Below are positions 1 through 64,000 of a stretch of DNA of 64,000 nt, piece after piece. Position 1 is the first letter of the stretch; the number at the start of each line of letters is the position of its first letter. Origin of the DNA: Rhodoferax sp. (lineage in GTDB: Bacteria; Pseudomonadota; Gammaproteobacteria; Burkholderiales; Burkholderiaceae_C); contig NZ_JAAFHA010000001.1 in NCBI RefSeq assembly GCF_010365055.1, positions 62,001 through 126,000 on the forward strand. The letters run 5' to 3'. The notes under the pieces were generated by a model. The model did no database searches. It was not told the DNA's origin and was given only the letters and a program-made list of their open reading frames with translations. The position numbers were made by a program, and so were the translations under genes.

Positions 1-930
1 AAGACCTTCCAGCCGATCCCCGGCTGGCGCGCCACCTTCTCCTCGGCCGGGCATATTCTGGGTGCCGCCAGTGTGTTGCTAGAAGTGGCCGGACGGCGGA
101 TTTTGTTCTCCGGCGACCTGGGCCGCCCCGACGACCTCATCATGAATCCCCCGGCCAATGCGCCAAACGCCGACACGGTCTTGATCGAGTCCACCTATGG
201 CGACCGCGAACACCCCAAAGAAGACGTGCTGGACGAACTGGCGCCTGCGCTGCAGCGGTTAGCCAAACGTGGCGGTGTGGCCGTGATTCCGGTGTTTGCA
301 GTGGGACGGGCCCAAGCCCTGCTGCACGCAATTCATCAACTCAAGCTGCGCGGCGACCTGCCCACCTCACTGCCGATTTTTCTGGACAGCCCGATGGCCG
401 TCCACAGCACCCATTTGTTTGAGCAGCATCTGGGTGAACACCGGCTCAGCAGCAAGGAAAGCCACGCCCTGACGCGCTCGGCCACCATGGTCAGCAGCAC
501 CGATGAGTCACGTGCCTTGGCCAGTCGGCACGGCCCGATGGTGATTCTGTCGGCCAGCGGCATGGCCACCGGCGGGCGGGTGCTGCATCATTTGGCCCAC
601 CACGCAAGCGATCATCGCAACATGATCATCCTGACCGGGTACCAAGCACCCGGGACCCGTGGCGCGACCATTGCCAGTGGCGCCAAGTCGGTGCGCTTGC
701 ACGGTCGCGAGGTTGAGATCAATGCCGAAGTTGTGCAATTGCAGTCAGCCTCCGCCCACGCCGATGCCAACCAGCTGTTGGCCTGGCTGCGCACCATGCC
801 CCAAGCGCCTAACCAAGTCTACGTGGTGCACGGCGAACTGGGCGCATCTGATGCACTTCGCCTGCGCATCAAGCATGAGTTGGGCTGGCGGGCCAGCATG
901 CCCGAACACGGTTCGACTTGGCCGACTTGA
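1..930 (+). CDS. beta-CASP metallo-beta-lactamase-fold RNA hydrolase, C-terminal part
   Basis: The reading frame is open from the first base, so the N-terminus, including the first metal-binding HxHxDH motif, lies outside the window. The visible 309 codons hold the rest of a metallo-beta-lactamase plus beta-CASP protein of the RNA-processing (CPSF/Ysh1-like) type. GHILGAASV sits at residues 18-26, followed by SGDLGRPDD, then a serine/threonine-rich STYGDREH segment, the beta-CASP signature around PVFAVGRAQ, the SASGMATGGRVLHH motif and a final histidine motif (SAHADANQLLAWL). Such proteins usually act as endo- or exoribonucleases in the cytoplasm; the exact substrate cannot be told. A GTG at 73 is not the start, because conserved sequence continues upstream of it. 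Confident on family, not on substrate. Confidence 0.9.
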   Translation, partial: KTFQPIPGWRATFSSAGHILGAASVLLEVAGRRILFSGDLGRPDDLIMNPPANAPNADTVLIESTYGDREHPKEDVLDELAPALQRLAKRGGVAVIPVFAVGRAQALLHAIHQLKLRGDLPTSLPIFLDSPMAVHSTHLFEQHLGEHRLSSKESHALTRSATMVSSTDESRALASRHGPMVILSASGMATGGRVLHHLAHHASDHRNMIILTGYQAPGTRGATIASGAKSVRLHGREVEINAEVVQLQSASAHADANQLLAWLRTMPQAPNQVYVVHGELGASDALRLRIKHELGWRASMPEHGSTWPT

Positions 931-943
931 GCCATCGCCCAAG

Positions 944-1339
944 TTATTGGCCGGGCGTCACCATGATGCTTTTGCGCAGGACCCCACCAGCCTCGACACC
1001 GCTTTGGACATTGCCCTCACCGAGAATGCGCGCCTGGCAAGCAATGCGATCGTCACCCTGGTGGGCATCACAGCGCCGCAGCGCATTCTGTTGGTACTGA
1101 TCAGGGGCCCCGGCGAGGGCACCGCGGCGGGCGGCGGCCAAAGCGTTTTTTGCCTCCAGGCGGCAGGTCGCGCGATCCTGGTTTGATTGTCCGCTGGCGC
1201 ACGCGGCCATGTCCTGGCGGTAGCGCGCCTGTGCGTCGCTTGGGGCACTGGGGCTGGCCGCCAGTGCGGCTGTGGCGCCCAGCACGGTGGCCGTTGCGGC
1301 AAGAACGAGATTGCGAATTGAAAGGCGAATGCGGGTCAT
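944..1339 (-). CDS. small secreted protein of unknown function
   Basis: A 131-residue protein with a clear Sec signal peptide (MTRIRLSIRNL, then a hydrophobic Ala/Val/Leu stretch ending near ALAA, residues 1-27). The mature part is hydrophilic, with two cysteine-containing segments (DMAACASG and RATCRLEAKNAL, and later RRCDAHQGDDRIAC), so one or two disulfides in the periplasm are possible. The start at 1339 was chosen over a longer frame to 1420 because AAAGGA lies 8 nt upstream of it and the signal peptide begins there. The gene converges on the beta-CASP gene, with 13 bp between the stops. I recognise the type as a conserved hypothetical of Comamonadaceae but know no function. Confidence 0.75.
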   Translation of the reverse strand: MTRIRLSIRNLVLAATATVLGATAALAASPSAPSDAQARYRQDMAACASGQSNQDRATCRLEAKNALAAARRGALAGAPDQYQQNALRRCDAHQGDDRIACQARILGEGNVQSGVEAGGVLRKSIMVTPGQ

Positions 1340-1460
1340 GATGAAATCCTTTGTTGGACGGGTTGACAAATGCGGCGGTCTCAAGCGTGGAGCGCTTATG
1401 AATACCGATGGGCGCATCAAGCGGCGGATCGGGTGGCTCCACGGGTACGGCTCAAGATTA

Positions 1461-1526
1461 AGACCAGAATCCTGCGCTGTCTGTGCGCTCGCGTACCGAA
1501 GCGGAAATCATCCCAAGTCGATCATC
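1461..1526 (+). repeat. left copy of a ~66-bp direct repeat bracketing the ADH/reductase pair
   Basis: The first 21 bases match the segment starting at 5224 with one difference (20 of 21), and shorter matching blocks follow (GGAAAT; GATC/AATC at the end). It lies 50 bp beyond the stop of the alcohol dehydrogenase gene. No gene is seen in 1340-1576. Confidence 0.6.
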
Positions 1527-1576
1527 GCTGACGCCACTGGAAAAGGCACCGGATTGAAGACGTCAGCCAGAACCCG

Positions 1577-2839
1577 TCACGGCCGCATTTTCGATTTTTT
1601 GCGTGCAGCGGGCTTGGGCAACACGGCGCGAAGCAGGGCCTCACAGCTTTCCACTGACATATAACGTGGCACCGGGTAATTGATGTCCGCTTCACGGCAG
1701 GCGGCTCTCGCCAACGCGGGAATGTCCGCTTTGCGCAGCTGGTTCAGTTGGCGGGGAATATCAAGGTCGCGGCTCAACGCGTCGATCGACGCCAGAAACT
1801 TCTGCGCCAGCACGTCCTCTTGCTCCCCCGAGGTCCCCACTTCGGCCTGCAGCGCCAGAACCGCGAGTTTATCGTTGACGGCAGGGCTGGAGAACCTCAG
1901 AACATGCGGCAGCATGATGGCATTGGCCAGACCATGCGGCGTGTGGTATTTGCCGCCGAGTTGATGGGCAATGGCGTGGACATTGCCAACATTGGCTCGT
2001 GTGAATGCCAGGCCGGCATAGGTCGCCGCCAGCGCCATTTGTTCGCGCGCTGCGAGGTTGTTGCCATCCCTGTAAACAGTACGCAAATTGTGATAGATCA
2101 TGCGCACCGCGGCCAGCGCCATGCGATCGGAGTCGTCGGTGGACCAGTGGCCGATGAAGGCTTCAATTGCATGGGTCAGCGCATCCATTCCGGTGGCGGC
2201 AGTGACATCGCGTGGCAGCCCGGTCATCAAGACGGGGTCCAGGGCCGCCATCTTTGGCACGATGCGGGTATCCGCAATCACCAATTTCTTCTTGTTTTCA
2301 AGGTCGGAAATGACAGCGGCCACGGTCACTTCAGAACCGGTGCCGGCGGTGGTTGGCACAGCATAGATGGGGACGGGTGCGTGCAAGCCCCGGAAATACC
2401 CGGCCAGGCTGCGCGGCGACTTGTGGTTGGCCGCCGACAGCCCGATGGCCTTGGCGGCATCCATCGCCGAGCCGCCGCCAAAGGCCACGATGGCGTCACA
2501 GCCCTCGGTCTTGAAGACTGCAATCCCCTTCTCGATCAGCGGGATGGGCGCGTCCTGGGTGATTTCATCAAACACCACAAAGGCCGTTCCGCCTTCGGTC
2601 AAGGCCTGGGTCAATCGATTCAGCAAGCCCAGACCGGAGACGATGGGGTCGGTGACGATCAGAACCTTGCGATGACCAAAGCCGCACACAGCCTGTCCCA
2701 GCCGCGCACTTGCGCCGGGTCCCACCAGCAGGGTGGGCTGCGGTATGGGCATTAGTCGCGTCACCAGACCCGCCGCCCGCATGACGGCCGAAAGCCCGAC
2801 CGAGCGCCCCAGGTCCGCGATCAGATTCATGGTCAACAT
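1577..2839 (-). CDS. iron-containing alcohol dehydrogenase
   Basis: A 420-residue group III (Fe-type) alcohol dehydrogenase expected to interconvert an alcohol and an aldehyde with NAD(P). The nucleotide-binding GGGSAMDAAK motif is at 121-130, the PTTAGTGSE motif at 162-170, and the four expected metal ligands are present as D219 and H223 (GMDALTHAIEAF) and H288 and H302 (VHAIAHQLGGKYHTPHG). The start at 2839 has AGGAG 5 nt upstream. About 30 extra residues precede the usual N-terminus, and the C-terminus is basic (RKKSKMRP). It is divergent from the acyl-ACP-reductase-like gene, which makes reduction of a fatty aldehyde, or the reverse, an attractive role. That role is inference from context. 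Confidence 0.9.
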   Translation of the reverse strand: MLTMNLIADLGRSVGLSAVMRAAGLVTRLMPIPQPTLLVGPGASARLGQAVCGFGHRKVLIVTDPIVSGLGLLNRLTQALTEGGTAFVVFDEITQDAPIPLIEKGIAVFKTEGCDAIVAFGGGSAMDAAKAIGLSAANHKSPRSLAGYFRGLHAPVPIYAVPTTAGTGSEVTVAAVISDLENKKKLVIADTRIVPKMAALDPVLMTGLPRDVTAATGMDALTHAIEAFIGHWSTDDSDRMALAAVRMIYHNLRTVYRDGNNLAAREQMALAATYAGLAFTRANVGNVHAIAHQLGGKYHTPHGLANAIMLPHVLRFSSPAVNDKLAVLALQAEVGTSGEQEDVLAQKFLASIDALSRDLDIPRQLNQLRKADIPALARAACREADINYPVPRYMSVESCEALLRAVLPKPAARKKSKMRP

Positions 2840-2955
2840 CGTTCTCCTGGTTGCGCCTGGTGGCCCCGGCGCTCAGAACTTGCCGCAAAACCAGCCAGTT
2901 GCGTCTGCCGAGGATTCAGTGAAATATGTCCAATTGAATGACAAGGAAGAAGGTA

Positions 2956-2979
2956 GCGGGTTGATCATGATCAACCCGC
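2956..2979. promoter_or_regulatory. perfect 24-bp palindrome between divergent genes, probable operator
   Basis: The half-site GCGGGTTGATCA is followed directly by its exact reverse complement. It lies 117 bp upstream of the alcohol dehydrogenase start and 49 bp upstream of the reductase start, in the only non-coding DNA between them. A dimeric repressor or activator controlling both genes is the simplest reading. No regulator gene is next to it. Confidence 0.6.
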
Positions 2980-3027
2980 GAATCCGTGGCCCGCGGCAAA
3001 GTGGAAATACCTTCACCGGACGGAGAC

Positions 3028-5160
3028 ATGAAAAGAGTCGTCAGCATCAGCCTGGGCGCGCGTGCCCAGGATTTTGAGTTTGTTGCGCCCTTCATGGGGC
3101 AGCAAATCAGTGTTCAGCGCCTGGGCACCGACGGCAGTACGAGCAAGGCCGTGAAACTGCTGAAACACTGGGAGAAAAGAGCCGACGTGCTGGGCTTGGG
3201 GGTCGCGAAAGACAGCTACAACGTCGGCTCCCGCCACTACATTGACAAAGACAGCGCCCGCATGGCAGGCGTCGTCAAGCGCATCCCGGTGACCACCGGG
3301 GGTCCCTTGAACGACATCCTGCAGGAATGGGCCTTGCGCCATGTGCAGATCAAGCTGGGCAATTATTTCGACAACGCCCGAACCTTGTTTTTTTCCGGCA
3401 TGCGCAACTACAAGCTGGCGACGTGCATGGCGGAGTACAGCCAGAACCTGCAGTTTGCCGATCCGCTGCTGCAGTTCGGGGTGCCCAAGCTCCTGACCTC
3501 GCTGAAGACCCTGGAGCTGTATGCCGCTGGTGCGCACTACGTATCCGACTGGGCGTTACCCCATGTGATGACCTGCGCCCCCGTCAAGCAGTGGAGCCGC
3601 TTCGTGCTGGGCAAGGCGATGCAAGAGGCGACCGTGATCGTGGCACCGGTGCATGAACTGGACGATTTCAGGGCGGAAGAACTGGCTGGCAAGACCCTCA
3701 TCACCACGTCGGTCAATGAGGAGCGGTTGGCTCAATTCAAGGAGAAAGGCGTCCACTTGGTGATTGATGGCGCGCCCAGAATGTTCGAGCACGTACTGGG
3801 ACCCAATATCCTGGATGCCATGATCATCGCCGCCAGCGGCAAGGACCCACAAGATCTGCTGGAGGACGATTACCTGGAAATCATCACCGACCTTCAGATG
3901 GAACCACGCCTTCTCTACCCGGGCGGATTCAAGCGCATCAACCGTTTTGCCTTCGTCATCCATCCCCTGTCGCAGGAGTATTTCAAGGTGGTCAAGCCCA
4001 TCGAGTTGCTGTCGCAGGTGTCGCCTCCCCTGTTCATGGACTCCCTGGAAAAGGTGCTGGCCTATGCCCCGCCCTTTGTTTATTCAAGGGTGACGGGGAT
4101 CAAGTCGCCCACGGGTGTGGAAGCTGAGGGGTGGCTGATTTCTGTCGGAGGAACACCCAGGGAGATCATGGCCCACAGCCCCGAATTTACCTACCGCCGC
4201 TTGCTGGCCGCCGCCGATATGGCCAAAAAGCTGGGCGCGCAGATCATGGGCCTGGGCGCTTTCACCAAGGTGGTGGGCGATGCGGGGCTGACCGTCGCCA
4301 AACGCGCGCCACTGCCCATCACGACGGGCAACAGCTACAGCGCCTCCGGGGCGCTGTGGGCCGCACATGATGCCCTGCTGCGCTTGCGGTTGCTGTCTGT
4401 GCCCCCGAGAGGACAGAAAGTGCAGTTCAAGGCGATGGTGGTCGGTGCCACCGGGGCTATTGGCTCGGTCTGCGCCCGCCTGCTGGCCACGTTCGCCGAG
4501 GAGCTTTACCTCGTCTCCCCCGAGACCGCCAAACTGCTCTCGCTCAAGGACTCCATCCTGAAAGAGACACCGGACGCGCGGCTGTTTCTGTCAGCCCGGA
4601 CCGACAAGGACATTGCCGGCATGGACATGATCGTGACCGCCACCTCCGGCGCCGGCAAGAAGGTGCTCGACATCATGAAGGTCAAGCCCGGCTGCGTCAT
4701 CACCGATGTGGCGCGCCCGCTGGACCTGCCGCCCGAGGAGGTCGTTAAGCGCCCGGATGTGCTGGTGATCGAATCCGGTGAAATCCAGCTGCCAGGGGAT
4801 GTCCAGATGAAGAACATCGGCCTGCCCAAAAACTTGGCCTATGCCTGCCTGGCCGAGACCATCGTGCTGGCGCTGGAGGGGCGGTTCGAGAACTACACGG
4901 TCGGCCGTGCCATCGAATGGGAAAAGGTGCGCGAGATCTACCGCCTGGGCCTGAAGCATGGCATGAAGCTGGCGGCAATCTCCGGCGTCAATGGGGTGTT
5001 TTCCGATGCCGACATTGAGCGTGTGCGCGAGCTGGCCTTGGCGGCGCGTGCCAGAAAAGCGCGGACAGCCCGAAAAGCGGGGGCCGTCAAACCGGTGGCC
5101 CCAGCGCGGAAAAAACCGGTAACCGCCGTGAAAAGAAAACCGAGGCTGCAAGCCGGATAG
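3028..5160 (+). CDS. long acyl-ACP-reductase-like oxidoreductase with N-terminal extension
   Basis: A 710-residue cytoplasmic protein. From about residue 300 on it resembles cyanobacterial fatty acyl-ACP reductase (AAR): a FAFVIHPLS start (F307), a GLGAFTKVV block, ITTGN at 431-435, the Rossmann dinucleotide site VGATGAIG at 472-479, and C556 in KPGCVITDV, which lines up with the catalytic cysteine region of AAR. Such enzymes reduce acyl-ACP or acyl-CoA to fatty aldehyde using NADPH. The first ~300 residues have no counterpart in the 340-residue cyanobacterial enzyme and I do not recognise them. The C-terminal ~35 residues are rich in Lys, Arg and Ala. ATG 3028 was preferred to GTG 2986 because GGAG precedes it. 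Databases may call such proteins shikimate-dehydrogenase-like. AAR-type activity is inference. Confidence 0.7.
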   Translation: MKRVVSISLGARAQDFEFVAPFMGQQISVQRLGTDGSTSKAVKLLKHWEKRADVLGLGVAKDSYNVGSRHYIDKDSARMAGVVKRIPVTTGGPLNDILQEWALRHVQIKLGNYFDNARTLFFSGMRNYKLATCMAEYSQNLQFADPLLQFGVPKLLTSLKTLELYAAGAHYVSDWALPHVMTCAPVKQWSRFVLGKAMQEATVIVAPVHELDDFRAEELAGKTLITTSVNEERLAQFKEKGVHLVIDGAPRMFEHVLGPNILDAMIIAASGKDPQDLLEDDYLEIITDLQMEPRLLYPGGFKRINRFAFVIHPLSQEYFKVVKPIELLSQVSPPLFMDSLEKVLAYAPPFVYSRVTGIKSPTGVEAEGWLISVGGTPREIMAHSPEFTYRRLLAAADMAKKLGAQIMGLGAFTKVVGDAGLTVAKRAPLPITTGNSYSASGALWAAHDALLRLRLLSVPPRGQKVQFKAMVVGATGAIGSVCARLLATFAEELYLVSPETAKLLSLKDSILKETPDARLFLSARTDKDIAGMDMIVTATSGAGKKVLDIMKVKPGCVITDVARPLDLPPEEVVKRPDVLVIESGEIQLPGDVQMKNIGLPKNLAYACLAETIVLALEGRFENYTVGRAIEWEKVREIYRLGLKHGMKLAAISGVNGVFSDADIERVRELALAARARKARTARKAGAVKPVAPARKKPVTAVKRKPRLQAG

Positions 5161-5223
5161 ATGCCGGCCTGCCATCCACAGCGGCTTCGCCGTGGCCGCC
5201 GATGCCCCACCAGCCCAAGACCG

Positions 5224-5290
5224 AGACCGGAATCCTGCGCTGTCGCTACGGTTTCGTGCCAAGCACGGAAATGGTCACCGATCGATAATC
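5224..5290 (+). repeat. right copy of the ~66-bp direct repeat
   Basis: This is the partner of 1461-1526, in the same orientation, 63 bp beyond the reductase stop. The shared core is AGACC(A/G)GAATCCTGCGCTGTC (21 bases). It falls in the 174-bp gap before the VIT1-family gene, whose leader it may form part of. Confidence 0.6.
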
Positions 5291-5334
5291 CAGGACAATG
5301 TCGAATCCACCTTGACCGCGACAACGCCTACCCC

Positions 5335-6036
5335 ATGAAGCTAAACCACCGCCACACTGAACGTCACCGCACCGACCGCATTGGCTGGCTGCGCGCGACC
5401 GTGCTGGGTGCCAACGACGGTATTGTTTCGACCGCCAGTCTGGTGGTCGGCGTGGCGGCGGCCAGTGCCAGCCATGGCAGTATTTTGCTGACTGGCATCG
5501 CCGGGCTGGTCGCGGGCGCCATGTCAATGGCCGCCGGTGAATATGTCTCGGTCCATTCGCAGGCCGACACCGAAAAGGCCGACCTGTCGCGTGAACGCGC
5601 CGAGCTCGAACTGGACCCCGCCTCGGAGCGACGTGAACTGGCAGCCATTTATGTCGCCCGGGGGCTGGAGCCCAGCCTGGCGCAGCAGGTGGCTGAGCAA
5701 TTGATGCAGCACGATGCGCTGGGCGCCCATGCCCGCGACGAGCTCGGCATCTCCGAGACGCTGAGCGCCCGGCCCATTCAGGCCGCGCTGGCGTCGGCGG
5801 CCAGCTTCGCCGTTGGTGCGGTGCTGCCGCTGGCCGTCACCGCGCTGGCGCCCGAGACCGGCCTGATTGCCTGGGTGTCCGCGACGTCGCTGGTCTTCCT
5901 GGCCTTGTTGGGTGCTGTCGCCGCCCGGGTTGGCGGCGCTGGCATTCTGGTGGGCGCCTGGCGCGTCACCTTCTGGGGCGCCCTGGCGATGGCGATCACG
6001 GCGGGTGTGGGGGCCCTGTTCGGTGCGGTCGTTTGA
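5335..6036 (+). CDS. VIT1/CCC1-family iron/manganese transporter
   Basis: A 233-residue inner-membrane protein of the VIT1/CCC1 family, which moves Fe2+ or Mn2+ out of the cytoplasm. The family signature is clear: RIGWLRATVLGANDGIVS at 16-33 leads into TM1, then a glycine-rich helix, the GAMSMAAGEYVSVHSQ motif near residue 62, a charged cytoplasmic loop with several Glu residues (metal-binding domain), and three further hydrophobic helices to the C-terminus. No ferritin-like domain is attached. ATG 5335 was chosen because the family N-terminus begins there; the open frame back to 5161 is not conserved-looking. The start has no strong ribosome-binding site. Confidence 0.9.
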   Translation: MKLNHRHTERHRTDRIGWLRATVLGANDGIVSTASLVVGVAAASASHGSILLTGIAGLVAGAMSMAAGEYVSVHSQADTEKADLSRERAELELDPASERRELAAIYVARGLEPSLAQQVAEQLMQHDALGAHARDELGISETLSARPIQAALASAASFAVGAVLPLAVTALAPETGLIAWVSATSLVFLALLGAVAARVGGAGILVGAWRVTFWGALAMAITAGVGALFGAVV

Positions 6037-6066
6037 TTCTTGAGCCTTGACCCGTACGGCGGATAT

Positions 6067-6089
6067 TCTGCTCAAGCAACTTGAGCAGA
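6067..6089 (+). terminator. hairpin downstream of the VIT1-family gene
   Basis: A perfect 10-bp stem (TCTGCTCAAG) closes a 3-nt CAA loop, 31 bp after the stop codon. No run of T follows, so it is either a Rho-type end, an mRNA stabiliser or a binding site. Confidence 0.45.
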
Positions 6090-6507
6090 GCGCATCCACG
6101 CGGAGTCGTTGATAAGCCATTCGGGGTGTTCTCCCGCAAAAAGGCTATCAAGCCCTGTTCAACAATCTCCGGTGCGCTCAGGCACACTGAAAAGGCATCA
6201 GCGTCCGATCTCACCTGGACTGGCACCAGGCTTTGCTTGTGATTTTGAGCGCATTGCCAGGGCGCCCATGGACGAAAACCCAAGCGAAACGTCGAGTAAC
6301 TTTACAGCGCTCATATGGCACTAGTACAAACCCCATATATATCAATGACTTTCACTTGGGGCATAGATTATGCATAGCCATGATTGATTTATGGTTATTT
6401 AAGTTTGCTAACCAAAATCAATAGTGATGCACCGGAAACCAGAGCCTCGTATGAAAGTTGTTTTGGGATCTGTGCCCCTTTCAATCGTTACTTCATGGAG
6501 GTACAAA
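6090..6507. other. gene-free region upstream of the PEP-CTERM gene, AT-rich in its second half
   Basis: There is no convincing gene. A minus-strand open frame (5996-6283, 95 codons) overlaps the VIT1 gene and matches nothing I know. At 6358-6374 there is a possible sigma-54 site, GG(6360-6361) and GC(6372-6373) spaced as in -24/-12 promoters and fitting GGCA...TGCA, with three mismatches to consensus. Sigma-54/PrsR control is known for several PEP-CTERM genes. The promoter call is tentative. Confidence 0.3.
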
Positions 6508-7800
6508 ATGTCTATAAAACTAGGAAGGCTAGCAGGGGCTGTGGCTCTCGCGTTTTGCACTGTTGTTGCATTGCCGGCGCTGGCTGCCACTGAGGCCCAG
6601 AAACAGGCGGCCATCGACAGCGGCTTGGCCTGGCTGGCCACCCAGCAGGCCGTTAACGGCAGCTGGAGCGGAACCGGCTACAACGCTGCAGATACCTCGT
6701 CGGCACTGTTGGCGTTTATCGAGCAAAAAGACAAGCCCTTGAGTTGGAACGGGCAAAACTACACCACCGCGGTCACCAATGGCCTCAATTACCTCATGAC
6801 GCAGGCAACCCAGGTGGGTGTTGGCACGCGTCCGGACGGCTTCAATGCGAACATTGGCGGATCCGGAAACGGGCTTTATTGGGGGGCAATAAGCGAAACG
6901 ACCTACATTTCTGGTATCGCCCTTTCCACGCTGGCCCGGGCGGTGTCATCCGGCTACGTCAGTGCCGCCACACCAATCACCAGTAGCAATGCAGCGGTGA
7001 ACGGCAAGACCTATGGTCAAGTGATCCAGGAGTCCGTGAATATGTACCTCGCCGGGCAGACAACAGCTGTGGGCGGCAACTACCGAGGTGGCTGGCATTA
7101 CTACCCGAGCCAGGGCGACGCCGACAACTCAACGACCCAGTGGGCTGCAATTGGCATGTTGATTGCCCAGAATGCCGGGGCAACCATTCCCCAGTACACC
7201 AAAGACGAGCTGAAATACTGGATGAACTATGTCCAGAACCCCAATGGTGGCTCGGGCTACAGCAGTATTTACGACTATGTCAACGAGTCCAAGACCGGCG
7301 GCTTGCTGGTGGAAATGGCGTTTACCGGCTATGACGGCGTCACGTCTGGCCCCGGTGATTACAGTGACAAAGCTGGCGCACTGGCGTTTCTCAATGCCAA
7401 TTGGCTAAACACCGCCAGCGGTACCTGGTTCGGCAACTTCGGTCACCCCTACGCCATGTGGTCGATCTACAAGGGGCTTGAATCGACCATTGGCCTGACA
7501 GACTCGACGACCATCACCAACCTGCACCCACAGGGCAGCAATCCCCTGGATGCGGGCCATACTTGGAACTGGTATGAAGACTACTCGCAATATCTGGTCG
7601 ACACCCAGAGCGGGGGTACCTGGCCCGGCTATGGATACTGGGGAGGGGCGATGGGAACGGCTTGGAATATCAACATTTTGAATGCCACGCAAGTCGGCCC
7701 TGGCCCGGGCCCGATAACTGTGCCCGAGCCAGGCTCCATGGCCTTGGTTGGATTGGCCTTGGCGGCGTTGACAGGTCTGCGTCGGCGCAAGAGCGCCTGA
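6508..7800 (+). CDS. PEP-CTERM-sorted secreted protein with toroid (prenyltransferase/cyclase-like) repeats
   Basis: A 430-residue exported protein. The Sec signal peptide covers residues 1-29 (hydrophobic core AVALAFCTVVALPALA). The body contains repeated helical units with Trp/Gly motifs (AIDSGLAWLATQQ, then WAAIGMLIAQNAG, then GALAFLNANWL, then GGTWPGYGYWGGAMGTAWNI), as in terpene-cyclase, prenyltransferase and complement-TED alpha-alpha toroids. The C-terminus is a textbook PEP-CTERM tail: VPEPGSMALVG, a hydrophobic helix, then RRRK. Such tails are cut by exosortase (EpsH/XrtA), and the protein then goes to the envelope or the exopolysaccharide matrix; the exosortase must be elsewhere. 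ATG 6508 was chosen for its GGAGG ribosome-binding site, 7 nt upstream. An upstream in-frame ATG at 6424 lacks one. Confidence 0.85.
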   Translation: MSIKLGRLAGAVALAFCTVVALPALAATEAQKQAAIDSGLAWLATQQAVNGSWSGTGYNAADTSSALLAFIEQKDKPLSWNGQNYTTAVTNGLNYLMTQATQVGVGTRPDGFNANIGGSGNGLYWGAISETTYISGIALSTLARAVSSGYVSAATPITSSNAAVNGKTYGQVIQESVNMYLAGQTTAVGGNYRGGWHYYPSQGDADNSTTQWAAIGMLIAQNAGATIPQYTKDELKYWMNYVQNPNGGSGYSSIYDYVNESKTGGLLVEMAFTGYDGVTSGPGDYSDKAGALAFLNANWLNTASGTWFGNFGHPYAMWSIYKGLESTIGLTDSTTITNLHPQGSNPLDAGHTWNWYEDYSQYLVDTQSGGTWPGYGYWGGAMGTAWNINILNATQVGPGPGPITVPEPGSMALVGLALAALTGLRRRKSA

Positions 7801-7819
7801 CGGCCGAAGGTTAGTGCGG

Positions 7820-7855
7820 CGAGAGCAGCTCCGATGATCGGAGCTGCTCTCGTTT
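7820..7855 (+). terminator. strong hairpin terminator after the PEP-CTERM gene
   Basis: A perfect 15-bp stem (CGAGAGCAGCTCCGA and its complement) with a TGA loop starts 19 bp after the stop. Only three T follow, so termination may be partial or the hairpin may protect the mRNA. Confidence 0.65.
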
Positions 7856-7945
7856 GCCGTCCCTCGTCAAATACCGTGCACATAGAATTGCATTTTCACC
7901 GCCTTGTCGGCCCTTGCCTGCTCAGACCACCCCACGAGAAGTTGA

Positions 7946-8758
7946 ATGACTTATTTTTTGTCGAATGCGCAGCGCGCACTGCTTGCCGTGTCTGCCGGTC
8001 TTGGTTTGCTGTGCGGCCAAGTCGTCGTCGCAGCGCCGGTCGCGTCAGCCCCCAGTCACAAGCAAGCCACATCGCCATTGCTGGAGTTTGCGGCGTCGGC
8101 TAACAGCACTACGGATCTCATGGTGCAGGGGGGTGCCTCCGGTGGGATGGCGCTGAACGCCATCAGCCGAGGGCGGTGGTCGAATGCCTGCAGCATCGCC
8201 ACCAATGTCCTGGCGCGCAAAGTGGCGGACGTCGATGCCCTCGGTGTCTTCGCTCTCTGCGCCGCGATTCGCAACGACGCGGCGGCGGCGAGCAGCGCGA
8301 TTGAACGACTGCGGGAAGCCGAACCATCTGCGTATTACGGCTTGCTGACTCAGGGCATCCTGGAACTCAAGGCAGGATCGCCGGAAAGGGCCGAAGCGGC
8401 TTATAAGACCGTCTTGCGGTCACGTACCGCTGACCCGCTGGCTTTGTATTTCAGCGGCGAGGCGCTGCATGCGCGGCGCCAGGATGCAGAGGCAATTGGG
8501 ACATTCAGGGCAGTGTTAAAGATTTGGCCTGATCATGCGCCGGCCCTGACAGCCGTTGCCCGTCTCTTGGCGGCTCCCAATGCCTCCAAGGAAAGCTTGA
8601 ATGAAGCCCTGGTGTTGACCGAACGCGCGACCACCATCGACCCAACCAACCAGGCTCACTGGCGGCTGCTGGCCGAGCTCTGCGATCGGACTGGGCAACA
8701 AAGTCGCGCAAATGCCATTGCCCTTCAGTGGCTGAGCGGTCCGCCCAAGGTCAAGTAA
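7946..8758 (+). CDS. exported TPR-repeat protein
   Basis: 270 residues, with a signal peptide at 1-30 (AQRALLAVSAGLGLLCGQVVVAAP). The mature part is made of helical pairs that fit tetratricopeptide repeats, clearest at LTQGILELKAGSPERAEAAYKTVL, LYFSGEALHARRQDAEAIGTFRAVLKIWPDHAPAL and the last repeat around LAELCDRTGQQSRANAIALQWL. TPR proteins are scaffolds. PEP-CTERM/exopolysaccharide systems often include a TPR lipoprotein (PrsT), but that protein is several times longer and there is no lipobox here. The gene follows the PEP-CTERM gene by 145 bp, across a hairpin. A link to PEP-CTERM export is therefore only suggested by position. GAGAAG precedes the ATG. Confidence 0.75.
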   Translation: MTYFLSNAQRALLAVSAGLGLLCGQVVVAAPVASAPSHKQATSPLLEFAASANSTTDLMVQGGASGGMALNAISRGRWSNACSIATNVLARKVADVDALGVFALCAAIRNDAAAASSAIERLREAEPSAYYGLLTQGILELKAGSPERAEAAYKTVLRSRTADPLALYFSGEALHARRQDAEAIGTFRAVLKIWPDHAPALTAVARLLAAPNASKESLNEALVLTERATTIDPTNQAHWRLLAELCDRTGQQSRANAIALQWLSGPPKVK

Positions 8759-8847
8759 AAACGCCTACCAATCTGATGATATCTTGGGCAGGCAGCCCAC
8801 TCTAGAAGCAACGAGGCGCTTGTGCGCGCGAGACTACCACCACAACA

Positions 8848-9786
8848 ATGACTGAATTCCTGACCGCCGCGTTCTACAAATTCGTTGAGTTGCCTGATTA
8901 CGCAGAGCTCAGAGCGCCGCTGCTCGCCTGCTGCGAAGGCAACGACGTCAAAGGCACCATTTTGCTGGCGACCGAGGGCATCAACAGCACGATTGCCGGA
9001 CCGGCGGCAGGCGTGCATGCCGTGCTGGCGTACCTGCGCCGTGACCCGCGTCTGGCTGACCTGCAGCACAAGGAATCATGGTCGGCCACAGCACCGTTTT
9101 ACCGGATGAAGGTGCGCATCAAGCGCGAGATCGTCACCATGGGCGTGCCGGGCATCGACCCGACCCTTGTGGTGGGCACCTATGTCAAACCGCAAGACTG
9201 GAACGCATTGATTGAAGACCCCGATGTGCTCGTCATCGACACGCGCAACGATTACGAGGTCGGCATTGGCAGCTTCGCGGGCGCCGTCAACCCGGACATC
9301 CAGAGTTTTTCCATGCTGCCGCAATGGCTTGCGCAAGCGCCAACCTTGCACCCGGCCAGCGGCAAGAAGCCCAAGGTCGCCATGTTTTGCACCGGCGGCA
9401 TCCGCTGCGAAAAGTCCACCGCCCTGCTGAGGGCGCAGGGCTTTGACGACGTCTATCACCTGGAGGGCGGTATCCTGAAGTATCTGGAGACGGTGCCAGA
9501 GGCGCAGAGCCTGTGGCAGGGCCAGTGTTTTGTATTTGATGAGCGGGTGTCGGTGGGCCACGGCCTGATACCGGGGCAGCACAATCTCTGCCGCGCCTGC
9601 CGGCAACCGCTGGCGGATGCCGACCTGGAATCACCCCTGTTTGAGGCGGGAGTGAGCTGCCCCAAATGCCATGCCAGCACCAGCGACGTTCAAAAGGAGG
9701 GCGCCCGCGAACGCCAGCGCCAATGGGAACTGGCCAAAGCCCGTCAACGAAGTCACATCGGGGCGAAGCTCAATACTATCAGTTAG
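8848..9786 (+). CDS. trhO: tRNA uridine(34) hydroxylase, rhodanese-domain family
   Basis: A 312-residue member of the TrhO (YceA) family, which hydroxylates U34 of certain tRNAs in an oxygen-dependent step toward 5-methoxyuridine or cmo5U. The N-terminal acylphosphatase-like domain ([18 protein letters not shown], about 34-51) is followed by a rhodanese domain ([16 protein letters not shown], about 126-141) with active cysteine C181 in CTGGIRCEK, and a C-terminal zinc-type segment (CRACRQPL... and SCPKCHAS). The last residues and the TAG stop (9784-9786) lie in a dispersed repeat, so the C-terminal tail has been rewritten by it. The gene is monocistronic and converges with the nitronate monooxygenase gene. 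Confidence 0.93.
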
Positions 9787-9828
9787 ATAGCTGCTTGCGC
9801 TTATTCGACGGGGGCTGCAGCCCGATTA
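9775..9828 (+). repeat. dispersed ~55-bp repeat, copy 1
   Basis: Contains TAGCTGCTTGCGC, a 12-bp variable spacer, then GGGGGCTGCAGCCCGATTA. It matches the other nine copies in the window in the order TAGCT-n-CGC-n-GGGGCTnnAGCC-nATTT. It carries the stop codons of both convergent genes: trhO (9784-9786) and the nitronate monooxygenase (9826-9828). Confidence 0.8.
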
Positions 9829-10791
9829 GGCATAATTTCTTGCCAACAGTCGGGCCCGCGCACTGGCATACTCGCGCTTGAGCTGAGCGACAAAATCGGC
9901 GGTGCTCTGAATCTTGGTGACGGCGCCAATGCCCTGACCACAGCCCCAGATGTCTTTCCAGGCCCGGGACTTGTCGCCGCCAAAGTTCATCTTGCTCGGG
10001 TCGCTTTCCGGCAGGTGCTCGGGGTCCAGGCCGGCATTGCGGATGCTGGGCGCCAGGTAGTTGCCGTGCACGCCCGTAAACAGGTTGCTGTACACGATGT
10101 CGTCCGAATTGCTGTCGACAATCGCCTGTTTGTAATCCTGGGCTGCCCGCGCTTCCTCGGTGGCGATGAAGGCGGAACCGATGTAGGCAAAATCCGCCCC
10201 ACAAGCTTGCGCCGCCAGCACGGCGTCGCCGCTGGCAATGGCACCGCTCAGGACCAGCGGGCCGTCAAACCACTGGCGAATTTCCTGAATCAAGGCAAAC
10301 GGACTCTTCAAGCCGGCATGGCCGCCGGCGCCGGCTGCCACCGCGATCAGGCCGTCGGCGCCTTTCTCGATCGCCTTGTGCGCATGCTTGTTGTTGATGA
10401 CGTCATGCAGCACCACGCCGCCGTAGGAGTGGGCGGCGGCGTTGATGTCCTCGCGCGCGCCCAACGACGTGATGATGATCGGCACCTGGTACTTGACGCA
10501 CAGGGCCATGTCGTGCTCCAGGCGGTCGTTGCTCTTGTGCACGATCTGGTTGATGGCAAAGGGTGCGGCCGGTTGGTCCGGGTGCGCCTGGTTGTAGGCG
10601 GCGAGCGCCTCGGTGATTTCGATCAGCCAGTCTTCCAGTTGCTCGGCCGGGCGCGCGTTCAAGGCCGGCATGGCGCCGACCACACCGGCGATGCACTGGG
10701 CAATCACCAGCTTGGGGTTGCTGATGATGAACAAGGGCGAGCCGATCACGGGGAACGGCAAGCGATTCAGGGGCGCAGGCAGGTGGGACAT
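9826..10791 (-). CDS. nitronate monooxygenase (2-nitropropane dioxygenase family)
   Basis: A 321-residue FMN-dependent enzyme of the nitronate monooxygenase family, which oxidises alkyl nitronates; the fold is a TIM barrel. Visible hallmarks are the N-terminal PVIGSPLFIISNPKLVIAQ, the flavin-site segment GLIAVAAGAGGHAG, the phosphate-binding VLSGAIASGDAVLAAQACGADFAYIGSAFIAT and the HDVINN block. The start at 10791 was preferred to 10851 because GGAG stands 9 nt before it, and the longer version would be encoded by the upstream dispersed repeat. The stop is inside repeat copy 1. The physiological substrate is not known for most such proteins. Confidence 0.88.
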   Translation of the reverse strand: MSHLPAPLNRLPFPVIGSPLFIISNPKLVIAQCIAGVVGAMPALNARPAEQLEDWLIEITEALAAYNQAHPDQPAAPFAINQIVHKSNDRLEHDMALCVKYQVPIIITSLGAREDINAAAHSYGGVVLHDVINNKHAHKAIEKGADGLIAVAAGAGGHAGLKSPFALIQEIRQWFDGPLVLSGAIASGDAVLAAQACGADFAYIGSAFIATEEARAAQDYKQAIVDSNSDDIVYSNLFTGVHGNYLAPSIRNAGLDPEHLPESDPSKMNFGGDKSRAWKDIWGCGQGIGAVTKIQSTADFVAQLKREYASARARLLARNYA

Positions 10792-10811
10792 CAATGCTCC
10801 GGCAATAGAGT

Positions 10812-10874
10812 AGTTTATAGATGAAAATAGCCGCCAGCCCTTGTCAGACAAGCGCGAGAAGCTATCAAATTAGA
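10812..10874 (-). repeat. dispersed repeat, copy 2
   Basis: Read on the minus strand: TTTGATAGCTTCTCGCGC, spacer, AAGGGCTGGCGGCTATTTT. It lies between the start of the nitronate monooxygenase gene and the stop of the acyl-CoA dehydrogenase gene. Confidence 0.75.
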
Positions 10875-10891
10875 CAGGAACAAGAATCAGG

Positions 10892-12682
10892 TCAGAACGC
10901 GTCCAAGGCCAGCGCCGTGACGCACTCGGCACCTTCCACAATGGCATCGCGCATGCCAGGCGCCTTGGTCAACAAATGGTCGGCATAAAAGCGCGCCGTG
11001 ACGATCTTGGCCTGCATGAAGGACACGTCGACGCCCTTGGCGATCTCGTCCTGTGCCAGCAGCAGCGCGCGCGCCAGTTGCCAACCGGCCATCAGGTTTC
11101 CCGCCAGCATCAGGTAGGGCACGCTGCCGGAAAACACATCTTGCGGCCGGGTCTTGGTGTTGCTCACCACAAACTCGACCACATCGACAAAGGCCAAGCG
11201 AGCGGCCTTGAGGCGCTTGGCCACGGCCAAGGCATCGGCGCCGCCACTCTTGCTTAATAGGGCTTCGGTCGCTTCGATCTGCGCAGCAATTCCCTTGGCC
11301 GTTTGGCCGCCGTCACGCGCGGTCTTGCGCCCGACCAGGTCATTGGCCTGGATGGCGGTCGTGCCCTCATAAATGGTCAGAATCTTGGCATCGCGGTAAT
11401 ACTGCGCGGCACCGGTTTCTTCGATGTAGCCCATGCCACCGTGCACCTGCACGCCCAGCGAGGTGACCTCCAGGCTCATCTCGGTGCTGTAGCCCTTGAC
11501 CAAAGGCACCATGAATTCATAGAACGCCTGGTTCTGTTTGCGCACGTCGGCATCGACGTGGTGATGCGCTGCGTCAAAGGCCGCAGCGGCCACGGTGGCC
11601 ATGGCGCGGCAGCCCTCGGTGTAGGCGCGCATGGTCATCAACATGCGTTTCACATCGGGGTGGTAGATGATGGTCGCGTTGGCAGGTGCTAGCGCATCGA
11701 CCGGACGGCTTTGCACCCGGTCTTTGGCAAAGGTCACCGCCTGCTGATACGAGCGCTCGGCAATGGCCACGCCCTGCACGCCGACGCCAAAGCGCGCGGC
11801 ATTCATCATGATGAACATGTATTCCAAACCGCGGTTTTCCTGGCCCACCAGGTAACCGAGGGCACCACCCTGGTCGCCAAACTGCAGCACCGCCGTCGGG
11901 CTGGCCTTGATGCCCATCTTGTGCTCGATGCTGACGCACTGCACATCGTTGCGTGCACCAAGCGAGCCGTCCTGGTTCACCAAGAATTTCGGCACGACAA
12001 ACAGGCTGATGCCCTTGACGCCTTCAGGCGCGCCCGTGACGCGGGCCAGCACCAGATGCACGATGTTCTCGGCCATGTCGTGCTCGCCCCAGGTGATGAA
12101 CACCTTGGTGCCAAACACCTTGTAGCTGCCGTCAGGCAGCGGTTCGGCCCGGCTGCGCACGGCGGCCAGGTCGCTGCCCGCCTGCGGCTCGGTCAGGTTC
12201 ATGGTGCCGGTCCATTTGCCGCTGACCAGGTTTTCAAGGTAGGTGGCCTTCAACTCGTCGGAACCGGCCGTCAGCAATGCTTCAATCGCGCCGTCAGTGA
12301 GCAAGGGGCAAAGGGCAAAACTCATGTTCGCCGCGTTCTGCATTTCGCCGCAGGCCGCACCAATGGTCTTGGGCAAGCCCTGGCCACCAAAGTCGACCGG
12401 GTGTTGCAGGCCCTGCCAGCCACCCTCCGCGAACTGGCGAAACGCCTCCTTGAAGCCGGGCGTGGCGGTGACGACGCCGTCTTTCCAGCTCGAGGGGTTT
12501 TTGTCACCTTCCCAGTTTAGCGGCGCCAACACCCCCTCATTGAACTTGGCCGCTTCTTCCAGCACGGCTTGCGCCGTGTCGAAACCGGCATCTTCAAAAC
12601 CTGGCAACTGGGCAATCTGTTCAATATCGGCAAGATACTTGAGATTGAACAGCATGTCTTTGAGGGGGGCAACGTAGCTCAT
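10892..12682 (-). CDS. acyl-CoA dehydrogenase (long, DmdC-like)
   Basis: A 596-residue FAD enzyme that introduces a double bond into an acyl-CoA and passes electrons to ETF, encoded just upstream. It is longer than classical acyl-CoA dehydrogenases (~380) and belongs to the ~600-residue group that includes 3-methylthiopropanoyl-CoA dehydrogenase (DmdC) and various FadE-like proteins. The middle domain has MNLTEPQAGSDLAAV and FGTKVFITWGEHDMAENIV. The C-terminal helical domain has VHGGMGYIEETGAAQYYRD and IYEGTTAIQ, in which the glutamate near 439 is a candidate for the catalytic base. The start at 12682 has GGAG upstream. A terminator separates it from etfA, so it may have its own promoter. The chain length of the substrate cannot be read from sequence. 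Confidence 0.9.
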   Translation of the reverse strand: MSYVAPLKDMLFNLKYLADIEQIAQLPGFEDAGFDTAQAVLEEAAKFNEGVLAPLNWEGDKNPSSWKDGVVTATPGFKEAFRQFAEGGWQGLQHPVDFGGQGLPKTIGAACGEMQNAANMSFALCPLLTDGAIEALLTAGSDELKATYLENLVSGKWTGTMNLTEPQAGSDLAAVRSRAEPLPDGSYKVFGTKVFITWGEHDMAENIVHLVLARVTGAPEGVKGISLFVVPKFLVNQDGSLGARNDVQCVSIEHKMGIKASPTAVLQFGDQGGALGYLVGQENRGLEYMFIMMNAARFGVGVQGVAIAERSYQQAVTFAKDRVQSRPVDALAPANATIIYHPDVKRMLMTMRAYTEGCRAMATVAAAAFDAAHHHVDADVRKQNQAFYEFMVPLVKGYSTEMSLEVTSLGVQVHGGMGYIEETGAAQYYRDAKILTIYEGTTAIQANDLVGRKTARDGGQTAKGIAAQIEATEALLSKSGGADALAVAKRLKAARLAFVDVVEFVVSNTKTRPQDVFSGSVPYLMLAGNLMAGWQLARALLLAQDEIAKGVDVSFMQAKIVTARFYADHLLTKAPGMRDAIVEGAECVTALALDAF

Positions 12683-12741
12683 AGTGAGTCTCCAAATGGA
12701 AAAGACAAAGCGCGCACATTCAATCGTTCAAACATGGCGCG

Positions 12742-12769
12742 AAAAAAAAGGGCACCGCGAACGATGCCC
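12742..12769 (-). terminator. Rho-independent terminator after etfBA
   Basis: On the minus strand an 8-bp stem (GGGCATCG pairing with CGGTGCCC, one G-T pair) closes a stable TTCG tetraloop, followed by eight T. It stands 14 bp after the etfA stop and before the acyl-CoA dehydrogenase gene. Confidence 0.85.
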
Positions 12770-12783
12770 TGTTTGTGCCTGGC

Positions 12784-13716
12784 TTAGAGCGCAGCCAGCA
12801 GCTCGGGCACCGCCACGAACAGGTCCGCTTCAAGCCCATAGTCGGCCACCGAGAAGATCGGCGCTTCCGGGTCCTTGTTGATAGCCACGATCACCTTGGA
12901 ATCTTTCATGCCGGCCAGATGCTGGATCGCTCCGCTGATGCCGATCGCGATGTACAGCTGCGGTGCCACGATCTTGCCGGTCTGGCCCACTTGCCAGTCG
13001 TTGGGCGAGTAACCGGCGTCCACTGCGGCGCGCGAGGCGCCGACGGCGGCGCCGAGCTTGTCGGCAAGCGGCATCAGCAATTCCATGAACTTCTCGCTCG
13101 AACCCAGGGCCCGGCCACCGGCGACGATGATTTTGGCGGCGGTCAGTTCAGGGCGGTCATTTTTGGCGATTTCACTGCCGATGTAAGTCGATTTGTCACT
13201 GGCGGCTACCGCTGCCACGCTTTCGACGGTCGCTGCGCCACCCGTGGCGGCCGCCGGGTCAAAGCCGGTGGTTCGCACCGTGATGACTTTGATGGCGTCC
13301 AGGCTTTGCACAATGGCAATGGCGTTGCCGGCGTAGATCGGGCGCTCAAAGGTGTCGGGGCTGTCGACTTTGGTGACGTCAGAGATCTGTCCCACGTCGA
13401 GCTTGGCGGCCACGCGCGGGGCGATGTTCTTGCCCGAGGCGGTGGCGGCAAACAGGATATGGCTGTAGTTCGAGGCAAGGCCAAGAATTTGCGCAGTCAC
13501 GTTTTCGGCCAGGCCATGGGCCAGGGCGTCGCTGTCGGCGTGCAGTACCTTGGACACGCCGGCAATTTGCGCCGCTGCAGCAGCGGCAGCGCCGGCGTTG
13601 GCACCGGCCACCAGCACGTGGACGTCGCCGCCGCATTGGACGGCGGCGGTCACGGCGTTGAGGGTTGCGGCCTTGAGGCTCGCGTTGTCATGTTCGGCAA
13701 TAACTAAAGATGTCAT
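12784..13716 (-). CDS. etfA: electron transfer flavoprotein alpha subunit
   Basis: 310 residues, the usual length. ETF-alpha binds FAD and, with EtfB, carries electrons from acyl-CoA dehydrogenases to ETF:quinone oxidoreductase. The conserved C-terminal FAD domain is intact: [10 protein letters not shown]-type start (about 191), [61 protein letters not shown]. The gene follows etfB by 26 bp in the same operon. Downstream is a strong terminator, then an acyl-CoA dehydrogenase, the likely electron donor. Confidence 0.97.
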
Positions 13717-13742
13717 GAATGGGCTCCTGTAGGGCTGAAGGT

Positions 13743-14492
13743 CTAGATGACTTTGGCTTCATTTCTGAGTTTGGCCACCAGCGTTGCCACATCGGGCACC
13801 TTGATCCCGGCGCTGCGCTTGGGCGGCTCGCTCACACGCAGGGTCTTGATGCGCGGTGTGACGTCGACACCGAGGTCTTCGGGCTTGAAGATGTCGAGTT
13901 GCTTTTTCTTGGCCTTCATGATGTTGGGCAGCGTCACGTAGCGTGGCTCGTTCAGGCGCAAGTCGGCGGTGATGACCGCCGGCAAAGTGATGGAGAGCGT
14001 TTCTGAGCCACCGTCGACTTCGCGCGTGACGGAGGCTTTGCCCTCAGTCACTTCAATTTTGCTGGCGAAGGTCGCTTGCGGCAGATCCGCCAGAGCGGCG
14101 AGCATCTGGCCGGTCTGGTTGCAGTCATCGTCAATGGCTTGCTTGCCCAGGATGATGAGGCCGGGCTGCTCTTTGTCCACCAGCGCCTTGAGCAGTTTGG
14201 CCACAGCCAGGGGCTGAAGTTCGACTGTGGTCTCGACCAGGATGGCGCGGTCGGCGCCAATGGCCATGGCAGTGCGCAGGGTCTCCTGGCATTGCGTGAC
14301 GCCGCACGAGACGGCGATGACTTCGGTGACCACGCCTTTTTCCTTGAGACGCACGGCTTCTTCGATGGCGATCTCATCAAAAGGGTTCATGCTCATTTTG
14401 ACGTTGGCGATATCAACACCGGTGTTATCCGATTTGACGCGGACCTTCACGTTGTAATCCACCACGCGTTTTACTGCGACCAAAACTTTCAT
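13743..14492 (-). CDS. etfB: electron transfer flavoprotein beta subunit
   Basis: 249 residues, the normal length. It binds AMP and forms the EtfAB dimer. Visible family features are the N-terminal [20 protein letters not shown], the [20 protein letters not shown] segment and the signature [43 protein letters not shown]. It is the first gene of the operon etfB-etfA. A perfect 16-bp palindrome 61 bp upstream is a good candidate for its regulator site. Confidence 0.97.
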
Positions 14493-14816
14493 TGCTTCGA
14501 CTCCAGATAGTTACGAATTCGGCGACAAACTCAAAAGGGCACGTCACCCAGATTGACGTGCACGTCAACTCGGTCATTCTATGCTGTGCTGTTGGCCACT
14601 CAGGTCATTCACATGACACGTTGCGAACAAAACACAAAATAGTACGGTCGTGCTTTTCTGAAATTATACCGACATAAGAATCGGCCCTCGCCCAAGTCAG
14701 GCGCGCAGACGGCTAGCGCGATCAAGTCGACCGGCCCGGCCAGCCGCGAACCCGAAATGCGCGCGGCACCTTGGCGTCGTCAGGCATGATGCGCAACTGC
14801 AGCAACTTCCAGGTAC
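14493..14816. other. divergent promoter region between etfB and an EamA gene
   Basis: No gene is seen in these 324 bp. They contain the palindrome at 14553-14568 and an AT-rich stretch around 14620-14680 that probably holds promoter elements for etfB. Confidence 0.5.
14553..14568. promoter_or_regulatory. perfect 16-bp palindrome upstream of etfBA
   Basis: TTGACGTGCACGTCAA is its own reverse complement, and a further ACGTCA half-site lies 11 bp to the left. It resembles, from memory, sites proposed for regulators of fatty-acid and branched-chain amino-acid breakdown in proteobacteria (LiuR/FadP/PsrA type). The regulator assignment is inference. Confidence 0.5.
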
Positions 14817-15776
14817 ATGACCGCAGTGCTTCCCGCGTCAAACTCCCCGCCCAACAATTCTCAACTGCTGCGCGGCTATTTTTTTCTAGCCCTCAGCATG
14901 TCCCTGGTGGGCAGTTATGTGGCGCTGTCCAAGCCGCTCGCCGCCGCATTGCCGGTGTTGTTGCTGGCCTGGTTGCGCTTTGGCATGGGCGCTCTGGCCA
15001 TGCCACATTGGCTGGTCAAACCAGCGACCGAAGTGCCGATGACCTGGCGCATTAAAAAGTTGCTTTTTCTGGAATCGTTCTTAGGTAATTTTCTATTCAC
15101 CCTGTGCATGCTGTATGGCGTGAGCCTGACCAGCGCCGTGTCGGCGGGCATCATCATGGCCACCATTCCGGCCATGGTCGCGCTGTTGAGTTGGGTCTTC
15201 TTGCGTGAGCGCGTTGGCCCGCGCGTGTGGACTGCCATTGGCTGCGCCGCCTTTGGTATTGGGCTGTTTGCAATATCTAAATCAGAGCTAGCCACGCCAT
15301 CAGGCCGGGGACTGGAGGCCAACGTGATCCATAAGAATGAATGGCTGGGCAATCTCCTGGTGTTTGCGGCGGTGGTGTGTGAAGCCTCTTACGCCGTGAT
15401 CGGCAAGCAACTGACCGGCGCACTGACACCCAAACGGATCACGGCCCTGATCAACGTGTGGGGCTTTGTCCTGATGACGCCGTTCGGTGTTTACACCGCC
15501 TTGAAATTTGATTTTTTAACGGTGCGGCCCGCTACCTGGCTGCTGCTCGTGTTCTATGCGCTGGCGGCCAGTGTCTGGACGGTCTGGCTCTGGATGACCG
15601 GACTCAAAACTGTGCCCGCCGTCAAGGCCGGCGTCTTCACCGTGATGCTGCCGATCTCGGCGGCGCTGGTGGGCGTGCTGGCCTTGGGCGAAACGCTCAC
15701 GGGCTTGCAGGTGCTCGCCTTCTCCATTGCGCTAGCGGGCGTGGTGCTGGCCACCCTGCCCGGCCGCATCAAATGA
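14817..15776 (+). CDS. EamA-family (DMT) transporter
   Basis: A 319-residue inner-membrane protein with about ten hydrophobic helices in two EamA halves (residues ~20-150 and ~175-315). Family features include LVGSYVALSKPLAAALPVLLLAWLRFGMGAL, SAGIIMATIPAMVALLSWVFLRERVG and the matching second half around AGVFTVMLPISAALVGVLALGETLTGLQ. Substrates of such exporters are usually amino acids or other metabolites and cannot be deduced here. The linker between the halves (about 151-166) is encoded by a degenerate copy of the dispersed repeat. The 3' end overlaps the convergent RraA-like gene by 8 bp. Confidence 0.88.
   Translation: MTAVLPASNSPPNNSQLLRGYFFLALSMSLVGSYVALSKPLAAALPVLLLAWLRFGMGALAMPHWLVKPATEVPMTWRIKKLLFLESFLGNFLFTLCMLYGVSLTSAVSAGIIMATIPAMVALLSWVFLRERVGPRVWTAIGCAAFGIGLFAISKSELATPSGRGLEANVIHKNEWLGNLLVFAAVVCEASYAVIGKQLTGALTPKRITALINVWGFVLMTPFGVYTALKFDFLTVRPATWLLLVFYALAASVWTVWLWMTGLKTVPAVKAGVFTVMLPISAALVGVLALGETLTGLQVLAFSIALAGVVLATLPGRIK
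15268..15314 (+). repeat. degenerate dispersed repeat inside an EamA gene, copy 3
   Basis: AGAGCTAGCCACGC, a spacer, then GGGGACTGGAGGCC follows the same order as the other copies, but is more diverged. It stays in frame and encodes the cytoplasmic linker between the two EamA domains. Confidence 0.45.
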
Positions 15777-16290
15777 CACGACTGCCAGACAGCACCATGC
15801 CGTCTTCATCCGCATAGAGCCAGTCGCCGGGTCGCACCCAAACGCCCTGAACTTGCAGCGCAATGTCCTGTTGCCCTGCACCGCGTTTTTCCGTTGGCAA
15901 CGGCATGGACGCGAGGGCGCGAATTCCCAGATCCAACGCAGCCAGCTCAAGCACATCGCGCACGCAGCCATCAATCACCACGCCGGCCCAGCCATTTCTG
16001 GCAGCAGCCGCACCCAGGTTGCCACCTAGCAAGGCGCGCCGCAAGGAGCCACCGCCATCGACCACCAGCACCTTGCCGACGCGTCCCTGCGGCGTGTCCA
16101 CAAAGCCCACGGACTCGACGGCTGCCTTGACTGCTGAGTTGTCCTCAAAACATTTGACAGTCACCACCGGTCCGCAAAACCGGCGCACGCCACCAAAGTC
16201 ACGGAACACCGAGGGCAACACTCTGAACGCGCCGGATGCATCGTCTTTATGCGCATCGCACAGGTCACAGGTAGCAAATGAAAGCGTCAT
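15769..16290 (-). CDS. RraA-like protein (HMG/CHA aldolase or RNase E regulator family)
   Basis: 173 residues, slightly longer than E. coli RraA (161). The family core is present: ATCDLCDAH near the start, FCGPVVTVKCFEDNSAVKAAV, VLVVDGGGSLRRALLGGNLGAAAARNGWAGVVIDGCVRD and PGDWLYADEDGMVL. The RxxxxG/D metal-site pattern (GGSLRRALLGGN... DGCVRD) is intact, which fits a divalent-metal-dependent 4-hydroxy-4-methyl-2-oxoglutarate/oxaloacetate aldolase; true RNase E inhibition is less certain. AAAGGA precedes the start. The gene converges with the EamA gene, with an 8-bp overlap. Confidence 0.88.
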   Translation of the reverse strand: MTLSFATCDLCDAHKDDASGAFRVLPSVFRDFGGVRRFCGPVVTVKCFEDNSAVKAAVESVGFVDTPQGRVGKVLVVDGGGSLRRALLGGNLGAAAARNGWAGVVIDGCVRDVLELAALDLGIRALASMPLPTEKRGAGQQDIALQVQGVWVRPGDWLYADEDGMVLSGSRVI

Positions 16291-16475
16291 GATTCATGTC
16301 CTTTAAGCAACAAAATTGTAGAGGCGATGATCACAAACCAAAAAAAACTCGATTTACCAATGAAATTAAGGCTTTCCCCCTTGGAAACACCTGCATTCTC
16401 CAGTAGCATCCACCGCACCAGTGAGGAAGCCGTTTTTTGCTGGTGATTCATCAACTTCCAGAAGGACAATAAATC

Positions 16476-16940
16476 ATGGCAACTGCAAAGAAAGCACCGG
16501 CAAAAAAAGCTGCACCCGCTAAAAAAGCTGCACCCGTCAAGAAAGTCGCTCCCGCAAAGGCAGCCGCTCCGGCTAAAAAAGTAGCCGCAAAAGCCCCAGC
16601 CAAGAAGGCCGTCCCAGCCAAGAAAGCTGCACCCGCGAAAAAAGTAGCACCGGTCAAGAAAGTCGCTGCCAAAAAAGCGCCCGCCAAAAAGCGCACTGCC
16701 AATGCAGCCTTCATGAAAGCCCTGACACCCAGCGCCGCGCTGGCCGCCATCGTCGGCGTTGGCCCGCTGCCACGCACCGAGGTGGTCAAGCAACTGTGGA
16801 CTTACATCAAGAAGAACAAGCTGCAAGACGCGGTCAACAAACGCATGATCAACGCCGACGCCAAGCTCAAAGAAGTCTTTGGCAAGATGCAGGTGTCGAT
16901 GTTTGAGATGGCTGGCCTGATCGGCAAGCACCTCAAGTAA
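16476..16940 (+). CDS. SWIB/MDM2-domain protein with histone-H1-like N-terminus
   Basis: 154 residues in two parts. Residues 1-70 are low-complexity Ala/Lys/Pro/Val with many KKAAPAKK-type repeats, like bacterial histone H1 homologues, and should bind DNA. Residues ~75-154 form a SWIB domain (AFMKALTPSAALAAIVGVGPLPRTEVVKQLWTYIKKNKLQD, then NADAKLKEVFGK and MFEMAGLIGKHLK). Such fusions occur in Burkholderiales and Chlamydiae and are thought to act in nucleoid organisation. AAGGAC lies 8 nt before the ATG, and a terminator follows. It is monocistronic, with 185 bp of upstream DNA that holds no other gene. Confidence 0.92.
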   Translation: MATAKKAPAKKAAPAKKAAPVKKVAPAKAAAPAKKVAAKAPAKKAVPAKKAAPAKKVAPVKKVAAKKAPAKKRTANAAFMKALTPSAALAAIVGVGPLPRTEVVKQLWTYIKKNKLQDAVNKRMINADAKLKEVFGKMQVSMFEMAGLIGKHLK

Positions 16941-16963
16941 GCAGCGCTCGCTGCCCTAACAGC

Positions 16964-16989
16964 AAAGGCCGGCGCAAGTCGGCTTTTTT
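16964..16989 (+). terminator. terminator after the SWIB gene
   Basis: GCCG pairs with CGGC around an 8-nt loop, with three flanking A-T pairs and one bulge, followed by six T, 24 bp after the stop. Confidence 0.7.
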
Positions 16990-17036
16990 GTTCTGGCATG
17001 ATCCACGCTTCGCTTCGACACCCAAAGCCCTGAAAC

Positions 17037-18041
17037 ATGCTGCGATTTCTCCTAACTCGCTTCAGCCTGATCATCCCGACCTTCATCGGCATGACGCTGT
17101 TGGCCTTCTTCCTGATTCGCATGGTGCCGGGCGACCCAATTGAAACCCTGGCGGGTGAACGCGGCATTGATGCCGTGCGCCACGCCACCCTGCTCAAGGA
17201 ATACGGGCTGGACCGCCCGGTGCTGGTGCAATACGGCATTTACATCGGCCGCGTGCTGCAAGGCGATCTGGGCAAATCGATCATCACCCACGAGCCGGTG
17301 CTCAGTGAGTTCCTGACGCTGTTCCCCGCCACCATTGAGCTCGCGCTGTGCGCCATCTTGTTTGCCCTGTTACTGGGCATCCCGGCGGGCATTCTGGCGG
17401 CGGTGCGACGAAATACGATCTTCGACCACGGCGTGATGGGCGTGTCGCTCACCGGCTATTCGATGCCGATCTTCTGGTGGGGCTTGCTGCTGATCCTGCT
17501 GTTTTCAGTGCAACTCGACCTGACGCCGGTGTCAGGTCGCATTGCCGTGCAGTATTTCATCGAACCGGTCACTGGCTTCCTGTTGATCGACACCTGGCTG
17601 GCCGGCGACAAGGGGGCGTTCTGGTCTGCCGTCACGCATCTGATTTTGCCGACCATCGTGCTTGGCACCAATCCGCTCGCGGTGATCGCCCGCATGACGC
17701 GCTCAGCCATGCTCGAAGTCTTGGGCGAAGACTACATCCGCACCGCGCGCGCCAAAGGCTTGTCCAATCTGCGGGTGGTCGGCCTGCATGCCTTGCGCAA
17801 TGCGCTGATTCCAGTGATCACCGTGATTGGCTTACAGGTCGGTGTGCTGTTTACCGGTGCGATCCTGACCGAAACCATTTTTTCCTGGCCGGGCGTGGGC
17901 AAGTGGCTGATTGAGGCCATTGGCCGGCGCGACTATCCCGTTTTGCAAGGTGGCATGCTGCTGCTGGGCATGATCGTGATGGCGGTCAACCTGCTGGTAG
18001 ACGTGACCTACGGCATCATCAACCCCCGCATCCGGCACTAA
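17037..18041 (+). CDS. dppB: dipeptide ABC transporter permease
   Basis: A 334-residue inner-membrane permease of the DppB/OppB type, first gene of a five-gene importer operon. MLRFLLTRFSLIIPTFIGMTLLAFFLIRMVPGDP at the N-terminus is the family hallmark. The EAA-type cytoplasmic loop, which contacts the ATPases, is at about 235-260 (GEDYIRTARAKGLSNLRVVGLHALRNALIPVIT). Six hydrophobic helices can be counted. The gene starts about 50 bp after the SWIB terminator, so the operon promoter must be in or before that gap. Confidence 0.95.
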   Translation: MLRFLLTRFSLIIPTFIGMTLLAFFLIRMVPGDPIETLAGERGIDAVRHATLLKEYGLDRPVLVQYGIYIGRVLQGDLGKSIITHEPVLSEFLTLFPATIELALCAILFALLLGIPAGILAAVRRNTIFDHGVMGVSLTGYSMPIFWWGLLLILLFSVQLDLTPVSGRIAVQYFIEPVTGFLLIDTWLAGDKGAFWSAVTHLILPTIVLGTNPLAVIARMTRSAMLEVLGEDYIRTARAKGLSNLRVVGLHALRNALIPVITVIGLQVGVLFTGAILTETIFSWPGVGKWLIEAIGRRDYPVLQGGMLLLGMIVMAVNLLVDVTYGIINPRIRH

Positions 18042-18049
18042 GGGCCCGC

Positions 18050-18958
18050 ATGAGCAGCACAAGTTTGACAAGTATGCAGATCGACGAAGCGTTGGAGCCG
18101 CCGCACCTGGTGCGTGAATTCTGGCGCTACTTCAGCAGCAACAAGGGCGCAGTCGGCGGCTTGGTTATTGTGGTGTTGGTGCTCTTGATCGCCCTGTTTG
18201 CACCCTGGATTGCGCCTTATGCGCCGGACCTGACGGACCCCAGCGTCTTTTTGATACCGCCGGCCTGGCAGGCCGGGGGCTCCAGCGGCCACTGGCTCGG
18301 CACCGACGCCATTGGCCGCGACATTCTTTCGCGACTAATCTTTGGTGCCCGCCTGTCCCTGGCGATCGGCCTGGCAGTGGTCACACTGTCGGTGATCATC
18401 GGCACCATTCTGGGACTTACCGCAGGTTATTTTCGGGGCATCTTTGAGGTCGCTGTGATGCGCCTGATGGACATCATCCTGACGCTGCCGAGCCTGCTGC
18501 TGGCGATTGTGATCGTGGCCATCCTGGGGCCGGGCCTGATGAACGCGATGCTGGCCGTGGCGGTGGTGGTGCTGCCGCACTACGTGCGCATCACGCGCGC
18601 CGCCGTCATTTCTGAGGCTTCCAAAGACTATGTGACCGCCGCGCGCATGAATGGTGCCGGGCACCTGCGCCTGATGTTCAACGAGATTCTGCCCAACTGC
18701 ACCGCACCGCTGATTGTGCAGGCCTCGCTCGGCATCTCGGCGGCCATTCTGGATGCGGCGGCTTTGGGCTTTCTTGGTCTGGGCGCGCAGCCACCCTCAC
18801 CCGAATGGGGCACCATGCTGGCCGATGCACGCGAGTTTGTGCTGCGCGCCTGGTGGGTGGTCACCTTCCCCGGTCTGGCAATTTTGATCACTGTCCTGGC
18901 CTTCAACCTGCTCGGTGATGGTTTGCGCGACGCGTTTGACCCCAAACTCAAGCGCTGA
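18050..18958 (+). CDS. dppC: dipeptide ABC transporter permease
   Basis: 302 residues, DppC/OppC type, 8 bp after dppB. The N-terminal tail is cytoplasmic, followed by a first helix ([28 protein letters not shown]), the [22 protein letters not shown] block that opens the permease domain, and an EAA loop ([26 protein letters not shown]). The C-terminal [18 protein letters not shown] is standard. It pairs with DppB to form the membrane channel. Confidence 0.95.
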
Positions 18959-18980
18959 CAGTCCACTCACACATCTCTTT

Positions 18981-19949
18981 ATGGCTCTACTTGAAATTGA
19001 AAATCTGTCGGTCGACTTCCCTTCGACCAACAGCGTGATGCACGCGGTCGAAGGCGTGAGCCTGTCGCTCGACGCCGGTGAGGTGCTGGGCATTGTGGGC
19101 GAATCCGGCTCGGGCAAAAGCGTCACCATGATGGCGTTGATGGGCTTGGTCGCCTACCCCGGCGTGGTCAAGGCCGACAAGCTGCGCTTTGACGGTCATG
19201 ACCTGCTGACACTGTCCAACAAAGAGCGCAACCAACTCACCGGCAAAGACGTGGCCATGATCTTCCAGGACCCGACCACCAGCCTCAACCCCTGCTTTAC
19301 CGTGGGCTTTCAGCTCGCCGAAACTCTCAGGCTGCACCTGGGGCTCGACGCCAAAGCCGCCAAGCGACGCTCCATCGAACTGCTGGAGCAAGTTGGCATT
19401 CCGGCGGCTGAGAGCCGTCTCAAGGTCTATCCCCACCAGATGTCGGGTGGCATGAACCAGCGCGTCATGATCGCCATGGCGATTTCCTGCAACCCCAAGC
19501 TGCTGATTGCCGATGAGCCGACCACCGCGCTGGACGTGACGATTCAGGCGCAGATTCTGGACCTGCTGCGCAGCCTGCAAAAGGAGCGCGGCATGGCGCT
19601 GGTGTTGATCACGCACAACATGGGCGTGGTCTCCGAAATGGCGCAACGCGTGGCGGTGATGTACGCTGGCCAGATCATGGAAGAGCAAGGGGCGCAAACC
19701 CTGTTTGCCACGCCGCATCATCCCTACACCGAGGCGCTGATGTCTGCCATGCCGGAGCGCAGCGAGGGCGTGAGCCGTCTGGCCACCATTCCGGGCATGG
19801 TGCCGGGCCTGTATGACCGGCCCAGTGGCTGCCTGTTTGCGCCGCGCTGTGCCTATGCGGTGGACAGTTGCCGCGCCCAACGCCCGCCCCTGCGGCCTTG
19901 GCAAAGCGGCATGGTGCGGTGTCAGTTTCCACTGGGAGAAAACGCATGA
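18981..19949 (+). CDS. dppD: dipeptide ABC transporter ATP-binding protein
   Basis: A 322-residue ATPase. The Walker A motif GESGSGKS is at 40-47, Q-loop [12 protein letters not shown], signature MSGGMNQR, Walker [13 protein letters not shown]. The oligopeptide-type C-terminal extension carries the cysteine cluster SGCLFAPRC...CRAQRPPL, which in some homologues holds an iron-sulfur cluster. ATG 18981 begins the conserved [12 protein letters not shown]; an open frame from 18915 overlaps dppC and was not chosen. The stop overlaps the start of dppF (ATGA), pointing to coupled translation. Confidence 0.95.
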
Positions 19950-20950
19950 GTGCGCCTGAAACCCCGGTGGTCGTCGCCCGCGATCTACGCCAGGTCTACA
20001 AGATCAGCCGCGGTTTTCTGCATGCAGCCGATCACCTGCAGGCGGTCAGCGGCGTCTCCTTCACGCTGCGAGCGGGCAAGACACTGGCGGTGGTGGGCGA
20101 GTCGGGTTGCGGCAAGTCGACGCTGGCGCGCATGGTGTCGCTGATCGAGACGCCCACTGCCGGCGAACTGAAACTGAACGGTGTCGACGTGGTCAAGGCC
20201 AGCACCACAGAGCGCCACGCGCTGCGCCGTACCGTGCAGTTGGTGTTCCAAAACCCCTATGGCTCGTTGAATCCGCGCAAGAAGATCGGCGCCATTCTGG
20301 AAGCGCCGCTGGAGATCAACACGGAGTTGACGGCAACACAACGCGCTGAGCAGGCCCGCGCCATGCTGGCTCTGGTCGGGCTGCGCCCGGAGCACTACGA
20401 CCGCTACCCGCACATGTTCTCGGGCGGCCAGCGTCAGCGCGTGGCCATCGCGCGCGCGCTGATGCTCAAACCGGCGGTGATCGTGGCCGACGAGCCGGTA
20501 TCAGCGCTCGACGTCTCTATTCAGGCCCAGGTGCTCAACCTGCTGGCCGACTTGCAGCAAGAGCTTGGCTTGGCCTACCTGTTTATCTCGCATGATCTGG
20601 GCGTAGTGCGCCACATTGCCCACGACCTGCTGGTGATGTACCTCGGCCACGCGGTCGAACAAGGCGAAAAAAGCACGATCTTCGCGCAGCCCTTGCATCC
20701 CTACACCCAGGCGTTATTGGCCTCCACACCGGGTCTTGCCGGCAGTGGCATCAGCCGCCGACGCATCGTGCTCAAGGGCGAGCTGCCCTCGCCGTTGAAT
20801 CCACCCAGCGGTTGTGTATTCTCAACCCGCTGTCCCAACGTGGTGGCACGCTGTCACACTGAGCGTCCCGGCTTACGTGAACTCGCCGGGCGCCAGGTGG
20901 CCTGCCATGTGGCTGAACAATTTATCCAACCCGCTGCACCGCAGCATTAA
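19946..20950 (+). CDS. dppF: dipeptide ABC transporter ATP-binding protein
   Basis: A 334-residue second ATPase. Walker A GESGCGKS is at 51-58, Q-loop [13 protein letters not shown], signature FSGGQRQR, Walker [13 protein letters not shown], and a C-terminal [16 protein letters not shown] cysteine segment. ATG 19946 overlaps the dppD stop by 4 nt; GGGAGAA lies 8-9 nt before it. DppD and DppF drive import of peptides through DppBC. Confidence 0.95.
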
Positions 20951-20969
20951 CCCCGAAGGAGTCCACAAG

Positions 20970-22601
20970 ATGACCTGTTCAAAACCGAACGCACGCCGAA
21001 AATTCGGCATCAAGCCGGCGGTGCTGTGCGCCGTGGCCTTGCCCGCCCTGCTGGCGCTGGCGCCAGCAAGCGCCAAAACGCTGGTGTACTGCTCGGAAGG
21101 CAGCCCGGAAAATTTTGCCCCAAGCGTGAACACCACCGGCACCTCCTTTGACGCCAGCGAACAGATCTACGACAACATCGTCGATTTCGAGCGCGGCGGC
21201 ACCAAGGTCGTTCCCGGTCTGGCGGAGCGTTGGACGGTTTCCCCGGACGGCAAGGAATACACCTTTCACCTGCGTAAAGGCGTGAAGTGGCAGTCCAACA
21301 AGAGCTTCAAACCCTCGCGTGATTTCAATGCAGACGACATCCTGTTCACCATCAACCGTCAATGGATCGAGAGCGACCCCTACTTCAAGGTCACCAGTTC
21401 CAACCACGCCTACTTCGGCGACATGGGCATGCCCAAGTTGCTCAAGGCTGTCGAAAAAGTCGACGATTACACCGTCAAGTTTGTACTGAACAACCCCGAG
21501 GCACCCTTCCTCTCCAACCTCGCCATGCAATGGGCGGGTGTGCAGTCCAAAGAGTACGCTATCGCCATGTTGAAGGCAGGCACCCCAGAAAAAATCGACC
21601 AGGACCCCCTGGGTACCGGCCCGTTCCAACTGGTGCAGTACCAAAAGGACGCGCTCATTCGCTACAAGGCTTTTCCCCAGCACTATGCTGGCAAAGCCAA
21701 GATCGATGACCTGATCTTCGCGATCACGCCCGACGCGTCGGTACGCTGGGCCAAGCTGCAAAAAGGCGAATGCCATGTCATGCCCTACCCGAATCCGGCA
21801 GACGTGCCCGCCATGCGCAAAGACGCCAACGTGACCGTCATGGAGCAACCGGGTCTGAACGTCGGCTACCTGGCCTACAACACCACCAAGAAACCGTTTG
21901 ATGACGTGCGCGTGCGCAAGGCCGTCAACATGGCCATCAACAAGCAAGCCATCGTGGATGCGGTCTATCTGGGCACCGGCATGGCCGCCAAGAACCCGAT
22001 TCCACCGACCCAGTGGTCCTACAACAATGCCGTCAAGGACGATCCGTTTGACCCGGCCGCCGCCAAGAAGCTGCTGGCCGCCGCGGGCCTGCCCGATGGC
22101 TTCACCACCGACCTGTGGGCCATGCCGGTGCAGCGCCCTTACAACCCGAATGCCAGGCGCATCGCCGAGTTGATGCAGGCTGACCTGGCCAAGATTGGCG
22201 TCAAGGCCGAGATCAAGAGCTTTGAGTGGGGCGAGTACCGCAAGCGCATGCAAGCGGGCGAACACCAGATGGGCATGCTGGGCTGGACCGGTGACAACGG
22301 CGACCCGGACAACTTCCTCAACACCTTGTTGGGTTGCAGCTCGGCCAAGGCCAATGGCTCCAATGTCGCCAAGTTCTGCTACCAGCCCTTTGAAGACCTG
22401 ATTCAAAAGGCCAAGGTTGTCACCAACCCGGCCGAGCGTACCAAGCTCTACGAAAAAGCCCAGGTGATCTTCAAGGAACAAGCGCCCTGGTTCACCATTG
22501 CCCACGCCGTGCAGCTCAAGCCGGTGCGCAAGGAAGTCATTGGCTTCAAGCTCAGTCCGTTTGGACGTCACACCTTCTATGGCGTAGACATCAAAGAATA
22601 A
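20970..22601 (+). CDS. dppA: periplasmic dipeptide-binding protein
   Basis: A 543-residue solute-binding protein of family 5, last gene of the dpp operon. The signal peptide is residues 1-35 (VLCAVALPALLALAPASAKT). The mature part is close to E. coli DppA from its first residues (KTLVYCSEGSPENF), with PGLAERWTVSPDGKEYTFHLRKGVKW, DPLGTGPFQLVQYQKD and LNVGYLAYNTTKKPFDDVRVRKAVNMAINK. Di- or tripeptides and heme-type ligands are known for this group. GAAGGAG stands 9 nt before ATG 20970; the longer open frame overlaps dppF. A terminator follows. Confidence 0.95.
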   Translation: MTCSKPNARRKFGIKPAVLCAVALPALLALAPASAKTLVYCSEGSPENFAPSVNTTGTSFDASEQIYDNIVDFERGGTKVVPGLAERWTVSPDGKEYTFHLRKGVKWQSNKSFKPSRDFNADDILFTINRQWIESDPYFKVTSSNHAYFGDMGMPKLLKAVEKVDDYTVKFVLNNPEAPFLSNLAMQWAGVQSKEYAIAMLKAGTPEKIDQDPLGTGPFQLVQYQKDALIRYKAFPQHYAGKAKIDDLIFAITPDASVRWAKLQKGECHVMPYPNPADVPAMRKDANVTVMEQPGLNVGYLAYNTTKKPFDDVRVRKAVNMAINKQAIVDAVYLGTGMAAKNPIPPTQWSYNNAVKDDPFDPAAAKKLLAAAGLPDGFTTDLWAMPVQRPYNPNARRIAELMQADLAKIGVKAEIKSFEWGEYRKRMQAGEHQMGMLGWTGDNGDPDNFLNTLLGCSSAKANGSNVAKFCYQPFEDLIQKAKVVTNPAERTKLYEKAQVIFKEQAPWFTIAHAVQLKPVRKEVIGFKLSPFGRHTFYGVDIKE

Positions 22602-22621
22602 GCGCTACGCAACTGAAGTAG

Positions 22622-22647
22622 AAAAGCCGGGTCATTCCGGCTTTTTT
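22622..22647 (+). terminator. terminator of the dpp operon
   Basis: AAAAGCCGG and CCGGCTTTT pair around a GTCATT loop and end in six T, 20 bp after the dppA stop. Confidence 0.9.
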
Positions 22648-22650
22648 ATG

Positions 22651-22707
22651 AAAAATCAGGCTGTAGCCCCCGTGTTTATTGGGTTAGGTGCTATCAATTA
22701 TATTTAC
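22651..22707 (-). repeat. dispersed repeat, copy 4
   Basis: On the minus strand: TTGATAGCACCTAACC, spacer, CGGGGGCTACAGCCTGATTT. It sits between the dpp terminator and the stop of the Hsp70-like gene. Confidence 0.8.
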
Positions 22708-22734
22708 CGCCTGCCACGCAATCAGCAACGCCAA

Positions 22735-23991
22735 TCACCCGCGGCTATAGGCCAGGCCTGAGGCCACACCGCCAAACAGGTCGCCCTCCACCACCGCAAC
22801 GCCAGCAAACTCAGCCTGCAGGGCCTGCTGGAACGGCCGCAATGCCGATGAGCCGCCGGTCAGGTAGATGGTGTCAATCGCGCCGTCGCTCAAGCCAGCG
22901 CGCTGCACACATTCCCGCGCGCAGGCGACGGTGCGTGCCAGCAAGGCGGCCAAGTGCTCCCGCATATCGGCGGCGCCGATGGGCGCGCTAAGCCCCGCCT
23001 CGACATACGACAGATCCAACACCGTGTCGCCATTCCCCTGCGAACACACAATCTTGGCCTGCTCCACCTCATTGGCGATGCGGTGACCGTGACGCTGCGT
23101 CAGCACGTTCATCAGGCGCTGGTGCAAATGCGCGTCAGCAAAATTACTGCGCAGCGCGCGCGCCTGGCTCAGGGCGCGCTGCGGGTACAGCCAGTTGATC
23201 AGATGCCAGGTGGACAGATCAAAGAATATGCGGCTGGGCACCACGCGCCGCTGCGGCCCCAACTGGCGATAGCCCAGCAGCGGCATCACCTTTTCCAGGC
23301 TGAGTTTCTGGTCAAAATCGGTGCCACCGATGTGCACGCCCGTGCTGGCCAGCACGTCACGGCTTCGGTCGGCCTGGGCCATGCGCCCCGGCCCCAGGCG
23401 AACCACGCTGAAATCCGACGTACCGCCCCCAATGTCCGCCACCAGCACCGTGCTTTCACGCTTGAGGCGCCGCTCATAGTCCAGCGCCGCCGCGATCGGC
23501 TCCAATTGAAATGACACCTCGTCAAAGCCGGCCGCCTGGGCGGCCTGCAGCAAAGAACTTTGCGCCGAGGCATCACGCGCGGGGTCGCCATCGACAAAAT
23601 GCACCGGCCGGCCCATCACGACGCGTCGGGGCGGTGCGCCCAGCGCCTGCGTGGCGCGCTCGTGCAGGGTCGCCAGAAAGGTGGCGACGATGTCCTGAAA
23701 GCTGATCTGCCGGTGGTTGATGCGTGTGGTCTCGAACAACAGCGAACTGCCCAGCAGGCTCTTGAGCGAACGCATCAGCCGACCCTCGGTGCCGTTCAAG
23801 TACTGCGCCAGGGCATCGCGCCCAAAATGGGTGCTGAGGTCTTCGCTGTTGTAGAACACGGCCGTGGGCATCGAGACGGACTCGCCTTCCAGCGCAATCA
23901 GGCGCGCCGGGCCATCAAGAGGCGCCCAGGCCATGGCCGAGTTGGAGGTGCCGAAGTCAATGCCGAGCGTGCCCTGGAGAGAAGGTGTCAT
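22735..23991 (-). CDS. Hsp70-like ATPase without substrate-binding domain (YegD-like)
   Basis: 418 residues, matching only the actin-like ATPase domain of Hsp70. The phosphate-binding loop GIDFGTSNSAMAWA is at 10-23, the second loop VADIGGGTSDFSVV near 215, and the adenosine motif YLTGGSSALRPF near the C-terminus. DnaK has a further ~250 residues for substrate and lid, which are absent, as in YegD. Function is unknown; a chaperone-like or regulatory ATPase is likely. ATG 23991 was chosen at the start of family similarity; an open frame to 24165 overlaps the helicase gene. It follows the helicase gene by 10 bp and probably shares its transcript. Confidence 0.88.
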   Translation of the reverse strand: MTPSLQGTLGIDFGTSNSAMAWAPLDGPARLIALEGESVSMPTAVFYNSEDLSTHFGRDALAQYLNGTEGRLMRSLKSLLGSSLLFETTRINHRQISFQDIVATFLATLHERATQALGAPPRRVVMGRPVHFVDGDPARDASAQSSLLQAAQAAGFDEVSFQLEPIAAALDYERRLKRESTVLVADIGGGTSDFSVVRLGPGRMAQADRSRDVLASTGVHIGGTDFDQKLSLEKVMPLLGYRQLGPQRRVVPSRIFFDLSTWHLINWLYPQRALSQARALRSNFADAHLHQRLMNVLTQRHGHRIANEVEQAKIVCSQGNGDTVLDLSYVEAGLSAPIGAADMREHLAALLARTVACARECVQRAGLSDGAIDTIYLTGGSSALRPFQQALQAEFAGVAVVEGDLFGGVASGLAYSRG

Positions 23992-24001
23992 GAGTAACCC
24001 G

Positions 24002-26107
24002 CTAGCGCCAGGCCGAACGGGCACGCTCGCGCACTTGGATGCTGGGTAGGCCTGCCTGTGCCCCGGTGACTTCGGCCATCGCTTGTGGCCAGACCAATGT
24101 TTCAAATTTTTGCGCGAGTGCCTCGGGAATGAACCGTGTGCGGGCGGCATAAAGGTGGCGGTCACCCAGGGCAGACTGCTGGGTCACATAGAAGCGGTGC
24201 GGCACCAGCAGCTGCAGATGCTCTTTGGCGCGGGTCATGGCGACGTAGAGCAGTCGGCGCTCTTCGTCGACCTCGTCTTGCGAGCCCGTGCTCAGGTCCG
24301 AGGGGATGCAACCGTCCACCACATTGAGCACATGGACCGAGGTCCACTCCTGCCCCTTGGCCGAATGAATGGTCGATAGGATCACATAGTCCTCGTCGCG
24401 GTGCGGCGCGCCTGACTGATCGCTGGTCGCATCCGGCGGGTCCAGCGTGAGTTCACTCAAGAAACGCTCGCGGCTGGCGTAGCTTGATGCGATGCGCTCC
24501 AGGTTGTCCACGTCCAAGCGCCTGGCGGCAGCATCGTCATGGAGCCGTTCCAGGTGGGGCCCGTACCAGCGCTTGACCAGATCCATGTCAGCCGGCCAAG
24601 CGCGTTGCGGCTGGCGCAATGCGCGGTACAGCAACACAAAGGACTGCCATTCGGTGCTGGCGCTCGCGGGTACTTGGAACGCCTCCAGCGCGGCGGTCGG
24701 GTCGGCGGCGACATCCATCGCTTCGAGCAGGCGCGTGGCATGGGCCGGGCCGATGCCCGGGATGAGCTGCACCACGCGAAACCCGGCCATGCGACCGCGC
24801 GGGTTCTGGGCAAAGCGCAGGATCGCCAGCAGGTCTTTCACATGTGCCGCTTCGAGAAACTTCAAGCCGCCAAACTTGACGAACGGAATCTGGCGCCGGG
24901 TCAGTTCAAGCTCCAGCGCGGCGCTGTGTGACGAGGTGCGAAACAACACCGCTTGCGACTTGAGCGTGAGCCCGGCCTCGCGGTGCTCCAGGATGCGATT
25001 GGCCACCCAGCGCGCCTGCTCCGCTTCGTCCGGCACCATGACCAACTGCGGCTGGGTCGAGCCTTTTTTGTCGGTCCAGAGCGTCTTCGAATGGCGTTCG
25101 GCTGCCTGCGCGATCACGGCGTTGGACACGTCCAGGATCGGCTGGGAGGAACGGTAGTTGCGTTCCAGCGTCACCAGGCGCGAGGGCTGGCTGAACTGGT
25201 GCGGGAAGTCGAGGATGTTGCGCACGGTCGCGCCGCGAAAGCTGTAGATGCTCTGGGCATCGTCACCCACCACCGTGACGCCCTGGCCGGTGGGTTTCAG
25301 TCCTCGCACAATGGCCGCCTGCAGCCGGTTGGTATCCTGGTATTCATCGACCATGACATGGTCAAAGCGGGCCCCCACCTCAGCGCCAAGCTGCGGGTCG
25401 GCCATCATCTCGGACCAGAACAGTAGCAAGTCATCGTAGTCAAGTACGTTCTGCTCCTGCTTGGCCTCAACGTAGGCACCGAACAGTTGCTTCAGTTCAC
25501 TTTCCCAATGGGCGCACCAGGGGAACACCTGCCGCAGCACCTGAGCCAACGGCTCCTGACTGTTGACCGTGCGCGAGTAAATGGACAGGCAGGTGCCCTT
25601 TTGCGGAAATCGGTTCTTGGTGGAGGACAAACCCAGGTCATGTCGCACCAGGCCGAGCAGATCCTCGGCATCTGCGCGGTCGTGGATGGTGAAGGACTCA
25701 TCCAGACCAATGCGCGCCGCGTAATCGCGCAGCAGCCGCGCGCCGATGCTGTGAAAGGTGCCGGACCACGGCAGCGACGGCATCTGGCGGGCACTACCCA
25801 AACCCAGCACACGATTGAGCACACCACCGACGCGGCGCTCCATCTCGACGGCGGCGCGGCGCGAGAAGGTCAGCAGCAGGATGCGCTGCGGGTCGCCCTG
25901 GTGCAGGATCAGGTTGGCGACGCGGTGCGCCAGGGTGTTGGTCTTGCCGGAGCCCGCACCGGCAATGATGAGCAGGGGCCGCGCATCGTCGCTGTCGTCA
26001 CCCAGCCCGTGCGCGACCGCCAGCCGCTGCTCGGCATTGAGCGACTCGAACGGATCAATGCGAGCGGAAACGCTGGTTTCCAAAAGCGCAGGATTCATGC
26101 AATGCAA
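24002..26107 (-). CDS. UvrD/Rep-type superfamily 1 DNA helicase
   Basis: A 701-residue ATP-dependent 3'-5' helicase of the UvrD/PcrA/Rep group. Motifs in order are Q-motif LNAEQRLAVAHG, Walker A AGAGSGKT, Ia TFSRRAAVEMERR, II VDEYQDTN, III GDDAQSIYSFRG, IV LERNYRSSQ, V STIHSAKGQEWTSVHVLNVVDG and VI YVAMTRAKEHL. It is close in length to UvrD (720) but has a divergent C-terminus without the usual tail, so it is probably a paralogue rather than uvrD itself. The start may be 26107 or 26098; neither has a strong ribosome-binding site. Likely roles are DNA repair or removal of stalled complexes. Confidence 0.92.
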   Translation of the reverse strand: MHCMNPALLETSVSARIDPFESLNAEQRLAVAHGLGDDSDDARPLLIIAGAGSGKTNTLAHRVANLILHQGDPQRILLLTFSRRAAVEMERRVGGVLNRVLGLGSARQMPSLPWSGTFHSIGARLLRDYAARIGLDESFTIHDRADAEDLLGLVRHDLGLSSTKNRFPQKGTCLSIYSRTVNSQEPLAQVLRQVFPWCAHWESELKQLFGAYVEAKQEQNVLDYDDLLLFWSEMMADPQLGAEVGARFDHVMVDEYQDTNRLQAAIVRGLKPTGQGVTVVGDDAQSIYSFRGATVRNILDFPHQFSQPSRLVTLERNYRSSQPILDVSNAVIAQAAERHSKTLWTDKKGSTQPQLVMVPDEAEQARWVANRILEHREAGLTLKSQAVLFRTSSHSAALELELTRRQIPFVKFGGLKFLEAAHVKDLLAILRFAQNPRGRMAGFRVVQLIPGIGPAHATRLLEAMDVAADPTAALEAFQVPASASTEWQSFVLLYRALRQPQRAWPADMDLVKRWYGPHLERLHDDAAARRLDVDNLERIASSYASRERFLSELTLDPPDATSDQSGAPHRDEDYVILSTIHSAKGQEWTSVHVLNVVDGCIPSDLSTGSQDEVDEERRLLYVAMTRAKEHLQLLVPHRFYVTQQSALGDRHLYAARTRFIPEALAQKFETLVWPQAMAEVTGAQAGLPSIQVRERARSAWR

Positions 26108-26211
26108 TGGGAAATTGAGACGTCGTAAAACTGTACGTTAACACAGTGTCCAACGCCACTGACCGGAAAGACCGGTCGCTCAGACAGCGGGACGGCCCGC
26201 AGCTTGGCGGT

Positions 26212-26613
26212 TCAGAGCCACCTGCCGCTGTGGGGCATCTGAATCTCATGCGCTGGGCTGTCGCTGGGCAAGATGGCGCCAATCAGCAAGCTGAAAACGG
26301 AAATGAAAATACTGGCAAAAAAAGCGGTCCAGAAGCTCGAGACCTTGAAGCCCGAAACCAGAGACGCGACCAGCAGAATCATCAGCGCATTGATCACCAG
26401 CAGAAACAGGCCGAAGGTCAAGAACGTCAGGGGCAAGGTCAGGATGATGAGCAGCGGTTTGACAATGGCGTTGGCAAAGCCCAGCAACAGTGCCGAAATG
26501 ATCAACGACGCGGTGCTGCTAAAACGAATGCCCTGGAACAGCAGGCTGGCGACCCAGAGCGCGATCGCGGTGATGGCCCAATGCAGAAGAAATGGTGTGA
26601 GATTGTCGAGCAT
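26212..26613 (-). CDS. small four-helix membrane protein (PF04020/YvlD-like)
   Basis: 133 residues with four hydrophobic helices: TPFLLHWAITAIALWVASLLF, SLIISALLLGFANAIVKPLLIILTLPLTFLTFGLFLLVINALMILLVASLV (two helices) and FWTAFFASIFISVFSLLIGAIL. The AIVKPLLIILTLPLTFLTFGLF segment is the signature of the PF04020 family, often labelled phage holin family although it is usually chromosomal and not phage-linked. No phage genes are nearby. Function is unknown; an inner-membrane role is likely. It lies between thpR and the helicase gene on the same strand. Confidence 0.85.
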   Translation of the reverse strand: MLDNLTPFLLHWAITAIALWVASLLFQGIRFSSTASLIISALLLGFANAIVKPLLIILTLPLTFLTFGLFLLVINALMILLVASLVSGFKVSSFWTAFFASIFISVFSLLIGAILPSDSPAHEIQMPHSGRWL

Positions 26614-26661
26614 GAATGTTGTTTGGCTGTTAGTGGGTTGGCAAGCATTTCATCATACTGC

Positions 26662-26683
26662 CCGCAAAGTCACTTCTTTGCGG
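26662..26683 (-). terminator. hairpin after thpR
   Basis: An 8-bp perfect stem (CCGCAAAG/CTTTGCGG) with a 6-nt loop abuts the thpR stop. It lacks a T run, so termination is uncertain. Confidence 0.4.
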
Positions 26684-27217
26684 TCAGCCGTACTGATGAA
26701 TCACGCGGTAGCGCTGCTGCCTGTCCCCGGTTGACAGAACCAGCGCATAAGCCGGTACGGGCCACCGCACCGGTGCAAACGCCGTCGGTGGGATCGCCGC
26801 GCCAGCATGCCGCGCCAGCGTGACATGGGGCTGATAGGGCCGGCTCTCGACAGGAACATCCAACCCGCGCAGCGCGGCCCCAAGCCGCTCGTACAGCGCC
26901 CGCAGCGGCGGTGGCACCACGGTAGCGCCAAGAATCGCCAATCCGTGGGGCCAGAGTAGCGACTGGTCCAGCACCAACTCAAAGGGCTGGAACGGCACAG
27001 CGACGCCAGCCGCAAGCCGCTCCACGCGATCGGCATCCATGGCGCCGATGAAATGCAGAGTGATATGCCAGTCGGCGGGCAGACAGGGAACGCACCCGGC
27101 CGGCCAGGTCCACTGCTTGGCGTGGGCATTCAGCTGCGATTGAACCGGCTCATCAGCCACCAACGCCAGAAAGAGGCGCTGCTTTCGTGTGACAGGGGGT
27201 TTGCCAGGGTCCATCAT
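26684..27217 (-). CDS. thpR: RNA 2',3'-cyclic phosphodiesterase
   Basis: 177 residues of the 2H phosphoesterase superfamily (ThpR/LigT), which open 2',3'-cyclic phosphate ends of RNA. The two catalytic HxTx motifs are both present: HITLHFIG near 51 and HVTLARHAG near 130. The N-terminal RLFLALVADEPVQSQL is typical. The start may be at 27217 or the next codon (27214). It diverges from the YedK-like gene, with 38 bp between the starts, so the promoters overlap. Confidence 0.92.
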   Translation of the reverse strand: MMDPGKPPVTRKQRLFLALVADEPVQSQLNAHAKQWTWPAGCVPCLPADWHITLHFIGAMDADRVERLAAGVAVPFQPFELVLDQSLLWPHGLAILGATVVPPPLRALYERLGAALRGLDVPVESRPYQPHVTLARHAGAAIPPTAFAPVRWPVPAYALVLSTGDRQQRYRVIHQYG

Positions 27218-27255
27218 TCCGTTCTAATCCTACGAAGACACTACAGTATCAGGCC

Positions 27256-27930
27256 ATGTGCAGTCATTACCAAGGCATCAAGGAACGCGAACGCTACCTG
27301 CGTCACTTCGGCGTGGCGCCGCCGGGCGACCTGGGCAAGGTCGACCTGTGGCCGGGCTATTTGGGCAGCTTCATCCGGCGCCATCCGCACGCCGAGGTTG
27401 GCGATGACGCGGTGCCGCCGCGCGAAGCGCTGGCGGGCTTGTTTGGCCTGGTGCCGCACTGGGCGCTTGATGCCACGATCACGCGCCACACCTACAACGC
27501 GCGCAGCGAAACGGTGGCCGCCAAGCCCAGTTTCAGGGAGGCGTGGAAACGCGCCCAGCACTGCATCATCCCGGCCGACGCTTTTTATGAGCCCGACTGG
27601 CGCAGCGGCAAGGCCATTCCGACCCGCATTGAACGCGCGGATGGCGCACCGATGGGGTGTGCCGGTTTGTGGTCGTGGTGGAAGTCACCCCAGGGTGAGG
27701 TGGTGCACAGCTACACGATGCTGACCATCAATGCCCATGCGCACCCCTTGATGTGCCTCTTTCAAAAACCGACCGATGAGAAACGCATGGTCGTGATCCT
27801 GCCCGACGACCGTTATGACGATTGGCTCAAAGCCACACCCGAACACAGTCAGGCCTTCATGCGCCAATACCCGGCGCAGGCGTTGCAGGCGATGCCAGCC
27901 GCCGCAAGCCACGGGGCGAAGTCCTCTTGA
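27256..27930 (+). CDS. yedK: SRAP-domain protein (YedK/HMCES type) protecting abasic DNA
   Basis: 224 residues. SRAP proteins form a covalent thiazolidine crosslink to abasic sites in single-stranded DNA through the N-terminal cysteine, which here is Cys2 (MCSHYQG). The other catalytic residues are visible: YNARSETVAAKPSF (Asn and Glu), QHCIIPADAFYEP, and the histidine region TMLTINAHAHPLM, where the usual H-RMP motif reads HPLMCLF. No clear LexA box was seen upstream despite the usual label as SOS-response-associated. It converges with the MFS gene, 8 bp between the stops. Confidence 0.92.
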   Translation: MCSHYQGIKERERYLRHFGVAPPGDLGKVDLWPGYLGSFIRRHPHAEVGDDAVPPREALAGLFGLVPHWALDATITRHTYNARSETVAAKPSFREAWKRAQHCIIPADAFYEPDWRSGKAIPTRIERADGAPMGCAGLWSWWKSPQGEVVHSYTMLTINAHAHPLMCLFQKPTDEKRMVVILPDDRYDDWLKATPEHSQAFMRQYPAQALQAMPAAASHGAKSS

Positions 27931-27938
27931 GACCATGT

Positions 27939-29177
27939 TCACATCTGCTGCTGAGCAGGTGCAATCGCTGCCGCCGTGCGGCGCCCCACCCCCAGCGCGG
28001 CCACCACACTGAGCAGCAGTACCGCCGCTGCGCCAAACAGGGTCGCGCCGTACCAGCCCCGGTCCATGAACACGCCAAACACAAAGGGTGACAGCGCGAA
28101 GCCGGTGTCCAGGCCCGAATAAACCAAACCATAAACCCGGCCGGTGGCCCCCTTGGGCGTGGCATTCTTGATCATCATGTCGCGCGAGGGCCCGCCGATG
28201 CCGACCGCAAAACCCGTGCCCGCCAACACCACCATGGTGCCGACAGCGCCAAACAGGCCGGTGCCGCACAGCGCGAGCAACACCGCGGCCACTGCCATCG
28301 ACATGGCGACCACCCGATCACTGTTGGCCGTGCGCGCGGCAATGAAGCCGCCGACAAAGATACCCACTGCGCCGCACAACATGTAGGCGGTTAGCGTCAA
28401 GGTGGCCGCCTCAAAGCTCACACCGTGCATGGCTTTGAGAATGGACACTGAAAAGCTCTGCACCACCGCCAGCGTCATGGTCGAGAACAAAAAGAAAGCA
28501 AAGCACCACCACACCACCGGCAACTTCATGAACGCCATGCTGTGTTCTGCCGCAAGGTCTGCATGCTGCACCGCCACCTCGGTGCTCAGCTTGTCACGCT
28601 GCAAAATCAGCAGCACCAGAATGCCGACGTACATCACGGCAGCGACCAGATAGGCCGTGCGCCAGTTGTACAGACCGCTCAGCGTGACCAGGAAGACCGG
28701 TGCCGCTGCCCAGCCCAAATAGCCCGTCAGACCGTGAACGCTGAACGCATGACCCAGGCGGAGGTGGGACACTCTCTGATTCAATATCGTGAAATCAACC
28801 GGGTGAAACGTGGCATTGCCCAAGCCCGCCAGTGCGGCCACGCCAACCAGGCCAGCGTAGCCCGTCACGCGGGACGCTCCAACGCACGCCAATACAAAAA
28901 TACCCAGCGCCACGAATAACAGCGGCCTGGCGCCCAGCCGATCCACCACAAAGCCGGCCAAAGCCTGTCCCAGCCCCGAGACGACAAAAAAAGTGCTCAT
29001 CAGCAATCCCAACTCGGCGTAGCTCAGGCCAAACTCGGTCATGAAGACCGGGAACAGCGGCGCGAGCAACAGGTGGGCAAAATGGGAACTGGCGTGGGCC
29101 AGGCCCACCAAGCCCATGATGGTGGCGTCCTGTTGGAGCGGCACGATGCGGGGAGACTGAAAGGCGATATTGCTCAT
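27939..29177 (-). CDS. major facilitator superfamily transporter, Fsr-like
   Basis: A 412-residue inner-membrane protein with about twelve hydrophobic helices. The N-terminus (GLVGLAHASSHFAHLLLAPLFPVFMTEFGLSYAELGLLMSTFFVVSGLGQALAGFVVDRLG) resembles the fosmidomycin-resistance (Fsr) group of MFS exporters, including the motif-A-like DRLGARP loop. The second half has FVGGFIAARTANSDRVVAMS. The substrate is unknown. ATG 29177 is preferred to a TTG at 29204; neither has a strong ribosome-binding site. A copy of the dispersed repeat stands 80 bp upstream. Confidence 0.87.
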   Translation of the reverse strand: MSNIAFQSPRIVPLQQDATIMGLVGLAHASSHFAHLLLAPLFPVFMTEFGLSYAELGLLMSTFFVVSGLGQALAGFVVDRLGARPLLFVALGIFVLACVGASRVTGYAGLVGVAALAGLGNATFHPVDFTILNQRVSHLRLGHAFSVHGLTGYLGWAAAPVFLVTLSGLYNWRTAYLVAAVMYVGILVLLILQRDKLSTEVAVQHADLAAEHSMAFMKLPVVWWCFAFFLFSTMTLAVVQSFSVSILKAMHGVSFEAATLTLTAYMLCGAVGIFVGGFIAARTANSDRVVAMSMAVAAVLLALCGTGLFGAVGTMVVLAGTGFAVGIGGPSRDMMIKNATPKGATGRVYGLVYSGLDTGFALSPFVFGVFMDRGWYGATLFGAAAVLLLSVVAALGVGRRTAAAIAPAQQQM

Positions 29178-29257
29178 GCCACGATGGTAAGTGAACTGCT
29201 TCAACCCAGCAGCGCGAGCCCCCCGTTGGGTCCCGCCACCGCTGTTCGGCTGGATAT

Positions 29258-29318
29258 TTATATTAAATAAGGCTCTAGCCCACGTAGAATATACGTAAGT
29301 AGCTATTATTTATGTAGC
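29258..29318 (-). repeat. dispersed repeat, copy 5
   Basis: On the minus strand: AATAATAGCTACTTACG, spacer, GTGGGCTAGAGCCTTATTTAA. It lies in the 182-bp divergent gap between the MFS and DMT genes, so it may carry or separate their promoters. Confidence 0.8.
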
Positions 29319-29359
29319 ATATTTGTTATCCTAATGCAACCGAAGCAAGGTACATCAAC

Positions 29360-30316
29360 GTGAAAAAACACCCTGGCGCCAGCGCCGTGCTGGCGGCACT
29401 GGCCGCCGCCGCCCTGTTTGGGGCCAGCACACCCTTGGCCAAGCAATTTGTCGGTGACATGTCGGCCTTGCTGCTGGCGGGCTTGCTGTATTTGGGCAGT
29501 GGCGTTGGTTTGCTGGGCTTGCGCGTTTTGCGCGATCGCGCTTGGTGCAACCCAGGGCTGGCGCCCCGCGAATGGCCATGGCTGCTTGGCGCCATCGGCT
29601 GCGGAGGTGTAATCGGGCCGACCTTGCTGATGCTGGGGCTGGCGGCTACCGGCGCGGCGACGGCCTCCCTGCTGCTTAACCTGGAAGGCGTGTTGACAGC
29701 GCTGCTGGCCTGGTTCATCTTTAAAGAAAACGCGGGTCGGCGCGTGGTGGTTGGCATGGCACTGGTCGTGGCCGGCGGCCTCTTGTTGTCCTGGCCTGGC
29801 GCTGTCACTGGCACCAGCGCTGGCGGCATGGGGGCCGCGTTCATTGTGGGCGCCTGCCTGTGCTGGGCCCTCGACAACAACCTGACGCGGCAGGTTGCGA
29901 ACTCGGATGCCCTGTTTATTGCCGGCCTCAAAGGGATCATTGCGGCGGTGGTCAATATCGGCTTGGCTTTGGCGCTGGGTCAATCCCTGCCAGCGTGGCG
30001 CGTGGTGGGGCCTGTCCTGCTGATTGGTTTTTTGGGCTACGGCATCAGCTTGGCACTGTTCGTGTTGGCCCTGCGCGGTCTGGGTGCCGCGCGCACCGGG
30101 GCTTACTTCGGCGCAGCGCCCTTCATGGGCGCGGCCATCGCCATTGGCGTGTTCGGTGAGAGCACATCACCCTTGTTCTGGGGCGCCGGGCTGTTCATGG
30201 CCGCGGGCCTGTGGCTGCACCTGACGGAACGCCATTCGCACCCGCACTGGCACGGCACATTGCAGCACAGCCACCCGCACTTCCCGGATATGGATCACCG
30301 GCATGACCATCCTTGA
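29360..30316 (+). CDS. DMT/EamA-family exporter with histidine-rich C-terminus
   Basis: 318 residues, about ten hydrophobic helices in two EamA halves (first at ~10-135, second at ~150-285). The final 32 residues hold eleven histidines (HSHPHWHG, HSHPHF, DHRHDHP), a tail typical of metal-binding proteins such as zinc or nickel/cobalt exporters. That suggests metal export, but the core does not tell which metal. The start is GTG 29360, with AAGG 11 nt upstream. A small zinc-ribbon gene converges on it 89 bp downstream. Confidence 0.85.
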   Translation: MKKHPGASAVLAALAAAALFGASTPLAKQFVGDMSALLLAGLLYLGSGVGLLGLRVLRDRAWCNPGLAPREWPWLLGAIGCGGVIGPTLLMLGLAATGAATASLLLNLEGVLTALLAWFIFKENAGRRVVVGMALVVAGGLLLSWPGAVTGTSAGGMGAAFIVGACLCWALDNNLTRQVANSDALFIAGLKGIIAAVVNIGLALALGQSLPAWRVVGPVLLIGFLGYGISLALFVLALRGLGAARTGAYFGAAPFMGAAIAIGVFGESTSPLFWGAGLFMAAGLWLHLTERHSHPHWHGTLQHSHPHFPDMDHRHDHP

Positions 30317-30405
30317 ACCTGCCCGACAAATAGAGAGCAAATCATTGGCGGCACACACCGCAGTGACACGAGGCGAACAGGCGCCGTCGTCAACACTTCA
30401 GGGCG

Positions 30406-30606
30406 TCATGGGTGAGGCTTATCGACTGTCTCATCGATCTTGCCTTGCTGGCTCTTCCACTTGTCATAGCAATCCAGGCCGCAAAAATGCGCCACGTAGT
30501 CCGTCGCTTCGGGAACGATGGCTTCGCTGAGGGGCACCTCCTTCAGGCAGATATCGCAGGCGACTTGTTCCACTTGGACTGGTTCGGGTTTATCACTTGT
30601 TGTCAT
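30406..30606 (-). CDS. small zinc-ribbon-like protein (DUF3330 type)
   Basis: 66 residues. Two cysteine pairs, CDIC (17-20) and CGLDC (42-46), surround the core VACDICLKEVPLSEAIVPEA and AHFCGLDCYDKWK, which fits the DUF3330 family of small metal-binding proteins, some of which occur with mercury or metal-resistance transposons. The start at 30606 has GGAG 7 nt upstream; a longer frame to 30939 has no such site and no family similarity. Function is unknown. Its neighbour is the His-rich exporter, on the opposite strand. Confidence 0.75.
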   Translation of the reverse strand: MTTSDKPEPVQVEQVACDICLKEVPLSEAIVPEATDYVAHFCGLDCYDKWKSQQGKIDETVDKPHP

Positions 30607-31070
30607 CGTTCGCTCCAGGCAATCCAGCCAGTCAACCGAAACGATCCGGTGCCCCGGGCGGGGACTGCAATCCGCAGGGGTGACGTCCAACATCGCAACG
30701 GCTTGTTGGTCCAGTTTGCTGCACCGACTGAGCCCGGCATTTGACGTGCAAGCCGACAAACCGCCGCAGCAAACAAAACAAACTTTATGACGCCAGTCGC
30801 ACCGGCGCTTGATATTTGACAAGTGTCGCGCACATCCATTTGAAACCCATGCCGTCGGTCTTGACGGTCGCCGAGCTGGCGTCTTCCTCATGGGCTGCAC
30901 TGTCACCAGACATGGACTTTGACTGCAATATGAGCGCATGCGCCACGAGGGTCAATGCAGGACTCTCGAGTACCTGCATAACTACATTTTTTATAGCTTC
31001 TCACGCAATATTGACGCGGGCTAGAGCCTGATTTAATACATAAAAAAAATAAATTTCCTGGCTCAGCAGT
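30607..31070. other. 464-bp region with no clear gene
   Basis: The upstream part should hold the promoter of the small zinc-ribbon gene. A minus-strand frame at 30785-30979 (64 codons, ATG, no ribosome-binding site) shows no family I know and may be spurious or a remnant. The right end is repeat copy 6 followed by an A/T-rich run (31043-31058). Confidence 0.4.
30984..31042 (+). repeat. dispersed repeat, copy 6
   Basis: The best-preserved copy: TATAGCTTCTCACGC, a spacer, then GCGGGCTAGAGCCTGATTTAA. It lies 28 bp beyond the stop of the next EamA gene. Confidence 0.85.
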
Positions 31071-32006
31071 TCAGCCGACTTCTGCCGAGGCCTGGCTCCG
31101 GGTTGGCGTACCTGTAGTGCGCGTCACCAAAAAGACCCCCGGCAAGATCAAGGCCGCTCCCGTGAGATGGTGCCAGCCCAAAGGCTCGTTGAGCACGCCC
31201 CAAGCCGCCAATGCGGCATACAGCGGCCCGAGGTAGAGCGTGACGGCGACGCGGCTGGCACCCAGTAATTTTTGCGCCCAGCCATAGCACCAGTAAGCAC
31301 CCAGCCCTGGCAGCAGCGCCGCGAGCACCGTTAACCAGGTGGCCTGCCAACTCCAGGCGGGCGTGCTGGGCAGGGCCATTTCCCACAGGGCGCACGGCAA
31401 CAACACCAACACACCGCCGGCGCAAATCGCCGCCAAGCGGGCGGTGGCGCTCAAAGAACTGTGCCATTTTTTTTGCAGCAGCGCGTACAAAGCCCACGAC
31501 ACCATCGCGGCAAAAATCCAGCCGTCACCCGCCACCCACTGGACGCTTGCCAAGGCCGACCACTGGCCCCTCACAACGACGTGCATCACACCCGCCATGG
31601 CCACAGCAACACCGACAACCTGCCTGAAAGCGAAGCGTTCACCCAGCCACACCACCGCCCCCAATGCAATCAGCACCGGCGAGGCCGAATAGATCAGTGC
31701 AATGTTCATGGCCCCAGTGGTTTTGCCACCCAGGTAGACCCAAGCCCCACAGACCAGCATGCCCAGGAAACCCAGCACGACGTACTGATGCCACACGGCG
31801 GCGATGCTGCGTCGCTCACGCCACAGCTCAGCGCGGGCCAGGAACACCAGCATGGCACCCGCCAACGCCCAGCGGCCCAGGGCGAGCGTATAGGGCTCCA
31901 CCACGCCCGGCGCCTTTCGCGCAACGATGAAATTCACCGCCCACAACGCGGGAATCACCCAGATCAGCGCCTGAGCCACACGATGCCGTGACTCAGGCGG
32001 AAACAA
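31071..32006 (-). CDS. EamA-family (DMT) transporter
   Basis: A 311-residue, ten-helix inner-membrane protein. The first half has WVIPALWAVNFIVARKAPGVVEPYTLALGRWALAGAML and the family motif NIALIYSASPVLIALGAVVWLGERFAFRQ near 100-130. The second half has SRVAVTLYLGPLYAALAAWGVLNEPLGWHHLTGAALILPGVFLV. The substrate is unknown. The start is TTG 32006, or a downstream GTG. The frame overlaps the end of dusA by 14 bp on the same strand, so the two are probably co-transcribed and translationally coupled. Confidence 0.87.
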   Translation of the reverse strand: MFPPESRHRVAQALIWVIPALWAVNFIVARKAPGVVEPYTLALGRWALAGAMLVFLARAELWRERRSIAAVWHQYVVLGFLGMLVCGAWVYLGGKTTGAMNIALIYSASPVLIALGAVVWLGERFAFRQVVGVAVAMAGVMHVVVRGQWSALASVQWVAGDGWIFAAMVSWALYALLQKKWHSSLSATARLAAICAGGVLVLLPCALWEMALPSTPAWSWQATWLTVLAALLPGLGAYWCYGWAQKLLGASRVAVTLYLGPLYAALAAWGVLNEPLGWHHLTGAALILPGVFLVTRTTGTPTRSQASAEVG

Positions 32007-32991
32007 GCTGGCCTCCGTGCGCCAATGCCATCACCTCACGCGCTGGCAGGCCTTTGAGCTTGTGATTGCTCCAAACCTGGCGCCAATGACGCGCCCCCGG
32101 CAGTCCGTGACGCAGGCCCAGCATATGGCGGGCAATGGTGGGCCAGGCGGTGCCGTGCTCGACGGCCTCATGGCTCATGTAGTCGCACATCTGTGCTTCA
32201 ACCTCCTCGCGGGTGAGTTCTGTGGCTGCAGCCCCGTAAAACGTCGCATCCCAGGAAGCGAGCCACCACGGGTTGTGATAGGCCTCGCGCCCCAGCATCA
32301 CCCCGTCCAGATGCGTCAGGTGGCCGGCTATCTGCTCATTGCGGGTAATGCCGCCATTCACGATGACGGTGAGCTGGGGAAAATCTTGTTTGAGCCGATA
32401 GGCCAATTCATAGCGCAAGGGTGGCACCTCACGGTTTTCCTTCGGTGAGAGGCCTTTGAGCCAGGCATTGCGGGCGTGCACGATGAAGGTATGACAGCCA
32501 GCCTCGCCGACCGTGCCCACAAAATCACGCACAAAGTCGTAGCTCTCGGTTTTGTCGATGCCAATGCGGTGTTTCACGGTGACCGGCACCTGCACGGCAT
32601 CGACCATCGCCTTGACGCAATCCGCCACCAACTGCGGCTCAGCCATCAGGCAGGCGCCAAATGAGCCACGCTGCACCCGCTCACTCGGGCAGCCGCAATT
32701 GAGGTTGATCTCGTCGTAACCCCACTGCTCGCCCAGGCGGGCGCAATGGGCCAGGTCCGCCGGCTCGCTGCCGCCGAGTTGGAGCGCGAGTGGATGCTCT
32801 TGGACGTTGTAGCGCAGGTGGCGCGGCACATCGCCATGCATCAAGGCGCCGGTGGTCACCATTTCGGTGTACAGCAGCGCGCGGTGCGTCAGCAGGCGAT
32901 GAAAGTAGCGGCAATGGCGATCAGTCCAGTCCAACATCGGGGCAACGGACAGCCTCCAGCGGTCGGGGGGAACGGGTTTCGGGCTCAGCAT
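31993..32991 (-). CDS. dusA: tRNA-dihydrouridine(20/20a) synthase
   Basis: A 332-residue FMN enzyme that reduces U20/U20a in the D-loop of tRNA. The barrel starts at RLSVAPMLDWTDRHCRYFHRLLT. The EINLNCGCPSERVQRGSFGACLM signature holds the catalytic C114, followed by VTVKHRIGID, FIVHARNAWLKGLSPKENR and VNGGITRNEQIAGHL. The length equals that of E. coli DusA. ATG 32991 was chosen because similarity starts there; the open frame to 33201 runs into the divergent ABC gene. It is the first gene of a two-gene unit with the EamA gene. Confidence 0.95.
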   Translation of the reverse strand: MLSPKPVPPDRWRLSVAPMLDWTDRHCRYFHRLLTHRALLYTEMVTTGALMHGDVPRHLRYNVQEHPLALQLGGSEPADLAHCARLGEQWGYDEINLNCGCPSERVQRGSFGACLMAEPQLVADCVKAMVDAVQVPVTVKHRIGIDKTESYDFVRDFVGTVGEAGCHTFIVHARNAWLKGLSPKENREVPPLRYELAYRLKQDFPQLTVIVNGGITRNEQIAGHLTHLDGVMLGREAYHNPWWLASWDATFYGAAATELTREEVEAQMCDYMSHEAVEHGTAWPTIARHMLGLRHGLPGARHWRQVWSNHKLKGLPAREVMALAHGGQLVSA

Positions 32992-33106
32992 GGGCTGAAT
33001 TATCCCAGTCTTGTCACAAGCCGCAGATACATGACAAACATCAATTGCCGCAGCCCTGATGCATGGCACATTGTCGAATGGAACTGCCCACTGCAAGGCC
33101 CAGACT

Positions 33107-33871
33107 GTGCTTGACCCCCCACTCACCCACCAGACCACCGACGAAACACCCGTTGATGATGCCGGTCGGCCCGCTGTTTTCACTGCAAAAGCCTTGAGCA
33201 AGACCTACCAGATGGGCGAGGTGAAAGTCCACGCCCTCGTGGATGTCGATCTGACGATTTATCGCGGCGAATTCATCGTCCTGCTAGGCCCGTCAGGCAG
33301 CGGAAAATCAACTTTGCTGAACATATTGGGAGGGCTGGACCGACCGACCAGCGGCATCGCCCGTTTTGCCGAACATGACCTCACAGCGGCGACCGAGTCG
33401 CAGCTGACGCAATACCGGCGCGAGCATGTGGGCTTTGTGTTTCAGTTCTACAACCTGATACCCAGCCTGACCGTGCGCGAGAACGTTGAATTGGTCACCG
33501 ATATTGCTGACAACCCCATGCCCGCCGATGAAGCCCTCGGTCTCGTCGGTCTGGCCGAGCGGTTGGACCACTTCCCATCCCAGCTGTCCGGCGGCGAGCA
33601 GCAGCGTGTGGCCATTGCACGGGCCATCGTCAAACGCCCAGAGGTGTTGCTGTGCGACGAACCGACTGGCGCGCTGGACTATGTGACCGGAAAACTGGTG
33701 CTCGAAGTGATCGAACGCGTCAACCGGGAACTGGGCACAACCGCCATCGTCATTACGCACAATGCCGCGATTGCCGGCATGTCAGATCGCGTGCTGTACC
33801 TGGGCGGCGGGCGCATCCAGCGTGTTGAGAAAAACGCCCACAAGCTCAAACCGTCCGAGCTATCCTGGTAA
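33107..33871 (+). CDS. MacB/LolD-type ABC transporter ATPase
   Basis: A 254-residue ATPase of the MacB/LolD/DevA group, which powers mechanotransmission-type exporters. Walker A GPSGSGKS is at 61-68, the Q-loop [19 protein letters not shown] is typical of the group, with signature LSGGEQQR and Walker [16 protein letters not shown] 33107 was chosen because AAGG lies 8 nt upstream and the residues before it are not conserved; ATG 33059 is the alternative. It is the first gene of an operon with an FtsX-like permease (10 bp downstream) and a periplasmic adaptor. Confidence 0.92.
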
Positions 33872-33881
33872 AGGCTCCCTG

Positions 33882-36245
33882 GTGAAAGCGCTGGACCGCA
33901 AGCTACTCAGGGATCTGCGCTTGATGTGGAGCCAGGCGCTAACCATCGCGCTGGTCGTCGCCAGCAGCGTGGCAGGTTTTATCACGACCTTCAGCGCCTA
34001 CGATGCCCTGTCCTGGTCGCGCGATCTGTATTACGCCGACGCACGTTTTGCCGATGTGTTTGCCACGCTCAAGCGGGCGCCCCTCTCTCTGGAGCGTCAG
34101 TTGGAGACCATTGCCGGCGCAGCCCATGTCGAAACTTCGCTGACCGAGCTTGTACCAGTCACCATACCGAATGTGGCAGACCCTATCGTTGGCCGCCTGA
34201 TTGGGCTTGACGCTCGGGCACCGCAACGTCTGAACAAGGTGCATCTGCGCAGCGGGCGCATGATCGAGGCGCATCGCAGTGGCGCCATCGAAGCGCTGGT
34301 GTCAGAAGGCTTTGCGGTGGGACGCCAGCTCAAACCCGGTGACCGCATTGGCGCGCTGGTCAACGGCAAGCGTGAGGAATTGCTGATTGTGGGCGTTGCA
34401 CTGTCGCCCGAGTACATTTTCGCGGGCATGGCCGGTTCACCCGATCAGCGCGGCTTTGGCGTCTTCTGGGTCGACCGGCGGGCTCTGGCCGCTGCCTACA
34501 ACATGGAAGGCGCCTTCAACCAGGTGGCGGTGCGCCTTGGCCCAGGGGCGACCGAAGGCCCCATCATCGACCAGCTAGACCGCTTGCTCACGCCCTATGG
34601 CGGAATCAGCGCCCATGGCCGTGATCTGCAGATGTCGCACATGATTCTCAACTCCGAGATCAAGGAGCAGCGTGTGCTCGGCACGGTATTGCCCAGTATT
34701 TTTCTGGCCGTGGCTGGGTTCTTGCTGCATGTGGTTCTCAGCCGGCAGATTGCGACACAGCGCGAACAGATTGCCGCCTTGAAGGCGCTGGGCTATGAGA
34801 ACCAGGCCATTGGTCTGCACTATTTGAAACTGGTGTCGGTGATTGTGGTGTTGGGGCTGGCCATGGGCCTGGCCTTGGGAGCGGCGCTAGGGCACTGGTT
34901 TGTAGGCATCTATGCGGATGTGTTCCGTTTTCCGGAATTGAACTATCGGGTCAAGCCGGCGCTCATTCTCGCCGCGGTCGGCGTCACCATGTCGGCCGCG
35001 GTGCTGGCGACGCTGGGTGCCATTCGGGCCACGGTACAGTTGGCGCCCGCCGAAGCCATGCGCCCACCCGCCCCTGGCACCTACAGGCCGATGCTGATCG
35101 AAAAACTGGGCTTGCGCCACTGGTTCTCGCCGGCGGTTCGCATGATCTTGCGAACCATGGAGCGCCGCCCGCTGCGCACCGGGCTGACCATCTTCGGTAT
35201 TGCCGTGGCGATGGCGATCGTGATCACTGGCGCCTTCTGGCGCGACTCGATCGCGGTCTTGATGGGCACCCAGTTCAATCAGGTGCTGCGGGGGGATGTG
35301 ACGATCAGTCTGATCGAGGCGACGCCGGCCCGCATCCAGCATGAAATGGCCAGACTGCCGCATGTCACCGCGGTGGAAGGCGTCCGCACGGTCGCCGCGC
35401 GACTTGTCAACGCCAATCACACCTGGCGCGGCGCGATCCAGGGAAAACCTGAACAGCCCGAACTGCACCGCATCGTCGGTCTGGAACACCAGGTGTTCAA
35501 TCCGCCGCATAACGGATTGCTTCTGACCGACCGCCTGGCGGATCGCCTCAGGGTCAAACCGGGCGACACGTTGCGGCTGGAGCTTCTGGAAGGGCGGCGT
35601 GAAGCGCTGGACATCAAGGTAGCGGACGTCGTGACCGAGATGCTGGGCATGAACGCCTACATCGAACGGCACGCATTGAACACCCTCCTTCGGGAGGGCG
35701 ATATCGTCAATCAGCTCACCGTCGCCGTGGACCGTGGGCATGACGCAGACCTGTTGAACGAGCTCAAAGAGCTTCCGCGGGTCGCGGTAGCTTTCAGCAA
35801 GTCTGTCATGAAACAGAACATTGAGGACGTCACCGCGCGCAATCTGATGGTGTTCAGCGGCATTCTGACCGCATTTGCGACCATCATCGCCATCGGCGTG
35901 GTCTACAACAACGCCCGCATCGCGCTGGCAGAACGGGCCTGGGAGCTGGCCAGTCTGCGGGTGCTCGGATTCACCCGGGGCGAAGTCTCGGCCTTTCTGC
36001 TCGGCGAACTGGCCATTGAAATCGTGCTGGCCACACCCTTGGGAATGGCACTGGGCTACTTTTTGGCATCGACCATCGTCGGCTTGATCAAGACGGATGA
36101 ATTCTATTTTCCTTTCGTGATCCAGCCCGCCACCTACGCCTACGCTGTACTGTGCGTGTTCGGTGCCGGCATTGTCAGCGCGCTCATCGTGCGCCGCCGG
36201 GTGGATACGCTGGATCTGGTTGGTGTACTGAAGACGCGCGAATAG
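33882..36245 (+). CDS. FtsX/MacB-like ABC transporter permease, two permease domains
   Basis: 787 residues with eight to ten hydrophobic helices. It is built of an N-terminal anchor helix (ALTIALVVASSVAGFITTFSAYDAL), a large periplasmic domain (~40-280), a first FtsX domain (~285-420), a second periplasmic domain (~470-660) and a second FtsX domain at the C-terminus (LAFSGILTAFATIIAIGVVYNNARI-like segment near 670, ending VDTLDLVGVLKTRE). Duplicated FtsX domains are typical of this long family. The start is GTG 33882, since KALDRKLLRDLRLMW is the usual beginning; the frame to 33762 overlaps the ATPase. The substrate is unknown; lipids, glycolipids, peptides or drugs are carried by relatives. 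Confidence 0.92.
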   Translation: MKALDRKLLRDLRLMWSQALTIALVVASSVAGFITTFSAYDALSWSRDLYYADARFADVFATLKRAPLSLERQLETIAGAAHVETSLTELVPVTIPNVADPIVGRLIGLDARAPQRLNKVHLRSGRMIEAHRSGAIEALVSEGFAVGRQLKPGDRIGALVNGKREELLIVGVALSPEYIFAGMAGSPDQRGFGVFWVDRRALAAAYNMEGAFNQVAVRLGPGATEGPIIDQLDRLLTPYGGISAHGRDLQMSHMILNSEIKEQRVLGTVLPSIFLAVAGFLLHVVLSRQIATQREQIAALKALGYENQAIGLHYLKLVSVIVVLGLAMGLALGAALGHWFVGIYADVFRFPELNYRVKPALILAAVGVTMSAAVLATLGAIRATVQLAPAEAMRPPAPGTYRPMLIEKLGLRHWFSPAVRMILRTMERRPLRTGLTIFGIAVAMAIVITGAFWRDSIAVLMGTQFNQVLRGDVTISLIEATPARIQHEMARLPHVTAVEGVRTVAARLVNANHTWRGAIQGKPEQPELHRIVGLEHQVFNPPHNGLLLTDRLADRLRVKPGDTLRLELLEGRREALDIKVADVVTEMLGMNAYIERHALNTLLREGDIVNQLTVAVDRGHDADLLNELKELPRVAVAFSKSVMKQNIEDVTARNLMVFSGILTAFATIIAIGVVYNNARIALAERAWELASLRVLGFTRGEVSAFLLGELAIEIVLATPLGMALGYFLASTIVGLIKTDEFYFPFVIQPATYAYAVLCVFGAGIVSALIVRRRVDTLDLVGVLKTRE

Positions 36246-36264
36246 GAAGACTGGAGAAAAAAAA

Positions 36265-37452
36265 ATGAAAAGAAAAATATGGATTGGCTTCGTCAGCGTG
36301 CTGGTGCTGGGGCTGCTGGGATGGGCCTTCATGCCGACCCCGGCAGAAGTCGAGATTGCGGCGGTAACCCAGGGACGGTTTGAGCGTTCTGTGCAGGAGG
36401 ATGGCAAGACGCGCTTGCGCGACCGTTATGTCGTTTCGGCGCCGCTGGCAGGTCGCGTGGCACGCATCCTCCTCAAGCAAGGCGATACAGTGGTGCGTGA
36501 TGCCGCCGTGGCGACATTCTGGCCAGTGGCGCCGGCATTGCTTGATGAGCGCACCCGCGCCGAGCAGAGTGCGCGTATTGGTGCAATGCAGGCCTCGGTG
36601 GCACGGGCACAGGCCAACGTCGGGCGAGCTGACGCGGCGCTTGACCAGGCGCGAGCGGAACTCAAGCGCAGCGAAGCGCTGGCACAACAGGGCTTTTTAT
36701 CTCCCAACCAGAATGAAACCGGACGACTGAATGTGCGCCTGCGTGAGAAAGAGTTGGAGAGTGCGCGCCAGGAAGAAGCTGCCGCGCGCCATGAGCTGGA
36801 ACAGTCGCGCATCGTACTAAAACAGTTCTCGCAATCCCCGCAAGACGGCCCGCAGCGGGCCTACGAGGTCAAGGCGCCCGTGTCCGGCAAGGTTCTGAAG
36901 GTGCTGCAGCAAAGCGAAGGTATCCTGATGGCTGGCACGCCGATCATGGAACTGGGTGACCCAACGCAGCTTGAAGTGGTCGTGGACATCCTGACCGAAG
37001 ATGCCGCGCAGATCAAGCCCGGCACTGCGGCGCAGCTCTCCAACTGGGGTGGCCCGGACGTTCTGACCGGTCAGGTGCGACTGATTGAACCGGCGGCATT
37101 TACCAAAGTCTCTGCATTGGGGGTGGAAGAGCAGCGCGTCAATACAATTATTGACATCACCTCGCCCCCAGAAAAATGGCACACACTGGGCGATGGGTTC
37201 AAGGTCGATGTGCGGGTATTAGTCCAGGTGATGGAGAACGTCATCAAGATTCCGGTCAGCGCCTTGTTTCCGGTTGGTGCGCGCTCTGGCCTTTTTGCTC
37301 TGGACAATGGCCGCGCCCGCCTGCAAGAGGTTGAAGTGAGCGCACGTAACGGTGTCGAAGCATGGGTCAAGTCGGGCCTGACAAAGGGCACCCAGGTGAT
37401 TGTCTACCCGGACACCAAGCTCAAAGACGGCGATCGGGTCAAGGTGCGCTGA
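36265..37452 (+). CDS. periplasmic adaptor (MacA/HlyD-like) of the ABC exporter
   Basis: 395 residues. One N-terminal membrane anchor (KIWIGFVSVLVLGLLGWAF, residues 4-22) is followed by a lipoyl half-motif (VSAPLAGRVARILLKQGDTV), a long coiled coil (~100-190, rich in Ala, Glu, Arg), the second lipoyl half (VKAPVSGKVLKVLQQSEGILMAGTPIMELGD) and beta-barrel and membrane-proximal domains (VIVYPDTKLKDGDRVKVR at the end). Such adaptors link an inner-membrane ABC exporter to an outer-membrane TolC-like channel, which is not encoded here. It has TGGAGA 9 nt before the start and follows the permease gene by 19 bp. Confidence 0.93.
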   Translation: MKRKIWIGFVSVLVLGLLGWAFMPTPAEVEIAAVTQGRFERSVQEDGKTRLRDRYVVSAPLAGRVARILLKQGDTVVRDAAVATFWPVAPALLDERTRAEQSARIGAMQASVARAQANVGRADAALDQARAELKRSEALAQQGFLSPNQNETGRLNVRLREKELESARQEEAAARHELEQSRIVLKQFSQSPQDGPQRAYEVKAPVSGKVLKVLQQSEGILMAGTPIMELGDPTQLEVVVDILTEDAAQIKPGTAAQLSNWGGPDVLTGQVRLIEPAAFTKVSALGVEEQRVNTIIDITSPPEKWHTLGDGFKVDVRVLVQVMENVIKIPVSALFPVGARSGLFALDNGRARLQEVEVSARNGVEAWVKSGLTKGTQVIVYPDTKLKDGDRVKVR

Positions 37453-37485
37453 CGTCTGGCGTTCAGAGTTCGCAGTAAATACTTG

Positions 37486-38163
37486 TCAGGCAGTGGCACA
37501 CCAGGGCGCGGCGTCGTGGGCATACGCCATCCACAAGGCCCAGACTGAACTGGCAGCCAATGCCAGACCAGCCAGGCGAACGCCCCAATCGCCAGCGCCA
37601 TTACCCCGCAAACGCAGCCACAACCAGGGTCCGGCCATCATGGAGACACTGGTGCCCAATGCAAACAGGGTCATCACCAGGGCACCTTCCAGGGCATGAC
37701 CGGTCAAAGCGGCAACCAACAAGGCCGAGTAGAGCAAGCCGCAGGGCAAGAAAGTCCAGAGTGCACCAATCACCAGTGGTGCGCCCCGGCCCCGCCCTTG
37801 AGCCAGTGAACGTGCGCCGGTCCAAATTTTTTTGCCCGCCTGCTCGAGCCAGACCGGTTGCTGCGCTTTCCAGAGCAACAACAGGCCCAGCACCAGGGTG
37901 GCCACATGAAAAAGCGTCCATACGGGGCGCAGTGCGGCGGATTGCACCGTCAACCACCCCAAGCCTTGCAGAGAGGCCGCAGCCAGCGCCCCAAGCGCGG
38001 AATAGCCCAAGATCCGCCCGGCCTGAAAGCTCCACATAGCGGAATTTTTGCGTGGGCCGGCTGCTTGCCCAATCCCGGCGCAGGCAGCGCCACACATGGC
38101 AATGCAGTGCGGCCCTCCGGCCAATCCCATCAACAAGGCGGTGACAGCCAGAGAGGTTTGCAT
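37486..38163 (-). CDS. TauE/SafE-type membrane protein of the cbb3 oxidase neighbourhood
   Basis: 225 residues, six or seven hydrophobic helices. The N-terminal motif GLAGGPHCIAMCGAACAG (Cys/His pair) is the hallmark of the SafE/UreH-like subset found beside cbb3 oxidase genes in betaproteobacteria, where copper or sulfur trafficking is suspected. It follows hemN by 8 bp on the same strand, so it is probably co-transcribed with it and shares its regulation. True transport of sulfite is not implied by the family name. The end converges on the MacA-like gene, with 33 bp between. Confidence 0.85.
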   Translation of the reverse strand: MQTSLAVTALLMGLAGGPHCIAMCGAACAGIGQAAGPRKNSAMWSFQAGRILGYSALGALAAASLQGLGWLTVQSAALRPVWTLFHVATLVLGLLLLWKAQQPVWLEQAGKKIWTGARSLAQGRGRGAPLVIGALWTFLPCGLLYSALLVAALTGHALEGALVMTLFALGTSVSMMAGPWLWLRLRGNGAGDWGVRLAGLALAASSVWALWMAYAHDAAPWCATA

Positions 38164-38171
38164 TGACCCGA

Positions 38172-39569
38172 TTAGATGATTTTTGAAAACTTGGCGCGTG
38201 TGCGGTCGGTTTGCAGATACCGATCAAACACCATGGCCACCGCGCGGACAAAGAACCAGCCCATATCAGTGACTTGAATACCGGTCTCGTCCACCGTGAC
38301 CATGCCTTGATCTGCCAGCTTTTGCAGGGCTTCCATCTCAGGGGCAAAGTACTTGCGAAACTCGACCAAATGCGCCAACTCAATGGATTCGAACAACACC
38401 CGGCCTTGGCACATGATGGCCATAATGACAGCACGACGCAACAGGTCGTCACGCGTCAAAGCCAAGCCACGCACCACCGGGAAGTGGCCCTGATCCAAGT
38501 GATCGTAATATTCTTCGAGCGTCTTGGCATTCTGGCTGTAAGTGGCACCAATGCGGCCAATGGATGAAACACCCAGTCCAATCAGATCGCAATCGGGCTG
38601 GGTGCTGTAACCCTGGAAATTGCGGTGCAACCGCCCTTGCCGCTTGGCAATCGCCAGCGAGTCGGTCGGCAACGCAAAATGATCCATCCCGACATAAACG
38701 TAGCCAGCGCCCATAAAGGCGGCCATGGAACGTGCCAACATGGCGACCTTGGCCGCACCGCTGGGAATCTCAACGGTAGGAATGCGGCGCTGGGGCTTGA
38801 ACCGCTCCGGCAAATGGGCATAGGCGTACAGTGCTATGCGCTCTGGCCGCAACTCGACGACTTGCGCCAGCGTGCGGTCAAATGACTCCGGGCTTTGCAG
38901 AGGCAGACCATAAATCAGATCGGCATTGATGGAATCAAAGCCGCGTTCGCGGGCGGCTGCCACCAATGCAAAAACCTGTTCGGCCGGCTGCACACGGTGC
39001 ACCGATTTTTGAACGTCAGGGTCAAAGTCCTGGATTCCAAAGCTCAAGCGATTGAACCCCAACTCGGCCAAGGTATCCAGCCGGGATGCATCAATCGTGC
39101 GCGGATCCACCTCGATGGAGTATTCACCGCTTGGGGCGAAAGCAAAGTTGCGCCGCAACATGGCCATCAATTCGCGCAGCTCGTCATCCGTCAAAAAGGT
39201 TGGGCTGCCGCCGCCCAGATGCAGTTGCGTCACGGTTTGTCCGACACCGAGTTGTTCCGTGTGCAAGTCGACCTCACGGCTCAAATAGCGCAGGTAAGGC
39301 CCGGCGCGATCATGGTGTTTGGTGATGATCTTGTTGCAGGCGCAGTAATAGCACAGGGACTCACAAAACGGAATATGAACATACAAGGACAAAGGGAGCG
39401 TCATGGCAGCCCCGCCAGCCCGTCTCAGCCTCAAGGCTTGGGTATAGTCCTCAGCTGAAAATGCCTCGACAAAGCGGTCCGCTGTCGGATAAGAGGTGTA
39501 ACGGGGTCCAGATACGTCAAAGCGGCGGATCAACTCTTCGGAAATGGGATCAGCAACGGCTGTGTTCAT
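38172..39569 (-). CDS. hemN: oxygen-independent coproporphyrinogen III oxidase
   Basis: A 465-residue radical-SAM enzyme of anaerobic heme synthesis that decarboxylates two propionates of coproporphyrinogen III. The cluster motif HIPFCESLCYYCACNK is at 65-80, with C69, C73 and C76 binding the 4Fe-4S cluster and the extra C78 typical of HemN. The glycine-rich SAM loop LHLGGGSPTFL and EVDPRTI follow, and the C-terminal HemN domain is complete. The length is close to E. coli HemN (457). AAGGA precedes the ATG. Two palindromes and an FNR-type box lie in the 140-bp gap to fnr, so oxygen control is likely. Confidence 0.96.
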   Translation of the reverse strand: MNTAVADPISEELIRRFDVSGPRYTSYPTADRFVEAFSAEDYTQALRLRRAGGAAMTLPLSLYVHIPFCESLCYYCACNKIITKHHDRAGPYLRYLSREVDLHTEQLGVGQTVTQLHLGGGSPTFLTDDELRELMAMLRRNFAFAPSGEYSIEVDPRTIDASRLDTLAELGFNRLSFGIQDFDPDVQKSVHRVQPAEQVFALVAAARERGFDSINADLIYGLPLQSPESFDRTLAQVVELRPERIALYAYAHLPERFKPQRRIPTVEIPSGAAKVAMLARSMAAFMGAGYVYVGMDHFALPTDSLAIAKRQGRLHRNFQGYSTQPDCDLIGLGVSSIGRIGATYSQNAKTLEEYYDHLDQGHFPVVRGLALTRDDLLRRAVIMAIMCQGRVLFESIELAHLVEFRKYFAPEMEALQKLADQGMVTVDETGIQVTDMGWFFVRAVAMVFDRYLQTDRTRAKFSKII

Positions 39570-39578
39570 GGGGATTCC

Positions 39579-39594
39579 TTGTCATATATGACAA
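39579..39594. promoter_or_regulatory. perfect 16-bp palindrome just upstream of hemN
   Basis: TTGTCATATATGACAA is its own reverse complement. It overlaps the ribosome-binding side of hemN, 9 to 25 bp before the start codon. It does not fit the FNR box (spacing 6 instead of 4). A dedicated regulator of heme or nitrogen-oxide genes is possible. Confidence 0.45.
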
Positions 39595-39621
39595 ATATGC
39601 GTCGAAAATTGAAATTGTTTG

Positions 39622-39636
39622 TTGATCAAAGATCAA
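39622..39636. promoter_or_regulatory. FNR-like palindrome with non-standard spacing
   Basis: TTGAT and ATCAA are both perfect FNR half-sites but stand 5 bp apart rather than 4. It is located 53 bp before the hemN start and 74 bp before fnr. Confidence 0.4.
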
Positions 39637-39663
39637 TCATAAGAAAGTGTAAGAGCTAAAAAA

Positions 39664-39677
39664 TTGACCCACATCAG
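39664..39677 (+). promoter_or_regulatory. FNR box upstream of fnr
   Basis: TTGAC-CCAC-ATCAG matches the TTGAT-N4-ATCAA consensus at 8 of 10 positions and ends 32 bp before the fnr start codon, a position suited to repression of fnr by its own product. A further GGTCAA lies 6 bp downstream. Confidence 0.55.
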
Positions 39678-39709
39678 AACAGGTCAATGATTAGTGCCAA
39701 AATAAGAAC

Positions 39710-40438
39710 ATGAATCCTCATTCCATCAAAGTCGCGTGCTCTAACTGTAACTTGCGGGAACTTTGCATGCCGATGGGCTTGAGCAAAGAGGAACTTGATC
39801 TGATAGACGATATTGTCGCCGCCCGGCGCACGGTCAAGCGTGGTTCCCTTCTCTTTCGCAATGGCGAGAAGTTCACCAGCCTGTACGCCATCCGAACCGG
39901 CTTTTTCAAGACCTGCGTGGCCTCCGAGGATGGGCGGGATCAGGTCACGGGTTTCCAGATGGCTGGTGAAGTCGTGGGTCTCGATGGCATCGTCAATGAT
40001 TACCACACATGCGACGCCGTTGCATTGGAGGACGCTGAGGTCTGCGTCATGCCCTTTGATCGCATTGAAGAATTGTCGCGCGAGGTCAATGCACTCCAGC
40101 GCCACGTTCACAAAATCATGAGCCGCGAGATCGTGCGGGAACATGGTGTCATGCTGCTGCTCGGCAGCATGCGCGCAGAGGAACGTCTCGCCACCTTCCT
40201 ATTGAACCTGGTTCAGCGACTGCACGCCCGAGGCTTCTCGCAGTCCGAGTTGGTACTGCGCATGACGCGTGAAGAAATCGGCAGTTTTTTGGGATTGAAA
40301 CTCGAAACCGTCAGCCGGACATTTTCAAGATTCGCTGAAGAAGGCATTGTGGAAGTCAAACAACGCCACGTGCGTATCATCAACACGGACGCGCTGAAGG
40401 ACATCGTCAATCCAAAATCCGGTGCCGGCACGGCCTGA
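39710..40438 (+). CDS. fnr: FNR-type oxygen-responsive transcription regulator
   Basis: 242 residues. N-terminal cysteines C10, C13 and C19 (CSNCNLRELC) plus C101 (YHTCDAVALED) match the four ligands of the 4Fe-4S cluster in E. coli FNR (C20, C23, C29, C122), so it should be active as a dimer only without oxygen. The cyclic-nucleotide-binding-like barrel is followed by the HTH at about 185-215, whose recognition helix LKLETVSRTFSRF carries the E..SR signature for TTGAT sites. The neighbourhood (cbb3 oxidase, hemN, uspA) is the classical FNR regulon, and boxes at 39664 and 48394 support this. Confidence 0.95.
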   Translation: MNPHSIKVACSNCNLRELCMPMGLSKEELDLIDDIVAARRTVKRGSLLFRNGEKFTSLYAIRTGFFKTCVASEDGRDQVTGFQMAGEVVGLDGIVNDYHTCDAVALEDAEVCVMPFDRIEELSREVNALQRHVHKIMSREIVREHGVMLLLGSMRAEERLATFLLNLVQRLHARGFSQSELVLRMTREEIGSFLGLKLETVSRTFSRFAEEGIVEVKQRHVRIINTDALKDIVNPKSGAGTA

Positions 40439-40449
40439 GAAGAACTAAC

Positions 40450-40740
40450 TCAGCACGGCCCTTGCTTGGGGCATCCGTCTGGGCGTGCGTCGGCTGGCAG
40501 CGGGCAACGGTTGACTTCAAACGGCGACATCGACAACAAGGTAGTCAAACCGCTGCCCAACACGCTGATGCCCCAAAAGACAAAAAATGCGATGGTGTAA
40601 ACAGCTTGACGTGACAACTCGACGGGCTGACCGAACCACTGCAGGTCTTGCGGATCAACCATCGAAAACACCAGTATTTCAAGCACGCCGGCCACCAGAA
40701 AGGCGGGCCAGATAATCCACATCAAACGGTGCGACGACAT
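40450..40740 (-). CDS. small two-helix membrane protein of the cbb3 oxidase cluster
   Basis: 96 residues with two hydrophobic helices (LMWIIWPAFLVAGVLEILVFSMV at 6-28 and VYTIAFFVFWGISVLGSGLTTLL at 47-69) and a cysteine-containing, proline-rich tail (CPLPADARPDGCPKQGPC). It is the last gene of the cco operon on this strand, 34 bp after fixH. Similar unnamed proteins follow fixH in other Comamonadaceae cco clusters. A role in assembly of the oxidase is plausible from location alone. Confidence 0.7.
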   Translation of the reverse strand: MSSHRLMWIIWPAFLVAGVLEILVFSMVDPQDLQWFGQPVELSRQAVYTIAFFVFWGISVLGSGLTTLLSMSPFEVNRCPLPADARPDGCPKQGPC

Positions 40741-40774
40741 GGGTGAGCCTCCTGTATTTCAGAGAATATTGCGT

Positions 40775-41059
40775 TCAAGGCCTGCTGGGAGTTTGTCCAC
40801 TGGGTACAACGCCAGTCTGCGCATGATTTCGGGCCTGTAGCGCAGGTGCCAAACTGGCAGCCTGCGCAGCCCCCAAAGTCTTGTTGATTTCAATTCCCTG
40901 GCGGTAATAGTCTTCGCTGACGAGTTGATCGGGTCTCGTCACCGCAAGATAAAAAGTAAAAATGGCCGCCACGACCACAATGGCCGGACCAGCCACGACA
41001 AGCCATACATAGCCAAACTTCCACCAGGGCTCAGGTGCTTCAAGGGTATTTTTTTGCAT
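40775..41059 (-). CDS. fixH: FixH-family cbb3 oxidase assembly protein
   Basis: 94 residues with one membrane helix (FGYVWLVVAGPAIVVVAAIFTFYLAV, ~15-40) followed by DQLVSEDYYRQGIEINKTLGAA, the FixH/CcoH signature. In other bacteria CcoH is needed for assembly and stability of the cbb3 oxidase. It starts 9 bp after ccoG. The protein is shorter than the usual ~160 residues because the C-terminal beta domain is missing, which is common in betaproteobacteria. Confidence 0.85.
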   Translation of the reverse strand: MQKNTLEAPEPWWKFGYVWLVVAGPAIVVVAAIFTFYLAVTRPDQLVSEDYYRQGIEINKTLGAAQAASLAPALQARNHAQTGVVPSGQTPSRP

Positions 41060-41068
41060 AAGTCATCC

Positions 41069-42550
41069 TTAATTCGGCACCAAGAATACAGACTTCTCTG
41101 CATCATGGACCTTCATATCAATTGATTCAATTTCGAATTTGATCGGGTGTGAACCGGCAGGCGCCATATCGGGTGGCAACTGGGCCCGAACCACCAGCGA
41201 GCGCGCCTGCGTTGCTGGCACCGTCAACTCATTGCTTGAGGTCACCGCCAGCCCGGGCAAGCCCGACACCGTGACTTTGAAGCGCTGATCCGTCTCGGTC
41301 GCATTCATGACTTGCAGCCGGTAGACGTTCTCAATCTTGCCCGCCTCGACCATGCGTGCCATGACGCCGCGGTCGCGGATTACGTTCACCTTGAACGGTT
41401 TGCGCAGCGCCAGGCTGGTCACCATCGCCATCACAATTGCCGCCAGAATGGCGGTGTAAATCAGAATCCGTGGGCGCAGCACATGGCGCAAGGTTTGCGA
41501 CTGGCTCCAGTGCTGCTGCATGGCGTGTTCGGTGGTGTATTTGATCAGGCCACGTGCGTAACCCATCTTGTCCATCACGGTGTCGCAGACGTCGACACAG
41601 GCGCCGCAGCCGATGCATTCGTATTGCAGGCCGTTGCGAATATCAATGCCGGTCGGACAGACCTGCACGCACAGGCTGCAATCGACGCAGGCGCCCAGAT
41701 TCAACTGGGTCGGGTCGGCTCGGCGTGAACGGGCCCCGCGCGGCTCGCCGCGCTCAGCGTCATAGGTGACAACCAGGGTGTCTTTGTCAAACATGGCGCT
41801 TTGAAAGCGCGCATAGGGGCACATGTGCAAGCAGACCTGCTCACGCATGAAGCCGGCGTTGCCGTAGGTGGCAAAGCCGTAGAAGAAGGTCCAGAATACT
41901 TCCCAGGAGCCCATGCTCATCTGCAGGAAGTCGATGCCATGCTGCTTGATCGGCGTGAAGTAACCGACAAAGGTAAAGCCGGTCCATAGCGCCACGGCCA
42001 GCCACAGGAAGTGTTTGGTGGACTTGCGCATCACCTTGTCCAACGACAGCGGTTTGGCATCGCGGCGCATGCGCGCGGAGCGATCACCTTCAACCTTCTT
42101 CTCGATCCACAGGAAGATTTCGGTGTAGACCGTCTGCGGGCAGGCGTAGCCGCACCACAGGCGCCCGGCCACCGCCGTAAAGAGAAACAGCGACAGGGCT
42201 GCGATGACCAGCATGCCGGTGAGGTAGATGAAGTCCTGCGGGTACAGGACAAGGCCAAAGATGTAGAAGCGCCGCGAGGCCAGGTCAAACAGGACCGCCT
42301 GGCGTTGGCCCCACTCTAACCAGGGCAGACCGTAAAAGATGATCTGCGTCAGCCAGACCATGCCCCAGCGCCAGTTCGAGAACAGGCCCGAAACACTGCG
42401 CGGGTAAATCGTCTTGTGCGAGGCGTACAGGGAGAGCATGCCGTCATCCGTCGGCTCCGACGGACGCGGCGGCTCGTACCCTTCCTGGGCAACGATAGGG
42501 ATGACCTTGCGATTGCCGAGCGCCTTATTGTTCAACGGTGTACTTTCCAA
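41069..42550 (-). CDS. ccoG: cbb3 oxidase accessory iron-sulfur protein
   Basis: 493 residues, RdxA/FixG type. The N-terminal cytoplasmic part is followed by membrane helices around 60-110 (GMVWLTQIIFYGLPWLEWG, LTGMLVIAALSLFLF) and the CGYACPQTVYTEIF block. A ferredoxin domain has two cysteine clusters (CVDCSLCVQVCP and CIGCGACVDVCD) near 290-325. A further helix (~350-370) and a periplasmic immunoglobulin-like C-terminus follow. It probably handles copper reduction or electron flow in oxidase assembly. The start codon is TTG at 42550, 27 bp after ccoP. Confidence 0.94.
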   Translation of the reverse strand: MESTPLNNKALGNRKVIPIVAQEGYEPPRPSEPTDDGMLSLYASHKTIYPRSVSGLFSNWRWGMVWLTQIIFYGLPWLEWGQRQAVLFDLASRRFYIFGLVLYPQDFIYLTGMLVIAALSLFLFTAVAGRLWCGYACPQTVYTEIFLWIEKKVEGDRSARMRRDAKPLSLDKVMRKSTKHFLWLAVALWTGFTFVGYFTPIKQHGIDFLQMSMGSWEVFWTFFYGFATYGNAGFMREQVCLHMCPYARFQSAMFDKDTLVVTYDAERGEPRGARSRRADPTQLNLGACVDCSLCVQVCPTGIDIRNGLQYECIGCGACVDVCDTVMDKMGYARGLIKYTTEHAMQQHWSQSQTLRHVLRPRILIYTAILAAIVMAMVTSLALRKPFKVNVIRDRGVMARMVEAGKIENVYRLQVMNATETDQRFKVTVSGLPGLAVTSSNELTVPATQARSLVVRAQLPPDMAPAGSHPIKFEIESIDMKVHDAEKSVFLVPN

Positions 42551-42577
42551 GTGCCTACCAAGCCCATGGTAGCCAGC

Positions 42578-43495
42578 TTACTGAGCAGCGGCACCGCCTT
42601 GATTGGAAAGCCCCCACACATAGGACGCCAGAACATGAATCTGGGCTTCTGTGAACTTGTCACCCTGGGCGGGCATCTGGTTTGTTTTGCCTTCATTGAT
42701 CATGGCAACAATGATTTTTTCGCCATAACCGTGCAACCAGATGTTGTCGGTCAGGTTGGCAGAGCCAAGCAACTGCATCCCTTTGCCATCCGGGCCGTGA
42801 CAAGCAGCGCAAACCGCAAATTTCTCTTTGCCCAGAGCCGCCTGAACGGAGTCGTGCGGGCTGCCAGACAGACTCAACACGTACTGTGCCAGGTTCTTGA
42901 CATCCGCCGCTGTACCGACAGCCGCGGCCATCGGCGGCATCACGCCGATGCGACCGTTGGTGATGGTGGCTTTGATAATCTCAGGCGTACCGCCACCTAA
43001 CCAATCGCTATCAGTCAAATTCGGGAAACCCTTGTTCCCGCGAGCATCGGAGCCGTGACACTGGGCGCAGTTGTTCATGAACAAACGCTCACCAATGGCC
43101 ATGGCCTGCGCATCTTTGGCCACGTCTTCGGGTTTCATGGCCGAAAACTTGGCATATAAGGGGGCAACTTCTGCATTGCCCTTGTCAACTTCCGTCTGGT
43201 GTTGTCCAACCGACGTCCAACCCAGGGTGCCACGATAAGTGCCCAGCCCCGGATACAGGGCCAGGTAAATAAAAGCGAAAACAATCGTGATGACAAACAA
43301 CCAGGCCCACCAGCGCGGCAGGGGGTTGTTCATCTCGCGCAAGTCCCCATCCCACACATGTCCGGTGGTGTTGTCGCTGCTCGTTATGCCTTTGGACTTG
43401 CCGGTCAGTATCAGCAGCAGCAAGCAAGCCACGATACTGACGACGGTGATTCCGGCGACGTAGATCGCCCAAAAATTACTGGTGAAGTCGCTCAT
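42578..43495 (-). CDS. ccoP: cbb3-type cytochrome c oxidase subunit III, diheme cytochrome c
   Basis: 305 residues with two membrane helices (about 9-31 and 65-83) and two cytochrome c domains in the periplasm. The heme-binding motifs CAQCH (143-147) and CAACH (229-233) are intact, with methionine ligands in MPPMA and QMPAQGD. It delivers electrons from the bc1 complex or soluble cytochromes to CcoN. It is 24 bp downstream of ccoQ and followed by ccoG. Confidence 0.97.
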   Translation of the reverse strand: MSDFTSNFWAIYVAGITVVSIVACLLLLILTGKSKGITSSDNTTGHVWDGDLREMNNPLPRWWAWLFVITIVFAFIYLALYPGLGTYRGTLGWTSVGQHQTEVDKGNAEVAPLYAKFSAMKPEDVAKDAQAMAIGERLFMNNCAQCHGSDARGNKGFPNLTDSDWLGGGTPEIIKATITNGRIGVMPPMAAAVGTAADVKNLAQYVLSLSGSPHDSVQAALGKEKFAVCAACHGPDGKGMQLLGSANLTDNIWLHGYGEKIIVAMINEGKTNQMPAQGDKFTEAQIHVLASYVWGLSNQGGAAAQ

Positions 43496-43519
43496 TTTTT
43501 ATCCTTTTATTGCCGTTCT

Positions 43520-43663
43520 TCAGTCTTGCTCGAAAGGCAGGTTGGCGGCTTCCTCAAAATCGGCCGCATTGCGGCGGGAATAGGCCCACACAATGATGCC
43601 GATAAACGTGATGAAGCTAGCCACCGTGGCCAACGAACGAAGGGTGTTGATGTCGAATTCCAT
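43520..43663 (-). CDS. ccoQ: cbb3 oxidase subunit IV
   Basis: A 47-residue single-helix protein between ccoO and ccoP, where CcoQ always lies. It begins MEFDINTLRSLATVASFITF, has the helix at about 9-28 and continues WAYSRRNAADFEEAANLPF, the usual CcoQ pattern of a helix followed by a charged cytoplasmic tail. CcoQ stabilises the complex. A GGGAGA ribosome-binding site lies 7 nt upstream. Confidence 0.92.
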   Translation of the reverse strand: MEFDINTLRSLATVASFITFIGIIVWAYSRRNAADFEEAANLPFEQD

Positions 43664-43679
43664 ACGAAATATCTCCCGT

Positions 43680-44306
43680 TTACTTGACCAAGGTTCCTAA
43701 AACCTGCAAGTAGGCAATGACGGCGTCGATTTCCTTCTTGCCCTTGAGTTCAGCAGAGGATTGGCCGATTTGCTCGTCGGTGTAAGGCACGCCGACCATC
43801 CGCAGTGCTTTCATGTGCGCCGGCATGGAGTCCGCATCCACTGTGTCTCTAAGAAGCCATGGATAGGCCGGCATATTCGATTCCGGCACCAAATCGCGCG
43901 GATTGTTCAGGTGGGTCGCATGCCACTGATCGCTGTACTTGCCACCGACCCGGTGCAGGTCAGGACCGGTGCGCTTGCTGCCCCACTGAAAGGGATGGTC
44001 GTAGACGAATTCGCCTGCGACTGAATAGTGGCCATAACGCAGCGTCTCTGAGCGGAACGGCCTGATCATCTGCGAGTGGCAGTTGTAGCACCCCTCCCGC
44101 GTGTAGATGTCACGCCCGGCCAACTGAAGTGCCGTGTACGGTTGTAGCCCGTTGATTGGCTCCGTCGTGGACTTCTGGAAAAACAGCGGAACGATCTCCA
44201 CCAAGCCACCCACCAACAACACCAGCAAGATCAAGACGATCATCAGGAAGTTGTTGGTTTCAATTTTTGCGTGCGACATTCCGCCGCTTGCCTTGTCGTT
44301 TGCCAT
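43680..44306 (-). CDS. ccoO: cbb3 oxidase subunit II, monoheme cytochrome c
   Basis: 208 residues, with one N-terminal helix ([24 protein letters not shown], 20-43) and the heme c site CYNCH at 73-77 within [19 protein letters not shown], the CcoO hallmark. Trp/Tyr-rich [23 protein letters not shown] is conserved. AAGGAA precedes the start, 13 bp after ccoN. Confidence 0.97.
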
Positions 44307-44319
44307 GGTATTTTCCTTC

Positions 44320-45756
44320 TCAAGCGTGGGCTACAACGGCCGGAATGGCCACGGCAACGGAGCGGCCCTTGGTCGCCGTCTTGAATGTATTCCAGAGCAT
44401 GACCAGCATGCCAGTCAGGTACAAAAGACCACCCAGCAAACGCAGCACGTAGAACGGGAAGGTCGCTTTGACGGACTCCACAAAAGAGTAGGTCAAAGTG
44501 CCATCGGGGTTGATCGAACGCCACATCAGACCCTGCATCACGCCGGCAATCCACATGGCCGCGATGTAGATGACGATCCCGATCGTCGCGGTCCAGAAAT
44601 GGACCTCAATAGCCTTCACGCTGTACATCTGCTTCTGGCCAAACAGCTTGGGAATCAGGTAGTACATACTGCCCATGGTCACGAGGCCCACCCAGCCCAG
44701 CGCCCCGGAGTGCACGTGGCCGACAGTCCAGTCGGTGTAGTGCGACAAGGCATTGACCGTCTTGATCGACATCATCGGACCTTCAAAGGTAGACATGCCA
44801 TAAAACGACAACGACACAATCAGGAAACGCAAAATAGGGTCATCGCGCAATTTATGCCAGGCACCCGACAAGGTCATGATGCCGTTGATCATGCCGCCCC
44901 AACTTGGCGCCAGCAGAATCAGTGAAAAGACCATGCCCACCGATTGCGTCCAATCCGGCAGCGCGGTGTAGTGCAGATGGTGCGGGCCCGCCCACATGTA
45001 GGTAAAGATCAGCGCCCAGAAGTGAACGATGGACAGGCGGTAAGAATAGACCGGACGTTCAGCCTGCTTGGGAATGAAGTAATACATCATGCCCAGAAAG
45101 CCGGCCGTCAGAAAGAAACCCACCGCGTTGTGGCCATACCACCACTGCACCATGGCATCCTGCACACCGGCATAAGCCGAATAGGACTTCATGTAGCCCG
45201 CCGGAATGGCGGCACTGTTAACCAAGTGCAGCAACGCGACGGCCAGAATAAAAGAGCCAAAAAACCAGTTGGCGACATAGATATGCCGGACTTTGCGGGT
45301 GCCGACCGTGCCAAAAAACACAATCGCGTAGGAGACCCAGACCAGGGTAATCAGGATGTCAATCGGCCATTCCAGCTCTGCGTATTCTTTGCCTTGGGTG
45401 AACCCGAGTGGCAAAGAAACAGCGGCAGCAAGAATCACCAGTTGCCAGCCCCAAAAAGTAAAAGAGGCCAGACGACTGGCAAACAGGCTGACCTGGCAGG
45501 TTCGCTGAACCACGTAGTACGAAGCGGCAAACAAACCACAGCCACCAAAGGCAAAAATCACCGCATTGGTGTGCAAGGGCCGCAGGCGACCATAGCTGAG
45601 CCACGAAATACCAAAGTTAAGCTCTGGCCATGTCAACTGGGCGGCAATGATCACGCCGACCAGCATGCCAACGACGCCCCAGACCACGGTCATGACAGCA
45701 AACTGCCTGACAACCTTGTCGTCGTAGGTAGTTGCCAGCGTATTTGAAAATGCCAT
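44320..45756 (-). CDS. ccoN: cbb3 oxidase catalytic subunit I
   Basis: 478 residues, about twelve membrane helices. It holds heme b and the heme b3-CuB centre where O2 is reduced. Key histidines are in [12 protein letters not shown] (low-spin heme), [14 protein letters not shown] (CuB, with the adjacent tyrosine family pattern), [16 protein letters not shown] (the CuB histidine pair) and [14 protein letters not shown] (heme ligands). The start at 45756 is preferred because GAGGTG lies 7 nt upstream; a GTG two codons earlier is also in frame. It is the first of ccoNOQP. A 107-bp gap holds its promoter, including a weak FNR site. Confidence 0.97.
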
Positions 45757-45833
45757 ATTCACCTCTTCTCAGTTTGTTTTACGTTAGTTTCTTATGGTTT
45801 GTCATGTCCACTCGTCATGTCCCAGTAGACCCT

Positions 45834-45847
45834 ATGAACCATGTCAA
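45834..45847 (-). promoter_or_regulatory. weak FNR-like site upstream of ccoN
   Basis: On the minus strand TTGAC-ATGG-TTCAT fits the FNR consensus at 7 of 10 positions and lies 78 bp before the ccoN start, as expected for activation. Two GGACATGAC direct repeats, 13 bp apart, lie between it and the gene. Confidence 0.35.
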
Positions 45848-45857
45848 ATTCTTACAA

Positions 45858-45883
45858 GAATTCTCATGAATCCTTGAGAATTC
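45858..45883. repeat. inverted repeat at the 3' end of ccoS
   Basis: GAATTCTCA and its complement TGAGAATTC flank 8 bp and overlap the last codons of ccoS. It could be a hairpin limiting read-through into ccoN, or an operator. No T run follows. Confidence 0.4.
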
Positions 45884-46001
45884 GCTCGCCTTCAGACTCG
45901 ATGTCCTCAAATTGACCACGGTAGATTGCCCACCACAAGCCGCCAAGGATAAAAAAAACAAGAATCACCGACAAAGGAACCAGCAAATACAGTATATCCA
46001 T
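45864..46001 (-). CDS. ccoS: cbb3 oxidase maturation protein
   Basis: A 45-residue protein. MDILYLLVPLSVILVFFILGGLWWAIYRGQFEDIESEGERIL shows the standard CcoS pattern: one helix at 4-25 followed by GQFDDLE-like charged residues. It is needed for cofactor insertion into CcoN. It begins 10 bp after ccoI, with GAGGG upstream. Start 46001 is shorter than the frame to 46046, which overlaps ccoI. Confidence 0.93.
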   Translation of the reverse strand: MDILYLLVPLSVILVFFILGGLWWAIYRGQFEDIESEGERILKDS

Positions 46002-46011
46002 AATGACCCTC

Positions 46012-48357
46012 TCAACTGTCCGGTTGTTTTGCCAAACGCAGGGCATTGAGCACCACCAACAATGAGCTCAAACCCATCCCTAAACCGGCCAGCCAGGCCG
46101 GCATCCACCCCACCATCGCGAGCGGCACACAGACCGCGTTGTAACCGGCCGCCCACCAGAGATTTTGCCGCACGACACGCAAGGTGCGCCGAGCCAGATC
46201 CAGCGCTTGCGAAACCGCATCGAGTTGATCACCTAGCACCACAAAATCCGCCTGCGCCTGCGCCAGCGGTACCGCTTGACCAAAGGCGAACGACACATGG
46301 GCGCCGGCCAGTACGGGGCCGTCGTTGAGACCATCTCCCACGACGGCCACCTTATGGCCCTGTTGTTGGGCGTGGCGCAGAAAATCGAGCTTATCCTGAG
46401 GTGAACAGGCACCCTTGAACGCTTTAATGCCGACCTGAGTGGCAACCCTGGCTGCCGCCGTCATGCTGTCGCCCGACAACAAATAAACATTGATACCCGC
46501 AGCCTGCAAGGCTGTTACCGTGCTCATGGCGTCGGGCCGCAGCTCCTCATGAAATTCAAACGTCGCCAGCCAGCCTTGCGCGTCGCTCAGACAAACTTGC
46601 AATGAGTCTGGCCGCACCGTCTCAACACCACAAAAATCCGCAGAACCGAGCCGCAGATCCACTGCCGCACCACTGGCGCGGTCAGAACAGACCCGGCCCG
46701 ACACCCCGGCGCCGGCCAATTCGCACACGCTTTCGGCCTGCCACCGCACGGATGTTGCCACCTCGCCCGCAGCCAGCACCAAGGCCCGCGAGACCGGGTG
46801 CAGTGAATGGCACGCCAACGCGGCCGCCATGGCCAGCGCCTGCTCGGTCGCAACGCCCGAGCGCGTCTGACTGTCGCCCAACACCATGGCATCGCGCGTC
46901 AAGGTGCCGGTCTTATCAAACACCACCGTGTCAATCGCCGCCAACGCCTCAAAAGCTTCGAGTCGACGCACCAGCACACCCCGACGCGCCAGCGTGCCCG
47001 CGGCCGCCAACATCGCGGCAGGCGTTGCCAGCGACAAGGCACAAGGGCAGGTGACGACCAGCACCGCCACCGCCACCATCAGCGCGTGGCCCGGTCCCCG
47101 CCCCCACCAAAAAGCACAGGCCAGGCCCGCTGCCAGCAGCACCGCCAGCAAGAACGGTTTGGCAATGCGATCGGCCAGGCGCGCGATCGGTGGCTTGGTC
47201 GTGGATGCGCTTTCCATCAGCGCCACAATCTGTGCAAAGCGGGTCTGATCGCCAAGCCGTTCGACCCGCACCTGAACCACCGATGACAGGTTATGACTGC
47301 CGGCAATCACCGGCGCACCCATGCCACGCGGAACCGGACGTGACTCGCCCGTGAGCAAGGCCTCATCGACGGTCGTCTCGCCTTGCAGCACGACACCATC
47401 GGCTGGAAAACTCTCGCCCGGCAGGATGCGCATGACGTCGCCCAGCACCAGGCGGCGCACCGGCACGCGCTCATAGCTGCCGTCGCCAAGCCGACGGGCC
47501 ACGCTGTCGGGCAGGCGGTTCATCAACACTTCCAGTGCGCCGGCCGTCCGGTCCCGCAGGCGCAACTCCAGCCAGCGGCCCGACAGTAGAAAGAAAACAA
47601 ACATGGTGAGCGAGTCGAAATAGACCTCGCGGCCAAAAATGCCCAGCGGCTCAAACGTGCCGGCGGTGCTGACGGAAAACGTAATCAGCATACCCAAGGC
47701 CACCGGCAAATCCATGCTGATGCGCCGATGCAGAACATCGCGCAGCGCACTGCCAAAAAACGGCCCGCAGGAGAACAAAACCACCGGCAGCGTCAACACC
47801 CAGGACGCCCAGCGCAGCAGTTGCTCCATTTCGGCCGTCAGATCGCCTGGTTCGGCGACGTAGGCCGGGTAGGCGTACATCATCACTTGCATCATGCACA
47901 GCCCGGCCACCAGCAGGCGCCAAAGCGCCTTGCGGGCTTCATTTTTTCGGCGCTCGCGGGCGAATGCATCATTGGCCGGTACGGCGCGGTACCCTGCGGT
48001 TTGAACGGCACGCATCCAGTCAGAAGGGCGCACCGCGTCGGCTGACCAGAGCACGCGGGCCCGGTGGCTGCCCGCACTCACTTCGGCCGTCAGCACGCCC
48101 GGCACACCCAGCAACGCGTCTTCGAGCGTCAAGGCGCAGGCCGCGCAGTGCATCCCTTCAATCAGAATATTGGACTCCCAGACATTCTCGCGCTTGGCAT
48201 CGGGCCGACTGAAGGCCGACCACTCCTGCGGATCGTCGAGCAGGCGCAACCTGTCCGCAGTCGCATCAACGTCAGGTGCATTGGTCGGGCTGCTGTCCCT
48301 TAGATGAGTCGGGATGGGTGACGGCGCAACGGCGGCCACCGGGCGGGCAAGTGACAT
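46012..48357 (-). CDS. ccoI: copper-transporting P-type ATPase of the cbb3 cluster
   Basis: A 781-residue P1B-type ATPase (FixI/CcoI) that supplies copper for the CuB site of the oxidase. The N-terminal heavy-metal-associated domain contains GMHCAACA (C71, C74). Eight membrane helices follow, with the intramembrane TCPCALSLATPAAML (CPC) near 440, phosphorylation site DKTGTLT near 480, and GDGLNDGPVLAGAHVSFAFG near the C-terminus. Start 48357 begins the conserved protein; the frame to 48696 overlaps the divergent uspA. An FNR box at 48394-48407 lies 37 bp upstream. Confidence 0.96.
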   Translation of the reverse strand: MSLARPVAAVAPSPIPTHLRDSSPTNAPDVDATADRLRLLDDPQEWSAFSRPDAKRENVWESNILIEGMHCAACALTLEDALLGVPGVLTAEVSAGSHRARVLWSADAVRPSDWMRAVQTAGYRAVPANDAFARERRKNEARKALWRLLVAGLCMMQVMMYAYPAYVAEPGDLTAEMEQLLRWASWVLTLPVVLFSCGPFFGSALRDVLHRRISMDLPVALGMLITFSVSTAGTFEPLGIFGREVYFDSLTMFVFFLLSGRWLELRLRDRTAGALEVLMNRLPDSVARRLGDGSYERVPVRRLVLGDVMRILPGESFPADGVVLQGETTVDEALLTGESRPVPRGMGAPVIAGSHNLSSVVQVRVERLGDQTRFAQIVALMESASTTKPPIARLADRIAKPFLLAVLLAAGLACAFWWGRGPGHALMVAVAVLVVTCPCALSLATPAAMLAAAGTLARRGVLVRRLEAFEALAAIDTVVFDKTGTLTRDAMVLGDSQTRSGVATEQALAMAAALACHSLHPVSRALVLAAGEVATSVRWQAESVCELAGAGVSGRVCSDRASGAAVDLRLGSADFCGVETVRPDSLQVCLSDAQGWLATFEFHEELRPDAMSTVTALQAAGINVYLLSGDSMTAAARVATQVGIKAFKGACSPQDKLDFLRHAQQQGHKVAVVGDGLNDGPVLAGAHVSFAFGQAVPLAQAQADFVVLGDQLDAVSQALDLARRTLRVVRQNLWWAAGYNAVCVPLAMVGWMPAWLAGLGMGLSSLLVVLNALRLAKQPDS

Positions 48358-48393
48358 GGGTTCCAAGAGTTGCCGACGAGGCCCGCAGTTTAC

Positions 48394-48407
48394 TTGACGA
48401 CCATCAA
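48394..48407. promoter_or_regulatory. FNR box between ccoI and uspA
   Basis: TTGAC-GACC-ATCAA differs from TTGAT-N4-ATCAA at one position only. It lies 37 bp before the ccoI start and 56 bp before uspA, so it can serve either or both. Confidence 0.7.
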
Positions 48408-48462
48408 AACAACAGCGAACGGGCGGTGTAAGCTGTCCAGCTTTAGCCCCCAGGAGAAACGC

Positions 48463-48906
48463 ATGTACAAAAAGATTCTCGTCGCCACCGATGGTTCCAC
48501 CTTGTCGAAAAAGGCCGTCAACAACGCAATTGAACTGGCGGCGCTGTGCGAGGCCGAGCTGGTGGCGGTAAAAATCATTCCACGCTACCCGCAAAGCTAC
48601 TTTGAGGGTGGGCTGGCCCTGCAGGCAGCCGAGGTCAGCCGGGTTGAAAAGCAATGGGCTGAAGAGGGCCAGGCCATTGTTGACGCCGTGCAGCAAGCCG
48701 CGCTGGCCAAAGGGGTCAAGGCCAAGGCCGTCACGGTCAAGTCAGATCTGGTGTCGGACGCCATCATTGCCGCAGCCAGAAAACACAAATGCGATTTGAT
48801 CGTGATGGCCTCACACGGCCGCCGTGGCATCAAGCGCTTGCTGCTGGGCAGCGAAACCCAATTGGTATTGACCCACTCCCACGTGCCGGTACTGGTGCTA
48901 CGCTGA
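48463..48906 (+). CDS. universal stress protein
   Basis: 147 residues of the UspA family. MYKKILVATDGSTLSKKAVNNAIELA at the start and the nucleotide-binding motif SHGRRGIKRLLLGSETQLVLTHSHVPVLVL (G-2X-G-9X-G(S/T)) at the end both match. It has CAGGAGA 8 nt upstream, and an FNR box 56 bp upstream of the ATG. FNR-controlled Usp proteins are common in denitrifiers and Pseudomonas. The 3' end overlaps the convergent matB-like gene by 9 bp. Confidence 0.93.
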   Translation: MYKKILVATDGSTLSKKAVNNAIELAALCEAELVAVKIIPRYPQSYFEGGLALQAAEVSRVEKQWAEEGQAIVDAVQQAALAKGVKAKAVTVKSDLVSDAIIAAARKHKCDLIVMASHGRRGIKRLLLGSETQLVLTHSHVPVLVLR

Positions 48907-50433
48907 ATACTGCTCCCGCAACACATTTTTTTGCACCTTGCCCATGCTGTTGCGTGGCAGCTCTTGAGCAACCAGGCATCGTTTGGGCACCTTGAAGTTC
49001 GCCAGGGTCGCCTTCAGACTGGCAATAATCTGATTCGGCTCCAGCACCGCGCCCGGCTTGGCAACCACCAGCGCCAGGCCCACCTCGCCGAAGTCGGCAT
49101 GGGGAACGCCAATCACAGCGCTCTCGGCGACGCCCGGCAACTCGTTGATATAGCCCTCCACCTCTGCCGGGTAGACGTTGTAGCCGCCGCTGATGATCAG
49201 GTCCTTGCTGCGCCCGACGATCGTGACATAGCCTTGTGCGTCGATTTTGCCGACGTCGCCGGTCTTGAAGTAGCCATCCAGGGTGAATTCTTCGGCGGTC
49301 TTCTCCGGCATGCGCCAGTAACCCTTGAACACGTTCGGCCCCTTGACCTCGATGTTGCCGATTTCCCCGGCCGCCACCGGCCGTCCATTGTCGTCCTGCA
49401 CGCGCAGGCTGACGCCCGGCAGCGGGAAGCCGACGGTGCCGCCGCGGCGCTCACCGCTTGAGGCGCGGTACGGGTTGGACGTGAGCATGGCCGTCTCACT
49501 CATGCCATAGCGCTCCAGAATGGTGTGGCCGGTGCGGTCCTGCCAGGCCTTGAAGGTCTCGATCAACAGCGGGGCGGAGCCGGAAATGAACAGCCGCATG
49601 TGACGCGTCACCTCCCAGGTTAACCCCGGATCAAGCAGCAGGCGTCCATAGAGCGTGGGCACGCCCATGAACACAGTAGCTTCAGGCAGCTTCTTGATCA
49701 CCGTTTTGGGGTCGAACCTATTGAGCCAAATCATCTTGCTGCCGTTGAGCAGCGCGCCATGAATCGCCACAAACAGGCCATGCACATGAAAGATCGGCAA
49801 GGCGTGCAGCAGCACATCACCCCCCTCACGCTGGCTGCGCCAGCCCCAGTAACTTTTCAACACCTGGGCGTTGCTGAGCAAATTGCCATGCGTCAGCATC
49901 GCGCCTTTGGAGCGTCCCGTGGTGCCGCTGGTGTAAATGATGGCCGCCAGGTCATCGGCGTGCTTGAGGGCCACCTGGTGCCGGTCGGGCTGAGCCGCAG
50001 CACGTTCCAGCAATGAGCCGGTGTGGTCCTCATTGAGCGTGAACACATGGTGCGTGCCCGCCGTGAATGCGAGCTTGCTGAGCCAGCCAAAGTTTTGCGC
50101 CGTGCACACCAGCACGGCGGGTTCGGCGTTCCCGATGAAATACGCCATCTCGGCGCTTTGATACGCCGTGTTGAGCGGCAAGAAAACAAAGCCGGCGCGC
50201 AGGGTCGCCAGGTACAACAACAGCGCTTCGACCGATTTTTCTACCTGAACGGCAATGCGCGCGCCAGCGGGCAGACCGAGCGACCCCAGCAGGTTGGCCA
50301 GCATGGCGGTCGAGCGATCCAGGTCGCGCCACGAGTACAGCAGGCCGCTGTCGGTCTCGATCGCGACTGCATCGAGGTCCGGCGGAAATGCCTCGCTCAG
50401 GGCAGCAAAGAGGTTGGCATTACTTGGGTTCAT
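48898..50433 (-). CDS. matB: malonyl-CoA synthetase-like acyl-CoA ligase
   Basis: A 511-residue adenylate-forming ligase. The P-loop is IIYTSGTTGRSKGAML at ~165-180. The motifs FHVHGLFVAIHGALLNGSKMIWL, MSETAMLTSNPY, GRSKDLIISGGYNVYPAEVEGYI and PRNSMGKVQKN are as in MatB (malonate or methylmalonate activation). A neighbouring enoyl-CoA hydratase gene, 45 bp downstream of its start side, fits acyl-CoA metabolism, although other short dicarboxylates are possible. The end overlaps uspA by 9 bp. Confidence 0.85.
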   Translation of the reverse strand: MNPSNANLFAALSEAFPPDLDAVAIETDSGLLYSWRDLDRSTAMLANLLGSLGLPAGARIAVQVEKSVEALLLYLATLRAGFVFLPLNTAYQSAEMAYFIGNAEPAVLVCTAQNFGWLSKLAFTAGTHHVFTLNEDHTGSLLERAAAQPDRHQVALKHADDLAAIIYTSGTTGRSKGAMLTHGNLLSNAQVLKSYWGWRSQREGGDVLLHALPIFHVHGLFVAIHGALLNGSKMIWLNRFDPKTVIKKLPEATVFMGVPTLYGRLLLDPGLTWEVTRHMRLFISGSAPLLIETFKAWQDRTGHTILERYGMSETAMLTSNPYRASSGERRGGTVGFPLPGVSLRVQDDNGRPVAAGEIGNIEVKGPNVFKGYWRMPEKTAEEFTLDGYFKTGDVGKIDAQGYVTIVGRSKDLIISGGYNVYPAEVEGYINELPGVAESAVIGVPHADFGEVGLALVVAKPGAVLEPNQIIASLKATLANFKVPKRCLVAQELPRNSMGKVQKNVLREQYSA

Positions 50434-50478
50434 GGCACATTGGGCCCAACAATCGGGCAGATTTTAAGTTTTGAACGG

Positions 50479-51297
50479 TCAAAACACCGGCTTGCGCTTC
50501 TCCAGAAAGGCGGTGATGCCTTCGCGGTGTTCGGCGCTGGCGGCGTAAGCGTAGGGCTCATCGGCATCATTGACTACTGAATTAATAGCTGCATACCCTT
50601 TATTGACGGGGACTAGCGGCTGATTTAATGCTCTAATTGTTTGCTTGTTCAGGCGCGCCGCCAGCGGTGCTAGGGCGGCGATGCGCAGTGCGCTGGCTTG
50701 CGCCTGCGCTGCCAAGGCCCCGTCGGGCAGCACCTGGCTGACAAAGCCGGCAGCCTTCATGTCTGCGGCTCCGAGAATCTGCGCCGCCAACAGCATCTGG
50801 CGCGCCACGCCCAAGCCCACTTCACGCGCCACCAGTGCGGCCTCCCGCGGCGCCATTGGAAAGCCCAGCCGGGCAATCGGTGCGCCGAATTGGGCGCTGG
50901 CAGCGGCCAGCCGGATATCGCAGCAGCTGGCAATCTCCACCCCCGCGCCCATGCAATTGCCCGCGATCTGCGCCACGATCGGGACGTCGCAGTCCAGCAT
51001 GGCCTGCAAGCCACCCCAAACGTCGCTCTCATGAAACTCGCGCAGACTGGCTTGCTGAAACCGGAACGCCGCGTACTCGGAGATATCACCGCCGGCGCAG
51101 AAATGCGCGCCCTCCCCCGCCAATAGCACGCAACGCAGCTCCGGGTTGCATTGAATGTGCTCAAAAACAGCGCGCAACTCACGCCACATGGCGCGCGACA
51201 TGGCGTTGAATTTCGGTTGATTGGCGATTGTGACACGCGCCACGGTACCTTGGTGCTCGCATCGAATATGCCCCTGCTGTGCCACTTTGCAACTCAT
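50479..51297 (-). CDS. enoyl-CoA hydratase/isomerase
   Basis: A 272-residue crotonase-fold protein. The oxyanion-hole motifs are LLAGEGAHFCAGGDISEY and IAGNCMGAGVEIASCCDIRLAAASAQFGAPIARLGF. The glutamate expected near 145 to 165 in classical hydratases is not obvious, so the exact reaction is open. The C-terminal part contains a stretch encoded by the dispersed repeat (about residues 220-240, NQPLVPVNKGYAAINSV), between the LNKQTIRAL helix and YAYAASAEHREGITAFLEKRKPVF; relatives are about 15 residues shorter here. Start 51297 (ATG) is used; a GTG precedes it. It is transcribed before matB on the same strand. Confidence 0.88.
   Translation of the reverse strand: MSCKVAQQGHIRCEHQGTVARVTIANQPKFNAMSRAMWRELRAVFEHIQCNPELRCVLLAGEGAHFCAGGDISEYAAFRFQQASLREFHESDVWGGLQAMLDCDVPIVAQIAGNCMGAGVEIASCCDIRLAAASAQFGAPIARLGFPMAPREAALVAREVGLGVARQMLLAAQILGAADMKAAGFVSQVLPDGALAAQAQASALRIAALAPLAARLNKQTIRALNQPLVPVNKGYAAINSVVNDADEPYAYAASAEHREGITAFLEKRKPVF
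50575..50638 (+). repeat. dispersed repeat inside the enoyl-CoA hydratase gene, copy 7
   Basis: GAATTAATAGCTGCATACC, a spacer, then GACGGGGACTAGCGGCTGATTTAATG is a full-length copy. It keeps the hydratase frame open on the opposite strand and adds residues near the C-terminus. Confidence 0.8.
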
Positions 51298-51347
51298 CAC
51301 CGTCGGCTCTCAGAATAAACCATCGTCTTCCCGGCAAAATGCTTGCT

Positions 51348-51405
51348 ACGATATAAATAGCTTGTCACGCATATAGAACGGGGGCTAGCGCCCTATTTCT
51401 TGTAA
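51348..51405 (+). repeat. dispersed repeat at the end of lgt, copy 8
   Basis: ATAAATAGCTTGTCACGC, a spacer, then CGGGGGCTAGCGCCCTATTTC. The stop codon of lgt (51393-51395) is inside it. Confidence 0.85.
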
Positions 51406-52211
51406 ATTGATGAGGAATTCTGGGCCCACCACCACAAGCCCACACCGCCCACGATCATGGGCACGCACAGCCACTGCCCCATGCTCATGCCGAGCGACAA
51501 GACGCCCAGATGGGCGTCGGGTTCACGGAAGAACTCGGCAATAAAACGAAACACGCCGTAACCCAGCAAAAAGATCGCAGACACTTGCCCCTGCTTGCGC
51601 TCCTTGCGCGCGTACAGCCACAGCAATACAAACAACAGCAGGCCTTCGCCCAGGAACTGGTAGACCTGCGACGGGTGCCGTGGCAAGTCGCCCGCGCCAC
51701 GGAACACCATGCCCCACGGCAGATCCGGGCTGCTCAAACGGCCCCACAGCTCGCCGTTGATGAAGTTGCCGACGCGTCCGGCGGCCAGCCCGGTCGGCAC
51801 ACACGGCGCCACAAAATCCGCCACCTGCAGCCAGGGTTTGCCACGTGAATGGGCAAACCAGATCATTGCGGCAATGACACCCAGCATGCCGCCATGAAAG
51901 CTCATGCCGCCTTGCCAGATGGCAAAAATCTCCAGCGGATGCGCCAGGTAGTAGAGCGGCTTGTAAAACAGGCAGTAGCCGATGCGCCCGCCCAGCACGA
52001 CACCCATCACGCCCATGAACAGAATGTCTTCCACGTCGCGCCGGCTCCACGCGCCCGTGCCAGTGATGGAGGCATACGGTTGGTGCTTGAGGCGCAATCG
52101 GCCTAGAAACATGAACAGACCAAAAGCGGCGAGATAAGTCAGTCCGTACCAATGGACGGCGAGCGGCCCGAGTTGCAGCGCAACCGGATTAATTTGAGGA
52201 TGGATCAGCAT
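51393..52211 (-). CDS. lgt: prolipoprotein diacylglyceryl transferase
   Basis: A 272-residue inner-membrane enzyme that adds diacylglycerol to the lipobox cysteine. The signature [16 protein letters not shown] is present, as are HGGMLG and the loop with [17 protein letters not shown]. Start 52211 matches the family start ([23 protein letters not shown]); another ATG stands three codons earlier. The last seven codons and the stop are supplied by repeat copy 8, replacing the native tail. Lgt is essential, so the change must be tolerated. Confidence 0.95.
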
Positions 52212-52309
52212 GGCAGGCATTGTGCACGCAAGCGGATCGAGTGCAGCGCGACCCTGCCAGACTTGGCAAAGACATGGGGCATGAGCGCTTTCGTTGGCAA
52301 TTGGCGACC

Positions 52310-52858
52310 ATGACCGAAACGCCTAGCGCCCAAGAGAAGTTCCTGACCGACTTCCATAACCAGAATACTGGCGTCACGGCCCGCGCCTACGCGCCGCTGC
52401 CCGCAACCATGGGCCAGCGGGTTTACCCGTCCACTTACGAATGCCTCGTCAACGTCGTGCCGACCGGCGATGAAGCAACGACGGTGCTCGACCTGGCCTG
52501 CGGCGACGGTTGGCTCTTGTCACTGCTGGCGAAACGCGAACAGGCGGCGCACGCACTGATCGGCATCGACATGAGTCAACAAGGGATACTGGGCGCGCTG
52601 AGCCCCCGTTTTGGCTCTGTCGTCATTGACGAAATCACGCTACGACGACGCTATGCACCGGCCGAACTTTGGGCGTGGTTTGAAGGGCTGTACGACCTGC
52701 ACTTCATGCCGCTGGCGCAACGCCTTGAATTGCGTGACGCTTATCTGGTTGATCTCAAAACACTGGTCGAAGACGATGGAAAGCTGGAGTTCACCAACAC
52801 CCTGCGGCAGGTGACCGCCGTGGTAACAAAAAACACATCACCCTGTTCTCTAGAATAA
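52310..52858 (+). pseudogene. SAM-dependent methyltransferase with an internal in-frame deletion
   Basis: 182 residues. The start (SAQEKFLTDFHNQNTGVTARAYAPLPA) and motif I (VLDLACGDGWLLSLLA) look like a class I methyltransferase, followed by IGIDMSQQ (acidic residue binding SAM ribose). The next residues GILGALSPRFGSVVIDEITLRRRYAPAELWAWFEGLYDL look like the far C-terminal part of such proteins. The stretch between, where motifs II to IV and the substrate site belong (roughly 80-100 residues), is missing without a frameshift. Whether it is a decayed gene or a reduced SAM-binding protein is unclear. Confidence 0.55.
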
Positions 52859-52929
52859 GCACCCGAAAGCCAGCCCTCCAAGGCCTGCTCCGGCCCGAAA
52901 ACAGCCACCATCTTCACAAGTGAACTCTT

Positions 52930-54624
52930 ATGACCACCCAATCCGTCGTCCTGAACCCGCGCAGTAAAAACATCACCGAGGGCAAGTCGCGGGCGCCGAA
53001 TCGCTCCATGTACTACGCCATGGGCTACGAAGCCGATGATTTCAAGAAGCCCATGATCGGTGTCGCCAATGGCCACAGCACCATTACCCCGTGCAACAGC
53101 GGCCTGCAAAAGCTGGCCGACGCCGCGATTGCCGCGATTGAAGAAGCCGGCGGCAACGCGCAGGTTTTTGGCACGCCCACGATCTCCGACGGCATGTCGA
53201 TGGGCACCGAGGGCATGAAGTACTCGCTGGTCTCCAGAGAGGTGATCTCCGACTGCATCGAAACCTGCGTGCAGGGCCAGTGGATGGACGGTGTGCTGGT
53301 GATTGGCGGCTGCGACAAGAACATGCCCGGCGGCCTGATGGGCATGCTGCGTGCCAACGTGCCCGCCATCTTTGTCTATGGCGGGACCATCCTGCCGGGC
53401 CACTACAAGGGCCAAGACCTCAACATCGTGAGCGTGTTCGAGGCCGTGGGCGAAAACGCTGCCGGTCGCATGAGCGACGAAGACCTGCTCGAAATTGAAC
53501 GCCGCGCCATCCCCGGCCCCGGTTCCTGTGGCGGCATGTACACCGCCAATACCATGAGCTCAGCCTTTGAGGCGCTCGGCATCTCCTTGCCCTACTCGTC
53601 GACGATGGCGAATCCACACGATGAAAAAGTGGATTCAGCCAAGGAATCGGCCCGGGTGCTGATCGAAGCCATCAAGAAAGACCTGAAGCCACGCGACATC
53701 GTGACCCGCAAGTCGATCGAGAATGCGGTTGCCGTCATCATGGCGATCGGCGGCTCCACCAATGCCGTGCTGCACTTTCTGGCGATTGCCCATACCGCCG
53801 GCGTGGACTGGACGATTGACGACTTTGAGCGCGTGCGGCAAAAAACGCCGGTACTGTGCGACCTCAAGCCCAGCGGTAAGTACCTCGCGGTGGACCTGCA
53901 CCGTGCCGGCGGCATTCCGCAAGTCATGAAGATGCTGCTCAGCGCTGGTCTGCTGCACGGCGACTGCATCACCATCACCGGACAGACCGTGGCCGAGGTG
54001 CTCAAGGACATCCCTGACGCACCGCGTGCGGACCAGGATGTGATTCGGCCCATAAGCCGCCCGATGTATGCACAAGGCCATCTGGCCATTCTGAAAGGCA
54101 ACCTGGCCCCGCAAGGCTGCGTCGCCAAGATCACCGGCCTGAAGAACCCGGTCATGACTGGCCCGGCACGCGTGTTTGAAGACGAACAATCAGCCCTGGC
54201 CGCGATTTTGGCCAACAAGATCGTCGCGGGCGACGTGATGGTGCTGCGCTACCTCGGCCCCAAAGGCGGCCCCGGCATGCCGGAAATGCTGGCACCGACC
54301 GGCGCGCTGGTCGGCCAGGGCTTGGGCGAATCGGTGGGTCTGATCACCGATGGGCGTTTTTCCGGTGGCACCTGGGGCATGGTGGTCGGCCATGTGGCGC
54401 CAGAGGCCGCCGCCGGTGGCCTGATTGCCTTGATTGAAGAAGGCGACTCGATCACCATCGACGCGCACCAGTTGCTGCTGCAACTCAATGTTAGCGACGA
54501 CCTCATCGCCCAGCGCCGCAGCCGCTGGACGGCGCCCAAACCGCGCTACACCCGCGGTGTGCAAGCCAAGTTTGCCTTCAACGCCTCCACCGCCAGCAAG
54601 GGGGCCGTGCTGGACGACTATTGA
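52930..54624 (+). CDS. ilvD: dihydroxy-acid dehydratase
   Basis: A 564-residue iron-sulfur enzyme of isoleucine, leucine and valine synthesis that dehydrates 2,3-dihydroxy-acids to 2-oxo acids. Cysteine motifs are CNSGLQ near 58, GGCDKNMPG near 124 and [17 protein letters not shown] near 195, as required for the cluster. [24 protein letters not shown] near 475 is a strong family signature. The length is standard for this type. No leader peptide or attenuator was recognised. Confidence 0.97.
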
Positions 54625-54740
54625 TCGATCACGCAGCGGGCAAGTCAACGCAGCTCAAAATCGGACCGTTATGATCCAGTGGCTCTTTGTGTGCAACGGG
54701 AGTCACTGGCCTAGTTCAATCCCAACTTTGAGGAATTTTC

Positions 54741-55208
54741 ATGTTCAAAAAATTAATTGCTTTTTTTGCCGCCATGTTCCTGGTCACAGCATTTGCCGCA
54801 GTTGACGTCAACCAAGCCACTGAAGCCGAGCTCGACGGCATCAAAGGCATTGGTCCCGTGACCTCCAAGCTGATCATGTCCGAGCGCAAAAAAGGCGAAT
54901 TCAAAAACTGGAACGACTTCGTGGCACGCGTGAAAGGTGTGGGCGACAAGAGTGCCGCCCAGTTTTCCGCGGAAGGCCTGACCGTCTCCGATGCCAAGTA
55001 CGAGGGCCCCGCTGCAGCACCCGCCAAGAAGGCCAGCAAGCCAATGATGGAAAAAGCCAAAGATGCGGCCGTGACCACCAAAGACGCTGTTAAAGGTGCC
55101 GCCATCAGGACCAAGGACGCGGTCAAAGAAACTGCAAAAGACGTCAAGGCTGCCGTGACACCCAAAGCTGATGCAGCCAAACCGGCTGCCAGCGCCGCCA
55201 AAAAATAA
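54741..55208 (+). CDS. exported helix-hairpin-helix protein with Ala/Lys-rich tail
   Basis: 155 residues. A short signal peptide (FKKLIAFFAAMFLVTAFA) is followed directly by a ComEA-type helix-hairpin-helix domain (VDVNQATEAELDGIKGIGPVTSKLIMSERKKGEFKNWNDFVARVKGVGDKSAAQF, ~20-75). The C-terminal half (~95-155) is rich in Ala, Lys, Val, Thr and Asp with a repeating KDAVK pattern, like histone-H1-type tails or LEA-like proteins. An exported DNA-binding protein, possibly for DNA uptake, is suggested. A terminator follows 22 bp later. Confidence 0.82.
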   Translation: MFKKLIAFFAAMFLVTAFAAVDVNQATEAELDGIKGIGPVTSKLIMSERKKGEFKNWNDFVARVKGVGDKSAAQFSAEGLTVSDAKYEGPAAAPAKKASKPMMEKAKDAAVTTKDAVKGAAIRTKDAVKETAKDVKAAVTPKADAAKPAASAAKK

Positions 55209-55230
55209 GAGCAAAACTTAGATCCACAAT

Positions 55231-55255
55231 AAAAACCCGCTCTGGCGGGTTTTTT
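55231..55255 (+). terminator. terminator after the helix-hairpin-helix gene
   Basis: AAAACCCGC and GCGGGTTTT pair around a TCTG-type loop, followed by six T in total. Confidence 0.9.
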
Positions 55256-55652
55256 GTCGCCCTTTGACGATAGGCCTACTCCGCTCTCCCCGACAAGGTA
55301 CCGGCACCAAGCCAAGGAAATCGCTCGCAACAGGACGCCAAGCGGCTAACGCGGCACCGGGTCAGAAGTCACTCGTATCAAAGAGACCATTTTGCAGATT
55401 TTCGATACGAATTCGCATAACGTTATTCCAAAAAAACATTAAGTGTAGAATTCGAGAAGCACTGAATTGGTGCTGCTAGTGCGTCTTTGCCAAAGATTCA
55501 ACCGAGCCGCCTTGCGTTTTTACAAAAAACAGTCAATTGCGCCGGATCTCCCAGGTTTACTGCACCGTTTTGGAGCACAGCAGCCACTTACTCAAAAGGA
55601 CTCGCTTTTACAAGAGTCCATCAAGTTTTTTTATCAAGCAAAAGGATATGAA
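55256..55652 (+). other. gdhA leader region
   Basis: No gene apart from an open frame that is continuous with gdhA but unlike family N-termini. A candidate promoter has TTGCAG at 55392-55397 and CATAAC at 55416-55421. A leader hairpin is listed separately. Confidence 0.4.
55598..55632 (+). promoter_or_regulatory. hairpin with T run in the gdhA leader, attenuator-like
   Basis: GGACTC and GAGTCC pair across a 10-nt loop, and seven T follow after six bases. The stretch ends 20 bp before the gdhA start. It could act as an intrinsic terminator controlling read-through. Confidence 0.4.
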
Positions 55653-56996
55653 GTGAAGTACAAGAATCTGGCCGACTTTCTCGACTACGTTAAAGCCCGT
55701 GATCCGCACCAGCCCGAGTTTCATCAAGCTGTGCATGAAGTCATGGGTAGCCTTTGGGGCTTTATCAAAGCCAACCCGCACTATGCCGACAGTGGGATTT
55801 TGGAGCGACTGGTCGAGTCCGAGCGCGTCATTCAGTTCCGCGTGTCCTGGGTCGATGACCACAACCACACCCACACCAACCGCGCGTTTCGCATCCAGCA
55901 CAGTTCCGCCATCGGCCCATTCAAGGGCGGCATGCGCTTTCACCCCTCCGTGAACCTGTCGATTCTGAAGTTTCTGGCCTTTGAACAGACCTTCAAAAAT
56001 GCCCTGACCACGCTGCCCATGGGCGGCGGCAAGGGTGGTTCCGACTTTGACCCCAAGGGGAAAAGCCGCACCGAGGTGATGCGCTTCTGCCAGGCCTTGA
56101 TGGTGGAGTTGTATCGCCACCTTGGCCCTGACACCGACGTGCCCGCGGGCGATATTGGCGTTGGCGGACGTGAGGTCGGCTTCATGACCGGCATGATGAA
56201 AAAGCTGTCCAACAATGCGGCTTGCGTCTTCACCGGCAAAGGCATGTCCTTTGGCGGCAGCCTGATCCGCCCGGAAGCCACCGGCTACGGCCTGGTCTAC
56301 TTCGTGCAGGACATGCTGACGCGCAACAAGCAGACCATGGACGGCATGCGCGTGTCGGTATCGGGTTCGGGCAACGTTTCGCAATACACCATCGAAAAGG
56401 CGATGGAACTGGGCGCCAAGGTAATTACCGCCTCTGACTCCGGCGGCACCGTGATTGACGAAGCCGGTTTCACCACCGAGAAACTCGCGATCCTGATGGA
56501 CATCAAGAACAACCATTACGGTCGGGTCGAAGAGTATGCCCAGCGACTCGGGCTGCGCTACGAGGCTGGAATCAAGCCCTGGGGTGTCCCCGTGGACATC
56601 GCCCTGCCCTGCGCCACGCAAAACGAGGTCAATGGCGACGATGCCCGAGAACTGGTGAAAAACGGCGTCAGGTGCGTGGCCGAAGGTGCCAACATGCCCT
56701 CCAACCTGGAAGCGGTGGACGTGTTCCTGGCCGCCAAGATCATGTACGGCCCGGGCAAGGCCGCCAATGCGGGCGGCGTCGCCACCTCAGGTCTTGAAAT
56801 GACCCAAAACGCCGAACGGCTGCCCTGGGAGCGTCATGAAGTCGATGCCCGTTTGAAGATCATCATGACGGACATCCACACCAACTGCGTGCGCTACGGC
56901 GAACGCGAAGGTGGCTTCGTCAACTACGTCGATGGCGCCAACATTGCCGGCTTCGTCAAGGTCGCCGACGCCATGAGTGCACAGGGCGTTTACTAA
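55653..56996 (+). CDS. gdhA: NADP-specific glutamate dehydrogenase
   Basis: 447 residues, the usual hexameric GdhA length. It forms glutamate from 2-oxoglutarate and ammonia. Key elements are RIQHSSAIGPFKGGMRFHPSVN, the catalytic LPMGGGKGGSDFDPKGKS, the NADP-binding SVSGSGNVSQYTIEKAMELGAKV (Ser near SDS/DSGG for NADP), and EGANMPSNLEAVDVF. GTG 55653 was chosen because AAAGGA lies 6 nt upstream and it is where the family starts (VKYKNLADFLDYV). A longer frame to 55467 has no family match. Confidence 0.95.
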   Translation: MKYKNLADFLDYVKARDPHQPEFHQAVHEVMGSLWGFIKANPHYADSGILERLVESERVIQFRVSWVDDHNHTHTNRAFRIQHSSAIGPFKGGMRFHPSVNLSILKFLAFEQTFKNALTTLPMGGGKGGSDFDPKGKSRTEVMRFCQALMVELYRHLGPDTDVPAGDIGVGGREVGFMTGMMKKLSNNAACVFTGKGMSFGGSLIRPEATGYGLVYFVQDMLTRNKQTMDGMRVSVSGSGNVSQYTIEKAMELGAKVITASDSGGTVIDEAGFTTEKLAILMDIKNNHYGRVEEYAQRLGLRYEAGIKPWGVPVDIALPCATQNEVNGDDARELVKNGVRCVAEGANMPSNLEAVDVFLAAKIMYGPGKAANAGGVATSGLEMTQNAERLPWERHEVDARLKIIMTDIHTNCVRYGEREGGFVNYVDGANIAGFVKVADAMSAQGVY

Positions 56997-57025
56997 GCCG
57001 TTGAGTCGAATCGGCGCTGAACTGA

Positions 57026-57047
57026 CGGCCTGGCAAACGCCAGGCCG
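57026..57047. terminator. hairpin between gdhA and clpB
   Basis: A 9-bp perfect stem (CGGCCTGGC and its complement) with an AAAC loop lies between two convergent stops; it may end transcription from both sides. T tracts are weak. Confidence 0.6.
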
Positions 57048-57054
57048 CTTGCTT

Positions 57055-59667
<2,613 letters not shown>

Positions 59668-59697
59668 GGCAGTCCTCTTAATCGTTGATTGACGATT

Positions 59698-59726
59698 ACC
59701 TTGGGTTAACAGAGCCCATTTCAAGG
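59698..59726 (-). promoter_or_regulatory. sigma-32-type heat-shock promoter of clpB
   Basis: On the minus strand CCTTGAAA (-35) and CCCAAGGT (-10) are separated by 13 bp, close to the consensus CTTGAAA...CCCCATnT. Confidence 0.65.
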
Positions 59727-59762
59727 CCAACAGCGCGCGCCATCGCTGACTAAAATCAAAGC

Positions 59763-60329
59763 ATGGTGATTCATCAACTGCAAGTCAGCTACGCGATGGC
59801 GCAAGACCGCCTGCTAGTTCGGCTCAACACCCATGGCGGACAGGAGTTGCGGCTTTGGCTGACGCGCAGCATGATGAAGAAGCTGCTTGGCCATTTGTTG
59901 AACGCATCCGGCGCCCCAGCCACCCCGCCCGACCCTTTGATGAGTCACGACGGCAGCAGCAGCGCGGCCCTGGCACAGTTCAAAAAGCAGGAGGCGCTGC
60001 AACAAGCGGATTTCAAGACCCCGTTCAAGGCCCAAGCCAACGCGCTGCCGATCGGCGCAGCGCCGTTGCTCGCCACCACCGTGCACGTCTCGCCCCTTGC
60101 GGGCGGAAGTTTGCGCCTGGGCTTTGAAGACAAGTCGGACACCAGCAACACTTCTCCCGGCTTTGAAGTCACGCTCGATGCGCCGTTGCTGCATGGCTTC
60201 ATGCACCTGCTCGATTTGGCGCTCAAAGAAGCGGATTGGGGCCTGACGCTGAGCCCTGCCCCAGAAGCCCAGGGCTCGGCGGCGCTGGACGCCCTTGTCG
60301 GCGCCGAGCCGCCACGCTATCTGAACTGA
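59763..60329 (+). CDS. conserved hypothetical protein
   Basis: 188 residues with no signal peptide or membrane helix. The N-terminus is [45 protein letters not shown]. The middle is low complexity, and the end is [31 protein letters not shown] recognise it as a hypothetical found in Comamonadaceae, but no domain can be assigned. It diverges from clpB, with 95 bp between the starts, and an RNA-level link to heat shock is conceivable because the clpB promoter lies in that gap. Confidence 0.7.
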
Positions 60330-60357
60330 ATTCGCTGCGGGTTCCTTGAGCCGAAGC

Positions 60358-60419
60358 TGCTATCTAATGAGTAGCTGTACATTCATTAAATACGTGGACT
60401 ACAGCCGAATTTTATATAA
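60358..60419 (+). repeat. dispersed repeat, copy 9
   Basis: CTATCTAATGAGTAGCTGTAC, a spacer, then CGTGGACTACAGCCGAATTTTAT. It lies in the convergent gap between the conserved hypothetical gene and moaE, 9 bp from the moaE stop. Confidence 0.75.
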
Positions 60420-60427
60420 ATTCAGGC

Positions 60428-60919
60428 TCAGTTGGACGCGGTGATGCCCCAACCCGCCAGGGCGGCATCGTCGCTCACGCGCGCGTCGACCCAACGCGCA
60501 CCCTCCGGGCTTTGCTCCTTTTTCCAGAATGGCGCCTGGGTTTTGAGGTAGTCCATCAGGAACTCGCAGGCCTGGAAACTCTCACCCCGGTGCGCTGAGG
60601 TGACCACCACCAGCACGATTTGATCCAGCGGTTGCAGCAGTCCAACACGGTGAATGACACGCGCGCCATAGAGGTCAAAACGCTCGAGCGCCGCGTCGAT
60701 CATGGCCTCGATCGATTTCTCCGTCATGCCGGGGTAATGCTCAAGTTCCATGCTGCTGATGCTGCCGGTCGTGCCTGCAGTGCGGTCGCGCACGGTGCCG
60801 ATAAAGCTGCAGACGGCACCGACGCGGGGGTCTTGGGCGCGCAGCGCAGCGACTTCGGTGCTCAGGTCGAAGTCGAAGGTTTGGATGCTGACTCGTGGTG
60901 TCAGGGCTTGGGTTTTCAT
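60428..60919 (-). CDS. moaE: molybdopterin synthase catalytic subunit
   Basis: 163 residues, the large subunit of molybdopterin synthase, which adds two sulfurs to precursor Z. Conserved segments are VGAVCSFIGTVRD, LEHYPGMTEKSIEAM, RVIHRVGLLQPLDQIVLVVVTSAHRGESFQACEFLMDYLKTQAPFWKKE (the two basic and Lys residues of the active site). Normally it directly follows moaD. Here it is separated from moaD by a ~490-bp gap containing an inverted-repeat element. Confidence 0.96.
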   Translation of the reverse strand: MKTQALTPRVSIQTFDFDLSTEVAALRAQDPRVGAVCSFIGTVRDRTAGTTGSISSMELEHYPGMTEKSIEAMIDAALERFDLYGARVIHRVGLLQPLDQIVLVVVTSAHRGESFQACEFLMDYLKTQAPFWKKEQSPEGARWVDARVSDDAALAGWGITASN

Positions 60920-60967
60920 AGCCTACTTCCTTACTGGTAATGCCTTGGATTCTCTTTTTGATGTATT

Positions 60968-61381
60968 TCCCCCCCTATCCCCCAACCCCTTTCCACCCCC
61001 GCCGGGGCGGAAAGGGGAGCTAACCGCCACATTTGGCCGCGTCTTTGAAGGTGGGAAAAAGGTGCGCATGGGCGCGTTGCCATCAAACTGAGTACGCGGG
61101 TTTTCGATGGGTTGCAAGTAGGTTAAGGCCAATTGGCTTTGAGGCAACGCTTGATGTGCTTGATCTGAGTGCGCTGTTTCCGGGCGGCAGACCGACACAT
61201 CCAGCCCATGCGAGTTGATGCGACGCCGAATTTGGCTACAGCGACTGGTCTCTGGGTTGCCTTCACTTTGTGGCCAGCACACAGTAGAGGACAGAGTTCC
61301 CACCTTTAAAGACGCGGCCACATGAGGCCCCCCTCTTTCGCCCGGCGGGGCGAGAGAGGGGTTGGGGGAGTGAGTGGGGGA
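60968..61381. mobile_element. 414-bp element with inverted, hairpin-forming ends between moaE and moaD
   Basis: The left end (60968-61057) and the right end (61298-61381) are inverted copies. The innermost part (GGCCGCGTCTTTnAAGGTGG) has one mismatch over about 20 bp. The outer parts each form their own GC-rich hairpin (CCCCTTTCC/GGAAAGGGG on the left and CCCCTCTTTCGCCC with its complement on the right), next to a conserved CCCCCAACCCC. The ~240-bp core has no convincing gene. It resembles a REP/BIME-like or non-autonomous mobile element. No terminal duplication was found. Confidence 0.6.
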
Positions 61382-61410
61382 AAAACAGCAAAAAACAATG
61401 CCTCCCAAAT

Positions 61411-61662
61411 TCACCCCCCAGTCACCGGCGGAAAAAACGCCACCTCAGCCCCTTCCACCAACGCAGCAACCTCATCACACATCACCTGATCAAGCGCCAG
61501 CCGCACCGATCGTCCGCGCGCCAGGCTGTCAGCATAGGCGCCACCCCGCGCAATCAACTCATCGCGCAACGCCGCCAAAGTGGCTGAATCGGTCGTCACG
61601 GACTCGCTGGCCAAACCCAACGCCTCCCGAATCGAGGCGAAATACTTGACAGTGACTTTCAT
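61411..61662 (-). CDS. moaD: molybdopterin synthase sulfur carrier subunit
   Basis: 83 residues, ubiquitin-like fold, ending in the required Gly-Gly (FFPPVTGG) that is converted to a thiocarboxylate. The N-terminus VTVKYFASIREALGLASESV is typical. The start overlaps the moeA stop by 4 bp, so translation is coupled. Its partner MoaE is on the far side of the inverted-repeat element. Confidence 0.95.
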   Translation of the reverse strand: MKVTVKYFASIREALGLASESVTTDSATLAALRDELIARGGAYADSLARGRSVRLALDQVMCDEVAALVEGAEVAFFPPVTGG

Positions 61663-62945
61663 CCCAATAACTCCGAAAAAGGAATAAACCGCACTTGGTC
61701 GCCAAAAGCGATGGTCTGGCCGGGCGGGTTGTCCACCAGCCCATCACCCCAAACGGCCGAGGTCAGCACGCCCGAGCTTTGGTTGGCAAACAGATCCAGC
61801 CCACCCGCGGCGTTGCGCCGCACGCGCAAGAACTCACGACGTTTATCGGCTCTAGCCAAGGTAAAATGGGCGGATGCCATTATTGATTTAGTAGCAACCT
61901 GGGTGACACCTTGCAGTTTAAGCAAAAACGGCCGCACCAGCAGCAAGAAGGTGACAAAGCTTGACACCGGGTTGCCAGGCAGTCCGATAAAGTGGGCATT
62001 GGCCACCCGACCATAGGCAAACGGCTTGCCGGGTTTGATGGCGATCTGCCACAAATCAAGCTGCCCCAGCGACTGCACGGCGGGCTTGATGTGGTCTTCT
62101 TCGCCGACCGAGACACCACCACTGGTCAGGATCAGGTCATGGTGCTGCGCGGCCGCCTGCAGGGCGGCTACCGTGGCGTCCAGGCGGTCCGGCACGATAC
62201 CCAGGTCGCTCACCTCGCAGCCCAGGCGCACCAACAGCGCGCGCAAGAAAAAGCGGTTGGAGTTGTAGATGGCACCGGGCTTCATCTGCTCAGGCGCCAC
62301 GTCGCCGGGCATGACCAACTCGTCGCCGGTCGAGAACAAGGCGACCCGCGGGCGCCGCGCTACCTGCAACAGGTTCATGCCAATACTGGCCGCCAGCCCC
62401 AATGCAGCGGGCGTAAGACGCTCTCCTTTTGAGAGCACGACAGCGCCTCGTGTGACGTCCTCACCGGCACGGCGAATCCATTGACCCGGTGCCGGCACGG
62501 ACTTGATGCGCACCGCGTTGCTGCCGGACCCGTCCGCGCCAGGCAATACTTCGCAGTCTTCCTGCATTACCACGGCATCGGCACCCAAGGGAATCGGCGC
62601 GCCGGTAAAAATGCGTGCCACGGTCATCGGGGCCAGCGGCACGCCCGATGAGCCAGCGGCAATGCGTTGCGACACGGGCAAGGTGCCCGCCTCTGGCTGA
62701 GTGGATTGCAATGCCTGCGCCACATCGGCGCAGCGCACGGCATAGCCATCCATCGAACTGTTGTCGTGCGGGGGCACCTGCAAGGCCGACACCAAATCTT
62801 GCGCCAGCACCCGGCCGTCGGCGTCAAAGGTGGATACTGACTCGATAGCGGCCAACGGCACCGCAAAAGCCAGCAACTGGCTTAAAGCATCATCCAGCGG
62901 CATCAGGGCGGGACGAGGCGAATCTGGTGAACCGGGCCGCGTCAT
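61659..62945 (-). CDS. moeA: molybdopterin molybdenumtransferase
   Basis: 428 residues, slightly long. It inserts molybdate into adenylated molybdopterin. Conserved parts: LQVPPHDNSSMDGYAVR, IAAGSSGVPLAPMTVARIFTGAPIPLGADAVVMQED, FSTGDELVMPG, ILTSGGVSVGEEDHIKPAV, GLPGNPVSSFVTFLLLV and the C-terminal RREFLRVRRN. Residues about 350-368 (KSIMASAHFTLARA) are encoded by a copy of the dispersed repeat. The family has a similar length here, so the repeat has replaced rather than simply lengthened the segment. Overlaps mobB and moaD by 4 bp each. Confidence 0.95.
   Translation of the reverse strand: MTRPGSPDSPRPALMPLDDALSQLLAFAVPLAAIESVSTFDADGRVLAQDLVSALQVPPHDNSSMDGYAVRCADVAQALQSTQPEAGTLPVSQRIAAGSSGVPLAPMTVARIFTGAPIPLGADAVVMQEDCEVLPGADGSGSNAVRIKSVPAPGQWIRRAGEDVTRGAVVLSKGERLTPAALGLAASIGMNLLQVARRPRVALFSTGDELVMPGDVAPEQMKPGAIYNSNRFFLRALLVRLGCEVSDLGIVPDRLDATVAALQAAAQHHDLILTSGGVSVGEEDHIKPAVQSLGQLDLWQIAIKPGKPFAYGRVANAHFIGLPGNPVSSFVTFLLLVRPFLLKLQGVTQVATKSIMASAHFTLARADKRREFLRVRRNAAGGLDLFANQSSGVLTSAVWGDGLVDNPPGQTIAFGDQVRFIPFSELLG
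61842..61898 (-). repeat. dispersed repeat inside moeA, copy 10
   Basis: On the minus strand CTACTAAATCAATAATGGC, a spacer, then TTGGCTAGAGCCGATAAA. It resembles copy 5 closely in the TACnTnGGCTAGAGCC end but the left half is diverged. Confidence 0.6.
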
Positions 62946-63475
62946 GCCAGGCTCTCCTGGTGGTAGTCAAAACGGTCTTGGTTGGCCAGCAGCCAGTCCG
63001 CAAGCGCCTCGGCATCGTTGAGGTCCAGCACCGGGCGCAAGGTCGCGTGCGGCAGTTGATCAGGTGAATCGGTGGCAATGGCGACGATGAAGTCGTCGTC
63101 CATGTAGCGCGCCGGTTGCCTGGCCTGCGCCCGCCAGACCTCCACCTTGAGCAAATCCGAGTCTTTGAAACCTTCGACCAGCACCCAGTCCACACCCTCG
63201 TAGAGTTCGGCAATCAATTGATGCACCGAGAGTTGTGCCGCTTGCTCAAACTCGCGCATCAGCGCCAGCCGTTTGCTTGACGCCACCACCACTTCAAAGG
63301 CACCGGCCTCACGGTGGCGATAGGTGTCTTTTCCCGCATGGTCAATGTCAAAATGATGGTGGGCATGCTTGACCACCGACACCCGCAGTCCCTTGCGCCG
63401 CAACGCCGGAATCAGCCGCTCCACCAGCGTGGTTTTGCCGGAGCCGGAAAATCCGGCAAAACCGACCACCTTCAT
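62942..63475 (-). CDS. mobB: molybdopterin-guanine dinucleotide biosynthesis adaptor protein
   Basis: A 177-residue GTP-binding protein with a P-loop at 7-14 (GFSGSGKT), followed by VSVVKHAHHHFDIDHAGKDTYRHREAGA, the MobB signature. It supports MobA in forming the bis-MGD cofactor. The start overlaps the thrC stop (ATGA), and the stop overlaps moeA. Placement of mobB-moeA-moaD after thrC is common in Burkholderiales. Confidence 0.94.
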   Translation of the reverse strand: MKVVGFAGFSGSGKTTLVERLIPALRRKGLRVSVVKHAHHHFDIDHAGKDTYRHREAGAFEVVVASSKRLALMREFEQAAQLSVHQLIAELYEGVDWVLVEGFKDSDLLKVEVWRAQARQPARYMDDDFIVAIATDSPDQLPHATLRPVLDLNDAEALADWLLANQDRFDYHQESLA

Positions 63476-64000
63476 GCGCAGTGCTCGGCAATGTAGGCCT
63501 TGACGGCCCCCACATCAGCCGCCATGCGGGTCACGCGCTTGGGCAAGGCTTCGATGCCGACAAATTTGGCTGGGCGATCCGGCTCCCGCCCAATCGCCTC
63601 CACAATCGTGGCGGCAAACTTGATCGGCAAGGCGGTCTCCATCACGATCATCGGCACCCCCGGCTGCAGATGTTCACGCGCCACCTTGACGCCGTCTGCG
63701 GTGTGCGTGTCGATCAGCATGCCAAAGCGCTCGAAGCTGTCTTTGATGGTGGCGAGGCGATCCGCATGGGTGCTCTGGCCGCTCTGAAAGCCATAGCGCA
63801 AAGTGGTCTGGTTAAAGGCCGGGTGCTGACTCAAATCAAAGCGGCCAGTGCGGGCCAGCGCATCCCCAAACAAGGCCTTGACCCGGGCCCCATCGCGGCC
63901 CAGCAGGTCAAACACGAAGCGCTCAAAGTTGGATGCCTTCGAGATGTCCATCGACGGACTCGATGTCTCGTGCGTGTCGGCGCTCGTACGCACGCGGTAG
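63472..64000 (-). CDS. thrC: threonine synthase, C-terminal part
   Basis: The last 176 codons of thrC; the N-terminus with the PLP lysine is outside the window, since the frame is open to 64000. It begins inside YRVRTSADTHETSSPSMDISKASNFERFVFDLLGRDG, the well-known segment of the long ThrC type, and continues DSFERFGMLIDTHTADGVKVA and VMETALPIKFAATIVEAIG. The enzyme converts O-phosphohomoserine to threonine. The stop overlaps mobB, so the Moco genes are probably read from the thrC promoter. Confidence 0.95.
   Translation of the reverse strand, partial: YRVRTSADTHETSSPSMDISKASNFERFVFDLLGRDGARVKALFGDALARTGRFDLSQHPAFNQTTLRYGFQSGQSTHADRLATIKDSFERFGMLIDTHTADGVKVAREHLQPGVPMIVMETALPIKFAATIVEAIGREPDRPAKFVGIEALPKRVTRMAADVGAVKAYIAEHCA

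Follow-up and report, generated by a model that had tools for sequence, protein, structure and literature searches.

Among the closest described counterparts of the reductase presented here is the cyanobacterial AAR (S. elongatus, 6JZQ; TIGR04058), for which a Gly-rich loop has been named and an acyl-accepting role of C294 has been described (PMC7089970). The window, meaning the whole 64 kb stretch of Rhodoferax sp. DNA that was analysed, encodes a reductase 28% identical to AAR over 292 residues, which differs from AAR in having an extra N-module and in the replacement of R189 and Y247. Whereas the known partner of AAR is ADO, the neighbors of the window reductase are an iron-containing alcohol dehydrogenase (Fe-ADH) and a VIT transporter. 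The best sequence match among solved structures is PigE, and the thioester reductase domains of PigE and TamH share the same cysteine as C607 of the window protein. Both of those proteins carry a fused class III aminotransferase, whereas the window protein has an AAR-like N-module instead; its match to NF053554 reaches 187 of 850 bits over the reductase part only, and Pfam gave no aminotransferase domain for it. The TAD of the carmabin pathway (9E4S and others), 18% identical, belongs to an amino acid adenylation domain protein, and a literature search found no paper on it. The same proposed pathway position is held by the bacterial wax ester fatty acyl reductases AcrB/maFACR (PRK07201), FarA and FcrA. 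AcrB also has two modules, but both are SDR modules, and FcrA is HMG-CoA-reductase-like; the window reductase matched neither SDR-type nor HMG-CoA-reductase-like models of Pfam and NCBIfam; the two SDR domains of AcrB are absent, and NF005539 gave no match at E ≤ 1. The same two modules, in the same order and alignable at full length, occur in a phylum taken as Actinomycetota, where they are two genes (N and AAR) and not the one fused gene seen here. A literature search by title and abstract start found no paper on a fusion of these modules.

Both genes lie where the preliminary description had placed them (Table 1). The open frame of the reductase opens at a GTG, but its homologues can be aligned only from residue 15 of that frame, and the start was therefore assigned to the ATG from which the numbering of C556 is counted.

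Table 1. Features of the reductase locus, in positions of the window.
Feature	Position	Strand	Remarks
Fe-ADH, 420 aa	1577..2839	-	divergent neighbor of reductase
Divergent intergenic region, 188 bp	2840..3027	
24-bp perfect palindrome with FNR/Anr-like box TTGATCATGATCAA	2956..2979		box at 2961-2974
Two-module AAR-like reductase, 710 aa	3028..5160	+	start ATG 3028, not GTG 2986; alignment A1
N-module, residues 1-305	3028..3942	+	degenerate AAR-like module; separate gene in another phylum
C-module, residues 306-665	3943..5022	+	AAR module
Gly-rich dinucleotide loop GATGAIG, residues 473-479	4444..4464	+	aligned with 162-GATGDIG-168 of AAR
C556 codon	4693..4695	+	earlier-proposed catalytic cysteine, not supported (conservation counts)
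C607 codon	4846..4848	+	putative acyl-accepting nucleophile; counterpart of C294 in AAR

Assignment of the C-module as AAR-like is based on both sequence and fold comparison. The blocks FAFVIHP, GLGAF, ITTGN, VGATGAIG and KPGC, on which the initial assignment of the C-terminal half had relied, were all found, and conservation at every one of their positions is complete or reaches at least 90% across 36 aligned proteins. In phmmer comparisons the reductase matched the PigE reductase domain 4PPM at E 1.1e-30 and AAR 6JZQ at E 1.1e-11; the match to TIGR04058 has E 8.4e-19, at 68.1 of 449.7 bits and thus far under the equivalog cut-off. Judged from these sequence matches, the likeness to AAR exceeds chance, and fold comparison finds the AAR fold in the C-module. 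Profile search together with fold comparison ruled out a quinate/shikimate dehydrogenase, the identity against which the assignment was to be checked, since the C-terminal half is clearly nearer to AAR. A tree of 43 C-modules (domain pieces shorter than about 230 residues were dropped, leaving L021, L026, L071, L124 and L125 without a row) resolves the 17 fused rows as one supported group (98/91) but, owing to long branches, gives no placement for cyanobacterial AAR or for the PigE-type domains. Alignment A4 omits two separate AARs, the truncated one of L110 and that of L117, whose start is mis-set.

One question is which cysteine would accept the acyl group. The preliminary description had proposed C556, and this position is indeed a cysteine in 35 of 36 fused proteins, yet in none of 16 separate AARs, all of which have Ala, Met, Thr or Ser there, and in none of 4 PigE-type domains. 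By contrast, the C607 position, which aligns with the FACFAE helix of AAR, is a cysteine in all 36 fused proteins, all 16 separate AARs and all 4 PigE-type domains. C556 was therefore rejected as the nucleophile. All 17 fused rows retain the glycines of the NAD(P) loop GATGAIG, as in GATGDIG of AAR. However, the basic residues R189, R193 and R314 that surround the NADPH 2'-phosphate in AAR correspond to P498, K502 and R627; 16 of the 17 fused rows have proline at the R189 position. The residue at Y247 is R563. Because of the replacements at R189 and Y247, cofactor and pocket would differ from those of AAR.

How, then, can the N-module be identified? It matched no Pfam or NCBIfam family, found nothing better than E 0.17 among PDB sequences and had no match in a search of plasmids, and its identity was reached only through fold comparison, in which it is nearest to AAR, and through the separate-gene homologues. 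In 18 of the 20 regions fetched, the separate N and AAR genes share a strand and either adjoin or stand two genes apart; two further genes lie between them in 7 of the 20, and a class III aminotransferase gene is found between them in 7 of 20. With hhalign, fused and separate N proteins align at E 1e-50, and the fused C-module and separate AARs at E 3.9e-77. Separate N against separate AAR gave E 0.032 with a probability of 1.6, and fused N against fused C gave nothing meaningful by sequence, which taken alone lends weak support to the N-module as an AAR paralogue. The separate N protein presumably goes by the name 'quinate 5-dehydrogenase'.

The divergent neighbor is an iron ADH, as previously stated, matching PF00465 and PF25137 far over cut-off (159.4 and 169.4 bits for the Pfam N- and C-domains) and reaching no equivalog cut-off in NCBIfam. 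Within the genus, its orthologue is present in 14 of 15 genomes with the AAR-like reductase versus 0 of 21 without. The expectation that an ADH would stand beside homologues of the reductase held in part: as scored by tblastn over 39 loci other than the window (one of which, L065, contains no upstream sequence), it is divergently adjacent in 16, but 11 of 27 betaproteobacterial-type loci have no adjacent ADH. The same 11 loci are also without AcrB over its cut-off.

WS/DGAT was found in all 39 carrier genomes, which are relatives from one close-homologue scan, versus none of the 33 genomes that carry the N gene separately. Its presence in the carriers fits the proposed route to fatty alcohols or wax precursors. 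However, the host carries its own AcrB, a known fatty acyl reductase, together with WS/DGAT, which leaves the AAR-like reductase as at most an additional route. Moreover, WS/DGAT is frequent in the genus regardless (32 of 36 genomes) and was rejected as a within-genus marker, being present in 15 of 15 genomes with the reductase but also in 17 of 21 without; only the WS/DGAT class above 140 bits separates the two groups (13/15 versus 7/21). PF07993, considered as a marker of other reductases, matched in 60 of 60 genomes, and NF005539 was therefore used in its place. In 12 of 54 carriers WS/DGAT is present and an AcrB match (E ≤ 1e-60) absent. At L064, WS/DGAT, a gene like the N-half of AcrB and the fusion are consecutive on one strand; the N-half of maFACR is reported to be its aldehyde reductase (PMC7573125). 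Aldehydes made by AAR supplied wax esters poorly in Acinetobacter, according to PMC5806253.

The intergenic region has a counterpart in 13 other pairs of Fe-ADH and reductase matches of the genus, separated by 106-301 bp. A palindrome of 24 bp is present in the window only among the loci compared, and its box is the sole exact FNR/Anr-like box within the window. In L030, L031 and L032 a box matching at 9 of 10 positions precedes the start by 67-70 bp, and others lie farther upstream in L033 (9 of 10) and in L042 and L043 (8 of 10 each). A scan for sigma-70 promoters and terminators gave nothing over chance level, and Rfam gave no match at gathering scores in positions 1-12000. The boxes suggest possible control of the reductase gene by an oxygen regulator of the FNR type in the closest relatives of the window.

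We consider it moderately probable that the protein reduces long-chain acyl thioesters to aldehydes and has an inactive N-module partner, that a partner enzyme converts the aldehyde to an alcohol and that WS/DGAT esterifies the latter, with the gene possibly under FNR control. In the C-module, C607 would accept an acyl group carried by CoA or ACP, and reduction to the free aldehyde would follow with a nicotinamide cofactor seated in the 473-GATGAIG-479 loop, as in cyanobacterial AAR; homology to AAR and PigE, the fold and the invariant C607 count for this step. The aldehyde would then be reduced by the divergent Fe-ADH in the window, or by the SDR resembling the AcrB N-half in two actinobacterial relatives, and WS/DGAT would esterify the resulting alcohol; this part draws on genomic context, namely the Fe-ADH co-occurrence in the genus, WS/DGAT in every scanned carrier and the gene order at L064. 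The N-module, which matches the AAR fold and lacks both the cysteine and the Gly-rich loop, would be an AAR paralogue that was once a separate subunit, as the gene pairs indicate, and most likely serves as a structural or product-guiding partner.

The N-module might instead be an enzyme or ligand sensor that reduces or binds the product, in which case the fusion would form alcohol unaided, with the Fe-ADH incidental. The near-strict motifs of the separate N proteins, GRSFGTN (each position in 19-20 of 20) and SAVDR-G (18-20 of 20), seem more than a scaffold requires, and maFACR, a known alcohol-forming reductase, likewise has two modules (PMC7573125); however, the fused N-modules have neither motif and no conserved cysteine, and we regard this explanation as unlikely. 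Alternatively, the enzyme could act on a specialized intermediate bound to an acyl carrier, as PigE does in the making of prodigiosin and TamH in that of tambjamine, and not on a housekeeping fatty acyl thioester. That PigE is the best solved relative would agree with this, as would the aminotransferase gene that lies between the separate genes in 7 of 20 regions, an arrangement resembling the PigE domain pair. Yet neither the 8 window neighbors scanned (two without any Pfam match) nor the 20 scanned at other loci (two without any match) include a carrier protein, PKS or aminotransferase family, and the presence of WS/DGAT in all 39 carriers also makes such a substrate quite improbable. Finally, the Fe-ADH may be oxidative or act on small alcohols, its adjacency reflecting inheritance of one regulated block: its best NCBIfam scores, all under cut-off, are to lactaldehyde reductase, ErcA, choline and threonine dehydrogenase models, and many carriers have no adjacent ADH. 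This is doubtful given co-inheritance within a genus in which 21 genomes have neither gene, and given the short divergent promoter region common to both.

For the aldehyde-forming reading, what would such a reductase mean for wax ester biology? A 2025 survey reports FarA in 1%, AcrB in 31% and FcrA in 26% of bacteria with WS/DGAT (PMC11948995), figures from which it follows that at least about 42% of these bacteria are without all three, and the term AAR is absent from the survey's main text. The AAR-type reductase, accompanied by WS/DGAT in all scanned carriers and in some carriers without an AcrB match, is a ready candidate for the bacteria without FarA, AcrB or FcrA. For producing aldehydes, its one-gene form could be tried in place of cyanobacterial AAR. 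A reductase that keeps an apparently worn-out copy of itself, encoded next to it in one phylum and fused to it elsewhere, makes the partner role testable. We tentatively propose, at low probability, that these proteins are a further wax ester fatty acyl reductase family, in which a pseudo-AAR/AAR pair, separate in one phylum, was fused once in a proteobacterial/actinobacterial ancestor, and that in Rhodoferax-like bacteria FNR would induce the fusion along with a dedicated Fe-ADH when oxygen is low, such that acyl chains would serve as an electron sink in a bacterial wax ester fermentation.

Which cysteine would carry the acyl group in the reductase? In cyanobacterial acyl-ACP reductase (AAR) the group is described as accepted by C294 (PMC7089970), and papers on the related domains PigE and TamH indicate an equivalent cysteine (PMC8341465, PMC9594044). 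C294 aligns with C607 of the reductase, and this position is a cysteine in 36/36 aligned fused proteins (the window protein and those of 35 of the 39 genome_contigs loci; L065, L067 and L068, which are incomplete, and L051, in which one residue is undetermined, were not used), 16/16 separate AARs and 4/4 PigE-type domains. The preliminary description had favored C556, which is a cysteine in 35 of the 36 fused proteins, yet in none of the 16 separate AARs and none of the four PigE-type domains; that assignment is not upheld. Among three AAR arginines near the NADPH phosphate, R314 is retained as R627, whereas R193 is replaced by K502 and R189 by proline (in 16 of 17 fused rows), and for this reason a preference for NADPH is not to be taken for granted. 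Residues, C556 included, are counted from the ATG, which was chosen over a GTG because in the frame opened by the GTG homologues align only from around residue 15 onward.

Features of the reductase region in window coordinates
Feature	Position	Strand	Remark
Fe-ADH (iron-containing alcohol dehydrogenase)	1577-2839	minus	divergent partner of reductase
Perfect palindrome, 24 bp	2956-2979		intergenic, around TTGATCATGATCAA
Reductase	3028 (ATG) to 5160	plus	710 residues
VIT-family transporter frame	5161-6036		opens at base right after reductase stop
458-aa protein	6424-7800		PEP-CTERM motif, no other Pfam match

Of 296 genomes sampled from the phylum to which G833, the source of L063, belongs (taken as Actinomycetota because L063 is titled Mycobacterium sp.), 34 matched a profile of the N-module; G833 is itself one of them and is fused, and in the other 33 all listed matches lie in frames of 120 to 344 residues. 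Twenty regions, one per genome, were examined from 20 of these 33, and in 18 of them a separate AAR-type frame lies downstream of the N gene on the same strand. It follows directly in 11 regions, with a gap of -152 to 105 bp (the most extreme overlap, in L117, reflects a mis-set start). In the other seven two genes intervene, annotated on the representative L113 as coding for a class III aminotransferase and a polyketide-cyclase-like protein; no AAR was found within the examined regions L108 and L109. Fused and separate N-modules align end to end in profile comparison (probability 100, E 1e-50), as do the fused C-module and separate AAR (E 3.9e-77), and the two-module protein probably arose by fusion of such genes. 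The 17 fused rows cluster together (support 98/91) in a tree of 43 C-modules; just outside this cluster lie L019, itself fused, and L020, which has a broken frame and only the AAR part. In L126, from G377, the AAR module is split over two overlapping frames (8490-9685) and no N-module was found in frames of at least 90 aa across the 17 kb examined; this relative, placed just beyond the fused group, is either broken or unfused.

The separate genes sit in a block that recurs in L098-L117 (for example L113:5673-9495), ordered coaX, a 207-aa gene, N gene, in some cases the aminotransferase and polyketide-cyclase-like genes, AAR gene, greA and lysS. The ~207-aa gene (L101:6251-6871 and its cluster), which has no Pfam or NCBIfam match, lies just ahead of or overlaps the N gene in 15 of the 20 regions. 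The seven aminotransferase-bearing regions resemble a PigE-type acyl-to-amine route split over several genes; their genomes lack the wax ester synthase family WS/DGAT.

The distribution of the fusion is patchy. In the class sample the whole-protein query matches 7/369 genomes: only the own genome and G230 do so at full length, G377 matches in the AAR part alone, and the remaining four give weak matches (best E values from 2.8e-8 to 4.2e-11) within frames 900 to 3015 residues long. The N-module occurs in 3/398 genomes of the phylum sample, fused in all three, and 15 of 36 genus genomes, the own genome included, have a reductase match. Two labels look doubtful: the L033 reductase, from a MAG labeled Bordetella parapertussis, shares 79% identity with the Rhodoferax-like protein of the window, and that of L044, labeled Acidobacteria, shares 74%.

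Within the genus, an Fe-ADH orthologue (E 2.1e-176 or better, at least 67% identity) is present in 14/15 reductase-bearing versus 0/21 other genomes, where the best ADH reaches 5.2e-76, in counts that are inflated by relatedness. The sole exception, G008, has a reductase fragment only in a genome 82% complete, and in the 14 pairs the matches are separated by 106 to 301 bp. The expectation that homologues would have the Fe-ADH beside them holds for some loci only: it is adjacent and divergent in 16 of the 39 genome_contigs loci, whereas in L044 the ADH is ~6 kb away, and L065 contains no upstream sequence. Five loci without adjacent Fe-ADH (L034, L036, L037, L041, L059) have an MFS transporter gene directly upstream on the same strand (annotated on L036).

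WS/DGAT (PF03007) is present in 39/39 carrier genomes (going by their titles, MAGs of beta-, gamma- and deltaproteobacteria, myxobacteria and actinobacteria, with one labeled Acidobacteria, plus one isolate), in 0/33 genomes with a separate N gene and in 5/24 genomes from other families of the order. Within the genus it is found in 32/36 genomes, and only the class above 140 bits separates those with the reductase (13/15) from those without (7/21). In L064 a WS/DGAT gene, a gene resembling the N-half of the fatty acyl reductase AcrB (251 bits, under the 549 cut-off) and the fusion are consecutive on one strand; in L063 a related gene, with one stop inside the matched stretch, is directly upstream. 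The N-half of maFACR is described as a fatty aldehyde reductase (PMC7573125). These gene contents and orders support a route from acyl thioester via aldehyde and alcohol to wax ester.

The fatty alcohol or wax route proposed earlier fits these findings, but not in a simple form. The host also encodes AcrB (1017.8 bits, cut-off 549), and a WS/DGAT scoring 351.3 bits (cut-off 309.95) lies ~4 kb from it. AcrB exceeds the cut-off in 39/54 carriers; three others have only part of it, and in the remaining 12 no match reaches E <= 1e-60. Many of the genomes in the AcrB and ADH counts are MAGs that may be incomplete. Among 27 betaproteobacterial-type loci (L030-L051, L055, L057, L059, L061, L067), 15 combine adjacent ADH and AcrB, one has the ADH without AcrB, 11 lack both and no locus has only AcrB; the ADH is therefore no simple substitute for the aldehyde reductase of AcrB. 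AAR-made aldehydes are also reported to be poorly incorporated into wax esters in Acinetobacter (PMC5806253).

The intergenic TTGATCATGATCAA is the only exact match in the window to TTGAT-N4-ATCAA, the FNR/Anr consensus; with one mismatch permitted there are four matches versus 1.1 expected. Perfect symmetry as long as that of the palindrome is absent from the other intergenic regions examined. At least 9/10 box positions are matched in 5/51 upstream regions (0.16 expected from base shuffles), namely those of the window and of the loci nearest to it, L030-L033; the other 46 stay below 9/10, as do all further members of the genus that were examined. In an alignment of four box-bearing regions, 8/10 box positions are invariant versus 14/118 other upstream columns. 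Because L031 and L032 retain the box without an adjacent ADH, this FNR-like element seems to serve the reductase gene.

How much of this is new? A 2025 paper gives the reductases of WS/DGAT bacteria as FarA (1%), AcrB (31%) and FcrA (26%), and its main text has no occurrence of the term AAR (PMC11948995). Wax ester or TAG potential had already been suggested in a sediment survey for Burkholderiales near Rhodoferax ferrireducens (PMC10351704), and we found no description of the AAR/N-module fusion in the literature searched. The predicted chemistry of the reductase is AAR-like; the architecture, distribution and partners of the fused enzyme appear, to us, to be new.
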